Positions 1 through 45,047 of a stretch of DNA of 45,047 bases are shown one piece after another. The notes beneath the pieces are model-generated. The model made no database searches and was not told the DNA's origin. It saw only the letters and a list, made by a program, of their open reading frames with translations. Source of the stretch: Acidobacteriota bacterium (GTDB lineage: Bacteria; Acidobacteriota; Terriglobia; Acidiferrales; UBA7541); assembly GCA_003224175.1 (NCBI GenBank), contig QHYQ01000179.1, positions 1 to 45,047 on the forward strand, given 5' to 3'. Both the position numbers and the translations under genes were made by a program. Each line of letters opens with the position of its first letter. Position 1 is the first letter of the stretch.

Positions 1-1
1 G

Positions 2-1135
<1,134 letters not shown>

Positions 1136-1159
1136 GCCTTTCAGATTTCGCGCAAAGTT

Positions 1160-1191
1160 CGGCGCTCCACAAGCTTTTGCTCGGAGCGCCG
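1160..1191 (+). terminator. Hairpin terminator after rpoC
   Basis: Perfect 9-bp inverted repeat CGGCGCTCC / GGAGCGCCG (1160-1168 and 1183-1191) with a 14-base loop, 25 bases after the rpoC stop. No long T-run follows, so termination may be weak or Rho-assisted. Confidence 0.55.
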
Positions 1192-1287
1192 CACTCTGTC
1201 GTTCCCAGCCCCGCTGCGTGACACTAGGCTTGACAGTCACTGACACCCTTTGGCCTCCAGCCTCGGCTTAATTAGTAGGTAATATCC

Positions 1288-3837
1288 TTGGCCGAAGGAG
1301 TTGCGCCCGCCTCTGCGCGGGACATAGACTGTCACCTCGCACTTGGCCCCTCCTTTTCCGGAGAGGCCGAACTACAGAAGGGTTATGTCGACTACAACCA
1401 CCAACGCTCGGCGGCCGATGTCGATGCCGGTCTCTCCGTGAATCCATCTGCCGTTCCGCCGTCGGATCGGTTGACAGCCCGCGAAGGCAGGCTTTGGCTG
1501 CTTGCGGTCATCTTGCTTCTGTCTCTGGCTGTGGGATTGGCGCTAATTTCCTGGCAGCCAATCCATTTGCTGCCGTGGAGGCTGGATGCTCTTCCGGTCG
1601 GCCTGGTTTTGCTGGTCAGCCTATTTGGTGCATACGCCATTTCCCGATGGCGTGAAATTGCCCAATTGCGCACGCTCGTCCACGGTCTCTCGCATCAGCC
1701 CCAATCGCGCGCTGAGGGGCAAGTGGAGAAGCTCTTCGAGATGGTGCAGCGTTCCCAGCGCGGCTTTCGCGACTTGATTGACACCTTTGACGATGCCTTG
1801 CTCTCACTTTCGCTCGAGGGAGAGATCCTCGCCACCAATCGCAGCTTTGCGGACATGCTCGGCCGCCCATTTCACGAACTGGTGGGACACCGGCTCGATG
1901 AGTTCCTGGAGTTAGTCGATGGCGCCGGCTTCGCCTCACTGCAACGTGAATTGCTCTCCCTGCTCGAGCGGCGCCATCGATCCGGTGTCCTGCGCATCCG
2001 CCTGAAGCATGAAGCCGGCTCGAGATATTTCCAATGCACCACGCATGCGCTCGTCCACGAGGGCGCCCGGCGCGGTGTGTGCGTTCTCGCACGCGATATA
2101 ACCACGGAGCGCGAAAGCGAAGCCCGCTTCAAGGACCTGTTTGAGACCTTGCAGGAAGGCATCTATCTGGCCGATGCCGACGGACAATTGGAAGATGTCA
2201 ACCCGGCCCTGGTGCGCATGCTCGGCTATGAAAACCGGACGGAGCTGCTCGGGACTCCCCTCTCGGAATTTTTTGTCCAGCCCGAAGAGTGGGAGACAGA
2301 GCGGCGCCAGTTAGCTGAGTCTGATGTCGTGTATGGCCACGAGGCCACGCTGCGCCGCAGCGATGGCTCCGCACTCGCCGCTCTGCACGCCTCGGCTCTC
2401 ATTCGCGATACCGCAGGGCGCGTGCGCCGCCGTCAAGGAACGCTTGTGGATATCACTGAACGGCGCCAAATCGAGACGCGCCTGCGGCGGGAGCAGGAAT
2501 TTGCCCAGCGACTCGTGGAAAGCTTTCCCGATCTGGTTGTCGCTCTCGATCCGGAAGGTCGCTACACTTTTGTCAGCCCGCGTTCCAGAGAATTGCTGGG
2601 CCTTTCGCCAGAAGAGTTGATTGGGTCTTTGTTCAGCGAACGCGTCGAACCGCTCAGCTGCAAAGACGTGCAGGCATTCTTGGACAGCATTATCTCCGGA
2701 CAATGCTCCAACGGCAGCACCGAGTTTCTGGCCCGGCGGAGCGACGGTGAAACGCGGCTGTTCCGGGCGACCGCTAGCCCGCTCATGGATCTTTCCGGTC
2801 GCATCGCCGGCGTCATCGCCGCCGTGCGCGACACTACCGATTCGAAGCGCATGGAGCAGCAGTTGATTCAGAGCGAAAGGCTTGCAGCCATGGGTCAGAT
2901 GATTGCCGGCGTCGCCCATGAGCTGAACAACCCCCTCACGGCAGTCCTGGGGGTCACCGAACTTCTGCGCGATTCTACGGGCGACGATTCTGCTCGGCGG
3001 CAGCTCGAAATTGCCCACCGCCAGGCCCGCCGCGCCGCTCAGATCGTGCAAAGCCTCTTGACTTTTTCGCGTCCACCCCAGCCGCGCAAGATTTGCCTCA
3101 ATTTGAGCGAACTGATTCAGCGTAGCCTGCAGCTCCACGAACATTCTTTGCGCTCGAATAGCATCACGGTTGACTTTTCCGCCCCGCCCGATCTTCCTCT
3201 CATCCTGGGCGACGCCAGCCAACTCACTCAAGTTTTCCTGAACCTGATTGCTAACGCCGAGCAGGCCATTCGAGAGATTCGTGATCACGGGACCCTTTGC
3301 ATCCGCGTCAGCCGCGCCGCCGAGCGTGTGGTGGCCACGTTTCAAGATGATGGTGCGGGGATTCGGCGTGAGATACTGCCGAAGATTTTTGATCCCTTCT
3401 TCACCACTAAGCGGCCCGGCCGCGGCACGGGTCTGGGCTTAAGCATTTGCCTGGCCATTCTTCGCGAGCATAACGGCGAGATCGAAGCCCAGCCGATCTC
3501 GCAAGGCGGCTCGTTATTCACTACCTGGTTGCCCATCGCGCGGGGGACTGCCCTGTTCTTGGCCGAATCGCGGGACGGAGCGGTAGGCTCAAGTTCGAAG
3601 GAAATTTCAAAGGAAGCTGCAGCAGCGGTCACGAACGCCACGCCCGGCGGCAATCCCAAGCCCTTTTTCCTGTTCATGAGCGGTGAATTGGCGGCTGCGG
3701 CGGTCACCGAACAATTGGCTCAAGCCGGCGCTCAAACCATCCAGAAGCCTTTTCGCATCTCTGATTTGGTCACTATCCTGGCCGACGCCCTCGATAAGTC
3801 TTCCTCTGGCGCTCCACACGTTTCCCCCGTTAATTAG
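1288..3837 (+). CDS. Membrane PAS-PAS-PAS sensor histidine kinase with half a receiver domain
   Basis: A transmembrane sensor kinase of 849 residues. Two hydrophobic helices (about 70-89 and 100-119) are followed by three PAS domains (about 161-270, 281-395 and 405-525), a HisKA domain with phosphoacceptor His544 in VAHELNNPLTAVL, and an HATPase domain with N box NLIANAEQAI (about 652), DDGAGI (about 688) and GTGLGLS (about 714). The C-terminus, about 790-840, resembles only the second half of a receiver domain, from the MSGE strand-4 region to the conserved QKPF lysine. The acidic pocket and phosphoacceptor Asp half are absent, so it cannot be phosphorylated there. The reading frame begins at a TTG; an in-frame GTG at 1438 is an alternative start and would still keep both membrane helices. 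No partner response regulator is adjacent. Confidence 0.88.
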   Translation: MAEGVAPASARDIDCHLALGPSFSGEAELQKGYVDYNHQRSAADVDAGLSVNPSAVPPSDRLTAREGRLWLLAVILLLSLAVGLALISWQPIHLLPWRLDALPVGLVLLVSLFGAYAISRWREIAQLRTLVHGLSHQPQSRAEGQVEKLFEMVQRSQRGFRDLIDTFDDALLSLSLEGEILATNRSFADMLGRPFHELVGHRLDEFLELVDGAGFASLQRELLSLLERRHRSGVLRIRLKHEAGSRYFQCTTHALVHEGARRGVCVLARDITTERESEARFKDLFETLQEGIYLADADGQLEDVNPALVRMLGYENRTELLGTPLSEFFVQPEEWETERRQLAESDVVYGHEATLRRSDGSALAALHASALIRDTAGRVRRRQGTLVDITERRQIETRLRREQEFAQRLVESFPDLVVALDPEGRYTFVSPRSRELLGLSPEELIGSLFSERVEPLSCKDVQAFLDSIISGQCSNGSTEFLARRSDGETRLFRATASPLMDLSGRIAGVIAAVRDTTDSKRMEQQLIQSERLAAMGQMIAGVAHELNNPLTAVLGVTELLRDSTGDDSARRQLEIAHRQARRAAQIVQSLLTFSRPPQPRKICLNLSELIQRSLQLHEHSLRSNSITVDFSAPPDLPLILGDASQLTQVFLNLIANAEQAIREIRDHGTLCIRVSRAAERVVATFQDDGAGIRREILPKIFDPFFTTKRPGRGTGLGLSICLAILREHNGEIEAQPISQGGSLFTTWLPIARGTALFLAESRDGAVGSSSKEISKEAAAAVTNATPGGNPKPFFLFMSGELAAAAVTEQLAQAGAQTIQKPFRISDLVTILADALDKSSSGAPHVSPVN

Positions 3838-3861
3838 CTCGCACATTCTCCCTACGCCAAA

Positions 3862-4860
3862 TTACCGCTTCGGCGGCTTCCCGCCCGCAGGCTTTGGGTT
3901 CGTCGGCAGGTCAACCCCGAAGGTCCATACGTACATGCTTTGTCCTTCGCCTGGTGTCGTTTCAATGATGGCGTACTCACCGGACTCGAGAGGCTGGTCC
4001 ACTGTATAACGATAAAGACCGCGAGCCGCATCCCACTGCAGCAGAGAGACTTCGCGATTCTTGAAGGTCTGCTGGCCGGCAATATTCGTAGTGATAACTG
4101 CGACCGTGCGCTTTTCGCCCTTCACTTCCGCGCGCAGAAGCGTGAGGTGCGGCTCACGCTTATCCGCTGTTCGGAAATAGAACTCCGCGTCGCCTGTGTG
4201 GATTCGCAGGTTCGCCTGCTTTCCGGGGATGTCCATGTCTTGCTTGCTCGAAATCAAAGGCACGCCTGTCACGATCTTTGCAACCGCTCGCCCCTTTTCG
4301 GTGTGGATTTCCGCTTTTTCCTGCTGCATATGGGCGATTTTATTGTCATCGAGGACATAAAATCCCACGTTATCGGGAAGAAAGGTGCCCGGACGGACTT
4401 CGAAGCTTGTATCCACGTCCAGCTCAGCAAAGCGTGCGGCTCTTTCACTTTCTGCGATTTGCTTGGCCAATTCCTTCTGCTGTGCGCCTCGCTCCGCTTC
4501 AGCCTTTTGTGTCGCCGTCCAGTCCACTAGCACCGCAGGGATCTCCTCCCACGAGGAGCGTTCCAGGCTGTAATAGCGTACCCGGTCGCCTTCACGGTGA
4601 TATTCGCGCACAATCTGGAAGGTGCCGTCGCTGAGAATCAGCTTTTTGCCTTTGGGAAGTGGGACGGCGATCACAGGCTGCTGGACATTTGGCTTGGCGG
4701 CTGGCTGGGAGGCTTGCTCCTGAGGGCCAAAGCTCGACGCACCTGCGTTCCGCGCGCTAACACTGAGGGCGAGAAGCACTGATGCCGCAACGCAAGTTGC
4801 CAGCGAAAAGCTCAATTTCTTGTGGTGCTTTCCAGGGTGATGCGTTGCTGGCACGATCAT
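3862..4860 (-). CDS. Secreted protein of unknown function
   Basis: A 332-residue protein whose first ~42 residues form a signal peptide: a basic HHPGKHHKK segment, a hydrophobic core (LATCVAASVLLALSVSA), then a small-residue cleavage region. The mature part opens with a Gln/Pro/Ala-rich stretch, then a region LILSDGTFQIVREYHREGDRVRYYSLERSS that reads like a small beta-rich domain found in other acidobacterial secreted proteins. A charged helix-prone stretch (about 115-150, Ala/Glu/Lys/Gln-rich) and a beta-rich C-terminal half follow. It ends in a Pro/Lys-rich tail. There is no catalytic motif I recognise. It is convergent with the kinase upstream, with only 24 bases between stops. Confidence 0.75.
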   Translation of the reverse strand: MIVPATHHPGKHHKKLSFSLATCVAASVLLALSVSARNAGASSFGPQEQASQPAAKPNVQQPVIAVPLPKGKKLILSDGTFQIVREYHREGDRVRYYSLERSSWEEIPAVLVDWTATQKAEAERGAQQKELAKQIAESERAARFAELDVDTSFEVRPGTFLPDNVGFYVLDDNKIAHMQQEKAEIHTEKGRAVAKIVTGVPLISSKQDMDIPGKQANLRIHTGDAEFYFRTADKREPHLTLLRAEVKGEKRTVAVITTNIAGQQTFKNREVSLLQWDAARGLYRYTVDQPLESGEYAIIETTPGEGQSMYVWTFGVDLPTNPKPAGGKPPKR

Positions 4861-5025
4861 GGACAGGCCACGCTTACTTGACCAGCATAGCGCCGTCGGA
4901 GCGATGCTGCAATTGCCACAGATCGAATCAGACCTTCAAAGAATTAAGATTTGAAAGATTCCAGAAATGAAGGGCAGGTTGGCCACAAGTCAGAAGCCGG
5001 AATGACGAAATTCCCGTAAGCGCGA

Positions 5026-5253
5026 TTAATGCTCGCAGCGGCCGCAGACCATCGTTAGAACCATCAGATCCGAGATGGTATAAAGCCATTTCTGCGCCGT
5101 GCTGCCGGCTGCCTCGACAGCCGCTTCGGCGGCTTGGCCCAAACGCTTGATGCGGGTGAGGTTGCGCAGGTGCTCGAGGCAGATTCCAGTCAGCCCGGAG
5201 ACTTCCTCCTCCGTAAAGATCTTTTGGCTCGAACGGATTGTAAGGGTGCTCAT
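5026..5253 (-). CDS. Small conserved protein, possible MerR-like helix-turn-helix
   Basis: A 75-residue protein. The N-terminal part (KIFTEEEVSGLTGICLEHL, about residues 11-29) has the spacing of a MerR-type recognition helix, in which a sensor-less domain chooses DNA by an EVAxLTG-like turn. The C-terminus carries a YTISDLMVLTM segment and ends in CGRCEH, which could bind a metal. A GAGGAT Shine-Dalgarno-like sequence lies about 10 bases before the ATG. No neighbour on the same strand is close enough to form an operon. The DNA-binding role is an inference from the helix pattern only. Confidence 0.6.
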   Translation of the reverse strand: MSTLTIRSSQKIFTEEEVSGLTGICLEHLRNLTRIKRLGQAAEAAVEAAGSTAQKWLYTISDLMVLTMVCGRCEH

Positions 5254-5499
5254 GGTCGGCTTATCCTCGCACGCTCGCTAACACGCATCCTACTTGCAGG
5301 CGCAGATTGCTCGCAATAGTCCTTCCGTTCCATTACGCGCATTTTTGATGCTCGAACGAGGCAAGCTGGCGTCAGAAAACGACTTAGATGACGCTTCGGA
5401 ATCACCGTAGCCTTGAAGATGCGCGGATCGAGATCGGAATTGAAGCAAGTGTGCGTAAAATTGGCATTTGTCTCGGTGCGATCACGATGTAATAGAGGG

Positions 5500-6960
5500 C
5501 TAGACCTGCGCTCCCCCGGCTTTCTCGAACGCTTGCGCGAGTTGCAGGACTCGCGCCTCTCCAAACGGCTGACCGAAAATCTGCAAGCCTACGGGCAGGC
5601 CTTCGCGCGTCTTGCCACATGGCACTGAGATGCCCGGAACTCCCGCGAGTGATCCTGTAACCGTATAAATATCAGCGAGATACATGGCGAGCGGATCGGA
5701 AGTGCGTTCGCCTAGGAGAAATGCCGGGACGGGCGAAGTCGGCGTCACAATCGCATCCACCTGCTCGAAGGCCTCTGCAAAATCGTGCGCAATCAAGGCG
5801 CGCACTCGCTGCGCCTTGAGATAGTAGGCATCGTAGTACCCGGCGGACAGCGCATAGGTGCCGAGCATGATTCGGCGTTTGACTTCCGCCCCGAACCCGG
5901 CACCGCGCGTCTTCCGGTACATTTCGATAAGGGTTCCTCCGGGGACCCGCATACCGTAGCGCACGCCATCATAGCGCGCCAGATTGGAGCTCGCCTCGGC
6001 CGTAGCAATTAGATAGTACGTGGCGACGGCATATTCCGTGTGCGGCATGCGCAAGTCTGTACGCAGACAACCAAGTTGCTCGAGTAGGCTGATTCCGGTT
6101 TCGATCTTTTCGCGCACTGCGGAATCGAGTCCCTCAGCGAAATAGTCGGTCGGAACGCCAATCCTCAGCCCCTTTACTGGCGCATCAAGGCCGTGCAGGT
6201 AATCGGGAACCGGAACAGCGGCGGCGGTCGAATCCATCGGATCGCCGCCTGCAATCGTGCCCATGATCAAGGCCAGATCGCGGACGTTGCGCGCCAGCGG
6301 ACCAACGCGATCGAGCGACGACGCGAAAGCAATCAACCCATAGCGCGATACACGGCCGTATGTGGGCATCATCGCGGGAATGCCGCAGAACGAGCCTGGC
6401 TGGCGAACCGAACCGCCGGTGTCTGTACCTAAGGCCGCCACGGCCATTCCGGCCGCTACCGCTGCGGCCGATCCTCCGCTCGAGCCGCCCGGGACGCGAT
6501 CCATGGCCACAGGATTTCGCACCGGACCGTAGGCAGAGTTTTCGTTCGAGCCGCCCATGGCAAATTCGTCGCAATTGGTTTTCCCCAGCAGGATCGCCCC
6601 GGCGCGTTCCAGGCGCTCGACTGCAGTGGCGTCGAAGGGTGGGCGGTAGTTTTCGAGGATACGCGAGGCGCACGTAGTTACGATGCCCCTTGTGCTGAGA
6701 ACATCCTTCACCGCGAGTGGCAAGCCCGCCAAGCCTGGCAAGTCTTCGCCGCGTGCGACAAGTCCATCGAGATAGTCTGCTTGCCTGTAGGCGCGTTCGG
6801 GAGAAAGCGCCAAATAGGCGCTGAGCTCCCGATTACGCCGCTCGATCCGTTGGCAGAATTCCGCGGTCAACTCGCGCGCAGAGATGCGCTTGGCTGCAAG
6901 TGCTTCGCGGACGGAATCGATGGTCCACTCGCGGCCATTGTTAGTGGGAGTCGCGATCAT
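5500..6960 (-). CDS. gatA: Asp/Glu-tRNA amidotransferase subunit A
   Basis: GatA of the GatCAB complex, which amidates misacylated Glu-tRNA(Gln) or Asp-tRNA(Asn) using ammonia from glutamine. The 486-residue length is normal for the family. The amidase-signature triad is complete: Lys85 in LPLAVKDV, the cis-Ser160 in PGGSSGGS and nucleophile Ser184 in [11 protein letters not shown], spaced exactly as in characterised GatA (K79/S154/S178). The tail [13 protein letters not shown] is also typical. One oddity is [14 protein letters not shown] at about 193-206, where most homologues have [11 protein letters not shown]. gatC and gatB are not next to it. A TATAAT hexamer lies 23-28 bases before the ATG on the same strand, but without a good -35. 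Confidence 0.95.
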
Positions 6961-7117
6961 GGCAATGCGCTAGGCAATGAAGATTATAGGATGTGATTGT
7001 GGCCCTCGCTAGCAGTAGGTCTCTTCGTTAAAGGCGCCAGACGACGCGGGCTGCCCAACCTAACGATAGGGCGCTGCTGCACACGGCCAGTCGGAGGTGG
7101 CACGAAGCACGGGGGAC

Positions 7118-7858
7118 TCAGTCAAAAAGGTTAAAACGAAGAATACACCATAGGGTAGTAAAGCCGTCGCGCCAGGTGATCTTCTTTCCCTCCGCGTAGG
7201 TCCTTCCGGAGTACGAGATCGGCACCTCATACACGCGCCAGTTTCCCCGGGCGACTTTAGCCGTAAACTCGGGCTCAAAGCCGAAGCGATCCGATCGGAA
7301 GTGAATGCTCTGCACCACCTCACGCCGGAAGACTTTGTAGCAGGTTTCCATGTCTGTGAGCTTCAGGTTGGTGAGCATGTCAGAGAGCAGGGTCAAAAAT
7401 TTGTTGCCGGCATAGTGCCAGAAATAGTGTACCCGCTGTGGCCCTCCAAGAAAGCGTGAACCATAGACGACGTCCGCACGTCCATCGAAAATCGGCTCGA
7501 GCAGCTTCTGATAATCTCTGGGGTCGTACTCGAGATCGGCATCCTGCACGAGAAGGACCTCGCCATTGGCCATCTCAAATCCCCGGCGCAGCGCTGCGCC
7601 TTTGCCGCAATTGCTGTCCTGGAAAATAAAGCGAATATTTTCGAGGGAGAGAAGGGCTCGGCCATTCCGTAGAGGAGCTTCCGTTTGTCCGGCAGCCTGG
7701 GTCTTTTCGAGGTCCCGCAGCAACTCGCGGGTTCCATCGGTGGATCCATCGTCGACTACGAGGACTTCCTTTTCCAGCCGTACTGCCTGGACGCGGAGCA
7801 ATACCTCCTCAATGTAAGGGCGTTCATTATAAACGGGAATGATAATCGAGACCGTCAC
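7118..7858 (-). CDS. Family 2 glycosyltransferase (DPM1-like)
   Basis: A 246-residue soluble GT-A fold glycosyltransferase. It begins MTVSIIIPVYNERPYIEEVL, then VVDDGSTDGT (nucleotide-sugar site, about 34-43), a GKGAALRRGF loop and the metal-binding QDADLEYDP motif at about 105-113. It continues with YGSRFLGG and ends SYSGRTYAEGKKITWRDG, the signature of the dolichol/polyprenyl-phosphate mannosyl or glucosyl transferase branch. No membrane helix is visible, so it is probably a peripheral inner-membrane enzyme that makes polyprenyl-phosphate sugars for envelope glycans. Another GT2 gene lies just upstream on the same strand (175 bases between them). Confidence 0.88.
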   Translation of the reverse strand: MTVSIIIPVYNERPYIEEVLLRVQAVRLEKEVLVVDDGSTDGTRELLRDLEKTQAAGQTEAPLRNGRALLSLENIRFIFQDSNCGKGAALRRGFEMANGEVLLVQDADLEYDPRDYQKLLEPIFDGRADVVYGSRFLGGPQRVHYFWHYAGNKFLTLLSDMLTNLKLTDMETCYKVFRREVVQSIHFRSDRFGFEPEFTAKVARGNWRVYEVPISYSGRTYAEGKKITWRDGFTTLWCILRFNLFD

Positions 7859-8032
7859 GCCGGAGGCAACTCTCCCGATCCCACACGACTCTGCCGAGCT
7901 TCATACTGACCGCGACTAATCATCGGACATGCTCGGCTGAGTTAGCAAACGGCGAGATGCCGTCGTGCCTGAGAAGTAACGGCAAAGTTGATAAGCAAGC
8001 AGCAGCATCTGATAACAAGTCCGCCTCCCACT

Positions 8033-8818
8033 CTATCGCATCGAGTATCGTCCCATGAAGGCATTCCAGCGAATCACAAGCAAATCCAGAAACATGCGGA
8101 GGCTATCGCCAAACATGTTCACTTTGGTCGCGGGATTGTGCGCCCAACGAACGGGAACCTCGGCGATACGCAGTCCTTTCCGCAGCGCCAGAAACAGAAT
8201 CTCCGGATCGAATCCGAATCCCTCCGTGCGTTGCTGCTCAAATATGACACGAGCTTTCTCGCGGCGAAACGCCTTGAAACCGCATTGCGTGTCCTGGAAG
8301 GGAAGACCTGTGATCTGACGCACGATGCAATTGAAGATGATGCCGGCTCGTTCCCGAAAGGCCGGTTGATGGGTTTCAATTAAGCTGCGGTCCAGTGCCC
8401 GCGAGCCGATGGCTCCATCGTACGCGCCATCGCGCAGCACCGCGAGCAACTTATCCGCCTCCTCGATCGGTGTAGATAAATCTGCATCCGTAAAGAGCGC
8501 GAACTCTCCGCGCGCCTCGAGCATGCCGTGCCGAACGCTGAAACCCTTGCCATGGTTGCTGCCGTTGGAGATCAACCGCAATTCCGGAAAATCGGTCCCT
8601 AAAACCTCTACGACCTTTGCCGTGGCGTCTGTAGACCCATCATCGACCACCAGCACTTCGGCTCGGAAAGAGTGAGACTTCAGATAGGCGCGAATGCTTT
8701 GCAAGGTTTTTGGTAAACGTTGCTCCTCGTTAAAGGCGGGAACCACAATGGAGAGGTCCAGGGGCTCCCGGCGCGCGCCGCCTTTGCGCGTGCTGGGGTG
8801 TAGGGGCGGAGAGGTCAT
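8033..8818 (-). CDS. Family 2 glycosyltransferase (ALG5/DPM1-like)
   Basis: A 261-residue GT2 enzyme with LSIVVPAFNEEQRLPKTL, VVDDGSTDATAKV, GKGFSVRHGM, the FTDADLSTP metal-binding motif, and QCGFKAFRRE, a pattern typical of polyprenyl-phosphate glucosyl/mannosyl transferases. It is a paralogue of the neighbouring gene at 7118-7858. The frame stays open 128 codons further upstream, but that extension is low-complexity, has no domain and overlaps the divergent fsr gene, so I start at the ATG of MTSPP. That start region lies inside a GC-rich repeat (8786-8809) and has no clear Shine-Dalgarno, so the N-terminus is uncertain. Confidence 0.85.
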   Translation of the reverse strand: MTSPPLHPSTRKGGARREPLDLSIVVPAFNEEQRLPKTLQSIRAYLKSHSFRAEVLVVDDGSTDATAKVVEVLGTDFPELRLISNGSNHGKGFSVRHGMLEARGEFALFTDADLSTPIEEADKLLAVLRDGAYDGAIGSRALDRSLIETHQPAFRERAGIIFNCIVRQITGLPFQDTQCGFKAFRREKARVIFEQQRTEGFGFDPEILFLALRKGLRIAEVPVRWAHNPATKVNMFGDSLRMFLDLLVIRWNAFMGRYSMR

Positions 8819-8924
8819 CTGCGCTCGGCGTGGTGGAGACCTTCGCGGGGTCCCCAGCGCGCGCCTTTCAAGCATGAGCACTCGCGCGGCGAAAGAAGTC
8901 GCGCGTGCTGGGGTGCAAGGGCGG
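8786..8924 (+). repeat. Pair of 24-bp GC-rich direct repeats
   Basis: GCGCGTGCTGGGGTG followed by TAGGGGCGG (8786-8809) recurs as the same 15 bases followed by CAAGGGCGG (8901-8924), 115 bases apart with two mismatches. A third partial copy, CCCCAGCGCGCGC, lies between them in inverted orientation. The first copy overlaps the assumed start of the glycosyltransferase, the second lies in the divergent intergenic gap before fsr. Confidence 0.6.
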
Positions 8925-9053
8925 CGGGCCCTCCCGCCCGCACATTCTATCTCCATGCTTTGGATTCGTCGAATGCAGATCGCTTGCTCGAGTCTGTAAC
9001 ATGTGTGTGGTGCCACTCGCCCGCGCAAACTGGCAAGCTTGAAAGGCGATACA

Positions 9054-10346
9054 ATGCTATGGCAAAAACGAACCACTGTTCGATCGCAGGGCAAAGAGGG
9101 CGGTGTGAGCACGACGCAGATCGAGACTTCGCTGGACAGTGGATCGAAGACGGTCCTGGAAATTCTGCTGGCGATCAGCTTTTGCCACCTTCTGAACGAC
9201 ATGATCTCCTCTTTGCTGCCCGCGATTTACCCTTTGCTGAAGGATTCCTACCATCTCGATTTCGCGGAAGTAGGACTTATAACCCTCACCTATCAATGTA
9301 CGGCGTCGCTTCTACAGCCTCTCGTCGGCCTCCACACAGACCGTCGGCCGATGCCCTATTCGCTGCCGGCTGGGATGATATTTACGCTGGTCGGATTGCT
9401 CATATTGGCCATGGCCCGATCGTTTGCGACCATCCTCTTTGCGGCGGCGCTAGTGGGCACAGGCGCATCGGTTTTTCATCCTGAGTCATCGCGAGTCGCC
9501 CGTATGGCATCAGGGGGACAGCACGGCCTGGCCCAGTCGCTCTTTCAACTTGGCGGCAATGCGGGTCTGGCTCTAGGTCCTTTGCTCGCAGCAATAATTG
9601 TCCTGCCAAAGGGCCAACCCAGCGTCGCTTGGTTTTCCCTTGCGGTTCTGCTCGCGATCATTTTGCTCACGTGGGTGAGCAGATGGACCAAGAGACACAT
9701 GTCGCACCTGCTCTCATCCCGCAGAAGCCATAACGAGCAGCGACCGGTGCTCTCCGGCAAGAGAGTGGTCCTGTCGATTGCGGTTTTGTTGGCTCTTCTT
9801 TTTTCAAAGTTTTTCTATCTCGCCAGCATCACAAGCTATTACACGTTCTATTTGATGAGCACGTTCCACGTGTCCGTGCGAAGTGCGCAGATCCACCTGT
9901 TCGTATTTCTCGGTGCGGTTGCCCTCGGAACGATCGCCGGCGGGCCGATCGGCGATCGGATCGGCCGCAAACGGGTCATTTGGTGCTCGATTCTCGGTGT
10001 TCTCCCGTTCTCATTGATCTTGCCGTTTGCGAATCTGTTTTGGACGGGAATTCTCAGCGTCGTGATTGGCTTGATTCTGGCCTCTGCTTTCCCGGCAATT
10101 GTGGTTTATGGGCAGGAGTTGGTTCCTGGAAGGGTAGGCATGGTTTCAGGGCTCTTCTTTGGATTCGCATTTGGCATGGCGGGACTTGGCGCCGCCGTTC
10201 TTGGCGAACTGGCGGACTTGACCAGCATTCGTTTTGTCTATCTCGTCTGCTCCGTGCTGCCGGCGGTGGGCCTGCTGGCCGCATTCCTGCCAAATTTAGA
10301 ACGTTTCCCCATACGCGCCGTGCACGAAGCGGCGGACGCCGTCTGA
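9054..10346 (+). CDS. fsr: MFS exporter, fosmidomycin resistance (Fsr) family
   Basis: A 430-residue twelve-helix major facilitator. The first helix region ISFCHLLNDMISSLLPAIYPLLK is the hallmark of the Fsr family, as are YQCTASLLQPLVG, the GTGASVFHPESSRVARMASGG loop and GDRIGRKRV in the second half. Fsr proteins export fosmidomycin and related compounds, but natural substrates are mostly unknown. I chose the ATG at 9054 because AAAGG lies seven bases before it; the frame is open 17 codons further. It is divergent from the glycosyltransferase gene and convergent with the SulP gene, so it is probably transcribed alone. Confidence 0.9.
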   Translation: MLWQKRTTVRSQGKEGGVSTTQIETSLDSGSKTVLEILLAISFCHLLNDMISSLLPAIYPLLKDSYHLDFAEVGLITLTYQCTASLLQPLVGLHTDRRPMPYSLPAGMIFTLVGLLILAMARSFATILFAAALVGTGASVFHPESSRVARMASGGQHGLAQSLFQLGGNAGLALGPLLAAIIVLPKGQPSVAWFSLAVLLAIILLTWVSRWTKRHMSHLLSSRRSHNEQRPVLSGKRVVLSIAVLLALLFSKFFYLASITSYYTFYLMSTFHVSVRSAQIHLFVFLGAVALGTIAGGPIGDRIGRKRVIWCSILGVLPFSLILPFANLFWTGILSVVIGLILASAFPAIVVYGQELVPGRVGMVSGLFFGFAFGMAGLGAAVLGELADLTSIRFVYLVCSVLPAVGLLAAFLPNLERFPIRAVHEAADAV

Positions 10347-10391
10347 AGTTCTCAGACAGTTCCACTCTGTGCAAGAAATGTCTCTCGCCAA

Positions 10392-12134
10392 TTAACGTGG
10401 AGACGTGTTGCCAATATTGACAGACGCCAGGTCAGTCAGCCTTCTCCCCCAATTGGCGGACCATTCCCGGTAATGACCCACGACCGGACAGAGCGCCTTG
10501 GCGCGCTCCAGCGCATCGGCGATGCTTCCGCAGATATTACCGGCGCCGACGTGTTCCTCAAATTCGGCTTGATGCATCAGCAGCCGAGGCTGTTCTCTCG
10601 CCCCGCAGAGAATCAGGCCGCGGCCCGATTCATGCACCGCATCCGCGAGTTTCTCCAGAGCCTGCAATCCCGTGGCATCAATAGCGGTCATATTTCGAAG
10701 GCGAAGAATAATGATGGGCGGCAATTGCGACAGGCAGGAAGCCATTTCGTCCAGCTTGTCGGTGGCGCCGAAAAGAAATGGCCCATGGATACGAAAGATC
10801 GCCACGTAATTGGGAATCTCCTTGTGCTGGAGAATGTGCACGTAACCTTCGCGAATGTATTCATGGGTTACTTGAGTCACCGTGGTTGTCGCGGTCACCT
10901 TCCGTATGAAGACGAAGGCCGCTAGGATCATCCCGACTTCAACGGCCACGGTCAAATCGGCAAATACCGTCAACAGAAATGTGATCAGCCACGTGGCTAT
11001 TTCCAACCTGGAAAGCTTGAGCAGTTCCGGTATTTCTCGCCATTCCCCCATGTTATAGGAGACGACGAGCAGAATTGCGGCCAGGACCGACAGCGGGATG
11101 AATCGTGCCAGGGGCGCAGCCCACATCAGAATGGCCAATAGCGTGAAGGCGTGCACCATGCCGGCCACCGGGGTTTTGGCCCCGGAACGAATGTTGGTGG
11201 CCGTGCGCGCGATCGCGCCTGTAGCCGGCAATCCTCCAAACAGGGGCGAGAAAATGTTGGCGATCCCCTGACCGACCAGCTCCACGTTCGGATTATGCCT
11301 GTCTCCGCTCAGCCGATCGGAAACCACAGCGGACATCAGCGATTCGATAGCGCCCAGCAGGGCCACCGTGATTGCCGGCGCCAGCAGCGGGCGCAATAAG
11401 TCCACATGAAAGTGCGGCAGAACGAGTTTGGGCAAGCCGGAGGGAATTCCGCCAAACCTGGTGCCAATGGTTTCCACGGGCAGCCTGAAAATGGCAACCG
11501 CCATCGTGCCGAAAAATAAGGCCGCGATGTACCCGGGGATTTTCTTTACGTATTTTGCAAACAGGATGATAAGGACCAGACTCAGGGCGCCTAGCGTCGT
11601 TTCCGTTCGCGAGAAAGATCCGAAATTATGACCGAGTACTTCCAAACGGCCGAGAAATTCGCCCGGAACTTTATCCGCCTGAATGCCAAAGAAGTCCTTG
11701 ATCTGGGTGCTGGCAATAATTACGGCAATGCCGTTGGTGAAACCGACCACCACGGGGCGAGGTATAAACTTGACCACCGTACCCATGCCGGTGGCGCCCA
11801 GGATCACAAGGAGTATGCCGCCCATCAGCGTGCACAGGAAGAGGCCATCCAACCCGTATTTGGCTACGATTCCATAGACGACCACCACAAATGCTCCGGT
11901 TGGACCTCCGATTTGCGTTGTGGAGCCTCCCAAAAACGAAATCAGGAATCCCGCCACAATCGCGCAGTAAAGACCGGCTTGCGGCGCCACGCCGGAAGCA
12001 ATTGCGAATGCCATGGCCAGAGGGAGGGCCACAAAACCCACCGTAATTCCCGCAATCAGATCGGCTGTAAATTTCTGCGCACTGTAATTCCGCAGGCTTT
12101 CGAACGACTTGGGGAGCCAATTGCTGCGAGCCAT
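10392..12134 (-). CDS. SulP-family anion transporter with STAS domain
   Basis: A 580-residue inner-membrane transporter of the SLC26/SulP family. The N-terminal membrane domain (about 20-410) contains FTADLIAGITVGFVALPLAMAFAIA and the GSTTQIGGPTGAFVVVV signature, plus VGFTNGIAVIIA. The cytoplasmic STAS domain spans about 440-550 with IFRIHGPFLFGATDKL and IILRLRNMTAIDATGL, the site that in anti-sigma antagonists holds the phosphorylatable Ser/Thr. Substrates in the family are sulfate, bicarbonate or dicarboxylates. No carbonic anhydrase gene is beside it, so bicarbonate is not favoured by context. AGGAG lies about 10 bases before the ATG. Confidence 0.92.
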   Translation of the reverse strand: MARSNWLPKSFESLRNYSAQKFTADLIAGITVGFVALPLAMAFAIASGVAPQAGLYCAIVAGFLISFLGGSTTQIGGPTGAFVVVVYGIVAKYGLDGLFLCTLMGGILLVILGATGMGTVVKFIPRPVVVGFTNGIAVIIASTQIKDFFGIQADKVPGEFLGRLEVLGHNFGSFSRTETTLGALSLVLIILFAKYVKKIPGYIAALFFGTMAVAIFRLPVETIGTRFGGIPSGLPKLVLPHFHVDLLRPLLAPAITVALLGAIESLMSAVVSDRLSGDRHNPNVELVGQGIANIFSPLFGGLPATGAIARTATNIRSGAKTPVAGMVHAFTLLAILMWAAPLARFIPLSVLAAILLVVSYNMGEWREIPELLKLSRLEIATWLITFLLTVFADLTVAVEVGMILAAFVFIRKVTATTTVTQVTHEYIREGYVHILQHKEIPNYVAIFRIHGPFLFGATDKLDEMASCLSQLPPIIILRLRNMTAIDATGLQALEKLADAVHESGRGLILCGAREQPRLLMHQAEFEEHVGAGNICGSIADALERAKALCPVVGHYREWSANWGRRLTDLASVNIGNTSPR

Positions 12135-12525
12135 CGACCGTGATCTCCTGAGGCGTGACCAGAATGCACGAGAAACGAGTCGATGAACAGTGATGCCTGA
12201 CGCAGCGTTGCGTCCCGAGCACCCCCGAAGGAGAAAACGCCGATCCGATCAGGATCGACGTCTCGAGCGAGCATCGTGAGCGAAGGATCTCTCCGGAATC
12301 TGCTCTTTACTCATAAGGTAAAATAGAACATGCTCGAAATTCGTGCGCTCGCGCATTGCGCACACGCACCTGGTGTGACCGGAGTCGGCGCGCCGTGCCT
12401 CCGAAAGCGCGATAACTCTGCCTTTCGGCGCGTCGGAAGTTTCGTCGGACTTAGTCGGCTATTCCTAGCGCGATCATGATTCGGCCAAAGAGGGCTCAAC
12501 GGCTGCTCTTATGGTTAAGGTCGGC
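12135..12525. other. Gene-free stretch upstream of SulP gene
   Basis: About 390 bases between the SulP start and the repeat array at 12526. I see no convincing open frame or RNA. It should contain the SulP promoter on the minus strand. If the array at 12526-12650 is the end of a decayed insertion element, this stretch would be its eroded interior, but no transposase remnant is readable. Confidence 0.4.
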
Positions 12526-12650
12526 GGAATGAGCACTTACCCTGGATTTGTGCCTAACCCTCGCAGAATGTGCATTTACAAATTTATTGAACTTAAACCT
12601 CATTTAGAATCAGCACTTACGCAAAAAACGGGTGGGGAGTGGCACTCTGA
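12526..12650 (-). mobile_element. Relic end of an IS21-like element (three ~40-bp-spaced repeats)
   Basis: Three related 16-mers, GGAATGAGCACTTACC (12526), AGAATGTGCATTTACA (12565) and AGAATCAGCACTTACG (12606), are spaced 39 and 41 bases. A G-rich outer flank (GGGTGGGG, 12630-12637) follows. Read on the minus strand the outer part is CCCCACCC, a T-run, GTAAGTG and ATTCTAAA, matching the array at the right edge of the window position by position. Multiple transposase-binding repeats at the ends are a known IS21-family feature; assignment to that family is inference. The copies are diverged, suggesting an old solo end. Confidence 0.5.
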
Positions 12651-12686
12651 AATCAGAAATTCAACCGCGGGATTCAGGAGGGGTCT

Positions 12687-15098
12687 ATGATCAGGGCTAA
12701 GACAGCATTTCTCCTGGTCGCTTCGATGCTGGCGACCACCAAAGCAGCGCACTCACAGCAGCCTCGCTTTCACCTGCAAGAGGCGACCATAGACGATGTT
12801 CATCGAGCTATCCGGGAAGGCCAGATCACGTGCCGAGGATTGGTGCAGCTCTATATCAATCGCGCCAAAACCTATAACGGCGTCGCCGATGAGCTGGTGA
12901 CAAAAGATGGCGCGCCCGTCCCGCCTGCGCCCGGCGTAGTTCGTGTTGGCGCGCCGCTCAAATTTCCAACCGCGACCGTCGCGATATCTACTCTACTGCC
13001 CGATTTTGATCAGTACGCCGGGCCCCCGATTGAGTTTGGCAGAATGGAGCCGACCGCGTCTGATCCGAGCGTGCAGCAGCAGTACGGCATGACCATCGGC
13101 ATGCCCAACGCAGGTCAGCTTAACGCGCTCGGCACCATCAACCTTCGAGGTGAGCGCTCCGTGACGTGCAAAGGCGATCGGGATCGCCGTCCCTCGGACG
13201 GGCCGCTGCCGCCGGGCTCCCCTGCCGTGTGCGAGGAATTCCGCAAGCAGCCGGATGCGCTCGAGCGTGCGGCCCAACTCGACGCGCAATACGCAAGGAA
13301 CCCCGACCTCCAGAAGCTGCCCATGTACTGCGTCATCTTCACGTTCAAGGATTCTTATGACACCAAAGACATGCGCAGCACCGGGGGCGCCGATGCCAAC
13401 TACGATATTGATTTCCCAGCCCGCGACCACACGCTCATCGCGCAGCTTCGAGAAAAAGGCGCCATCATTTACGCCAAAGCCGCGAACACGGAGTACAACG
13501 GACGTCCAGTTCCCGCCATTCGCGGCGACGATAGTTCTGAATCGCGCGGCTCAAACCGGCCCACAAAAGTTTTCGTCTCGACGCAGGGCTATCAGCGCAG
13601 CAGTTGGGCGGGAAATCCGAGCGATATCTACGACACCACGCGCGCAGCCTCCTTGGGTTCAAGTTCTGGCTCGGGCGTCTCGGTAAGCGCCAATCTTGCG
13701 ATGTGCAGTCTTTGTGAAGAGACCAGCATGTCCTGCCGCGGGCCTTCCAATCACAACGCGGTGTCGCTGATCTTGCCTCACAAGTCCTTGATCTCCTTTC
13801 TTGGCGGTGCCATCGGCGCGGATATCTACAACGATCGGGCAGGCATCATGTGCCGCACGATTAGAGACGCCTCAAAGGTACTAGACGCGCTCAAAGATCC
13901 GGCCAACGGATACTATGACCCGCGCGATATCTTCACCACCGTTCCGAGATCGAGCGTTCTGGATAAGCCGTACGCCGCGAGCGCGGCTGCGCCGGGCACT
14001 CGCGATTCACTGCGCGGGATGCGCATCGGAATCATTCGCGAATCGATGCTGACCTTCCCAGGCGTGAAAGCTGACGAGCCGATTTCTCAAGCGGCGGCCA
14101 AAGAGATCAAAACGGTCCTCGGCGACTATCTCGGAGCTACTCTGGTCGAATCCGTCGACCCCCTCTGGCCGGATGATCCCAGCATCGAAAACATGAAGCC
14201 GTCCTATACGGAGGCTCTAGCGCAGCTCGTTCCGGTATTTTTCCCCGATATTCTTTACCGCCTCACGCGCGACGGTCAGCCTCAATTCCCCGAGTTCGCC
14301 GCAAAGATTAAACCAACAGAGTTTGCGCCGGGTAAGACGTTGGGATCCGGCACGATGAAGCCGATTGATTACTTCCTCAATCTGGCTGAAGGACGCGTGC
14401 CCACCCCCCGAAACTTGAACGTCCGTGCCATCGAGGAGGAGGTTGAGTCGAACGCGTTCACCTTTCACTTCAACCAATACGCCATGCGGCGAGCCGCCGA
14501 TTGGAAGGAGCGCGGATTCGTCGAGACCTTAATCGATTTCCACGCCCTCAACGCCCGCTCCAAATTCTGGGGCGACGATCAGCGGGCCTCATTCAAGAAT
14601 TGGGAAGAGATGGACGACATGCGCAACGCGCTCGGCGAACGGCAGGGGATCGACGAGCACATCATGATACGAGAACTCCTCCGGCGCGTGGAAATGAAAG
14701 TCATGTATGAAAACCGTCTCGACGCCGTCGTGCGTCTCCACTATTCCCTTCCTCCTGGCAAGATCGGATTGGCCCCTCAGCCGGAGCCTCGCGGCGACAT
14801 CCGTGGTGAGCTTCGCATGGGACCCTTTGCCGGCCTCACGGAGGTCCTTATCCCTGCCGGTTACGTGACAACGGTTTACGATCCTGTCTTCGTATTGAGT
14901 GCCGATAAGAAGAGATATATTCCGACAAACAACAGCACGCCTACAACCCTGCCCGCGCCTGGTCTTCCCTTCTCCCTTGTTTTCCGGGCGGAGCCTGGAA
15001 AGGAAGACATTATTCTGAAGATAGCGTCGGCCTATCAGGCGGCTTCCAAGCGCCGCGTTCCGCCGCCTCAATTTGGGCCGCTCCATGGGGAACCGTAA
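12687..15098 (+). CDS. Large secreted amidase-signature protein
   Basis: An 803-residue exported protein of the amidase-signature superfamily. A signal peptide (about 1-24, ending AAHSQQ) precedes the enzyme domain. The triad can be traced: Lys221 in FTFKDSYDT, cis-Ser326 in LGSSSGSG and Ser349 in ETSMSCRGPS, aligning with K85/S160/S184 of the GatA in this window. Compared with ordinary amidases (about 450-550 residues) it carries long insertions, including a Cys-containing segment about 155-215 between the start of the fold and the lysine, and a C-terminal extension. Extra cysteines (C340, C343, C350) surround the nucleophile. Substrate unknown; periplasmic amide hydrolysis is inferred. AGGAGGGG precedes the ATG. 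It begins 37 bases after the relic IS-like end. Confidence 0.85.
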   Translation: MIRAKTAFLLVASMLATTKAAHSQQPRFHLQEATIDDVHRAIREGQITCRGLVQLYINRAKTYNGVADELVTKDGAPVPPAPGVVRVGAPLKFPTATVAISTLLPDFDQYAGPPIEFGRMEPTASDPSVQQQYGMTIGMPNAGQLNALGTINLRGERSVTCKGDRDRRPSDGPLPPGSPAVCEEFRKQPDALERAAQLDAQYARNPDLQKLPMYCVIFTFKDSYDTKDMRSTGGADANYDIDFPARDHTLIAQLREKGAIIYAKAANTEYNGRPVPAIRGDDSSESRGSNRPTKVFVSTQGYQRSSWAGNPSDIYDTTRAASLGSSSGSGVSVSANLAMCSLCEETSMSCRGPSNHNAVSLILPHKSLISFLGGAIGADIYNDRAGIMCRTIRDASKVLDALKDPANGYYDPRDIFTTVPRSSVLDKPYAASAAAPGTRDSLRGMRIGIIRESMLTFPGVKADEPISQAAAKEIKTVLGDYLGATLVESVDPLWPDDPSIENMKPSYTEALAQLVPVFFPDILYRLTRDGQPQFPEFAAKIKPTEFAPGKTLGSGTMKPIDYFLNLAEGRVPTPRNLNVRAIEEEVESNAFTFHFNQYAMRRAADWKERGFVETLIDFHALNARSKFWGDDQRASFKNWEEMDDMRNALGERQGIDEHIMIRELLRRVEMKVMYENRLDAVVRLHYSLPPGKIGLAPQPEPRGDIRGELRMGPFAGLTEVLIPAGYVTTVYDPVFVLSADKKRYIPTNNSTPTTLPAPGLPFSLVFRAEPGKEDIILKIASAYQAASKRRVPPPQFGPLHGEP

Positions 15099-15304
15099 TA
15101 TTCGCCCAGGATGAATCTAAAGGCAGGACGTACCGCGTTTCGTGCTACGCCCCTCCGCCCGTTGCCCGATGGTCAGGAATCGAGACGATCGCTGGTCCAA
15201 GAGATAGACTCGAAAACCCGATTGGACTAATTGATTTAATGCGTTGGATTCTTTTGCCCGAACGCTGTAATGTCGTAGGGACATCCTTCAGAGAGGAGGA
15301 CGCT

Positions 15305-15559
15305 ATGCTCTCACGTTGTGCGAACCCGGATTGCGGAATTCCTTTCAATCACGGGCATGGGCGGTTCTTCCGTTTCCGCCAGAATTCACCGCACCCTGCC
15401 TCGGCCCCAAATTCACACTCAGTTCAGCATCACTGGCTGTGTGATTCCTGCTCGAAAACCTACACGCTCGATTATCGAGCGGCCATTGGAGTGTTACTGG
15501 CGCTTCGCTTGAGAGGGCCAGATGATGGCTATATACCCCTGCTGATCGCCGAAGCGTGA
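15305..15559 (+). CDS. Small zinc-ribbon-like protein
   Basis: An 84-residue protein with two Cys pairs, CANPDC near the N-terminus and CDSC about 40 residues later, separated by an Arg/His/Phe-rich loop (HGHGRFFRFR). The pattern suggests a four-cysteine zinc knuckle. The open frame extends upstream, but the ATG at 15305 has an excellent GAGGAGG Shine-Dalgarno and starts right at the conserved part. It ends four bases before the DUF2934 gene, so the two are co-translated. Similar small proteins are common in acidobacterial genomes; their function is unknown to me. Confidence 0.75.
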   Translation: MLSRCANPDCGIPFNHGHGRFFRFRQNSPHPASAPNSHSVQHHWLCDSCSKTYTLDYRAAIGVLLALRLRGPDDGYIPLLIAEA

Positions 15560-15563
15560 GGAT

Positions 15564-15935
15564 ATGAATTCGCTCGCCCTAAACGCGGAGCCCAAGCCCC
15601 TGGAGTACGATTCTGGGACTCCGGGCGAGTTCGCAACCTCCAACGCGCGCGACGCCGCTTTCGAGCAACTGCTTCGGCTGGCAGCTTCGTATGCATCCCA
15701 GCAAACGGCTCCGGCGCAGGGCGGGTCTGGGGTCGCTGTGCGGAGAAGCCCAGTAACCGAGGAGATTGAGCTTCGCGCCTACCACATCTATCTTGCTCGA
15801 GGCGCGACCCCTGGGCATGACTTGGACGATTGGCTGCAAGCAGAGCGCCAAGTGCTCGGACATCTCAAGAAAAATAAAGCCACCTTGCGGCTGGCACTCG
15901 CCTTCGGTTTTTTGAAAGAGTCCGTGGCAAAATAG
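15564..15935 (+). CDS. DUF2934 domain protein
   Basis: A 123-residue protein. The C-terminal part EEIELRAYHIYLARGATPGHDLDDWLQAERQ (about 72-102) is the DUF2934 signature (IRxRAYEIYxxRG...DWxxAE), a short helical motif common in Acidobacteriota and Proteobacteria and of unknown function. The N-terminal 60 residues are low-complexity and probably disordered. The gene begins four bases after the stop of the zinc-ribbon gene, with GAGG just before the ATG, so the pair forms an operon. It is convergent with the phosphofructokinase gene. Confidence 0.82.
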   Translation: MNSLALNAEPKPLEYDSGTPGEFATSNARDAAFEQLLRLAASYASQQTAPAQGGSGVAVRRSPVTEEIELRAYHIYLARGATPGHDLDDWLQAERQVLGHLKKNKATLRLALAFGFLKESVAK

Positions 15936-15994
15936 CGTTTAGTAAGCACAACGCCCTTCGTTTTGAGTCCGCGCATCGCAGTCACTTCCATCGC

Positions 15995-17176
15995 TTATGC
16001 ATGGATGCCATCAGCGGTTGAGAGCAAAAGCGGCGAGCCGATCCTGCCGGCATAGTGCGGCCGGTACCGGGTAAGGTTATACATGCTGGGCACATCAATC
16101 CTGCGGGCGCCGAGCTTTGGATCGGGAATCGGCACGTGCGTGTATTTGCCGTCGCGTACGGCGGTGAGCCGCCCATGGACTCCTTCGCGAATCAAATCCA
16201 CGGCCACGTTCGCGAAGGTAATCGCCACGATCTGATCCAAGGCGTCTGGATCGCCGCTGCGGAGATCGTAAGTAAGATCGCTGACCATGGTTTCCTCGCC
16301 GGTGCGTTGGCGAATCTCCTCGCCCAGCGCCTGACCGATGTCAATCTTCCTCTTGTGCCCGTATGCATCCGCTTCGCCGTATTCCGCAACGGCGTGGCCC
16401 TGCCACACTGCGCCTTCGGATGCGATCACAAAGGCATAGCGGCTGGGGTTATTGCGCTTGTCCTCCAGCAGGATCTCGATCAGGCGGTCCAGCTCAAATT
16501 TGACTTCGGGTATCACACACCGGCCCGAAGTCACGTAAGCGGTATATAAGGCAGTGAATCCCGAATCACGTCCGAAAATGCGGAAAATGCCGATGCGCTC
16601 ATGCGATCCCAGCGTGGTGCGCTGCCGCGTGATGGCTTCTTTGGCCCGGCTGATCGCGGTAGAAAATCCGATGCAATATTCCGTTCCCTGGACGTCATTG
16701 TCCATGGTTTTCGGAATGCCAATGACGGAGACTCCCTTGGAGTCGAGTATTTTTGCAAAGCTAAGCGTGTCATCGCCACCGATGGCGATGAGATAATCCA
16801 GACGGAGATGGGCGATATTGTCGAGTACAAGCGGTGTGAGGTCGTAAGTCTCTGCGGAAACGCGCAACGATTCGGCTTTCTCCGAAGCCAAGTGCTTAGG
16901 CAGAGCTGAACGGCCCATCTTCGTGGGATTAGTCCTCGAGGTATGTAGGACCGTGCCTCCCGTGCGGTCGATTCCGCGTGTGTTGTTGCGATCGAGTATC
17001 TGCGCATATTCGGGGTCGAGCTGATTTCCTTGGCGGAGATGGGTGAGCCCTTCCCAGCCGCGGCGGATGCCCAGTACCTCATAATCCATGTCCGTCGTTT
17101 GATAGACGACGCTCTTGATTACGGCGTTCAGGCCGGGAACATCTCCTCCGCCGGTTAAGATGCCGATGCGACGCAT
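15995..17176 (-). CDS. pfp: 6-phosphofructokinase, probably pyrophosphate-dependent
   Basis: A 393-residue phosphofructokinase, catalysing phosphorylation of fructose 6-phosphate in glycolysis. It begins RRIGILTGGGDVPGLNAVI and has the phosphoryl-donor site IGGDDTL (GGDD at 133-136) and the catalytic loop PKTMDND (155-161). In ATP-dependent enzymes the second residue of the GGDG motif is Gly and the loop is PGTIDND; an Asp at the first position and Lys at the second are the established signature of PPi-dependent enzymes. I therefore infer PPi as donor, which would make the step reversible. Length fits the group III/long bacterial branch. It stands alone on its strand. Confidence 0.88.
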   Translation of the reverse strand: MRRIGILTGGGDVPGLNAVIKSVVYQTTDMDYEVLGIRRGWEGLTHLRQGNQLDPEYAQILDRNNTRGIDRTGGTVLHTSRTNPTKMGRSALPKHLASEKAESLRVSAETYDLTPLVLDNIAHLRLDYLIAIGGDDTLSFAKILDSKGVSVIGIPKTMDNDVQGTEYCIGFSTAISRAKEAITRQRTTLGSHERIGIFRIFGRDSGFTALYTAYVTSGRCVIPEVKFELDRLIEILLEDKRNNPSRYAFVIASEGAVWQGHAVAEYGEADAYGHKRKIDIGQALGEEIRQRTGEETMVSDLTYDLRSGDPDALDQIVAITFANVAVDLIREGVHGRLTAVRDGKYTHVPIPDPKLGARRIDVPSMYNLTRYRPHYAGRIGSPLLLSTADGIHA

Positions 17177-17333
17177 TGGTGTTGAGGATCCGCCGGCTCG
17201 ATTCTAACAATTCCCACCAAAACACTCGCCAGAATAAACAGGTGGTTGTGTTCCGAGAAACTCTTCGTTCGGTATTTCCTGAGCGAAGTCGTTGCCCCGC
17301 AGTGCCCTGAGGGGAGTGGCGTTCGGAATCAGA

Positions 17334-17537
17334 TCAACAGCAGCGGTTCGGCCGCGAATATTTTCGCTGGATGTCGTCGAGATAGAATTGCTGTGCTGTG
17401 AGAGGCTTCCTGTTCTGTCTTTCGGCGTGCTGCAGATACGCATCGTAGGTATGGGTACCGGATGCTCCGCGCCACCATTCCCGCAGGGCGCTCAGTGCTT
17501 GCTGAATTCGGTTGGAGATTTGCTCGTCGTGCTCCAT
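17334..17537 (-). CDS. YbdD/YjiX-family (DUF466) small protein
   Basis: A 67-residue protein ending in NRCC. The pattern WRGASGTHTYDAYLQHAE, then PLTAQQFYLDDIQRKY and the terminal RCC match the YbdD/YjiX family (MxGxPDYxxYxxHxxxxHPxxxxMxxxEFxxxxxxxRY...CC), small proteins normally encoded directly after the peptide/pyruvate transporter gene cstA. The reading frame is open up to a GTG at 17579, overlapping the FmdB-like gene; I prefer the ATG at 17537 since it gives the usual family length. No cstA is in the window, so its partner is missing here. Confidence 0.72.
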   Translation of the reverse strand: MEHDEQISNRIQQALSALREWWRGASGTHTYDAYLQHAERQNRKPLTAQQFYLDDIQRKYSRPNRCC

Positions 17538-17559
17538 GGCTTCTGACTCTAGGTCGGAG

Positions 17560-17787
17560 TTAATTGCAGCCGCAGCCACCCATGCCGCAACAAGATCCGG
17601 AAGGCAAGCCGGCGCCGTTTGCGGACGCCTCCGATGAGGTGTTCTTTGCTGGCGCGCTAAACACGGAAAGCTGCTGGGTGTGCCGCGAGCTCGCGCATTT
17701 CGGGCAGGCGATCTTCACACCTTTGGAAAGCACGATTTGCTCGTATCGAGCGCCGCAATCATTGCAGAGGTATTCGTATATGGGCAT
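17560..17787 (-). CDS. FmdB-family zinc-ribbon protein
   Basis: A 75-residue protein with the FmdB/CxxC_CxxC_SSSS signature: MPIYEYLCNDCGARYEQI, then ACPKCAS, a four-cysteine zinc ribbon filling the first ~40 residues. The tail is Ser/Ala-rich and ends in a Cys/Gly cluster (SCCGMGGCGCN), common in this family. FmdB was named from a methylotroph gene suggested to regulate formamidase/amidase expression, but the general function is unproven. It lies immediately upstream of the YbdD-like gene and the two are likely co-transcribed. Confidence 0.85.
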   Translation of the reverse strand: MPIYEYLCNDCGARYEQIVLSKGVKIACPKCASSRHTQQLSVFSAPAKNTSSEASANGAGLPSGSCCGMGGCGCN

Positions 17788-17877
17788 GTCCGGTTTCTAG
17801 CTCCATGTATCAGGAGATATTGTAGAAAGAGATTGGCTGCCTAGCAAGTGCGGAGAGTTCGCATCTTATCAAGCGGC

Positions 17878-17914
17878 GAAGAAACTACAGTCCCCGAAAC
17901 TCCGGGGGCTGTAG
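17878..17914 (-). terminator. Intrinsic terminator of the radical SAM gene
   Basis: CTACAGTCCCCG / CGGGGGCTGTAG (17885-17896 and 17903-17914) form a 12-bp stem with one G-T pair and a 6-base loop. On the minus strand the stem is followed by TTTCTTC. It starts 26 bases after the radical SAM stop codon. Confidence 0.7.
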
Positions 17915-17939
17915 CGTACTGGCAATTTTGCTCGACGAT

Positions 17940-19855
17940 CTAGTCGCCGGCGGGTGCGGCGACCTCTTCCACCTGTTTGACTGCATCCTTCGCGCCGCCA
18001 TTCGCGATAGTAGCGAGGGCTGGGCCGGTGGCCGATTTGATTTGTTGAACGGAACCGATCTGCACCACGGCAGGCTGTGTCGTTTTTAGTACCATCTCTT
18101 CGTAGATGGCCCGGACCTTCGCCGCTTCTTCGAGAGCCTTACGGCGGCGTAGCTTATCCTCCTCTGCCGCGGTCATCGGAATATCGTGTTCTTTGGGTCG
18201 AACTCGAGCCGCGTCTTCGGCATCGATCGTCAGCGAGTGTTCGTAGTTTTCCAGGTCCACGTTGCGGCCCTTGGCGTAAATCTGATGTTTCCCGTGAGTG
18301 CGGTACCACTGCGCAACAGTCGCATTCTTGTACATGTTCTCGATGATCTTCCGCCAGCCGATTCCCGTATTGTACGCGCAGAAAGAGATTTCTCCCTGCT
18401 GCGTGGCGTACGGGATGATGCACATTTCCGTGCGGCGGAAGTCATAGTTGAAGAGGTCCTGGAACCACATCCCTGCGATGAACAAGAAATTCCAAGGGTC
18501 TTCTTCGCGACGCTTCTTGGTGTCTTCGAAAGTGCGATCAGGACCCGAATTTCCGTACTTCTTCACATGGTTCGGCGTCAAACCCCAGGACTTATCGAAC
18601 TTGCGCCAGAGATCAATGAGCGCCAGGCTGGGCGGCGCTTCGAACGGGCGATAATTCTTCAGCAGCGCAAGGCCCATCATCAGGTTGGAAAAATTCTTGC
18701 TCCGCGCCGCGTCCGTGATTTTCTTTATATCCTCCACTAAATGCGGCACATCGAGAAAACGCGGCACAGGAGCCCACTCTTTGGTGTGCTTGTTGATCAT
18801 CAGTGCGGTGCCGACGCCGCAGTTCGGATGGCAACCGCAGCTCACCGTTCCCCAATGCGATTCCGGACCGTGCGCCAAGTCGGCAAAGGCCGAAAAGGCA
18901 CTGATCAGGGAGATCGGGAACCAATCGCGCGTTGGTTCCACTCTTCCCACTTGGTTACTTACGTCCTTCGCCAGATGCGACAACGTATAGCGCTGTCTCA
19001 ACCGCCGTTCCGGTGTTATGTCTTCGTCGCGGCCGGTAAAGGAGACAGGCTGGAATGCCACGAACGAAATCTTCTTGGGGTTCTCCATTGCAAACTTCAC
19101 GACTGCCCCCACCTGATCGTTATTCACGTTGTTGACGATCGTAACCACCAGAATGATCTCGATGCCGGCCTCGTGCATGTTCTCGATGGCCCGCAGCTTC
19201 ACGTCGAACAAATTGCCGACTTGGCGGTGGCTATTGGCATCATTTCCAACGCCATCGAACTGAAGGTAGGCATAGCGCAAGCCCGCCTCGAATGCTTTCC
19301 GGCAAAACTCCTTGCTCTTGGCAAATTCGATTCCGTTGGTGGCCGCTTGCACGCTGTTGTAGCCGAGCTTTCGCGCATAGCGGATGGCGTCGACGAAATA
19401 CGGGTGCATGGTGGGCTCGCCGCCCGAAAACTGCACGGAGAGCTGGCGGCGCGGCTTAATTTTTACCGCGTTGTCCAGAACTTCCTGTATTTCGTCCCAA
19501 GTCAGTTCGTGAACATAACCGACCTGGTTTGCGTCCATAAAGCATGGATCACACATCATGTTGCAGCGATTGGTCAGATCGACCGTCAAGACCGCGCCCC
19601 GGCCATATCGAACCGTGCTCGACCCATGCTTATGTAGGCCCTCATCGTTATGTGCCGGAATATCGCGGCCGGGGAAGGCTTCGTTTTCTCCCAGGACTTA
19701 AGCAACGGTTTATCCGACCACTTCGGTGTAAACGAAGGATTCGGGTTGAATTTGTTGAAAAATTGCAGAGTATCGAAAGCCACGCCGGCGGTTTTGCTCA
19801 CGGCTAAATCAATCACTTTCCAGGCTCGCGAACTTGCGCCTACTTTCCTAGGCAT
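17940..19855 (-). pseudogene. Radical SAM enzyme, tetraether/membrane-spanning-lipid-synthase-like, frame-disrupted
   Basis: The 3' frame encodes a large radical SAM protein with the cluster motif LTNRCNMMCDPCF (CX3CX2C), FSGGEPT, ATNGIEFAKS and LQFDGVGN. A second Cys-rich segment SCGCHPNCGVG and MCIIPYATQQGEISFCAYN follow. Layout and residues recall MJ0619/Tes-type radical SAM enzymes that join lipid tails, and their bacterial relatives. Reading upstream in this frame gives FPGRDIPAHNDE and LHKHGSSTVRYGRGAV, clearly family sequence, but a TAA lies at 19698-19700. The N-terminus (MPRKVGASSRAWKV to SWEKTKP) is in a neighbouring frame, from an ATG at 19855 with GAGG upstream. The frames meet at about 19676-19680. 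A single base loss would suffice; a 3n+1 deletion removing part of the N-terminal domain is also possible. No good in-frame start exists between the stop and the cluster motif, so the enzyme is probably inactive unless this is a sequencing error. Confidence 0.75.
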
Positions 19856-20186
19856 GTGAATTGCCTCACTTTCCCGCAACGATGGTTGAGTTTTCCAATA
19901 TGTGAAAAAGAATGCAGTGAAGTCCTCATATCCTGCCCCCAAGAGGGCCTCACGTTGCCACACGACTTACGCACGAGGCATCCTTGTTCCCTGCCGCAAG
20001 TGCCCCGCTATCATTAGTTTCGCTGGGACGTGCGAAGGCGTCTAGGCGCTTACGCCCAAGCGCGAAAAACAGGGGTCGAATGGCATTGCCTGGATGGCAA
20101 ACGGCGGAGTGAAAGGGGGCGTTTGAACAACCAAGAGTTACGGTTATGTCGCACTGTCAATGGAACTTGGGAGGCGTTGCAAATCG
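19856..20186. other. Gene-free stretch upstream of the radical SAM gene
   Basis: About 330 bases between the radical SAM ATG and the stop of the next minus-strand gene. It should hold the radical SAM promoter. I see no tRNA, recognised riboswitch or convincing small frame. Confidence 0.4.
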
Positions 20187-21353
20187 TCACTCGTTTACCG
20201 CGGGTCGGAGTACGGCTATGGCAAAATGCGCGAGCTCGGCCGCTCCCTCATCGAGCTGCAGCCAACGCACGGCGCAATGTTCCTTGAGGTAACTCGTCAC
20301 ACGAGACTCAGCGATACCCAGATTCTCCGCCAGGCGTTCCTTTAGCCGCGGCGCATCTTTTGCTCCACGCCCACCACGGACGAGATTGCCGATTGCAATT
20401 CGCAAGGTCTGACATGACTCCACGTAGTAGTGAGTTACCTGGTCGGAATCCGAAAGCAACAGCACCCCAGGACCAGCCGGTGCCGATTCCGCCTGCTCCA
20501 ATTTTGCTTGTGGGCACGCCAGTAAACGCCGAAGCTGGGACTCTAGATGCACCATTCGAGAAGCGAGCGCCGGTTCACCTGTGCGGCTTCGCGCACGCCA
20601 GGCTGCGATTGGAGGGGTCACATCACTCGCATCTACGAGAGCGCTCACGTCGGAAACAGTCTGTGAAGGTAACGAAGAACCTCGCTCGAGTTTCTCACGA
20701 GGCGGTGGGATCTGGCTGTTTTCCGTTTGCACGCGGGAAGCTGCGACCGGCGTCCCGGAAGCGCTCCCCTTGTTGGTGCGACGCCTGTTTCGACCGCCCC
20801 GGCGGCCCCGTCGGCGGGGTCCTTTGCGAACTGGCTCGTCTTGCTCCCCTTTGCCAGCAACTTGCTCGTTCGCACTGCCTGCACTGGCTTGATGCGATTC
20901 ATCCCCAGCCTCAGACGCGTTTTCGAAGTTAACGATGCTTGGGGGTACCCCTTGTGCTTCGGGCCTATCGGAGCTTTCCCCTCGCGACGGGAAGTCGGCG
21001 CCGCGTGCCCCAGGTGAAGCCACGGAGGCAGATACTGAAATTGCTCCTTCGGAAGCACCCTGGGATGCTTCGCTCTGTTCGAGCGGCTCTGCGGCGGCTG
21101 GCGTCGGAGCGCGTAGGCGCGCCAATGCCGCCTCGGCTTTGCTCTTCCATTGCGACCGGCGAAATCGTTCGGCCGCGGCCGTATACCAGCGCGCCGCTTC
21201 AGCGTGCTCGCCGGCCTTCTCTTGCCAGCGCGCCAGTTCGAATGCCACCATCGCATCACGCGTGCGCTCGTAAAGTTCAGCGAGCTGTGCTGCCGCGTCG
21301 GTGCTTGCTTTGGCCTTGCGGATGCGGGCCTGAATTTGCCGCCAGTCTGCCAT
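20187..21353 (-). CDS. Unknown protein with tandem-helix N-terminus and Arg/Gly-rich linker
   Basis: A 388-residue protein in three parts. Residues 1-85 are Ala-rich amphipathic helices (AAQLAELYERTRDAMVAFELARWQEKAGEHAEAARWY) with TPR-like spacing. Residues about 85-285 are low-complexity and probably disordered, with a strongly basic centre RKGPRRRGRRGGRNRRR near 180, typical of nucleic-acid or polyanion contact. Residues about 285-388 look folded: SRMVHLESQLRRLL, GVLLLSDSDQVTHYYVESCQTLRIAI and a helical tail. I do not recognise the family. RNA or DNA binding is inferred only from the basic stretch. No operon partner is obvious. Confidence 0.7.
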   Translation of the reverse strand: MADWRQIQARIRKAKASTDAAAQLAELYERTRDAMVAFELARWQEKAGEHAEAARWYTAAAERFRRSQWKSKAEAALARLRAPTPAAAEPLEQSEASQGASEGAISVSASVASPGARGADFPSRGESSDRPEAQGVPPSIVNFENASEAGDESHQASAGSANEQVAGKGEQDEPVRKGPRRRGRRGGRNRRRTNKGSASGTPVAASRVQTENSQIPPPREKLERGSSLPSQTVSDVSALVDASDVTPPIAAWRARSRTGEPALASRMVHLESQLRRLLACPQAKLEQAESAPAGPGVLLLSDSDQVTHYYVESCQTLRIAIGNLVRGGRGAKDAPRLKERLAENLGIAESRVTSYLKEHCAVRWLQLDEGAAELAHFAIAVLRPAVNE

Positions 21354-21498
21354 CGTCCAGCATTGTAGCAGCGACTAGCGGGGCCACCAAAATCTCAATA
21401 AGCTCCGAATCAAGACAGGGACCGTGGTCTCATTAGTCCCCCTCGAATGTCGCACGATCAGACTTTCTGAGAAGCGAAGATTACGGCAAAATTGATTC

Positions 21499-22596
21499 AT
21501 GCACGCCGTTGGGGAGACCGAGTGGATCATCGCGAAAGCAAGCGAGCTTGGCTTCGACCTCTGCGGAATTGCTTCCGTGGAAGGACTAACCGATGCCGCG
21601 CATTTGGAGGAATGGCTCGCGCGCGGCTATGCCGGTCGCATGCAGTACATGCACGATCCACGCCGTGCGGATATCATGCAGGTGCTTCCGGACGCTAGAG
21701 CCATAATCGTATGCGCGCTCAACTACAACACATCCACCCCTGCTTCGATCGAAGCTGCTGCCCAGGCTGCGGGCCAGGTGCTGCGCGGATGGATTTCACG
21801 CTACGCCTGGGGCGAGGACTACCACGCGATCCTCGGCAAAAAGCTGGAACAACTCGTTGCGGCCATGCGCGCCCACTTCATTGGTCCGTGGCATGCGCGT
21901 ACTTACGTCGATACTGGCCCCATCTCCGAACGGCTTGCGGCCCAGCAAGCAGGACTGGGATGGCAGGCCAAAAACACATGCTTCATCAACGAGAAATTAG
22001 GATCGTGGCTATTCCTTGGCGTCATCTTGACTTCGCTCGATCTGACGCCCTCGAATGCGCCGTTTGGCGTGCCCGCGACTGACCTCTGTGGGAATTGCCA
22101 ACTCTGTCTGGAGGCGTGCCCCACAGGTGCACTAGTAGAGCCATACCTAATGGATGCGCGCCGGTGCATTTCCTATCTCACCATTGAGCTTCGCGAGGGT
22201 ATCCCAGAAGAACTTCGCACTCCGATGGGCTGGAATGTGTTCGGATGCGATATCTGCCAGGATGTCTGCCCCTGGAACCGCAAAGCGCCTGTCACCCTGG
22301 CCCCATCTCTTCAACCGCGGCAGAACCTGCTGGCCCCGGAACTAGGTTGGCTTCTGTCGTTAAAGGAAGGGGAATTCAGCCAGATTTTCGCTGGCAGCCC
22401 TGTTCGCAGGGCCAAGTGGCGAGGTCTGATTCGCAACGCCTGCATTGCCGCCGGCAATCTTGCGGGCAAATATGCAATCGACACGCCTGAACGATTGCAG
22501 CTTCAGAAGCGCTTGAGCGAACTGGCGGTATCATCTGATCCCCTCATTGCCGAGCACGCCGCCTGGGCCTTGTCACGCTTCGAAGCCAGCGGATGA
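21499..22596 (+). CDS. queG: Epoxyqueuosine reductase
   Basis: QueG carries out the last step of queuosine synthesis, reducing epoxyqueuosine in the tRNA wobble position with cobalamin and two [4Fe-4S] clusters. At 365 residues it is of usual length. Cluster motifs are CGNCQLCLEACP (C197, C200, C203, C207) and CDICQDVCPWN (C250, C253, C257). The YVDTGPISER segment carries the conserved catalytic-site Asp, and LGWQAKNTCFIN is characteristic. The C-terminus (RNACIAAGNLAGK... AEHAAWALSRF) is the short HEAT-like repeat that completes many QueG proteins. No other queuosine gene is adjacent. No strong Shine-Dalgarno precedes the ATG. Confidence 0.95.
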   Translation: MHAVGETEWIIAKASELGFDLCGIASVEGLTDAAHLEEWLARGYAGRMQYMHDPRRADIMQVLPDARAIIVCALNYNTSTPASIEAAAQAAGQVLRGWISRYAWGEDYHAILGKKLEQLVAAMRAHFIGPWHARTYVDTGPISERLAAQQAGLGWQAKNTCFINEKLGSWLFLGVILTSLDLTPSNAPFGVPATDLCGNCQLCLEACPTGALVEPYLMDARRCISYLTIELREGIPEELRTPMGWNVFGCDICQDVCPWNRKAPVTLAPSLQPRQNLLAPELGWLLSLKEGEFSQIFAGSPVRRAKWRGLIRNACIAAGNLAGKYAIDTPERLQLQKRLSELAVSSDPLIAEHAAWALSRFEASG

Positions 22597-22727
22597 GATT
22601 TTTCAGGCCCTGGCAAGGTAGTTGTACTGCCCTCGCCGGCGGCGCTAAGATTAGCCGGTGCCCGGAAGCGCCCGGCCTACATCAAAACTTATAGTTTCAC
22701 AGGTTAAATCTCGTAGGAGGCGAATTT

Positions 22728-23372
22728 ATGGCACAGCAAGCTACTTCACCGAAGGAGGGTCACGTGGCCCATGTTCTTCCTCCGCTTCCCTATCCGGCGG
22801 ATGCGCTCGACCCCTATATCGACAAGATGACGATGGAGATTCACCACGACAAACACCACGGCGCCTATGTTACGAATCTCAATAAGGCCCTCGAAGGACA
22901 GGCCAATCTACAAGGACTCTCGATCGAAGAATTACTTAGCAACCTGGATCGCGTCCCGGAGAATATCCGCACAACCGTGCGGAATAACGGCGGCGGTCAT
23001 ATGAATCATTCCATGTTTTGGAAGATTATGAAGAAAGGCGGTGGCGGAGAGCCCAAAGGGAAACTGGCGGAAGCAATTCGTTCCGCATTTGGATCCTTCG
23101 CCGACTTCAAGACTAAATTCAATCAGGCCGGGACGACAAGGTTTGGATCTGGATGGGCTTGGCTCTTCATCAAAGACGGGAAGCTGACCGTCGAATCGAC
23201 CCCCAATCAGGATAATCCCGTTATGAGCGGGGGCAGACCGGTGATGGGCCTCGACGTATGGGAGCATGCCTATTATTTGAAATATCAAAACCGCCGGCCG
23301 GAATACATCGAGGCCTGGTGGAATGTAGTGAACTGGGAAGAAATAGAGAAGAATTTCGGATCGACGAAGTAG
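22728..23372 (+). CDS. sodA: Superoxide dismutase, Mn type
   Basis: A 214-residue Mn/Fe superoxide dismutase that converts superoxide to peroxide and oxygen. Metal ligands are His39 (MEIHHDKHH), His94 ([11 protein letters not shown]), Asp176 and His180 ([17 protein letters not shown]). Gln161 in the PNQDNPVM segment is the second-sphere residue found in Mn-type enzymes, where Fe-type ones usually have it earlier in the chain. No signal peptide is visible; the first ~14 residues are an extra polar extension. AGGAGG lies seven bases before the ATG, suggesting strong translation. A long inverted repeat follows 35 bases after the stop. Confidence 0.95.
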
Positions 23373-23404
23373 GCCGATGCCTCCTGTTTTCTGTTCCGAA
23401 AAGG

Positions 23405-23451
23405 ACTCGGCCCGCTAGGTTGCTCTGATTACATAACCCAGCGGGCCGACT
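23405..23451. terminator. Long inverted repeat between convergent sodA and LuxR-type gene
   Basis: TCGGCCCGCT(A)GGTT at 23407-23421 pairs with AACC(C)AGCGGGCCGA at 23435-23449: 14 pairs, one mismatch, 13-base loop. On the minus strand it is followed by GTCCTTTTC, so it may best serve the LuxR-type gene; on the plus strand there is no T-run. Confidence 0.6.
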
Positions 23452-23478
23452 CCTGCCAGAACGCGATGTGCGAAGTTC

Positions 23479-23525
23479 CCGTGCTCTGCGGCACGGTACT
23501 GCGTCACCTGTGCACTGCGGCACAG
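23479..23525. repeat. Two tandem small hairpins with shared loop
   Basis: CCGTGC-TCTGCG-GCACGG (23479-23496) and CTGTGC-ACTGCG-GCACAG (23508-23525) are 6-bp hairpins containing the same 14-mer GTGC(T/A)CTGCGGCAC. They sit just after the LuxR-type stop codon and before the larger inverted repeat. Confidence 0.5.
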
Positions 23526-23534
23526 TGGTCTTCG

Positions 23535-24269
23535 TCACCCAACACGCGCATTCCCCGGCATCCGTAACACCCGTTCACCCGCCGCAGCTGCTTCGGGTGT
23601 GGTTTCCGCGGCCGTAGGTTGCGCTGGCACGGGAAAACCAAAGAGCGTGTCTACGGAAGAGCTGACGGGCGAACTATGCAGTCCGCTCGTGGCCTCGCGC
23701 ATAAGGCTCACACGATCGCGGACATTGAATTTCGCCAGTAGAGCTGAAACGTGATATTTGACCGTGCGCTCGGAAACATTTAGCCGGGCGCCGATCTCTT
23801 TATTAGACAGATTTCGCAGCACGCACTCGAGCACTTCACGCTCACGTGGGCTCAAGCGGACTTCCGAGCCTATCGCTCGCCCGGCATCCAACAGTTCTTG
23901 CGCGCGCCGCCCAACGGAGTCGAGCAGGCTTGCACGAGGCACAACGAGGACTGTGTAATCGGATGGAGTTTGGCCGCGAACGAGACAGTGCATGGCGAGG
24001 AGGCTGGCCGCCCTTTCGACCGGCAAAGTACCCTCAGGTGCTGCCTCGACTTCAAATCGCGCCGCCCCGGATGCTCGCTCACAAAAAACGAAAGCCCCGG
24101 GCTGCAGCGAGTGTACTTTTGCGGGAATCGGGTTGAGTATCGGATTGGTCCGTGTCTTATTCAGAACGACCTCGCGTTGTCCGAATCCCCATACGGCGGA
24201 TTCGTCGACAGGGTTTGGATTTACCGTGACTGGGCTTACTGTTGACGAGGGCGGAACCGGGCCGATCAA
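23535..24269 (-). CDS. LuxR-type transcriptional regulator without receiver domain
   Basis: A 244-residue regulator. A GerE/LuxR helix-turn-helix is clear at about 139-195: [26 protein letters not shown] and [20 protein letters not shown]. The N-terminal 135 residues do not form a receiver (no acidic pocket or phospho-Asp) or a recognisable autoinducer domain; part of it ([28 protein letters not shown]) looks like a small beta-rich sensor. The tail after the HTH is a 50-residue Pro/Ala/Thr-rich extension. The frame starts at a TTG without a good Shine-Dalgarno, so the N-terminus is uncertain. Convergent with sodA. Confidence 0.8.
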
Positions 24270-24496
24270 ATGTACAGGTCTCTGCTGAGGTTGCCCTATT
24301 GTGTCCGCGACCCGCGTAGGACATTCCTTGCAAGCACCATTCCACTTCCTCAGGTATTTCCCCTACTGTGGAATCAGTGGTTTGCCGTCACCCTGCTAGC
24401 GCTTCTACGCCCAGTGACATGAATTGTTTTCGCGTGGGATGCAGAATTTGCCGGTCCATCTGTGAAAAACTGGCAGTGAAGCGGCAGAAAAAGGGT

Positions 24497-25720
24497 TTAA
24501 CGCGCGATGATTCGGGTCCGAAACGGCGAAATCAGCTCGTAGCGGATACCGCGCCAGGTGATTTTACGAGTAAAGACCGCTGCCAGCGAATTATAAACGT
24601 ACACGAACGGGACAAGCGGGGCGAGCAATACCCACACCCAGCCTTCGTTCAGCAACGGCTCTCGACGATCGGGAAGCAGCTCCAGCACTGCTATGAGTCG
24701 CAGGATGCCCCGTACCGAGGCAAACATGGGAGGGATCAAGGAGAGAACGAGAAATTGTATGCTCGGCAAGCCCACCATGGAGCTTGTGACTCCGGATGCA
24801 ATGCCCGTCAGAATCGCGGCGCAGTAGAATAAATGGCCAACCAGAGCCGTAAACCATAGCCTTGGCGCGTAGATGCGCGTAATCACGAGCTGCCGGTTCG
24901 TAAATTCAAGAAAAGTTCTGATCCCGAAGGTACAGGATGAGGGGACCAGACACTCCGGAGCAAAAACAATAGGTAGCCCGTTATTTTGAATAGCTCTCGT
25001 AAGCGCATAGTCGTCGCTGGCTGCACCCTGCCAGGAATTCAGAATGCGAAGATCGTCGAAGCGCCGCCGTTTTATGGCTGTTCCGCCGCCCCAGCAGAAA
25101 TTGTGCTTGTGTTCCCCGAGATAGGTGGCGGTAGAGGCGCTCCAGGCAGCTGCTAAAGCACTCCAGAATCCACGCCGTTTTGGGAAGAGCCATCGAAACG
25201 TCGTGGCGGCGCCGACCTTATCATCTGCAAGGGGCGCCACCAGCCGGGTTAGCCAGCGGCGCGGTGGCCGTCCGTCCGAATCCGCAAACACCAGGACATC
25301 GAATTGCTGGTCCACATGCCCGACCGCAGCTGTGAGATTGTGCACCTTGTCGCTACAGTCCACAGCGCGTCCCGCACGAATTATGTGCACGGGCCGCTTG
25401 CTTGCAGAGGCAACTCGCTCGAGCACTCGATAGGCGGGATCTTCCGCAGTGGCGATTGCGAAAAAAATTTCGTACTGCGGGTAATCAAAATGCGTCAGGC
25501 TAAGAAGATTTGTTTCCAGATCCTCTTCCATTCCCTTCACGGGGCAAATCAGGGCTACGCGAGGAGCATAGAGGCCAGATCCCGCGCTCAAGCGCCGGCG
25601 AGCCATTTTCAGCCATTGAAGCCCCTGCCACAGGCCATAGAAGCCCTGCAGGATCTGCTCGAGTACTAGAAGATAGAAAACTGTGAGCACAGAAGAGGAG
25701 GATACCAAAACGTATACCAC
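24497..25720 (-). CDS. Ceramide glucosyltransferase-like membrane glycosyltransferase
   Basis: A 407-residue membrane GT2/GT21 protein. A hydrophobic N-terminal helix (about 3-30) anchors it, then PRVALICPVKGMEEDLETNL, the acidic motifs CSDKVHNL, FADSDGRPP and ASDDYALT in the D1-D2-D3 arrangement of ceramide glucosyltransferases, and NRQLVITRIY at the place of the (Q/R)xxRW acceptor motif. Several C-terminal helices follow (about 285-380). Relatives glycosylate ceramide or hopanoid-like lipids (HpnI). It probably glycosylates a membrane lipid; the acceptor is not known. The GTG start has no clear ribosome site. Confidence 0.85.
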   Translation of the reverse strand: MVYVLVSSSSVLTVFYLLVLEQILQGFYGLWQGLQWLKMARRRLSAGSGLYAPRVALICPVKGMEEDLETNLLSLTHFDYPQYEIFFAIATAEDPAYRVLERVASASKRPVHIIRAGRAVDCSDKVHNLTAAVGHVDQQFDVLVFADSDGRPPRRWLTRLVAPLADDKVGAATTFRWLFPKRRGFWSALAAAWSASTATYLGEHKHNFCWGGGTAIKRRRFDDLRILNSWQGAASDDYALTRAIQNNGLPIVFAPECLVPSSCTFGIRTFLEFTNRQLVITRIYAPRLWFTALVGHLFYCAAILTGIASGVTSSMVGLPSIQFLVLSLIPPMFASVRGILRLIAVLELLPDRREPLLNEGWVWVLLAPLVPFVYVYNSLAAVFTRKITWRGIRYELISPFRTRIIAR

Positions 25721-25850
25721 GCAAAGCGCGTTACTTTGACCCCTTGTGGCGCGATGAGAAACCCACGAACGCAGCGATCGGCCGCAGTACTTATCGTGCG
25801 AAGCCTTGCGGCGCGTTTCAGACCATCAAGCGCGCTCGGCTAAGAACTCC

Positions 25851-26570
25851 TCAATGTCGCGGCGGTCTACTGGCTCTCTTCGCGGGCTTGCGCTCAAAGC
25901 GCACCTCTTTATTTCCATCGCGTACTGCGCGCGCCCGGCCCCGACTCTCAACGGTTCGAGCCGTGGTACCAGACGACCGCCTCGGCTGCGGGCGGCCTCC
26001 GAGCTGACCGAAAATACGCGTCCCCAAGCGCAAAAGATCCGACTGGAATTCCCTTGCCGCGTGCCGAGCCTGCTCCATCATCGCGGAATCGAGCAGAATC
26101 GCGCAGCGATCGGAGAATGGGCTATCAGCTCCCGGTGCGTTGCGCGCCGCTTGTTGTATGGGATGGCGCTCCCGCCATTTGCTGTAAGTCTCCAGATCTC
26201 TGCGGAAGGCCTGCGCCTCCGTCCCCGCTTCGTCCCCAGGCCACTCCAAGGCGCGGCCTAGGGCTTCGAGAAACTCCGTAAAGAAGACGTCGCATAGCGC
26301 CAGATCCTCAGAACGTGCGTTGCGGGACAAGCCGAAAGCTCGTGGCAACAGCCGCCGCACTTCTGCGGCAATGAGCAGCAATGCTTCGCGGCTGATCGTA
26401 GATTCCATCTCCCGAAGCCGCTCCACGTTAGCCACAACTTTGCGCCGGTCATGCCGCTCTGCATAGCCGCGTACGAATTCCATGGCCATAGCGTCACGCG
26501 CGATGGCCCTTACGAGATGATGCGCCAGCTCGCCGGCATGAGTGAGAAAGAGCTTTCGACTGGGCGCCAT
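25851..26570 (-). CDS. Unknown, helical protein with basic tail
   Basis: A 239-residue protein, Ala/Arg/Glu-rich and mostly helical by composition. The central part (about 60-170) includes EDLALCDVFFTEFLEALGRALEWPGDEAG, and the last 60 residues are strongly basic and probably disordered (RPQPRRSSGTTARTVESRGRARAV). I do not recognise the family. The frame is open to a TTG at 26579, but the ATG at 26570 is a more usual start. It lies downstream of lon on the same strand, separated by the lon terminator, so it is likely transcribed separately. Confidence 0.6.
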   Translation of the reverse strand: MAPSRKLFLTHAGELAHHLVRAIARDAMAMEFVRGYAERHDRRKVVANVERLREMESTISREALLLIAAEVRRLLPRAFGLSRNARSEDLALCDVFFTEFLEALGRALEWPGDEAGTEAQAFRRDLETYSKWRERHPIQQAARNAPGADSPFSDRCAILLDSAMMEQARHAAREFQSDLLRLGTRIFGQLGGRPQPRRSSGTTARTVESRGRARAVRDGNKEVRFERKPAKRASRPPRH

Positions 26571-26616
26571 GGCGCTCAACGTGAGGCATGGGAGCGGTGT
26601 AGCGCAAGTAAAATCT

Positions 26617-26660
26617 GCAAAAAGAAGAGGGCTTGGCCACTATCGACCAAGCCCTTCTTA
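26617..26660 (-). terminator. Intrinsic terminator of lon
   Basis: GGGCTTGG / CCAAGCCC (26629-26636, 26647-26654), extended by AAGAA / TTCTT around a 2-base bulge. On the minus strand the stem ends in CTTCTTTTTG, a classic T-tract, 23 bases after the lon stop. Confidence 0.85.
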
Positions 26661-26682
26661 GCTTGTGACTCTACTACCGCGC

Positions 26683-29106
26683 TTAGTGTACAGCCGGGGG
26701 AGTGGGCGAAGGTCCCTGCGGGGGCCTTGGGCTCGCGTCCAGCGAGAAGCCCGCGACAGCTGGCCCAAGCGCGAGGTCAAGCGCCTGTTCCGCCATGCGA
26801 ACGTAGTGGATTTGGATCCCGTCCAACCCTTCCGGAAAGTCATCCGCAACGTTCAGCTCATTTTCCGCGGGCAAGATCACTTCGTGGATACCAGCGCGCT
26901 TGGCGCCGAGCACCTTCTCCTTAATCCCGCCGACGGGTAGCACGAATCCGGAGAGCGATATCTCTCCGGTCATGGCTACCTTGGGCCGCACAGGGCGTCC
27001 GCTAAGGAGGCTCACCAGGGCAGTGACCATGGCGATGCCTGCCGAAGGGCCATCCTTGGGCACGGCGCCGGACGGCACGTGGATGTGGATATCCTGTTTG
27101 CGGAAGAAGTCCGAATCGATACCGTAGCGTTCGGAATTGGCACGCACCCACGAGAGCGCCGCGGTCATGGACTCCTGCATGACTTCGCCTAGATGTCCGG
27201 TCATGGTGAACTGCTTTCCGCCGCGCATGCGAGTCGCCTCAATGAAGACGATGTCGCCGCCAGCTGGCGTCCAAACCAACCCCACAGAAACGCCCGGCTG
27301 CTTAACGCGATCCTCCACTTCGCGCTCGGCACGGAATCGCGGAACGCCCAGAGTCTCGCGGACCACCTCTGGTTTTACGACCATGCGGTCGGTCTTACCC
27401 TCCGCCATGCGCCGGGCCTGTTTTCTCGTGATCGTAGCGATTTCGCGCTCCAGATTGCGCACGCCGGCCTCACGCGTATAGCTATGGATCACTTCGCGTA
27501 AGCCGTCGTCGGTGAACTCGATCTGCTCTCCTACCTTCAGGCCGTGCTCGCTGGCCTGCTTTGGAATCAGGTACTTATTCGCAATGTGAAGCTTCTCAAC
27601 CTCGGTGTAACCCGCGAGTTCGATAATCTCCATGCGGTCGCGCAAAGGCTCTGGAATCGGGTCAATCCAGTTGGCCGTAGCGATGAAGAGCACCCTCGAG
27701 AGGTCGAAGGGAACGTCGAGATAGTGGTCCCGGAAAGCCGAATTTTGTTCAGGATCCAGAACCTCCATCAGCGCCGAAGAAGGATCGCCTCGGAAGTCGC
27801 GGCCCAGCTTGTCGACCTCGTCGAGCATGAATACGGGATCATTCGCCTCCGCGCGGCGCAGTCCTTGGATGATCTGCCCGGGTAAAGCGCCGATATAGGT
27901 CCGGCGATGGCCCCGGATTTCTGCCTCGTCATGCATTCCGCCGAGCGAAATACGTACGAACTTGCGTCCCAGCGCTCGCGCGATCGATTTGCCGAGTGAA
28001 GTCTTGCCCACTCCGGGAGGTCCAAGGAAGCAGAGGATTGGGCCTTTCATTCCCGGCTGAAGCTTCTTAACCGCCAGGTAATCCAGAATGCGTTGCTTTA
28101 CCTTCTCTAGGTCATAGTGGTCTTCATCCAGGATTTTCTGCCCGTTGGCAATATCGATTTCCGGCGCTCCGCAAGACTTGGCCCACGGCAGGGCGGTCAT
28201 CCATTCCAGATAGGTCCGCGCGACCATGTACTCTGCCGAAGCTGGAGTCATCTTCTGCAAGCGCTTCAATTCACGGTCGCATTCTTTGCGCGCCTCGGCA
28301 GACATGCCGGACTCATCCAGCTTGGCTCGCAGCTCATCAATCTCCGCCTGCCCATCATCTGACTCGCCGAGTTCCTTCTGAATCGCCTTCATTTGCTCGC
28401 GGAGCAGATACTCGCGCTGGCTCTGACTCACTTGCTCCTGGACCTGTTCCTGAATCTTGTTGCGCAAATCCAGGACCTCGATCTCCTTGGATAATTCGCG
28501 CACCAACGTTTCGAGCCTTCTGCGCACGTCGGCGGTTTCCAGCAGCTCTTGGCGCAGGAGAGTAGTCAGCGAAGGAAGATTTGCGGCAATGAAATCGGCC
28601 AGCCGCACGGGATCCTCAATGTTCAAAGCTACCGTCTGCAGGTCATCTGAGAGCTGCGGAGATCGCGCTACAACGTCCCGGAAAAGCTCCCGCGCATTCC
28701 GCTCGAGGGCTGCCAGTTCGGTATCCCGTGCACCGATGAGATTGGTCACGGGCTCAACGTTCGCACGCAAGAATGGCTTCAGGGTCACTACGGACGTGAT
28801 GCGAATGCGCTCCAGGCCCTCTACAAACACGACCAGATTGCCGTTAGGCATCTTCACTGTCTTGTGCAGCTTGGCCATCGTGCCGACACGATGCAGGTCC
28901 ACCTCCGTCGGATCTTCCACACGGGGATCAAGTTGCGCCACCACGGCTAACAGTCGTTCTTCGCCCTGCAGGGAATTGAGCAGTGACAGGGAGCTCTCCC
29001 GCCCTACGGTCAAGGGCAAAACTCCGCCCGGGAACAGCACCGTATCACGCACAGGTAAGACCGGTAGTTCGGGTGGAACCACGATTTTCTCAGTTTTTTC
29101 GGCCAT
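26683..29106 (-). CDS. lon: ATP-dependent protease Lon
   Basis: Lon, a cytosolic hexameric AAA+ serine protease that degrades damaged and regulatory proteins. All parts are present in 807 residues: the N-terminal LON substrate domain (LPVLPVRDTVLFPGGVLPL), a coiled-coil segment (about 180-290, EIEVLDLRNKIQEQVQEQ), Walker A GPPGVGKTSLGKS at about 360, Walker B PVFMLDEVDK, and the protease domain with catalytic Ser in KDGPSAGIAM (about 684) and Lys in KEKVLGAKRAG (about 727). AGGGGG precedes the ATG closely. An AT-rich promoter region with a palindrome lies upstream and an intrinsic terminator downstream, so it appears to be a single-gene unit. Confidence 0.97.
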   Translation of the reverse strand: MAEKTEKIVVPPELPVLPVRDTVLFPGGVLPLTVGRESSLSLLNSLQGEERLLAVVAQLDPRVEDPTEVDLHRVGTMAKLHKTVKMPNGNLVVFVEGLERIRITSVVTLKPFLRANVEPVTNLIGARDTELAALERNARELFRDVVARSPQLSDDLQTVALNIEDPVRLADFIAANLPSLTTLLRQELLETADVRRRLETLVRELSKEIEVLDLRNKIQEQVQEQVSQSQREYLLREQMKAIQKELGESDDGQAEIDELRAKLDESGMSAEARKECDRELKRLQKMTPASAEYMVARTYLEWMTALPWAKSCGAPEIDIANGQKILDEDHYDLEKVKQRILDYLAVKKLQPGMKGPILCFLGPPGVGKTSLGKSIARALGRKFVRISLGGMHDEAEIRGHRRTYIGALPGQIIQGLRRAEANDPVFMLDEVDKLGRDFRGDPSSALMEVLDPEQNSAFRDHYLDVPFDLSRVLFIATANWIDPIPEPLRDRMEIIELAGYTEVEKLHIANKYLIPKQASEHGLKVGEQIEFTDDGLREVIHSYTREAGVRNLEREIATITRKQARRMAEGKTDRMVVKPEVVRETLGVPRFRAEREVEDRVKQPGVSVGLVWTPAGGDIVFIEATRMRGGKQFTMTGHLGEVMQESMTAALSWVRANSERYGIDSDFFRKQDIHIHVPSGAVPKDGPSAGIAMVTALVSLLSGRPVRPKVAMTGEISLSGFVLPVGGIKEKVLGAKRAGIHEVILPAENELNVADDFPEGLDGIQIHYVRMAEQALDLALGPAVAGFSLDASPRPPQGPSPTPPAVH

Positions 29107-29142
29107 CGTACCCCCTGACTATCATAGATAGATACAGGTTAA

Positions 29143-29262
29143 CGAGCATTTTGCTCGCCATGTTGCGTTAGATGAGTCGTTTCAAGCAATGGGTGCAAGA
29201 AAATCGATAAACTAACGCTAAAGTAATATGAGTATTATACGCTAAACCATGGCGATTCGCCA
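29143..29262 (-). promoter_or_regulatory. lon promoter region with palindromic operator candidate
   Basis: In a strikingly AT-rich 200-base gap, the minus strand carries a perfect TATAAT (29234-29239). The perfect palindrome TGGCGATTCGCCA (29250-29262) sits where the -35 box would be. Nearer the gene are GCGTTAG / CTAACGC arms (29165 and 29212) and a hairpin CGAGCA-TTT-TGCTCG (29143-29157). No CIRCE or HAIR box is visible. Confidence 0.4.
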
Positions 29263-29310
29263 GCACCAATAGCCGGAGAGGATTAGCTAGTATATTGATA
29301 ATCCTACACG

Positions 29311-30648
29311 TTAACGCTCTCCTGAGTCTTGGTATTCACGACGCACGAAATCCAGGGCATCCTCACGTCTTTTCAGGCGACCCTCGAGCTGACCCTCCTC
29401 GACGGCCTGTAGGATTTCCCTGAAAAGCGGTCCCGGTCTGAAACCCATGGCCTTCAGATCCTCCCCCGTAAGCAGTCGGGCCGGGCGGACCTCTTCCGGT
29501 GGTGTCTGTCGCAGAAAGCGCCTGACAAATTCATAGGCGTCGAGATTACGATGGCTCGCCAGGCAATCGAGGCGGTGGAGCGCCAGATGTTCCTCCTCGA
29601 ATCTTGGCATCCGGACGAACCGCTTCAGTGTCGCCGGCCTCATTTGAAAGACGTCTTTGAAGCGAAGATGGTTAGCAACTAGTGCCTCGACTTGCTCTAT
29701 GTCATGGACTGAAAAACGAAACCGGCGGCAGATGACCCCGGCCATGCGAGCGCCGATCTCGGCGTGACCATCGAAGCGGATTCGATCGCCCGTCTCTTCC
29801 GCGGACATAAATGTGGGTGGCTTGCCCACGTCGTGCAGCAGAACGGCCCAGGCAAGGGTAGCGGGCGAGCCGGGGGCCAGGTTTTCGAGCATCATTAGCG
29901 TGTGTATCCATACGTCGCCCTCGGGATGAAACTCCGGCGGCTGGGCAACTCCTTTCATCGCCGCAATCTCTGGCAAGCAGGCCTTCAGCAAGCTGCTTTC
30001 GTCGAGGAGTTCGAAGGCGCGGCGGGCTGCTCCCTCGGTCAGCAGCTTAGTGATCTCGTCGCGCAGCCTTTCGGCGGAGACGGCGGTGACATGCGGCGCG
30101 GTGGCGAAGATGGCTTGAAAGGTTGCCGGTTCGATGACGTAGCCAAAACGGGCCGCAAAGCGAACGGCGCGGACCATCCGCAATCGATCTTCGCAGAAAC
30201 GCAGTTCCGGCGTGCCGATTGCGCGAACGATCCCCTGTCGCAGGTCCTCGCGGCCGCCTACGAAGTCGAGAATTTGCTGCGTTTCCATATCCAGCATCAG
30301 GCCGTTAATGGTGAAGTCGCGCCGACGAACATCTTCTTCAGGCAAATTTGAGTACTCCACGTGATCCGGATGGCGCCCATCGGAATATCCGACATCTGAA
30401 CGAAAGGTAGCGACCTCGACTTGCGTGCTATTTGACACCACCAAAATGACCCCGAAGCGCGCGCCCACATCCACACTCGATGGAAAGAGTGCCTGCACGC
30501 GGGCGGGATGCGCATCCGTCGCGACGTCGTAATCCGCCGGCTCGCGGCCCAGGACCAGGTCGCGCACGCAGCCGCCCACAAGATAGGCTTTGAATCCAGA
30601 AGCGTGGAGCTTACGGCAGATCTCCGCCGCGAGTTCGCGCGCAGTCAT
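29311..30648 (-). CDS. cca: CCA-adding-type tRNA nucleotidyltransferase with HD domain
   Basis: A 445-residue class II nucleotidyltransferase. The catalytic head reads YLVGGCVRDLVLGREPADYDVATDA (G-GS-like motif and the DxD metal pair), followed by RRRDFTINGLMLD and EDRLRMVRAVRFAARFGY, which matches the tRNA nucleotidyltransferase/poly(A) polymerase family. The C-terminal half holds an HD domain (HTLMMLENL... LLHDVGKPPTF and later NHLRF). It adds or repairs the CCA end of tRNAs; an A-only or CC-only enzyme or poly(A) polymerase cannot be excluded from sequence alone. It lies upstream of lon, separated by a promoter region. Confidence 0.88.
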   Translation of the reverse strand: MTARELAAEICRKLHASGFKAYLVGGCVRDLVLGREPADYDVATDAHPARVQALFPSSVDVGARFGVILVVSNSTQVEVATFRSDVGYSDGRHPDHVEYSNLPEEDVRRRDFTINGLMLDMETQQILDFVGGREDLRQGIVRAIGTPELRFCEDRLRMVRAVRFAARFGYVIEPATFQAIFATAPHVTAVSAERLRDEITKLLTEGAARRAFELLDESSLLKACLPEIAAMKGVAQPPEFHPEGDVWIHTLMMLENLAPGSPATLAWAVLLHDVGKPPTFMSAEETGDRIRFDGHAEIGARMAGVICRRFRFSVHDIEQVEALVANHLRFKDVFQMRPATLKRFVRMPRFEEEHLALHRLDCLASHRNLDAYEFVRRFLRQTPPEEVRPARLLTGEDLKAMGFRPGPLFREILQAVEEGQLEGRLKRREDALDFVRREYQDSGER

Positions 30649-30725
30649 GCGGCGATTATGCGCTCGTCGAACGGTGAGGCCAAGGGAATCGACATCATGC
30701 TGCTGTCATCCTGCCTCTTCTGTGT

Positions 30726-30853
30726 TGTCATTCTGAGCGCAGCGAGGAATCTCTCTTCGATCGACACGCGAAGGTGTCATTCCGAGGAGCGCACCGCGAG
30801 TTCTGCGTCCCCGCGCCCTTGTCGCGCGACGAGGAATCTGCTTTTGATCGGCA
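30726..30853 (+). repeat. Two copies of a dispersed intergenic repeat (TGTCATTCTGAG type)
   Basis: TGTCATTCTGAGCGCAGCG continuing to GAGGAATCTCTCTTCGATCG (30726-30763) and TGTCATTCCGAGGAGCGC continuing, after an insert, to GAGGAATCTGCTTTTGATCG (30775-30852). This motif, with the ending GAATCT, is a widespread short intergenic repeat in several soil bacterial groups, known from memory. Copy 2 is longer by about 40 bases in the middle. Confidence 0.65.
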
Positions 30854-30859
30854 GGGGGT

Positions 30860-32083
30860 TTAATGACCCTTCGCGCTGCCTAGCGATCCGCCGAACTGAA
30901 CTTTTGCAAAGCCGAAGCGATCACGGAGCTGGTCAGTCGCACGAGCCAACCGCTCAAGCTTCGCGCGCCACTCGGGATCAAAAAGGCCCATCTGGGTTGC
31001 GCCATGGGAAAGCGTTCCGAATTCGATTCCGATCAGACGCACCGGCCGGTGTTCCCAATGTCGCTCAAAAAGCCACCGCAGGGTAGCGAGGAGCACGGGG
31101 TCGAGATGAGTCGGCTCCGCGAGCGTCTTGGAGCGCGTGACGGTTTGAAATCCCGCGTACCGAATCCTGAGCGTGACCGTTCGAGCGTCGAGGCACGCAT
31201 CGCGCAGGCGTTTCGCACCTTTCTGGCATAGGCAGCTCAGCATCGATTCCAGTGCCGGCCGATGGCTCGTATCTGAGCCGAACGTATGACTGTGAGAAAT
31301 CGATTGAGGCTCAGCGTCAATAACGAACTCGTAAGAGTCCTCTCCGTGCGCTTTGCGGTAGAGCGCCGTCCCCCATCGCCCAAAGAATTCTCGCAGTCCT
31401 TCCTCTGGAATCCCGGCGAGTTGGCCGACCGTCTCGATTCCCATCGTGCGCAGCGCCGTTTCTGTGACCCGTCCGATTCCCGGAATACGCCGTACGGAAA
31501 GCGGCTCGAGGAATTTGGCCTCCGCACCCGCGGGAACCCACACCAGCCCGCGCGGCTTGGCCTGATCTGACGCGACCTTGGCGACCAAACGGGTGCGCGC
31601 CAGCCCCGCAGAACAGGGCAATCCCGTTTTCGCGCCGATTTCCTTCAAAAGCGCGTGAGCGGCTGCGAGGGGAGGCCCGTGGAGGCGGCTGGTTCCAGAG
31701 AGGTCGAGATAGGCTTCATCGATGGAAGCCATTTCCACCACCGGCGAAAATCTGGAGAGAATCGTAGCGATGCGGTCGCTCCACTCAGCATAGAGATCGT
31801 GACGGCCGTCGAGGAAAATAGCGTGCGGGCATAGCTTTCCTGCCGTGCGCAGAGGCATGGCCGAATGAATGCCATAGCGGCGTGCCTCGTAGCTCGCCGC
31901 CGAGACGACCCCGCGGCGATTTGGCTGTCCGCCCACAACCACGGGCTTGCCACGCAGCTCGGGACGTTCGAGCAATTCCACAGAAACAAAAAATGCATCC
32001 ATATCCACATGCAGAATGGCAGTCGTGTCCAGCTCGAGCCGGGGACTGTCGCGCTTGGCGCGGAAATGGGCGAGCCGAGGCAT
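30860..32083 (-). CDS. dinB: DNA polymerase IV
   Basis: A 407-residue Y-family translesion polymerase. Catalytic carboxylates are Asp27 in LHVDMDAFFVSVE and Asp122/Glu123 in ASIDEAYLDLSG. The steric YEARRYGI and SAMP elements, the helix-hairpin-helix region (RRIPGIGRVTETALRTMGI) and a little-finger domain follow. Near the C-terminus TQMGLFDPEW contains a QxxLF-type beta-clamp-binding motif. It bypasses DNA lesions and makes short error-prone patches. AAGG lies a few bases before the ATG. A perfect AACGATCGTT palindrome lies ~80 bases upstream, but I see no clear LexA box. Confidence 0.94.
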   Translation of the reverse strand: MPRLAHFRAKRDSPRLELDTTAILHVDMDAFFVSVELLERPELRGKPVVVGGQPNRRGVVSAASYEARRYGIHSAMPLRTAGKLCPHAIFLDGRHDLYAEWSDRIATILSRFSPVVEMASIDEAYLDLSGTSRLHGPPLAAAHALLKEIGAKTGLPCSAGLARTRLVAKVASDQAKPRGLVWVPAGAEAKFLEPLSVRRIPGIGRVTETALRTMGIETVGQLAGIPEEGLREFFGRWGTALYRKAHGEDSYEFVIDAEPQSISHSHTFGSDTSHRPALESMLSCLCQKGAKRLRDACLDARTVTLRIRYAGFQTVTRSKTLAEPTHLDPVLLATLRWLFERHWEHRPVRLIGIEFGTLSHGATQMGLFDPEWRAKLERLARATDQLRDRFGFAKVQFGGSLGSAKGH

Positions 32084-32258
32084 GAACCTTGCCGGTCATT
32101 CTCTCACCAGATCCCTTCCGGAGAAACTAGCGATCGGCAACATGGGCGGCAGTTCACGTAAAACGATCGTTCGGAGGTGAGCGTTACTAGCGCACTTCTC
32201 CCGTTTCATGCCGGGAGCACGGGGACCGTCGGGAATGGAATTGTGCGAAGGGGAGCAG

Positions 32259-33170
32259 TTAGGCTGGGAGCCTGGCTGAAATTACGCGCTCGATTCCGGC
32301 CAAGTCGCGAGTAACGATCAGCTCCGACCAGGAAGACGCAGAGAGAAGGGAACCGACATACTCAGCTCCGTCGTAGCCAATCTCAACGACCAAAATTCCG
32401 TTTGGACGAAGGGACTTTGAGGCCTCCTCGATGAGAGCTGGATACATCTCACAGCCGGTCTCACCGGCAAAAAGAGCCTTGGGTGGCTCGTACTCACGCA
32501 CCTCACGCGCCAAATTCTCGGCATCGTCGCGGCCAACGTACGGCGGATTGCTGACGATCATATCGAAGGAGCTCGTTGGCGGCCCAGAAGGCCCGAGGCA
32601 AGCTTCCAGCAGATTGGTCTCTAAAAACTGAATCCGACCGGACACTTCGTGGCGCGCGGCGTTTCTCCGCGCATAATCGAGTGCCACTGCCGAAATATCA
32701 GTAGCAATAATCTCCGCCCCCGGCAATTCGCGAGCGAGGGTCACTGCGATGCAGCCGGAGCCCGTCCCGACATCCGCAATTCGCACCGGCTCTGTCCGCC
32801 GCGAACCGAGACATGCCAGAGCAACTTCGATCACGTGCTCGGTCTCCGGTCTGGGGATCAGCACACCCGGACCTACCTCGAATTCGAGCCCCCAAAACTC
32901 TTGGCGGCCTGTGAGGTACTGAGTGGGAACACCTTTGCTGCGGCCCTCGATGAGTTGCGCATAGGCCGCTGCCCGATCGGGAGTCAACTCGTATTCCGGA
33001 TGGGCGTAGAGCCACGTGCGATCGCACTTCAGAACATGCATCAGCAGCAATTCCGCCGCGAGCGGCGCGGAAGGAACATCGCATTCCTCCAGACGTGCGA
33101 TGCCTCTCCTCAACGCCAGGCGAAGTTCTCCGGCACCTCGATTGACACCTGGGTTCGTTGCCAGCTTCAA
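32259..33170 (-). CDS. prmC: Release factor glutamine methyltransferase
   Basis: PrmC methylates the glutamine of the GGQ motif in release factors RF1 and RF2. The 303-residue protein has the helical N-terminal domain (residues ~15-95) and a Rossmann methyltransferase domain with [16 protein letters not shown], the SAM motif, and the substrate-binding [10 protein letters not shown] motif near 205. The TTG start overlaps the prfA stop codon (TTGA), so translation is coupled to the gene for its own substrate, a common and sensible arrangement. Confidence 0.95.
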
Positions 33171-34258
33171 GCTTCCACCAGCTCCTGTTTCAGCCGCTCG
33201 GCCTCAAAGTGCGTGACCAGCGCATCTACCATGGGCGCAAGCTTTCCGTCCATGACGTCGCTCAATTGGTGCAGCGTGAGCCCAATGCGGTGGTCCGTGA
33301 CTCGGCTCTGCGGAAAATTGTACGTGCGAATTTTCTCCGAACGATCGCCCGTCTTGATTTGCCCGCGGCGTTCCGCGGCGATCTGCTCATGCTGCTTCTG
33401 CTGTTCCAATTCGTAGAGCCGCGCGCGAAGCACGCGCATGGCCTTGGAGCGATTCTTGATCTGCGATTTCTCGTCCTGCTGGGAGACAACCAACCCGGTC
33501 GGCAAGTGCGTGATGCGCACGGCAGAATAAGTCGTGTTCACGGATTGCCCCCCCGGACCCGAGGAGCAAAACGTATCGATGCGCAAATCCTTGGGCTCGA
33601 TTTTTATATCGATTTCATCGGCTTCCGGCAGCACGGCCACGGTCGCCGCGGAGGTATGGATGCGTCCCTGCTGCTCCGTGGCGGGCACGCGCTGCACGCG
33701 GTGCACGCCGCTTTCGTACTTCATCTTCGAGTACACTTTGTCGCCCTGGATCGCCGCGACAATATCCTTCAAGCCTCCCAGTGAGGAAGGCGAGCTCTCC
33801 AGCACCTCAACGCGCCATCGTTGTGATTCGGCGTAGCGGGAGTACATGCGAAAAAGCTCCGCGGCGAAAAGGGCCGCTTCGTCCCCGCCGGTGCCGGCGC
33901 GAATTTCGAGGATAACGTTTTTCTCGTCGTTCGGATCTCTCGGCAGGAGCAGCCGCTTCAATTCGTTCTCCACAATACCTTTGCGCTCGAGAAGCTGGCG
34001 CTCTTCTTCGTGCGCGAGCTGCTTCATTTCCGCGTCCTCGCTTTCCATCAACATCTGTTTAGCCTCGCGCAGACCTTTTTCCAATTCTTTCCATTGGCGA
34101 TATTTTCCGACGACCTCGGAGAGATCGCCATGCGTGCGAGCGAGCTTCTGGTAACGCGACGAATCGCCGAGGACTTCAGGCGATGACAGTTGCGCCGTAA
34201 GCTCCTGATAGCGCGATTCGATCTGATCTAGTTTTTCAAATAGCGTAAGTGACGCCAT
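33167..34258 (-). CDS. prfA: Peptide chain release factor 1
   Basis: RF1, which ends translation at UAA and UAG. The 363-residue length fits. It carries the tripeptide anticodon PAT in [16 protein letters not shown] (near 190), specific to RF1, and the GGQ catalytic loop [17 protein letters not shown] near 235. The frame is open 54 codons further upstream, but that extension is unlike RF1 and the ATG at 34258 begins [20 protein letters not shown], the normal N-terminus. The stop overlaps the prmC start. Confidence 0.97.
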
Positions 34259-34443
34259 AGCGCACCTGCACAAAACGAAATCATGGGACGTAGGGGTTTC
34301 CTGCAAACTGCAACGGGCTCCAGCGCCCTGTCGGCGCCGTCCGAAACGCGGAGCTAATAAAAAGAGGTGAACATCTCTCGAGCCTGCTCTCAGCATAGAC
34401 GCTGCTCGCCACGAAAGCAACTTCTCCGCAAACGAGTTTGCTG

Positions 34444-34935
34444 CTATGCCGTTGAATGCTTGGGCTCGGCGGCCTCATCCGCGCGCGCAAACGCCCGATC
34501 CACCAGACATAGGACCACGGCCGTAATTGCCCCGTCTACGGGTGCCTGCCACAAGTTGTGGCCCGCCAAGGCATCGGCCGCGTTCAGAACCGCAGCAAAG
34601 AGAAACTCGCCGAACTGACCGGAGCGAATCGACAGGAGAGCGCTTTGCGCGCGGATCAAGACAAAAACCTGCACCAAGGCTAGCGCGCCGCCCGACAGCA
34701 TCCAGGCCCACTGAGCGTGGCTCCCCAGCAACCGCATCCATCTGCGAAGCAGAAAGGCAAAGAGCAGAATCGTAACGGCGCCGAAAATCAGGGAGAAAAA
34801 ATATGTTGTCAGGAGGATCGAAGCGGTATGAATTTCGCCGGCGACGGCCTCTCCGATCCATTGCAGCAGGGAGATGACAAAACAGCCAATCACCCAGGCC
34901 GCCAGATAGTAGGCCAGGGTTCCCCGGCGGGTCAT
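34444..34935 (-). CDS. Small integral membrane protein
   Basis: A 163-residue protein with four predicted membrane helices (about 5-26, 40-65, 78-98 and 132-150 by hydrophobicity): [57 protein letters not shown] and [16 protein letters not shown]. No family is recognised. Its ATG overlaps the stop of the tandem thyX gene (ATGA), so the two are translationally coupled, but no functional link is evident. Confidence 0.75.
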
Positions 34936-36527
34936 ATGCGGCGCTCAATCTCGGGGAACTCCTGCCAGACCTTGACACCGCAAAAGTGAGAGCCCTCCGT
35001 ACAAATGGGAGTGGCGATACCGGCCCGCACGTAACATGGCGGGCCGATGTAGCGGGCTAATTCGGGCAACGCCCCGCGCACTTGCGCCTCTTCTTCCATG
35101 GAGGCCTGGTAGATCTCCTCTTGCGCATTGAAACAGGTGCGCATGGTCCATTTGTGAAGCAGGTGCAGCAGCGAACCGCTCTCGACAAGCCGGATGGCTT
35201 TCGCGTTCGGCAAAAGGTACAGAGCGAACTCGCGCGGAACTCCGCGATCGAGCAACTCGTTTTTTGCCGCCCAGGCATCCTGCACGGCGCGTTCGTAAAC
35301 TTCCCGGGCCAGCCTATTTTCGCGGATGAGCATGGGCGCGATGAAATCAGGATGGACCGTATCGGTGAGGACCAAGAGCGGCCGTGATCCGGGGACCATG
35401 CGATGGCGTTGATCCTGGCTATCAGCGCTGTGACTCAGTCTCTTGGCAAAGGTGAAATTGGCATGCTGCAATGGCCGCATTAAAGGAGCGTGTACCCCGA
35501 CGTTTAGTGTCTCCAGCCGATAGGGATTCCGCGCGGGATTGAGCATACGGTCCAGCGCCTCGTGGTCCGGGCATTCCGCCTCGCTAAGACCGACCACGGC
35601 GCGGTAGGACTGAGCCAGAACGCGAGGAGCGGCCGGGGAATAATCGACCAACAAAGAAGTGCGGCCGGCGAGTTTCGCATCAAATTCCTGCGCCTGCTTC
35701 TCGCCATTAGAGGAAGGCGACTCTTGCCATTCGCAAAGCTCTTCCAGAGGACCGTTGTCGAACCGATCAAAAAACTGCGCATCCACTTCCCGGACGCGCG
35801 CAACCATTTCGCCTATGACTGCCCGCGCCTCCGTGGGCGTATCGGATGCCGCCTGCATGCGCCAGAGCCGGTGCAGGACTACTCCGGAGAGCGTGTGCAC
35901 CATGGTCGTGGCCGCGGCTACGGGCAAGACGTATCGGGCCACTTCGATGGCGCGCTTTTCCGCCTGCCGCTCGACTTTTTCGATCCTGCGCGGGTGCGAC
36001 ATCGTGCCGATATTCCAAATCTCCGCGAGGATGCGCCGCGCGTCATCCTTCAGCAGCGTTGTCAACTCATGATAGGCGCTCCAGGCGCGGGCGACGGCGC
36101 GTTCGAAGAGTTCTTTTTCGGCCACGCCGAATGAGCCGCCCAGCGGAGGAATGTAGGCAAGCGCGCGGTCCAGCCGAACGTAGCGCTGGCTCTGCTGCTC
36201 AGAATTATAGAAAGGGTGCGCGTGCAGAAAGGACCAGACGAATTGGCGGCTGACGTTCTCCAGGCCAAACTCAAAATGCGCGTGCTGATAAACCGTGTGG
36301 TGGCCGGCGTAAAACGTCGCCGCGCCGATGGTCGTGCGCTGCTTGTCTGTGATCTCTTCCGGTGAAATCAGCCGTGGCGCGTAGCAAGTGCGGGCGGCGG
36401 CGATGGCGGAATCATACGGGTGCGCGAAGGAATTGCGCAACGTGACGCGCGCGACCGCCTGCTCGACCGGCGTCGTTCCCTGAACTTCGCTCGGGCTGTG
36501 TCGAGAACGGGAGGCCATGCTGGGCAA
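34932..36527 (-). CDS. thyX: Tandem (double-domain) FAD-dependent thymidylate synthase-like protein
   Basis: A 531-residue protein with two ThyX-like domains in one chain, about 20-260 and 290-525; ordinary ThyX is ~220-250 residues and works as a homotetramer that makes dTMP with FAD. Each domain keeps part of the ThyX motif RHRxxSxNxxSxR: the first has AHPFYNSEQQSQRY (keeping S-x-R-Y), the second has QRHRMVPGSRPLL (keeping RHR). The domains could pair inside one chain to build composite sites. A TTG start has GGAG six bases before it, an ATG lies 9 bases downstream. The stop overlaps the next membrane gene. Thymidylate synthase activity is inferred; a divergent role is possible. Confidence 0.82.
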   Translation of the reverse strand: MPSMASRSRHSPSEVQGTTPVEQAVARVTLRNSFAHPYDSAIAAARTCYAPRLISPEEITDKQRTTIGAATFYAGHHTVYQHAHFEFGLENVSRQFVWSFLHAHPFYNSEQQSQRYVRLDRALAYIPPLGGSFGVAEKELFERAVARAWSAYHELTTLLKDDARRILAEIWNIGTMSHPRRIEKVERQAEKRAIEVARYVLPVAAATTMVHTLSGVVLHRLWRMQAASDTPTEARAVIGEMVARVREVDAQFFDRFDNGPLEELCEWQESPSSNGEKQAQEFDAKLAGRTSLLVDYSPAAPRVLAQSYRAVVGLSEAECPDHEALDRMLNPARNPYRLETLNVGVHAPLMRPLQHANFTFAKRLSHSADSQDQRHRMVPGSRPLLVLTDTVHPDFIAPMLIRENRLAREVYERAVQDAWAAKNELLDRGVPREFALYLLPNAKAIRLVESGSLLHLLHKWTMRTCFNAQEEIYQASMEEEAQVRGALPELARYIGPPCYVRAGIATPICTEGSHFCGVKVWQEFPEIERRI

Positions 36528-36562
36528 ATTCTACTCCGTGCCTGCGTGGCCGAACAGCAAGG

Positions 36563-36811
36563 CTACTTCTTGCCTTTGGCTGCCTGGACTGCCTGGGCCG
36601 CCTGGGCGGCTTTCTCGTACTTACGCTGGAAGCGCTCCACCCGCCCCGCTGTATCGATGAGCTTCTGTTTGCCCGTGAAAAACGGATGGCAGTTCGAGCA
36701 GATCTCCACTCGCATCAGATTCGCCTTATACGTTGAGCGCGTCTTGAACGCGCTCCCGCAGGCGCAATGAACGGTAATTTCATGATAATCAGGATGGATA
36801 CCGGGTTTCAT
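36563..36811 (-). CDS. rpmE: Ribosomal protein L31
   Basis: An 82-residue bL31, a protein of the large ribosomal subunit. It begins [20 protein letters not shown], continues to [30 protein letters not shown] and has the zinc-binding cysteines CAC and CSNC, so it is the zinc-containing (C+) form. The tail is Lys/Ala-rich ([16 protein letters not shown]), longer than most. The frame is open 10 codons upstream, but GGGAG five bases before the ATG at 36811 supports this start. A TCCCCG/CGGGGA hairpin lies in the leader (36845-36861). Confidence 0.96.
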
Positions 36812-37009
36812 GCTTGCTCCCTTCCGCAGGCCGTTCTGCACGGCTCCCCGACGAGCGGGGATACAGCCGCGTCGCTAAGCTCGCGGGATAGCCTTTAATA
36901 GTACGCGAATCCAACCAGCGTTTCCAAGCAGTAGATGCTTGCTCGCCTGTGAAAGTCGCAACGGCGATTTCGCTTGTTCCGTCAACCGAGCAAGTATACC
37001 GTCCGGAGC

Positions 37010-37543
37010 ATGCGCGTGATCGTTACAAGGGATACTCAAGAGAGTTGCAGTGCCGCCGTTGGCCCTGAACGGCTCGATCTCAAGGAGGACCCCGGCGCAG
37101 TCGCGCGCATCGATCTTGCCCGCCAATACCCCAGCCTCGGCGGCTTTTTGTTGAACCTGAACGCCGAGGAATCTCCGTTCGCGACTTTCGGCTGCAAGGT
37201 CTGGGCGTCTACGGAAGGTGCAGGCGCCGAGCCGAGCGAATTTGCGTCACGCATTGATCTGATTGTCTCACGCGGCGCGGAAGAACCGGACGAAGCTCAG
37301 TATGACGATTTGGCACGCCGATTGGCTGAGTTGCTCGAACGCGAGCCGGGCGACGCGCTTCGCGTGGAATTGCAGGTCTCACCGGCACAACTTGCGCGCG
37401 GCCAGCAAGGATTTTGCTTGAGGCTTCTTCTGTTTGCTCGCGGAGCAGGTGAAAAACAAGCTCAGGTGCGCTGGAGCCTTGGTCTTGCGCGTGTGCAGCA
37501 GGCGCTTCTATTCCTGGCCCGTGCTATTCGTCAGAACCGATAG
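37010..37543 (+). CDS. Unknown protein
   Basis: A 177-residue protein that I do not recognise. It begins MRVIVTRDTQESCSAAV and seems to have an alternating alpha/beta pattern: a region with GGFLLNLNAEESPFATFGC, a helix-rich centre (DEAQYDDLARRLAELLEREP) and a Leu/Ala-rich end (ARVQQALLFLARAIRQ). No catalytic motif, signal peptide or membrane helix is visible. The ATG at 37010 has GGAG four bases before it; the frame is open 12 codons further. It converges on the GGDEF-PilZ gene with 10 bases between stops. Confidence 0.65.
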   Translation: MRVIVTRDTQESCSAAVGPERLDLKEDPGAVARIDLARQYPSLGGFLLNLNAEESPFATFGCKVWASTEGAGAEPSEFASRIDLIVSRGAEEPDEAQYDDLARRLAELLEREPGDALRVELQVSPAQLARGQQGFCLRLLLFARGAGEKQAQVRWSLGLARVQQALLFLARAIRQNR

Positions 37544-37553
37544 AATGAGCTGA

Positions 37554-38795
37554 TCAGGAGACAAAGGCGCAACCCACCCTTACCTGACCGCTGCTCCCCG
37601 GTACCTGATACAACTTCTTCAGAAAAACGCGCACCGGCGGAAGAATCGGAACGTGCAGCACGGCTGAAAAACGTGATCCTACGTCGTCGGGCCTGTCCAT
37701 TTCCAGTGCGAGACCTCCGTAGCCCAGGTCTATGACTCGCGCCGTTTTTTTCGGATCATCTGTCAATTGCGCATAGGCACGAGTTCCGACAAGCGAAACT
37801 CGTTCCCATTTGCGCGTCTCCCTTTGCCCCGCAACCGCCGGTGGTGGAGGGGTTGGCACCGAAGTAGGAGCTGGGGCCGGAGCAGGAGGCGGAGCTGCAG
37901 CGGGAACAGGAGGAGGAGCTGCAGCCGGAACAGAGGGCGGAGCTGCAGCCGGAGCAAGAGGCGGAGCTGCAGCACTCGGCGCTTGCTGCTGTGCCTCGGC
38001 TCCTCGCTCCTGGTGCTTCATCTGATACAAACGCTGGTCGGCAATGCGGACTAAAACGTCTTTCTGATCACCATCCCCCGGAAGTACCGCAATTCCATAA
38101 TCCATTCCCAGTCCAACACTGGCGTGAATGGACTGCACCGCCGACACGAAATTCGCTCGAATGCGGCGTGCTAGTGTGTTGGCCTGTTCGCTATCGGAAT
38201 GCACAAGCAGAAGCGCGAATTCATCGCCCCCGATGCGAAAAGCGTAATCGGACGTTCGCAGCGATTTGCGCAGTGTGGCGGCGGCAGTCTTTAGAAACAA
38301 GTCGCCTTGCGGATGGCCGAATCGGTCGTTGACCTCTTTGAATTGGTGGAGATCAAGAATAACCAGGGCCAAATGTTGATTGTATCGCAGCGCCCGATTC
38401 AACTCTTTTTCGAAATGCTCTTCGAAGAGCCGCCGATTGTAGAGGCCGGTAAGCGGGTCGGTAGCAGCGTTGACCTGCAATTTCTTCAGGTCCTCATATT
38501 CCATCAAGATTGGCACTCGGAGATACGTGGATGAGGCAAGCACATCCACCATGGCAGCCTTGAGTGAAGTGGACTTGCCCAATGTGTCGGCGAGCTGCCG
38601 CCGGCGTTCAAGAATCTGATCCCAATAGTCGGAACTGATGTTTTCGCTGAGCTCAAGTTGAGCGATCGTCTTGAAAAAGCGCTGCAGGAACTGGCCGCGG
38701 GGAACGCGGTCAAGGTTCTCGAGAGTCTCCGCCAGCAGCTCGAGGAAAGAGTCCTCGGGCGGCGTGGCCGGTGAGGGGTCACTGGGGCTAGGCAT
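37554..38795 (-). CDS. GGDEF-PilZ diguanylate cyclase
   Basis: A 413-residue cytoplasmic protein with a helical N-terminus (about 15-110), a GGDEF domain with intact RIGGDEFALL near residue 185 and the RxxD inhibitory site (RTSD, five residues upstream), and a C-terminal PilZ domain (RKWERVSLVG for RxxxR, then DLGYGGLALEMD for the D/NxSxxG-like motif). It should make cyclic di-GMP from GTP, and both the I-site and the PilZ domain could feed back on it. The linker is four 8-residue Pro/Ala units (PPxxPAAA). A TTG lies 9 bases upstream; I prefer the ATG. Confidence 0.9.
   Translation of the reverse strand: MPSPSDPSPATPPEDSFLELLAETLENLDRVPRGQFLQRFFKTIAQLELSENISSDYWDQILERRRQLADTLGKSTSLKAAMVDVLASSTYLRVPILMEYEDLKKLQVNAATDPLTGLYNRRLFEEHFEKELNRALRYNQHLALVILDLHQFKEVNDRFGHPQGDLFLKTAAATLRKSLRTSDYAFRIGGDEFALLLVHSDSEQANTLARRIRANFVSAVQSIHASVGLGMDYGIAVLPGDGDQKDVLVRIADQRLYQMKHQERGAEAQQQAPSAAAPPLAPAAAPPSVPAAAPPPVPAAAPPPAPAPAPTSVPTPPPPAVAGQRETRKWERVSLVGTRAYAQLTDDPKKTARVIDLGYGGLALEMDRPDDVGSRFSAVLHVPILPPVRVFLKKLYQVPGSSGQVRVGCAFVS
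37888..37983 (-). repeat. Four 24-bp tandem repeats coding a Pro/Ala linker
   Basis: Units start at about 37888, 37912, 37936 and 37960, each near GGCGGAGCTGCAGC, encoding PPxxPAAA eight-residue steps between the GGDEF and PilZ domains. Copy number could vary by slippage. Confidence 0.8.
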
Positions 38796-39145
38796 CGGTT
38801 TCAAAGTCCGACGAAAAAACCCAGCTTACCCCAGCGGGGATTTGGGATAACAGGCTGGCGCGCAGGGAAGGGAGCACGCTAAGGGCCATCTGTGATCACT
38901 ACGTCGGCGCGGGGTCTCCACGAAAACGAAGGGTAAGTAGGAGTCTGGGAGACTGGTGAGCACGCCCTTCGAGAACAAAACGGGGTACGAAGGGAAATCT
39001 CTTTCTCCCAATCGCCGGAATGGAACTCTATTACCATTGACACTATCTTGCATCTTTTGCGACTATTCTCCACGTTTTGAGGGACTTAGCGATTCGAGGA
39101 CTTACGTCCCCCTCACCTCAGAGGCGAAACGTTCAGGAGACGAAG
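38796..39145. other. Divergent intergenic region with a sigma-70-like promoter candidate
   Basis: About 350 bases between the divergent GGDEF-PilZ and histidine kinase genes. A perfect TTGACA (39037-39042) with GACTAT after 18 bases gives a partial -10 on the plus strand, about 80 bases before the kinase start. No other feature stands out. Confidence 0.35.
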
Positions 39146-40366
39146 TTGCGGCAAGCTATTGCTGTCGAAACGCAATCCACTGAATCGCTTCCCGCGAGTC
39201 TTACATTAAGTCTGCTGGATCTTTTTAACCTCCCGTTGTTAGTTGCTCATCTCACCGGCGCTTTGCTGCTGGTTACGGATCGCGCTCGCCAAGTTCTAGA
39301 TCTTCCGGAAAATGTCGGCTGGAAACGCCTAAACCTTTTTGGCGATGTCCTGCGCATGGACCCCCAGGTATTGCTGGGCCAGATTGAGAGCGGCGAGAGT
39401 GAGGTGGACCTCCATTTGGAGACCGCGTCAGGGAGACTCCGCGCGCGGCTGGAGCGGCTCCCGAGTTCGGAATGGCTCGTGCTGAGGCTCGAGCCGGCTG
39501 GGAATGCGCAGTCGGCAGCCGTTGCTCAAACCACGGAACCGACTGTGCAGTCGTTATTGCAAGAGCGAGAGATCACATACCGGAACCTGCTCGCCGCCTA
39601 TCTTCGGCTTCAGGATGTGAATCGGCAGAAGACAGTTTTTCTCGCGTCCGCGGCGCATGAATTGAAAACGCCACTCGCCGTCATCAAAGGCTATTACGAT
39701 CTCTTACTTTCAGGCTCGCTGGGCAAACTCAATGAGAAGCAGTGCGACATCTTGCAGGAATCAAAGGACAGCTGTGAACGGCTGGTTCGTCTTGTTTCCA
39801 TGTTCTTGAACTATTCGACTCTAGAAAGCGGCAAGCTCGTCTTGTACTTGCGTGACAATGATCTGCGCGATTGCTTGACCGAATTGGCTACGCGTTGGCA
39901 CGAGGCGTTTCAACGCAATCACGTGCGGCTCGAATCCGTGCTCGCCGAAAAGTTGCCCATCTTCAAATTCGATTACCAAAAGGTACAGCAGACCGTCGCT
40001 AATTTGCTCGATAACGCGCTGAAGCATACCCCTGCCGGGGGTTCCGTCACGATGCGAGCTGATCTCCATTTTTGGGAGCGCCGCGTAGCCAAAGAACCGC
40101 CTACTACGGACAGGCGGCGCGCGCGTAATCATGAACCCAATTGCGTACGCGTGGCCGTGAGCGACACGGGTTCAGGAATTGCTGCTGAGCATCATCAGGA
40201 AATCTTCGAGGATTTCGTGCGGGTAGACCGGTCTTCTTCCGGCATGGGACTCGGGCTGGCCATTGCAAAACGGCTTGTTCAAGTTCATCGAGGCAAAATT
40301 TGGGTGGATAGTGAGTTGCGCCGTGGCTGTACGTTCACTTTTCTGCTGCCGATTGATAATCAATGA
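39146..40366 (+). CDS. Soluble sensor histidine kinase
   Basis: A 406-residue histidine kinase without membrane helices. Residues ~10-120 form a PAS-like N-terminal region (LNLFGDVLRMDPQVLL), then a helical segment and HisKA with phosphoacceptor His171 in ASAAHELKTPLAVI. The HATPase has N box VANLLDNALKHTP, SDTGSGIAAEHHQEIFEDF and GMGLGLAIAKRL. The frame is open to a TTG at 39077, but AGGAG six bases before the TTG at 39146 favours this start. It is followed by the NtrC-type regulator with 35 bases between, the obvious partner pair. Confidence 0.9.
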   Translation: MRQAIAVETQSTESLPASLTLSLLDLFNLPLLVAHLTGALLLVTDRARQVLDLPENVGWKRLNLFGDVLRMDPQVLLGQIESGESEVDLHLETASGRLRARLERLPSSEWLVLRLEPAGNAQSAAVAQTTEPTVQSLLQEREITYRNLLAAYLRLQDVNRQKTVFLASAAHELKTPLAVIKGYYDLLLSGSLGKLNEKQCDILQESKDSCERLVRLVSMFLNYSTLESGKLVLYLRDNDLRDCLTELATRWHEAFQRNHVRLESVLAEKLPIFKFDYQKVQQTVANLLDNALKHTPAGGSVTMRADLHFWERRVAKEPPTTDRRRARNHEPNCVRVAVSDTGSGIAAEHHQEIFEDFVRVDRSSSGMGLGLAIAKRLVQVHRGKIWVDSELRRGCTFTFLLPIDNQ

Positions 40367-40401
40367 GCCGCATGCGTGCGGCCTGAAAGAGGGATCGGTG
40401 T

Positions 40402-41847
40402 ATGAGTGAGAAAGAACGCGTTCTCGTCGTGGACGACGAACCAAGTATCCGTAAGTACCTGCAGACACTGCTCGAGGTCGATGGTTACCACGTAACCGCC
40501 GTAGCTTCTGGCCCGGAAGCCCTGGAATCTGTTCAGCAAGCAGAGCGTCCCGATTTCATCATTCTCGATGTGCTCATGCAGGAGATGAACGGGCTGGAAA
40601 CTTTGCGTCGACTGATCCAGGTCGATCGAACCCTAAATGTGATCATGCTCTCGTGCTCGAACGAAGTTACCACGGTTGTCGAGGCTATCCGTCTCGGAGC
40701 GCAGGACTACTTGACCAAGCCGTTTGAAAAAGCAGAACTCGACGCCGCCATACTCAAATGCCGGCAGAAAATGGACCTGCGCAAGGAAAACCAGGCCTTG
40801 CGGGAATATTGCGATCATTTGACTGAGGATCTTTCATTTTTAGCTGCCAGCCCGCAGATGGTGCGCATACGCCAGCAGATCCTGCAGATCGCTCCGGTTG
40901 ATGTGCCCGTATTCATCTGTGGCGAGAGTGGAGTCGGTAAAGAAGTCGTCGCGCGCATGATTCATATGCGCTCCACTCGGCGCGATCAGCCTTTCATCAA
41001 GGTCAACTGCGCGGCCCTGCCTGGCGAATTGCTCGAGTCGGAACTATTCGGTTATGAACAGGGGGCATTCACCGGGGCAGTGCGTTCGAAGCCGGGCAAA
41101 TTCGAACTGGCGAATAAGGGCACCATTTTTCTGGACGAAATCGCTGAAATGAGTCCCCACCTGCAAGCCAAGCTGCTACATGTGCTTCAGGATCATCAGT
41201 ACTCACGGCTCGGCGGGCGTCACATGATCGGCGTCGACGTGCGTGTGCTCGCCGCCACCAATGTGGAGGTCCAGGAGGCCATGAAATCTGGCAGCCTGCG
41301 CGAGGACCTTTACTATAGATTGAATGTACTCTCGATTAACGTTCCGCCCTTGCGGGAAAGGACGGCGGAGATTCCCCTCCTGTTCAGGCATTTCCTCAAT
41401 AAGTACAGCGAAAAGTTCCAGAAAGAGGCCCCCAATCCATCTCAACACCTCATCGAAGCGGCTATTCGTTATGCATGGCCCGGCAATCTGCGAGAGTTAG
41501 AGAATTTTGTCAAGCGTTACGTCATTCTGGAAGACGACGAGGGTAGTTTCCGCGAATTGCTGGAGATGGCGGCTACCCGGCAGCGTATTTCCCCGCGTGA
41601 GGAGCCTTCGCCGGTAAGAGAACAGGGGCTGAAAGCGCTCGTGCGGGGCCTGAAGGATGAAGCTGAAATGGAGGCCATTGCCGACGCGCTTGAGAAAACA
41701 CACTGGTGCCGCAAAGATGCGGCGAAAATGCTCGGAATCAGTTATAAGGCCCTGCTTTACAAAATTCGGCAGTTTAATCTCGATGCGGGGAGGGGATCTC
41801 GCTCACGGACCGCTCCGCCCTTGGCTCCCGTCGGCAAAGAGGACTGA
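40402..41847 (+). CDS. NtrC-family sigma-54 activator (response regulator)
   Basis: A 481-residue enhancer-binding protein. The receiver domain (1-120) has the acidic pair VVDDE and phosphoacceptor Asp56 in FIILDVLMQ, with Lys at the LTKPF site. The AAA+ domain (about 145-380) has Walker A GESGVGKE (174-181), the GAFTGA loop (221-226) that contacts sigma-54, and Walker B GTIFLDEIAEM. The C-terminal Fis-type helix-turn-helix (about 430-460) reads KDAAKMLGISYKALLYKI. It is cotranscribed with the kinase just upstream, and a sigma-54 promoter lies 281 bases downstream. A tail of basic residues follows the HTH. Confidence 0.94.
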   Translation: MSEKERVLVVDDEPSIRKYLQTLLEVDGYHVTAVASGPEALESVQQAERPDFIILDVLMQEMNGLETLRRLIQVDRTLNVIMLSCSNEVTTVVEAIRLGAQDYLTKPFEKAELDAAILKCRQKMDLRKENQALREYCDHLTEDLSFLAASPQMVRIRQQILQIAPVDVPVFICGESGVGKEVVARMIHMRSTRRDQPFIKVNCAALPGELLESELFGYEQGAFTGAVRSKPGKFELANKGTIFLDEIAEMSPHLQAKLLHVLQDHQYSRLGGRHMIGVDVRVLAATNVEVQEAMKSGSLREDLYYRLNVLSINVPPLRERTAEIPLLFRHFLNKYSEKFQKEAPNPSQHLIEAAIRYAWPGNLRELENFVKRYVILEDDEGSFRELLEMAATRQRISPREEPSPVREQGLKALVRGLKDEAEMEAIADALEKTHWCRKDAAKMLGISYKALLYKIRQFNLDAGRGSRSRTAPPLAPVGKED

Positions 41848-42127
41848 GGTTATTAGGTGCAATCTGTTGCGTATTCGAGGCATTCGATTCGCAAAAGTCG
41901 TGCGGAACACGGCGGTTCTGGTAAACCCTGTTGCAAAGTTTTTGCTTCCCTCTTGCGAGAGAGAATACAGCTGCCGTTTCGCGAGGGGCATGGGAGACTC
42001 AGTCTCGGGCTCTCCCCCTTTGTTCTTTATGAGTTACTGAATGTTAATATTTTGCTTAAGTTTCGCTAGCGCGGATCGCAAGGACCATAGGCGACTTGCA
42101 ACTTGGCCCCCCAGACTGCCGAATCTC
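41848..42127. other. Gene-free stretch after the sigma-54 activator
   Basis: About 280 bases, including a hairpin terminator candidate (41984-42025) and a region with TTGC/CGCTAGCG-like palindromic words, where an enhancer for the nearby sigma-54 promoter could lie. I see no coding frame. Confidence 0.4.
41984..42025 (+). terminator. Terminator candidate after the sigma-54 activator
   Basis: An outer AGGGG / CCCCT stem encloses GAGAC-TCA-GTCTC (41994-42006), followed by TTTGTTCTTTATG. It would separate the activator from the downstream PilZ gene. Confidence 0.45.
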
Positions 42128-42143
42128 TGGAAGGCGAATTGCA
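42128..42143 (+). promoter_or_regulatory. Sigma-54 (-24/-12) promoter candidate
   Basis: TGGAAGGCGAATTGCA has TGG at the -24 element and a perfect TTGCA at -12 with the exact spacing of the consensus TGGCACG-N4-TTGCA. Transcription would start near 42155, about 55 bases before the PilZ start codon. The only sigma-54 activator gene seen lies just upstream. A TATAAT at 42171 has no matching -35. Confidence 0.65.
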
Positions 42144-42208
42144 GTCTCCAAAACTGAGGGCTTCCAGGTCTATAATCCGTACCAAGGTTTGGCAGGAAAC
42201 GGTGGCAT

Positions 42209-42541
42209 ATGACCGAACGTCGCACCGCACGACGCTATGATCTTTCCTTACCGGTTCTCATTCACCTACCGGTCGAACGAAACGCTTGTAATGGAAAGAC
42301 TCGCGATATCTCCACCCGTGGGGTTTACTTCCTCATCGGAGACCAGTTCACTGCCGGCTCTGAATTGGATCTAACGATGACCCTGCCGGCCGAAGTAACC
42401 GGCGGTACAGAAGTTTTTATACGTGCCACTGGGAAAGTCGTCCGGGTTGAAAAGACCGCTGGAAACGACGACCGGCAGGTCGGCGTGGCGGCGCTGATTC
42501 AAAGATATGAGATCGTTCGTAGTGAGTCGATGAAGGCGTGA
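42209..42541 (+). CDS. PilZ-domain protein
   Basis: A 110-residue single PilZ domain, likely a cyclic-di-GMP receptor. It opens with TERRTARRYDLSLPVLIHL (RxxxR, the arginine motif) and has the DISTRGVYF motif (D/NxSxxG). The arrangement downstream of a sigma-54 activator and its promoter suggests that phosphorylated activator switches it on. AGGAAACGG lies before the ATG. Partner effector is unknown; PilZ proteins usually act on polysaccharide export, motility or transcription. Confidence 0.88.
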   Translation: MTERRTARRYDLSLPVLIHLPVERNACNGKTRDISTRGVYFLIGDQFTAGSELDLTMTLPAEVTGGTEVFIRATGKVVRVEKTAGNDDRQVGVAALIQRYEIVRSESMKA

Positions 42542-42781
42542 GCCGGCTCACTTGCTGAGTTAGTCGAGCACACGGATCATGCTCCGACGCCACCTTGAGA
42601 AGTTCATCCCCATCGAGTTTTAGCCCGCCCGGGAAAGTTCGGAGTCAAGCCAGCGCTTTCTAGCAACAGCAAGCCGCCGTTGGCCCGGCAAGCAATTCTC
42701 TGGCCGGCTGGATGCGCCGGTCTTGGCCTCGGATCTATGCCCACCGCCAATTGACGCCTCATTTATGTTAGATTCATCATC

Positions 42782-44089
42782 ATGACGGCCGGCAATATGT
42801 GGAAATATGCTTCGATGTGCGCGCTCACGCTCCTGGGCGCAACCACTCTCGTAGCGGCCCAGCAGAAGAACATGACTGACTGGTCCGGGGTAATCATCAA
42901 CAGTAGTTGCAGTGGCGACGAAGCGTTCGCCGAGGCCGCCAAATGCGCCGACACGGGTGCGCCGGGTGGGAAGCTATCGTTGTATGACGATACTCTCAGG
43001 TTGGTGCTCAACCTCGATCCACAAGACCAAGCCGCCGGTCACCTGGGCGATAGCGTAACTGTCGAAGGTGCGCTCGAAGGCGACACGATTCGCGTCGCAT
43101 CAATCAAAATGCTCGCCGGCATCGGCCTTGCTGTGGGCCAGAAGGCGCCCGCTTTTTCGGCTCCCGACCAGTTTGGCACGCAACAAACACTCGAAACGTT
43201 GCAGGGACCGCACGGCACCGTTCTTCTCTTTTTCCGTTCGGCCGACTGGTGACCTTACTGCAAAGGGCAGCTGGTCCAGCTGCAGAACGCCAAGGCCAGA
43301 TTTGAGAAGCAAGGGCTCGCGCTGGCCGCCATCAGTTACGACAGCCCGGGAATCCTGAAATCTTTCGCCGACCGGCGCAAGATCGGCTTTCCTTTATTGG
43401 CCGATCCCGATTCCCAAACCATTCGCGCCTACCACGTCTTTAACGCCGAAGCGGCCGGCCAGTTCAAGGGCATGGCGCGCCCCGGATTTTTCGTCCTCGA
43501 CACCAGGGGCATCATCCGCGAGAAATTCTTCGAGGCCAAGTATCGCGAGCGCCTTTCCGGCAATAACGTCATCGCCAAGCTGTTTCCGGAATTGGGCGCA
43601 GAAGTCGCGAGCACCACCGAAGCTCCGCATTTGCGGCTCACGCTCGAGCAGTCCGACCGCACTGCCTTTCCCGGAGGGCTCGTCACCTTGACGGCCGAAG
43701 TACAACTCCCGCCGGACGTTCACGTGTACGCTCCCGGAACTCTGGACTATAAGCCAATCAAGCTGACGATCGATCCCGCCCCGGAAACTGAGCTGCGGCC
43801 GGCGATTTATCCGCCCGCGAAAACGCTCTATTTGCCGGCCATCAAAGAGCGCGTACCCGTTTTCGCCGGAACCTTCCGCATCCGGCAGGACGTCAAGGTC
43901 AGCTCCGCCGCGGACTTCAGCAACGCCCTGGGCACGGAAGGCAAATCCTTGCCCATTACGGGAAAGATCGAGTATCAGGCCTGCGACAGCAAGATCTGCT
44001 TCCTTCCCGAAAGCCTTCCCGTGCAGTGGCATCTGCAGGTTCTGCCGCTCGACCGGCAAAGGGCTCCGGAAGACATTCGCCATAAATAA
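42782..44089 (+). CDS. Predicted selenoprotein: secreted peroxiredoxin/DsbD-alpha fusion with in-frame UGA
   Basis: Read through the in-frame TGA at 43250-43252, this is 435 residues. A signal peptide (1-26, ending VAAQQ) precedes an OB-like domain (about 31-115, Cys-containing N-part, GDSVTVEGALEGDTIRV). An AhpC/TSA redoxin domain runs about 117-262: VGQKAPAFSAPDQFG, FFRSADW-U-PYCKGQ with Sec157 and Cys160, and RPGFFVLDTRG. A DsbD-alpha-like domain (about 286-425) has VHVYAPGTLDYKPI and YQACDSKICFLP (C401, C406). The UGA stands where relatives have WCPYC, giving a UxxC redox centre. The frame continues without stop for 278 sense codons. A hairpin with a GGUC loop follows the UGA. Role: envelope thiol/peroxide reduction, inferred. 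A simple Cys-to-stop mutation is the alternative. Confidence 0.85.
43250..43283 (+). promoter_or_regulatory. Bacterial SECIS candidate
   Basis: The TGA at 43250-43252 is followed by 20 bases and then the loop of GCAGCT-GGTCC-AGCTGC (43267-43283), a perfect 6-7-bp stem with GGUC in its loop. The E. coli fdhF SECIS has the same GGUC loop at about 18 bases from its UGA (from memory). It lies inside coding sequence, as bacterial SECIS elements do. Confidence 0.8.
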
Positions 44090-44354
44090 CTTGGGGCCAA
44101 AGCCGTGAAAAATCGGCGGCGGAAACCGCTCCGTAAGGCGCTCATTTTCCTGCGCGCATCGCTTCAATGAACCTGCCTCGGAACCTTTGGACCGCAACTT
44201 GCTCCTACCTGGGCGTCTCCGCGAAACGGCCCTGTACGAAGAGCCAGTTACCTGTCTCGGCAATCCTGAGTGGGTAAATCTGGACGTATGGTCTTGCCCT
44301 TTCATACAATGCAATCATATGGGCAAGGAACTCATCGAAGCGAGGCGGCATATG

Positions 44355-44714
44355 GGTGATACCTCACTCGCGGTTCGGCGCGCCAATCCGCGGTTTGCGT
44401 TTTTCGCGGAAGCGGAGGCGACCCTGCTCGACGGTACGTCGGTTCCCGCGCAGGTCTCCGAGCTGAGCTCGCGTGGATGCTATATCGATACGCTCCAGCC
44501 CATTCCCATCGGCACGGAAGTGAGTCTGCGCATCTCCGATGGCATGCAAAGCTGCGAACTGCCCGGCAGAGTGATCTACATCCATTCGGGCTACGGCATG
44601 GGCATCTTCGGCATGGGCGTGGTGTTTGGAAACGCGGCCGCCGAGCAGCTCTCCGCCATCAACGCCTGGCTCCGCGACCTCGCCCTCAAGAAAACCCCAA
44701 TCCAGCCCTGCTAG
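44355..44714 (+). CDS. PilZ-domain protein (second)
   Basis: A 119-residue PilZ domain protein: LAVRRANPRFAFFAEAEATLL, an RxxxR-type opening, then SELSSRGCYID (x-x-S-S-R-G, the second cyclic-di-GMP motif, with Glu in place of Asp/Asn). GMGIFGMGVVF resembles the last strand. The frame is open back to 44187, but GAGGCGG seven bases before the ATG at 44355 fixes this start better than the ATG at 44319. It is a distant relative of the PilZ gene at 42209, with the selenoprotein gene between them. Confidence 0.8.
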   Translation, partial: GDTSLAVRRANPRFAFFAEAEATLLDGTSVPAQVSELSSRGCYIDTLQPIPIGTEVSLRISDGMQSCELPGRVIYIHSGYGMGIFGMGVVFGNAAAEQLSAINAWLRDLALKKTPIQPC

Positions 44715-44880
44715 CCTTCGCCAGCTGCAGCGTCCTGCGCCCCGAAGACAGAAAGCTAAAGTTGCAGTTGAGGATACCAGCCCTACCCCCGGTTTTCTCG
44801 TAAGGATATCATTACATGGCACTTGTTCCGTTTTACATTGCAAGGATATCAATCTAAATAACTTAATTCGCCAGCCTCCT
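44715..44880. other. Gene-free stretch with a short direct repeat
   Basis: No open frame. AAGGATATCA occurs twice, 40 bases apart (44802-44811 and 44842-44851), the same spacing as the IS-like repeats to the right, though the sequence is different. Confidence 0.35.
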
Positions 44881-45047
44881 GTGTGACCGTCCATTAGCCG
44901 CCCCACCCCACCCCATTTTTGGTGTAAGTGTTCATTCTAAAGCTGCTTAGATCGATCGTTCTGCAAGTATTCATTCTGCAGGTTTTACGGTAAATCGCGA
45001 CTTTCATCCGTACCCACGCCCCACCTCCGGCTTCTTTCCGCGCTGCG
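44881..45047 (+). mobile_element. End of an IS21-like element running off the window
   Basis: CCCCACCCC (44901-44909, repeated), ATTTTTGG, then TGTAAGTGTTCATTCT (44923-44938) and TGCAAGTATTCATTCT (44962-44977), copies 39 bases apart. This matches the array at 12526-12650 in the opposite orientation, including the outer C-rich and T-rich flanks. Repeated transposase-binding sites at both ends are typical of IS21; the family call is inference. The element body would lie to the right of the window. Confidence 0.55.

Follow-up and report, generated by a model that had tools for sequence, protein, structure and literature searches.

A 244-bp break in an acidobacterial Tes/Mss-like radical SAM gene that probably arose during assembly

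A Tes/Mss-like radical SAM gene in the window, by which we mean the whole analysed stretch of 45,047 nucleotides (contig QHYQ01000179.1 of an Acidobacteriota MAG, G000), lacks exactly 244 bp that are present in both sister genomes, and sequence comparison indicates that this break is very probably an error of assembly or scaffolding rather than a mutation. The assembly would have joined two stretches of an intact gene at 19677/19676 and skipped 244 bases, leaving the halves in different frames; short-read scaffolding or local assembly is the putative source of the join. The organism itself most likely carries a full-length gene of about 718 codons, and the lesion is probably present in the sequence but not in the organism.

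Structure of the break

The gene is read on the minus strand in two frames (Table 1). Frame A starts with ATG at 19855-19853 and reads MPRKVG...KSWEKTKP, and frame B reads FPGRDIPAHNDEG... with its stop at 17940. The homology moves from frame A to frame B between 19677 and 19676, in agreement with the initial annotation, which had two family frames meeting at about 19676-19680. The TAA at 19700-19698, which that annotation took as the end of the main frame, does exist, but it is the stop immediately upstream of frame B; frame A continues past the junction for 29 unrelated residues and ends at TGA 19588-19586. A tblastn search with the intact 718-aa protein of the closest relative (L012 1081-3234) aligned residues 1-61 with 19855-19673 and residues 142-718 with 19676-17943, at 97% identity each, and such identity on either side of the junction places the two-frame gene far beyond chance. 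The 3' part matches Pfam Radical_SAM (E 9e-21) and keeps the CX3CX2C radical SAM motif (C179/C183/C186) together with the C-terminal cysteines.

Table 1. Features of the broken gene (coordinates of the window) and of the two further clean deletions backed by both sister genomes
Feature	Position	Strand	Remarks
Broken Tes/Mss-like radical SAM gene	19855-17940	minus	readable in two frames
5' part kept (codons 1-59 and two bases of codon 60)	19677..19855	minus	97% identity to L012 residues 1-61
3' part kept (reference codons 142-718; FPGRD... to TAG)	17940..19676	minus	97% protein identity to L012 (QHYS01000059.1) residues 142-718
Junction, frame change; 244 bp of both sister genomes absent	19676..19677	minus	0 bp overlap
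Frame A continued out of frame as far as TGA	19586..19676	minus	translation as written would give a truncated product of 89 aa
Longest ATG/GTG/TTG ORF in frame B, 549 aa	17940..19589	minus	without the whole N-terminal region
252-bp clean deletion, 839-aa molybdopterin oxidoreductase gene	L132 (G000:C3) 7045/7046		intact in G001 and G002
254-bp clean deletion, MacB/FtsX-type permease gene	L170 (G000:C293) 11372/11373		intact in G001 and G002

The 244 bp are absent from the window relative to G002 (QHYS01000059.1, 'gp2 AA82'; 92% DNA identity), and the same 244 bp are carried by G001 (QHYR01000281.1, 'gp2 AA83'). The length equals 3 × 81 + 1 and covers codons 61-141 together with the third base of codon 60. 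Of the two possibilities left by the initial annotation, a single missing base or a 3n+1 deletion, the latter thus describes the sequence, and a single-base assembly error is ruled out. Alignment to full-length homologues, which had been suggested as a check, gave 81 missing residues across the junction. There are no N bases at the join. The missing 244 bp were not found elsewhere in the MAG assembly, which rules out a misplaced piece. A deletion mediated by overlapping sequence was also rejected, given the 0-bp overlap and the position of a nearby imperfect GAGAAGA repeat off the breakpoints.

The lost codons contain the N-terminal cysteine segment whose absence had been anticipated, namely C72-x2-C75 and C118-x2-H121. 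Across 81 aligned full-length homologues and the reference, conservation reaches 99-100% at C72, C75, C118 and H121 and at many further residues of 61-141, and the four are invariant in a set of 26 sequences. In the archaeal enzyme GDGT-MAS (MJ0619), a rubredoxin-like iron is held by C9X2C12X20C33X2H36 (PMC9433317). The CX2C...CX2H pattern of the intact relatives matches this ligand pattern and lies likewise before the radical SAM domain, suggesting that the gap takes out all four putative ligands of an iron site, which is absent from the window copy.

Clean deletions in the MAG and copies in relatives

G000 is a draft assembly of 624 contigs. About 138 kb of it were compared with G002 and about 72 kb with G001, and 65 kb of G002 were compared with G001, a deletion being called clean when its edges abut within 3 bp. 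Three clean deletions were backed by both sisters (244, 252, and 254 bp), all in the MAG of the window, and these were the sole clean deletions in the roughly 72 kb aligned to G001, all of them on the G000 side. The 252-bp deletion cuts a gene with the Pfam domains MoCoBD_1, MoCoBD_2, and Ald_Xan_dh_C, in which the join makes a TAG stop. The overlaps at the three joins are 0, 0, and 1 bp, as with random joins. The missing pieces are different sequences with a GC content equal to that of their flanks, which rules out base composition as the cause. The three sizes span no more than 10 bp (p ~0.001 with a log-uniform model applied post hoc); over all ten clean indels, the clustering is not unusual (p ~0.4).

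The background clean indels range from 62 to 331 bp and may be real. The comparison of G002 with G001 gave a single clean deletion, of 62 bp in G002, at L158 (G002:C69) 15371 in a GH57/DUF3536 gene that is intact in G000 and G001. Further clean deletions were seen relative to G002 only: 184 bp at L149 (G000:C20) 4197, 93 bp at 37005-37006 of the window, and 163 bp at L175 4407.

The gene is widespread. The search covered 61 genomes, the MAG of the window plus 60 relatives, and 60 of them gave a match; in a phylum sample of 198 genomes (at least 95% complete), 106 gave a strong match, among them all listed members of the same class. Split copies among about 110 loci compared were limited to the window and L112, which is the G022 record and has a gap of 40 N at its break. 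Among MAGs of the same family, the split copies of G003, G033, and G022 (L150, L151, and L153) contain N gaps of 14, 2, and 40, respectively, so that recurrent natural loss is ruled out as the explanation of the breaks in relatives; no N-free break was found in other copies of the window gene's clade among about 100 homologues. The N gaps in L150, L151, and L153 are shorter than the sequence missing there, i.e., they are mis-sized scaffold gaps.

A second intact copy, the possibility of which had been raised in the initial annotation, was searched for in the MAG assembly and not found; the other matches were remote radical SAM proteins with 35% and 22% identity. A second acidobacterial Tes-like paralogue (~40% identical, e.g., L154 3118-1643) belongs to the same superfamily branch and was found alongside the main copy in G037, and it was not found in the MAG of the window. 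In L154 this paralogue contains SLCPEC...CPHHG as well as RCPEQCGLC, the two N-terminal motifs, whereas the clade of the window gene is devoid of the [4Fe4S] motif. The ~40% paralogue of G002 (L152, G002:C208) is itself read in two frames, with no N.

Explanations for the break and their consequences

The case for faulty assembly comes mainly from the recurrence: three unrelated conserved genes are cut by nearly equal lengths in one 624-contig draft, a pattern that is hard to obtain by mutation and easy to obtain by faulty joining. Counting against it are the small number of deletions tested (three) and a join free of N, in contrast to the N-containing gaps of G003, G022, and G033. The sister MAGs were tied through their sample names to a grassland study based on paired reads of 250 bp, with assembly by IDBA-UD or by MEGAHIT plus the IDBA-UD scaffolder and with correction of scaffolding errors (PMC6784897), and the MAG of the window possibly comes from the same study. 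For IDBA-UD, local assembly errors are a suspected prominent problem (PMC7111523).

The main competing explanation, which we consider unlikely, is a real and very recent deletion, fixed in the strain or present in part of the population, that inactivated the sole Tes/Mss-like gene. The clean join free of N, the absence of the missing DNA from the assembly, and the lack of a second copy there are all what such a deletion would leave. Every relative whose contig covers the gene in full and without gaps, however, has it intact, and the MAG shows lesions of this type and size in other conserved genes as well. Short repeats usually mediate true deletions, and the join here has no overlap. The remaining gene also shows no relaxation of selection. 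Since the split from G002, polarised by G001, the window branch has accumulated 40 synonymous and 2 amino-acid changes in codons 142-718, both replacements being conservative (I284V and R649K), compared to 53 synonymous and 6 amino-acid changes on the G002 branch (dN 0.012 and dS 0.41 between the window and G002). No further stops or frameshifts, and hence no pseudogene decay, were seen in the remaining gene, and as a rough bound, at most 2-5% of the window branch could have been free of constraint. The deletion, if real, would therefore be very young. Given that two further conserved genes of this MAG have clean ~250-bp gaps and that the remainder of the gene shows no decay, the earlier suggestion of a real loss altering the lipids of the strain is not borne out. 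It appears quite improbable that a 244-bp deletion has only recently deprived a natural acidobacterial population of the rubredoxin-like site and the reading frame of an otherwise class-wide lipid-coupling enzyme.

Two further possibilities would leave a working protein in spite of the break. Translation might restart at TTG 19589, which overlaps the TGA of frame A and opens the 549-aa frame with the whole radical SAM motif, to give a functional shortened enzyme consisting of the radical SAM core without the rubredoxin-like region. The same TTG is a leucine codon in the relatives, so that a start there would be fortuitous, and it has no clear ribosome site ahead of it; moreover, the four lost putative metal ligands are 99-100% conserved in about 80 homologues, and a homologue with such an architecture was not found. 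We regard the shortened enzyme as highly improbable. Programmed frameshifting, in favour of which frame B takes over from frame A at the join, had been named in the initial annotation as a refuting case, in the form of an intact homologue reading KTKPFPGRD across the junction. This form is refuted, since intact homologues have the 81 residues at this position and use one frame. Frameshifting is excluded as a rescue because these 81 codons, invariant residues included, are missing from the window, and we give this reading almost no weight.

The distinction between an assembly error and a true deletion matters for the use of the genome. Taken at face value, the annotation would describe a soil acidobacterium without the Tes/Mss-like enzyme, a candidate source of the branched-tetraether paleothermometer lipids. 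Were the deletion true, the strain would be a natural knockout for membrane-spanning lipids, devoid of those made by the Tes/Mss-like enzyme. The assembly error that we favour carries a different message, in that a single MAG shows the same clean gap of ~250 bp in three conserved genes within ~100 kb. Such recurrence implies that the gene-loss calls and truncated proteins of this MAG need checking against reads, and perhaps the same caution applies to gene-loss calls from other assemblies made in the same way.

Assignment of the intact protein

The intact protein belongs to the radical SAM family by Pfam. Its best sequence match in the PDB is the archaeal Tes/GDGT-MAS (MJ0619, PDB 7TOL/7TOM; E 1e-61, residues 100-602), which is also the closest by fold (Foldseek E 3e-22) when an AlphaFold2 model of the intact protein is used as the query; this model is of medium confidence (pTM 0.66) and plays a supporting role only. 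The CX3CX2C motif is common to archaeal Tes and the intact relatives, in which C179/C183/C186 are invariant. On the other hand, the clade of the window gene is longer at both ends than archaeal Tes, and the whole clade lacks the N-terminal auxiliary [4Fe4S] ligands of MJ0619 (C73/C77/C80). Conserved histidines (H150, H156, and H158) were observed in L012 1081-3234 and its homologues in the region where archaeal Tes has this N-terminal [4Fe4S] motif.

Frame B of the window scored 296 bits against the Tes family profile NF045702 (NCBIfam), and the intact relatives scored 324.5 and 322.8 bits, all below the curated cut-off of 450 bits. The initial annotation of a broken Tes-like radical SAM gene holds in this sense, but the label "Tes" is too narrow: with a score of 324 against 450 bits and one Tes cluster motif absent, we named the protein Tes/Mss-like. 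It is probably, by homology, a radical SAM enzyme coupling the ends of lipid tails. The intact proteins form a divergent Tes/Mss-like family found throughout Terriglobia and already known in kind. Tes homologues occur in Acidobacteria and have been proposed as brGDGT enzymes (PMC8941075). Mss and Ger are a proposed bacterial enzyme pair; Mss (Sahonero-Canavesi et al. 2022) is described as a radical SAM protein of Tes-like type with a proposed role in coupling iso-C15 chains, and members of Acidobacteria subdivisions 1, 3, 4, and 6 are reported to contain iso-diabolic acid (PMC13274423). The likeness of bacterial Mss, which has a verified representative in Thermotoga, to the window family, as Tes-like radical SAM proteins, is drawn from this published description.

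The MAG also has a candidate Ger/PlsA-like (glycerol ester reductase) locus at L168 (G000:C452) 292-3566. Two PF01869 (BcrAD_BadFG) domains share a frame there, and DUF2229 is encoded in a second frame that overlaps it, a pattern for which split genes or another frame error are candidate explanations.

Follow-up and report, generated by a model that had tools for sequence, protein, structure and literature searches.

Does the TGA at positions 43250-43252 of an acidobacterial contig end a gene, or does it encode selenocysteine (Sec) in the middle of one? The window, that is, the whole stretch of 45,047 nucleotides that was analysed, contains a plus-strand frame (42782-44089) of 435 codons including the TGA, plus a stop codon. 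The frame contains only this one TGA, which, as a sequence-only reading of this DNA had claimed, lies in frame between FFRSADW and PYCKGQ and is followed by 278 open codons. A six-frame scan of the window for TGAs that join two open stretches of at least 60 codons each showed the TGA at 43250-43252 to be the sole one in a CxxC-like redox context. Decoded as Sec, it would supply residue 157, with which a UxxC motif (U-P-Y-C160) begins. Comparison with homologues indicates that 42782-44089 very probably encodes a single exported selenoprotein of 435 residues, and our confidence in both its selenoprotein identity and the UxxC type of its site is high.

Finding a conserved gene interrupted by a stop codon in a single assembly might also point to a pseudogene, with translation really ending at the TGA and the sequence beyond it decaying, or to a wrongly determined base. 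Both are extremely improbable, as homologues across many independent assemblies, families and contigs carry the same TGA, and as the downstream part shows dN/dS values of 0.07-0.12, next to a hairpin with compensated base changes (see below). With dN/dS values of 0.16-0.20 upstream of the TGA (all values against three relatives), the downstream codons are under strong purifying selection, which bears out the earlier description of this part as conserved and free of stops. A full-length homologue that is 85% identical (L009) has TGA at the same codon.

The frame could alternatively represent two genes, a short OB-domain protein ending at the UGA as a conserved stop and a second protein starting downstream, for example at the TTG at 43397. 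This is how a mechanical ORF caller treats the locus, splitting it into 42782-43252 and 43397-44089 just as had been anticipated for automatic annotation, and selenoprotein genes of this kind would be split or lost under ordinary annotation. The split, however, falls at the peroxiredoxin (Prx) active site, and no product would contain the whole Prx domain, while homologues with cysteine at this site are uninterrupted single proteins across the same join. Together with three Cys-encoding genomes that lie within the Sec clade and lack the Sec machinery, this renders the two-gene explanation very improbable.

To collect relatives, we combined a genome scan, a search of the window's own family (89 genomes) and a search of 396 genomes of the phylum, fetched the loci and read the codon for residue 157 directly. 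Among distinct homologue sites, this codon is TGA in 56 and TGC or TGT in 47, so that the proposed check for Cys at position 157 was positive. Cys160 is kept in all rows tabulated (29 Sec and 29 Cys).

The hairpin reported to begin right after the TGA was confirmed. It is a bacterial SECIS-type hairpin (43267-43283) starting 14 nt downstream of UGA43250, with a stem of six base pairs (GCAGCU, 43267-43272; AGCUGC, 43278-43283) and a GGUCC loop (43273-43277) that lies 20 nt after the TGA and contains an invariant GU (43274-43275). Its minimum free energy (MFE) is -11.2 kcal/mol (z -2.05 by shuffling). Taken alone, the hairpin of the window gene is mildly unusual, given that about 5% of its synonymous recodings would form one. 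Its conservation across TGA sites, in contrast, is far beyond chance: the full set of six stem pairs occurs at 53 of the 56 distinct TGA sites and at 3 of the 47 Cys sites; for the loop GU, the counts are 56/56 and 10/47. Because the hairpin stretch also encodes QLVQL or QLVEL, part of this conservation reflects protein constraint, and the relevant controls are therefore a synonymous-codon test and the comparison with Cys sites, both of which the hairpin passed. In a narrower set of 27 distinct TGA sequences, 24 retain all six pairs whereas 1.6 would be expected from synonymous codon choice; 98.1% of the cells are paired, three pairs are changed on both sides, and the covariation score was equalled by none of 500 shuffles. 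The bSECIS model, as outlined in the main text of PMC13188914, asks for a stem of 4-16 bp, a loop of 3-9 nt, a distance of 16-37 nt from the TGA, an MFE of at most -7.5 and a G within the first two loop positions. The hairpin has 6 bp, a 5-nt loop (3 nt, GUC, if the G-C pair closes), a distance of 20 nt and -11.2 kcal/mol and thus agrees with the model in that outline. A search against Rfam gave no relevant match.

Decoding of the UGA further depends on the Sec machinery, which had been named as a check and was searched in the host genome with family models. All components were found above the respective cut-offs: tRNA-Sec (selC; 63.6 bits, anticodon tca), selA (543 bits), selD (374 bits) and selB (355 bits with its neighbouring match). 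Sec insertion at the TGA at 43250-43252 is thus well supported by sequence comparison.

One genus (g12) provides a natural experiment, as three Cys species without selA and tRNA-Sec are found inside an otherwise Sec-using clade. Codon 157 is TGC in G082, G083 and G084, and searches for selA and tRNA-Sec in these three genomes found neither, while G085 has TGA, selA and tRNA-Sec. The three TGC genes no longer have the loop GU and fall within the TGA clade; constraining all TGA rows to be monophyletic is rejected by the AU test (p = 0.003). Because of this nesting and the missing selA and tRNA-Sec, we infer a Sec-to-Cys reversion in the three genomes, where the machinery was lost. Matches to selB of about 196 bits in G083 and G084 were discarded; they are below the cut-off and belong to frames of 400 codons, a length that most likely indicates EF-Tu. 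In G085, selD, selA, selB and tRNA-Sec directly adjoin the Sec gene (G085:C20, L117 6003-11777), and the sequence of this Sec gene groups with another genus in trees. The two observations together suggest that a complete Sec cassette may have been transferred with its client gene.

Across the collected genomes, selA was detected in 47 of the 53 genomes that encode the Sec form and in 3 of the 10 that encode only the Cys form (Fisher p = 0.0003). Allowing for relatedness, the association follows mostly the expected direction without being significant (median p 0.375), in a test that has no power with only seven independent pairs. Counting against Sec decoding, no selA match was obtained in six TGA genomes (G058, G068, G086, G320, G435 and G411). 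The first four are 71-79% complete, and G058 and G068 have tRNA-Sec and selB. G411 (L161, L162) and G435 (L134) carry TGA copies with the full hairpin in genomes that are 93-97% complete.

The gene family is widely distributed. The three-domain form described below was found only in the window's taxonomic family and a few close metagenome-assembled relatives. Many families of Acidobacteriota have TGA-containing genes for a two-domain form that combines the Prx-like and DsbD_N parts. In a quick tree of 85 rows, 11 Sec/Cys changes are needed, of which at least eight are forced by well-supported branches; the direction of the deep changes is not resolved by this tree. A reading in which a Cys family gained Sec recently, on one or two occasions, was withdrawn. 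It stemmed from the first relatives scan, which favoured Cys homologues because its query was a Cys-containing peptide pattern, and was overturned by the phylum search, in which most two-domain homologues from other acidobacterial families also carry TGA and at least eight Sec/Cys changes became apparent. Several individual loci deserve mention. The TGC copy L169 (G387:C2) retains the hairpin with its six pairs intact and GU in the loop, and selA had no match in its 98% complete genome; it looks like a recent Sec-to-Cys change. In G210, the two-domain protein is encoded twice, once with Sec and once with Cys (L137, L151), and a more distant group with 26-29% identity (L163-L166) shows RSAVW-U-P-x-C-RTQLVEL with TGA and full hairpin.

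What kind of protein is encoded? The AlphaFold2 (AF2) model, built from 39 aligned sequences, has a mean pLDDT of 90.5 and a pTM of 0.83. Residues 1-27 (42782-42862) appear signal-peptide-like in sequence and in AF2 secondary structure (hydrophobic helix 6-27, VAA-Q), suggesting export. The three-domain architecture proposed in the sequence-only reading stands for two domains, which exceed their Pfam thresholds. These are a peroxiredoxin-fold domain (AhpC-TSA, residues 118-247, 43133-43522; 107.1 bits versus a gathering score of 26) and a DsbD N-terminal (alpha)-like domain (DsbD_N, residues 294-411, 43661-44014; 30.1 bits versus a cut-off of 25). In the model, residues 114-270 superpose on the peroxiredoxins AhpE and BcpB with Z scores of about 20. 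The DsbD-alpha-like domain contains the cysteine pair Cys401-x4-Cys406 (YQACDSKIC, 43982-43999), invariant in an alignment of 20 diverse members (A4). The evidence for the N-terminal domain (residues 31-110, 42872-43111) as an OB-like or DUF5818-like domain is weaker. DUF5818 is matched weakly by 12/12 members (best E 2.4e-6), and the window's own domain scores 23.3 bits, below the Pfam gathering score of 27. Modelled alone, the domain reaches a pLDDT of 84.5 and adopts a five-strand fold, whose best OB-fold match in the PDB, the CcmE OB domain 2kct (E 0.022, all others worse), is not significant on its own. Sequence-profile searches of the PDB with the C-terminal and N-terminal domains returned no matches. 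OB-like is thus a plausible description of the modelled domain, in which Cys43 and Cys55 (Cys16 and Cys28 of the N-terminal-domain alignment A5) are both invariant.

Sec had been assigned to the position of the catalytic cysteine of peroxiredoxins, and this assignment did not hold. In alignments with solved peroxiredoxins, it is Cys160 that falls on the peroxidatic Cys, while residue 157, three residues upstream, is placed at or beside the Thr/Ser of TxxC. Because Cys160 and not residue 157 occupies the peroxidatic column, Sec157-Pro-Tyr-Cys160 is, by alignment, a Trx/Grx-like UxxC site. The same column can be turned into an argument for peroxide reduction as the main activity, in which a Sec-boosted peroxidase would be fed by the DsbD-alpha-like domain instead of a disulfide being reduced or isomerised, and the nearest solved relatives by sequence and structure are indeed the peroxiredoxins AhpE, BcpB and PrxQ. 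Yet Sec replaces the Thr of TxxC within a Trx-like UxxC motif, ResA matches as well, and published UxxC Prx-like selenoproteins are filed, in the parts of the literature covered, as thiol:disulfide oxidoreductases. We regard a predominant peroxidase activity as a serious possibility that is nevertheless somewhat unlikely; sequence does not distinguish between a peroxide and a disulfide as the substrate.

Most likely, the protein acts on thiols and disulfides after export, and the fused DsbD-alpha-like domain recharges its Sec site. The N-terminal domain of DsbD hands electrons to periplasmic partners, and because of this role a fused copy might supply the Sec site as a tethered donor. UGA43250 is very probably decoded by SelB and tRNA-Sec acting on the hairpin 14 nt downstream; after export, the selenol of Sec157 would react and then, judging from the motif, resolve as a selenylsulfide with Cys160. 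By domain homology, the Cys401/Cys406 pair would most likely give reducing equivalents to the Sec site, or take them, and the DsbD-alpha-like domain would link the Sec site to a CcdA/DsbD-type membrane reductant. The host genome encodes a membrane protein of the CcdA/DsbD_TM type, and the frame after it is TlpA-like. The chances that an inter-domain relay between Cys401/Cys406 and the Sec site operates are, in our estimate, about even. Alternatively, the DsbD-alpha-like domain could be a docking or substrate-recognition module that carries no electrons, given that fusion by itself does not show electron transfer and that the C-x4-C spacing differs from that of E. coli DsbD alpha, whose cysteines are C103 and C109. 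We consider a pure docking role unlikely because both cysteines are invariant in the 20 diverse members.

The gene neighbourhood adds context to the putative thiol/disulfide enzyme. Two PilZ-domain genes flank the selenoprotein gene (42209-42541 and 44187-44714), a sigma-54 response regulator (40402-41847) precedes this arrangement, and similar frames adjoin the selenoprotein gene in a genome of the same genus (G060). Across genera, the neighbourhoods of seven relatives revealed no conserved operon partner, the sel genes of G085 being the only telling neighbours. The minus strand opposite the selenoprotein gene is open for 306 codons (43394-44314), most likely as a by-product of the GC-rich coding sequence on the plus strand. 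Elsewhere in the same genome, a second Prx-like gene (G000:C170:11922-12311, L124, minus strand) contains an in-frame TGA followed by PFCLRQLADYRDHYEE and is, on its sequence, probably another UxxC selenoprotein.

How does the protein compare with known systems? Sec-peroxiredoxins (PxxxTxxU) have the PF00578 fold in common with it, but their Sec (TxxU) is peroxidatic; here the peroxidatic position belongs to Cys160, and with Sec157 outside that column, at or beside the Thr/Ser of TxxC, this class was rejected. SelL, whose motif is UxxU, shares the Prx-like fold, and membership in the SelL-related family (NF040769) was likewise rejected, as the protein carries UxxC and scores 45 bits, far under the curated cut-off of 120. 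Like the alpha domain of DsbD, the window protein matches DsbD_N and has conserved paired cysteines following YQA; it differs from DsbD in the Cx4C spacing and in having, by Pfam scan, neither the DsbD_TM nor the C-terminal Trx domain.

Closest are the Prx-like thiol:disulfide oxidoreductases (PF00578, UxxC/UxxU), a selenoprotein kind already described in the available texts of PMC1088965, PMC2398784 and PMC13188914, including "Prx-like" UxxC selenoproteins from the Sargasso Sea survey (PMC1088965). An AhpC-TSA match over the gathering score and U157-P-Y-C160 place the window protein with this kind, and as far as these texts describe them, Prx-like selenoproteins ("Prx-like 1" of the GOS survey) share with it the peroxiredoxin fold, UxxC, the existence of Cys homologues and a bSECIS directly downstream. 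As tabulated, they are named for a single Prx-like domain, to which the window protein adds the DsbD-alpha-like and OB-like domains. Marine data include fusions of other Prx-like groups (PMC2398784), and in the passages covered of PMC13188914, PMC9312934 and PMC2398784 no Prx-like fusion to a DsbD-alpha-like or OB-like domain was found. The suggestion that the combination is rarely described thus holds for the DsbD-alpha fusion within these accounts and fails for Sec at a UxxC site on a Prx fold. TsoB, a rhodanese/DsbD fusion-like selenoprotein listed in a table entry of PMC13188914, is also a DsbD-related fusion but has rhodanese in place of the Prx-like domain and a UxxxxU motif. According to PMC13188914, bacteria rarely replace Sec with Cys, the documented cases being primarily FdhA and SelD, and a literature search on selenoproteomes of Acidobacteria yielded a single test genome from the phylum, with 3 known selenoprotein genes (PMC12013277). 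A broader reading, whose chances we place slightly below even, sees an uncatalogued, phylum-wide acidobacterial family in which a Prx-fold Sec-UxxC domain and its own DsbD-alpha electron-transfer domain would form an exported, self-contained relay, with repeated exchanges between Sec and Cys as the machinery is gained or lost. Measured against the accounts covered, a fused, apparently exported architecture is added to the bacterial selenoproteins, from a soil phylum that the selenoprotein reviews covered hardly mention; with Sec at a UxxC site already known, what appears to be new is the DsbD-alpha-like fusion with its conserved Cys401 and Cys406 and its spread across the phylum.
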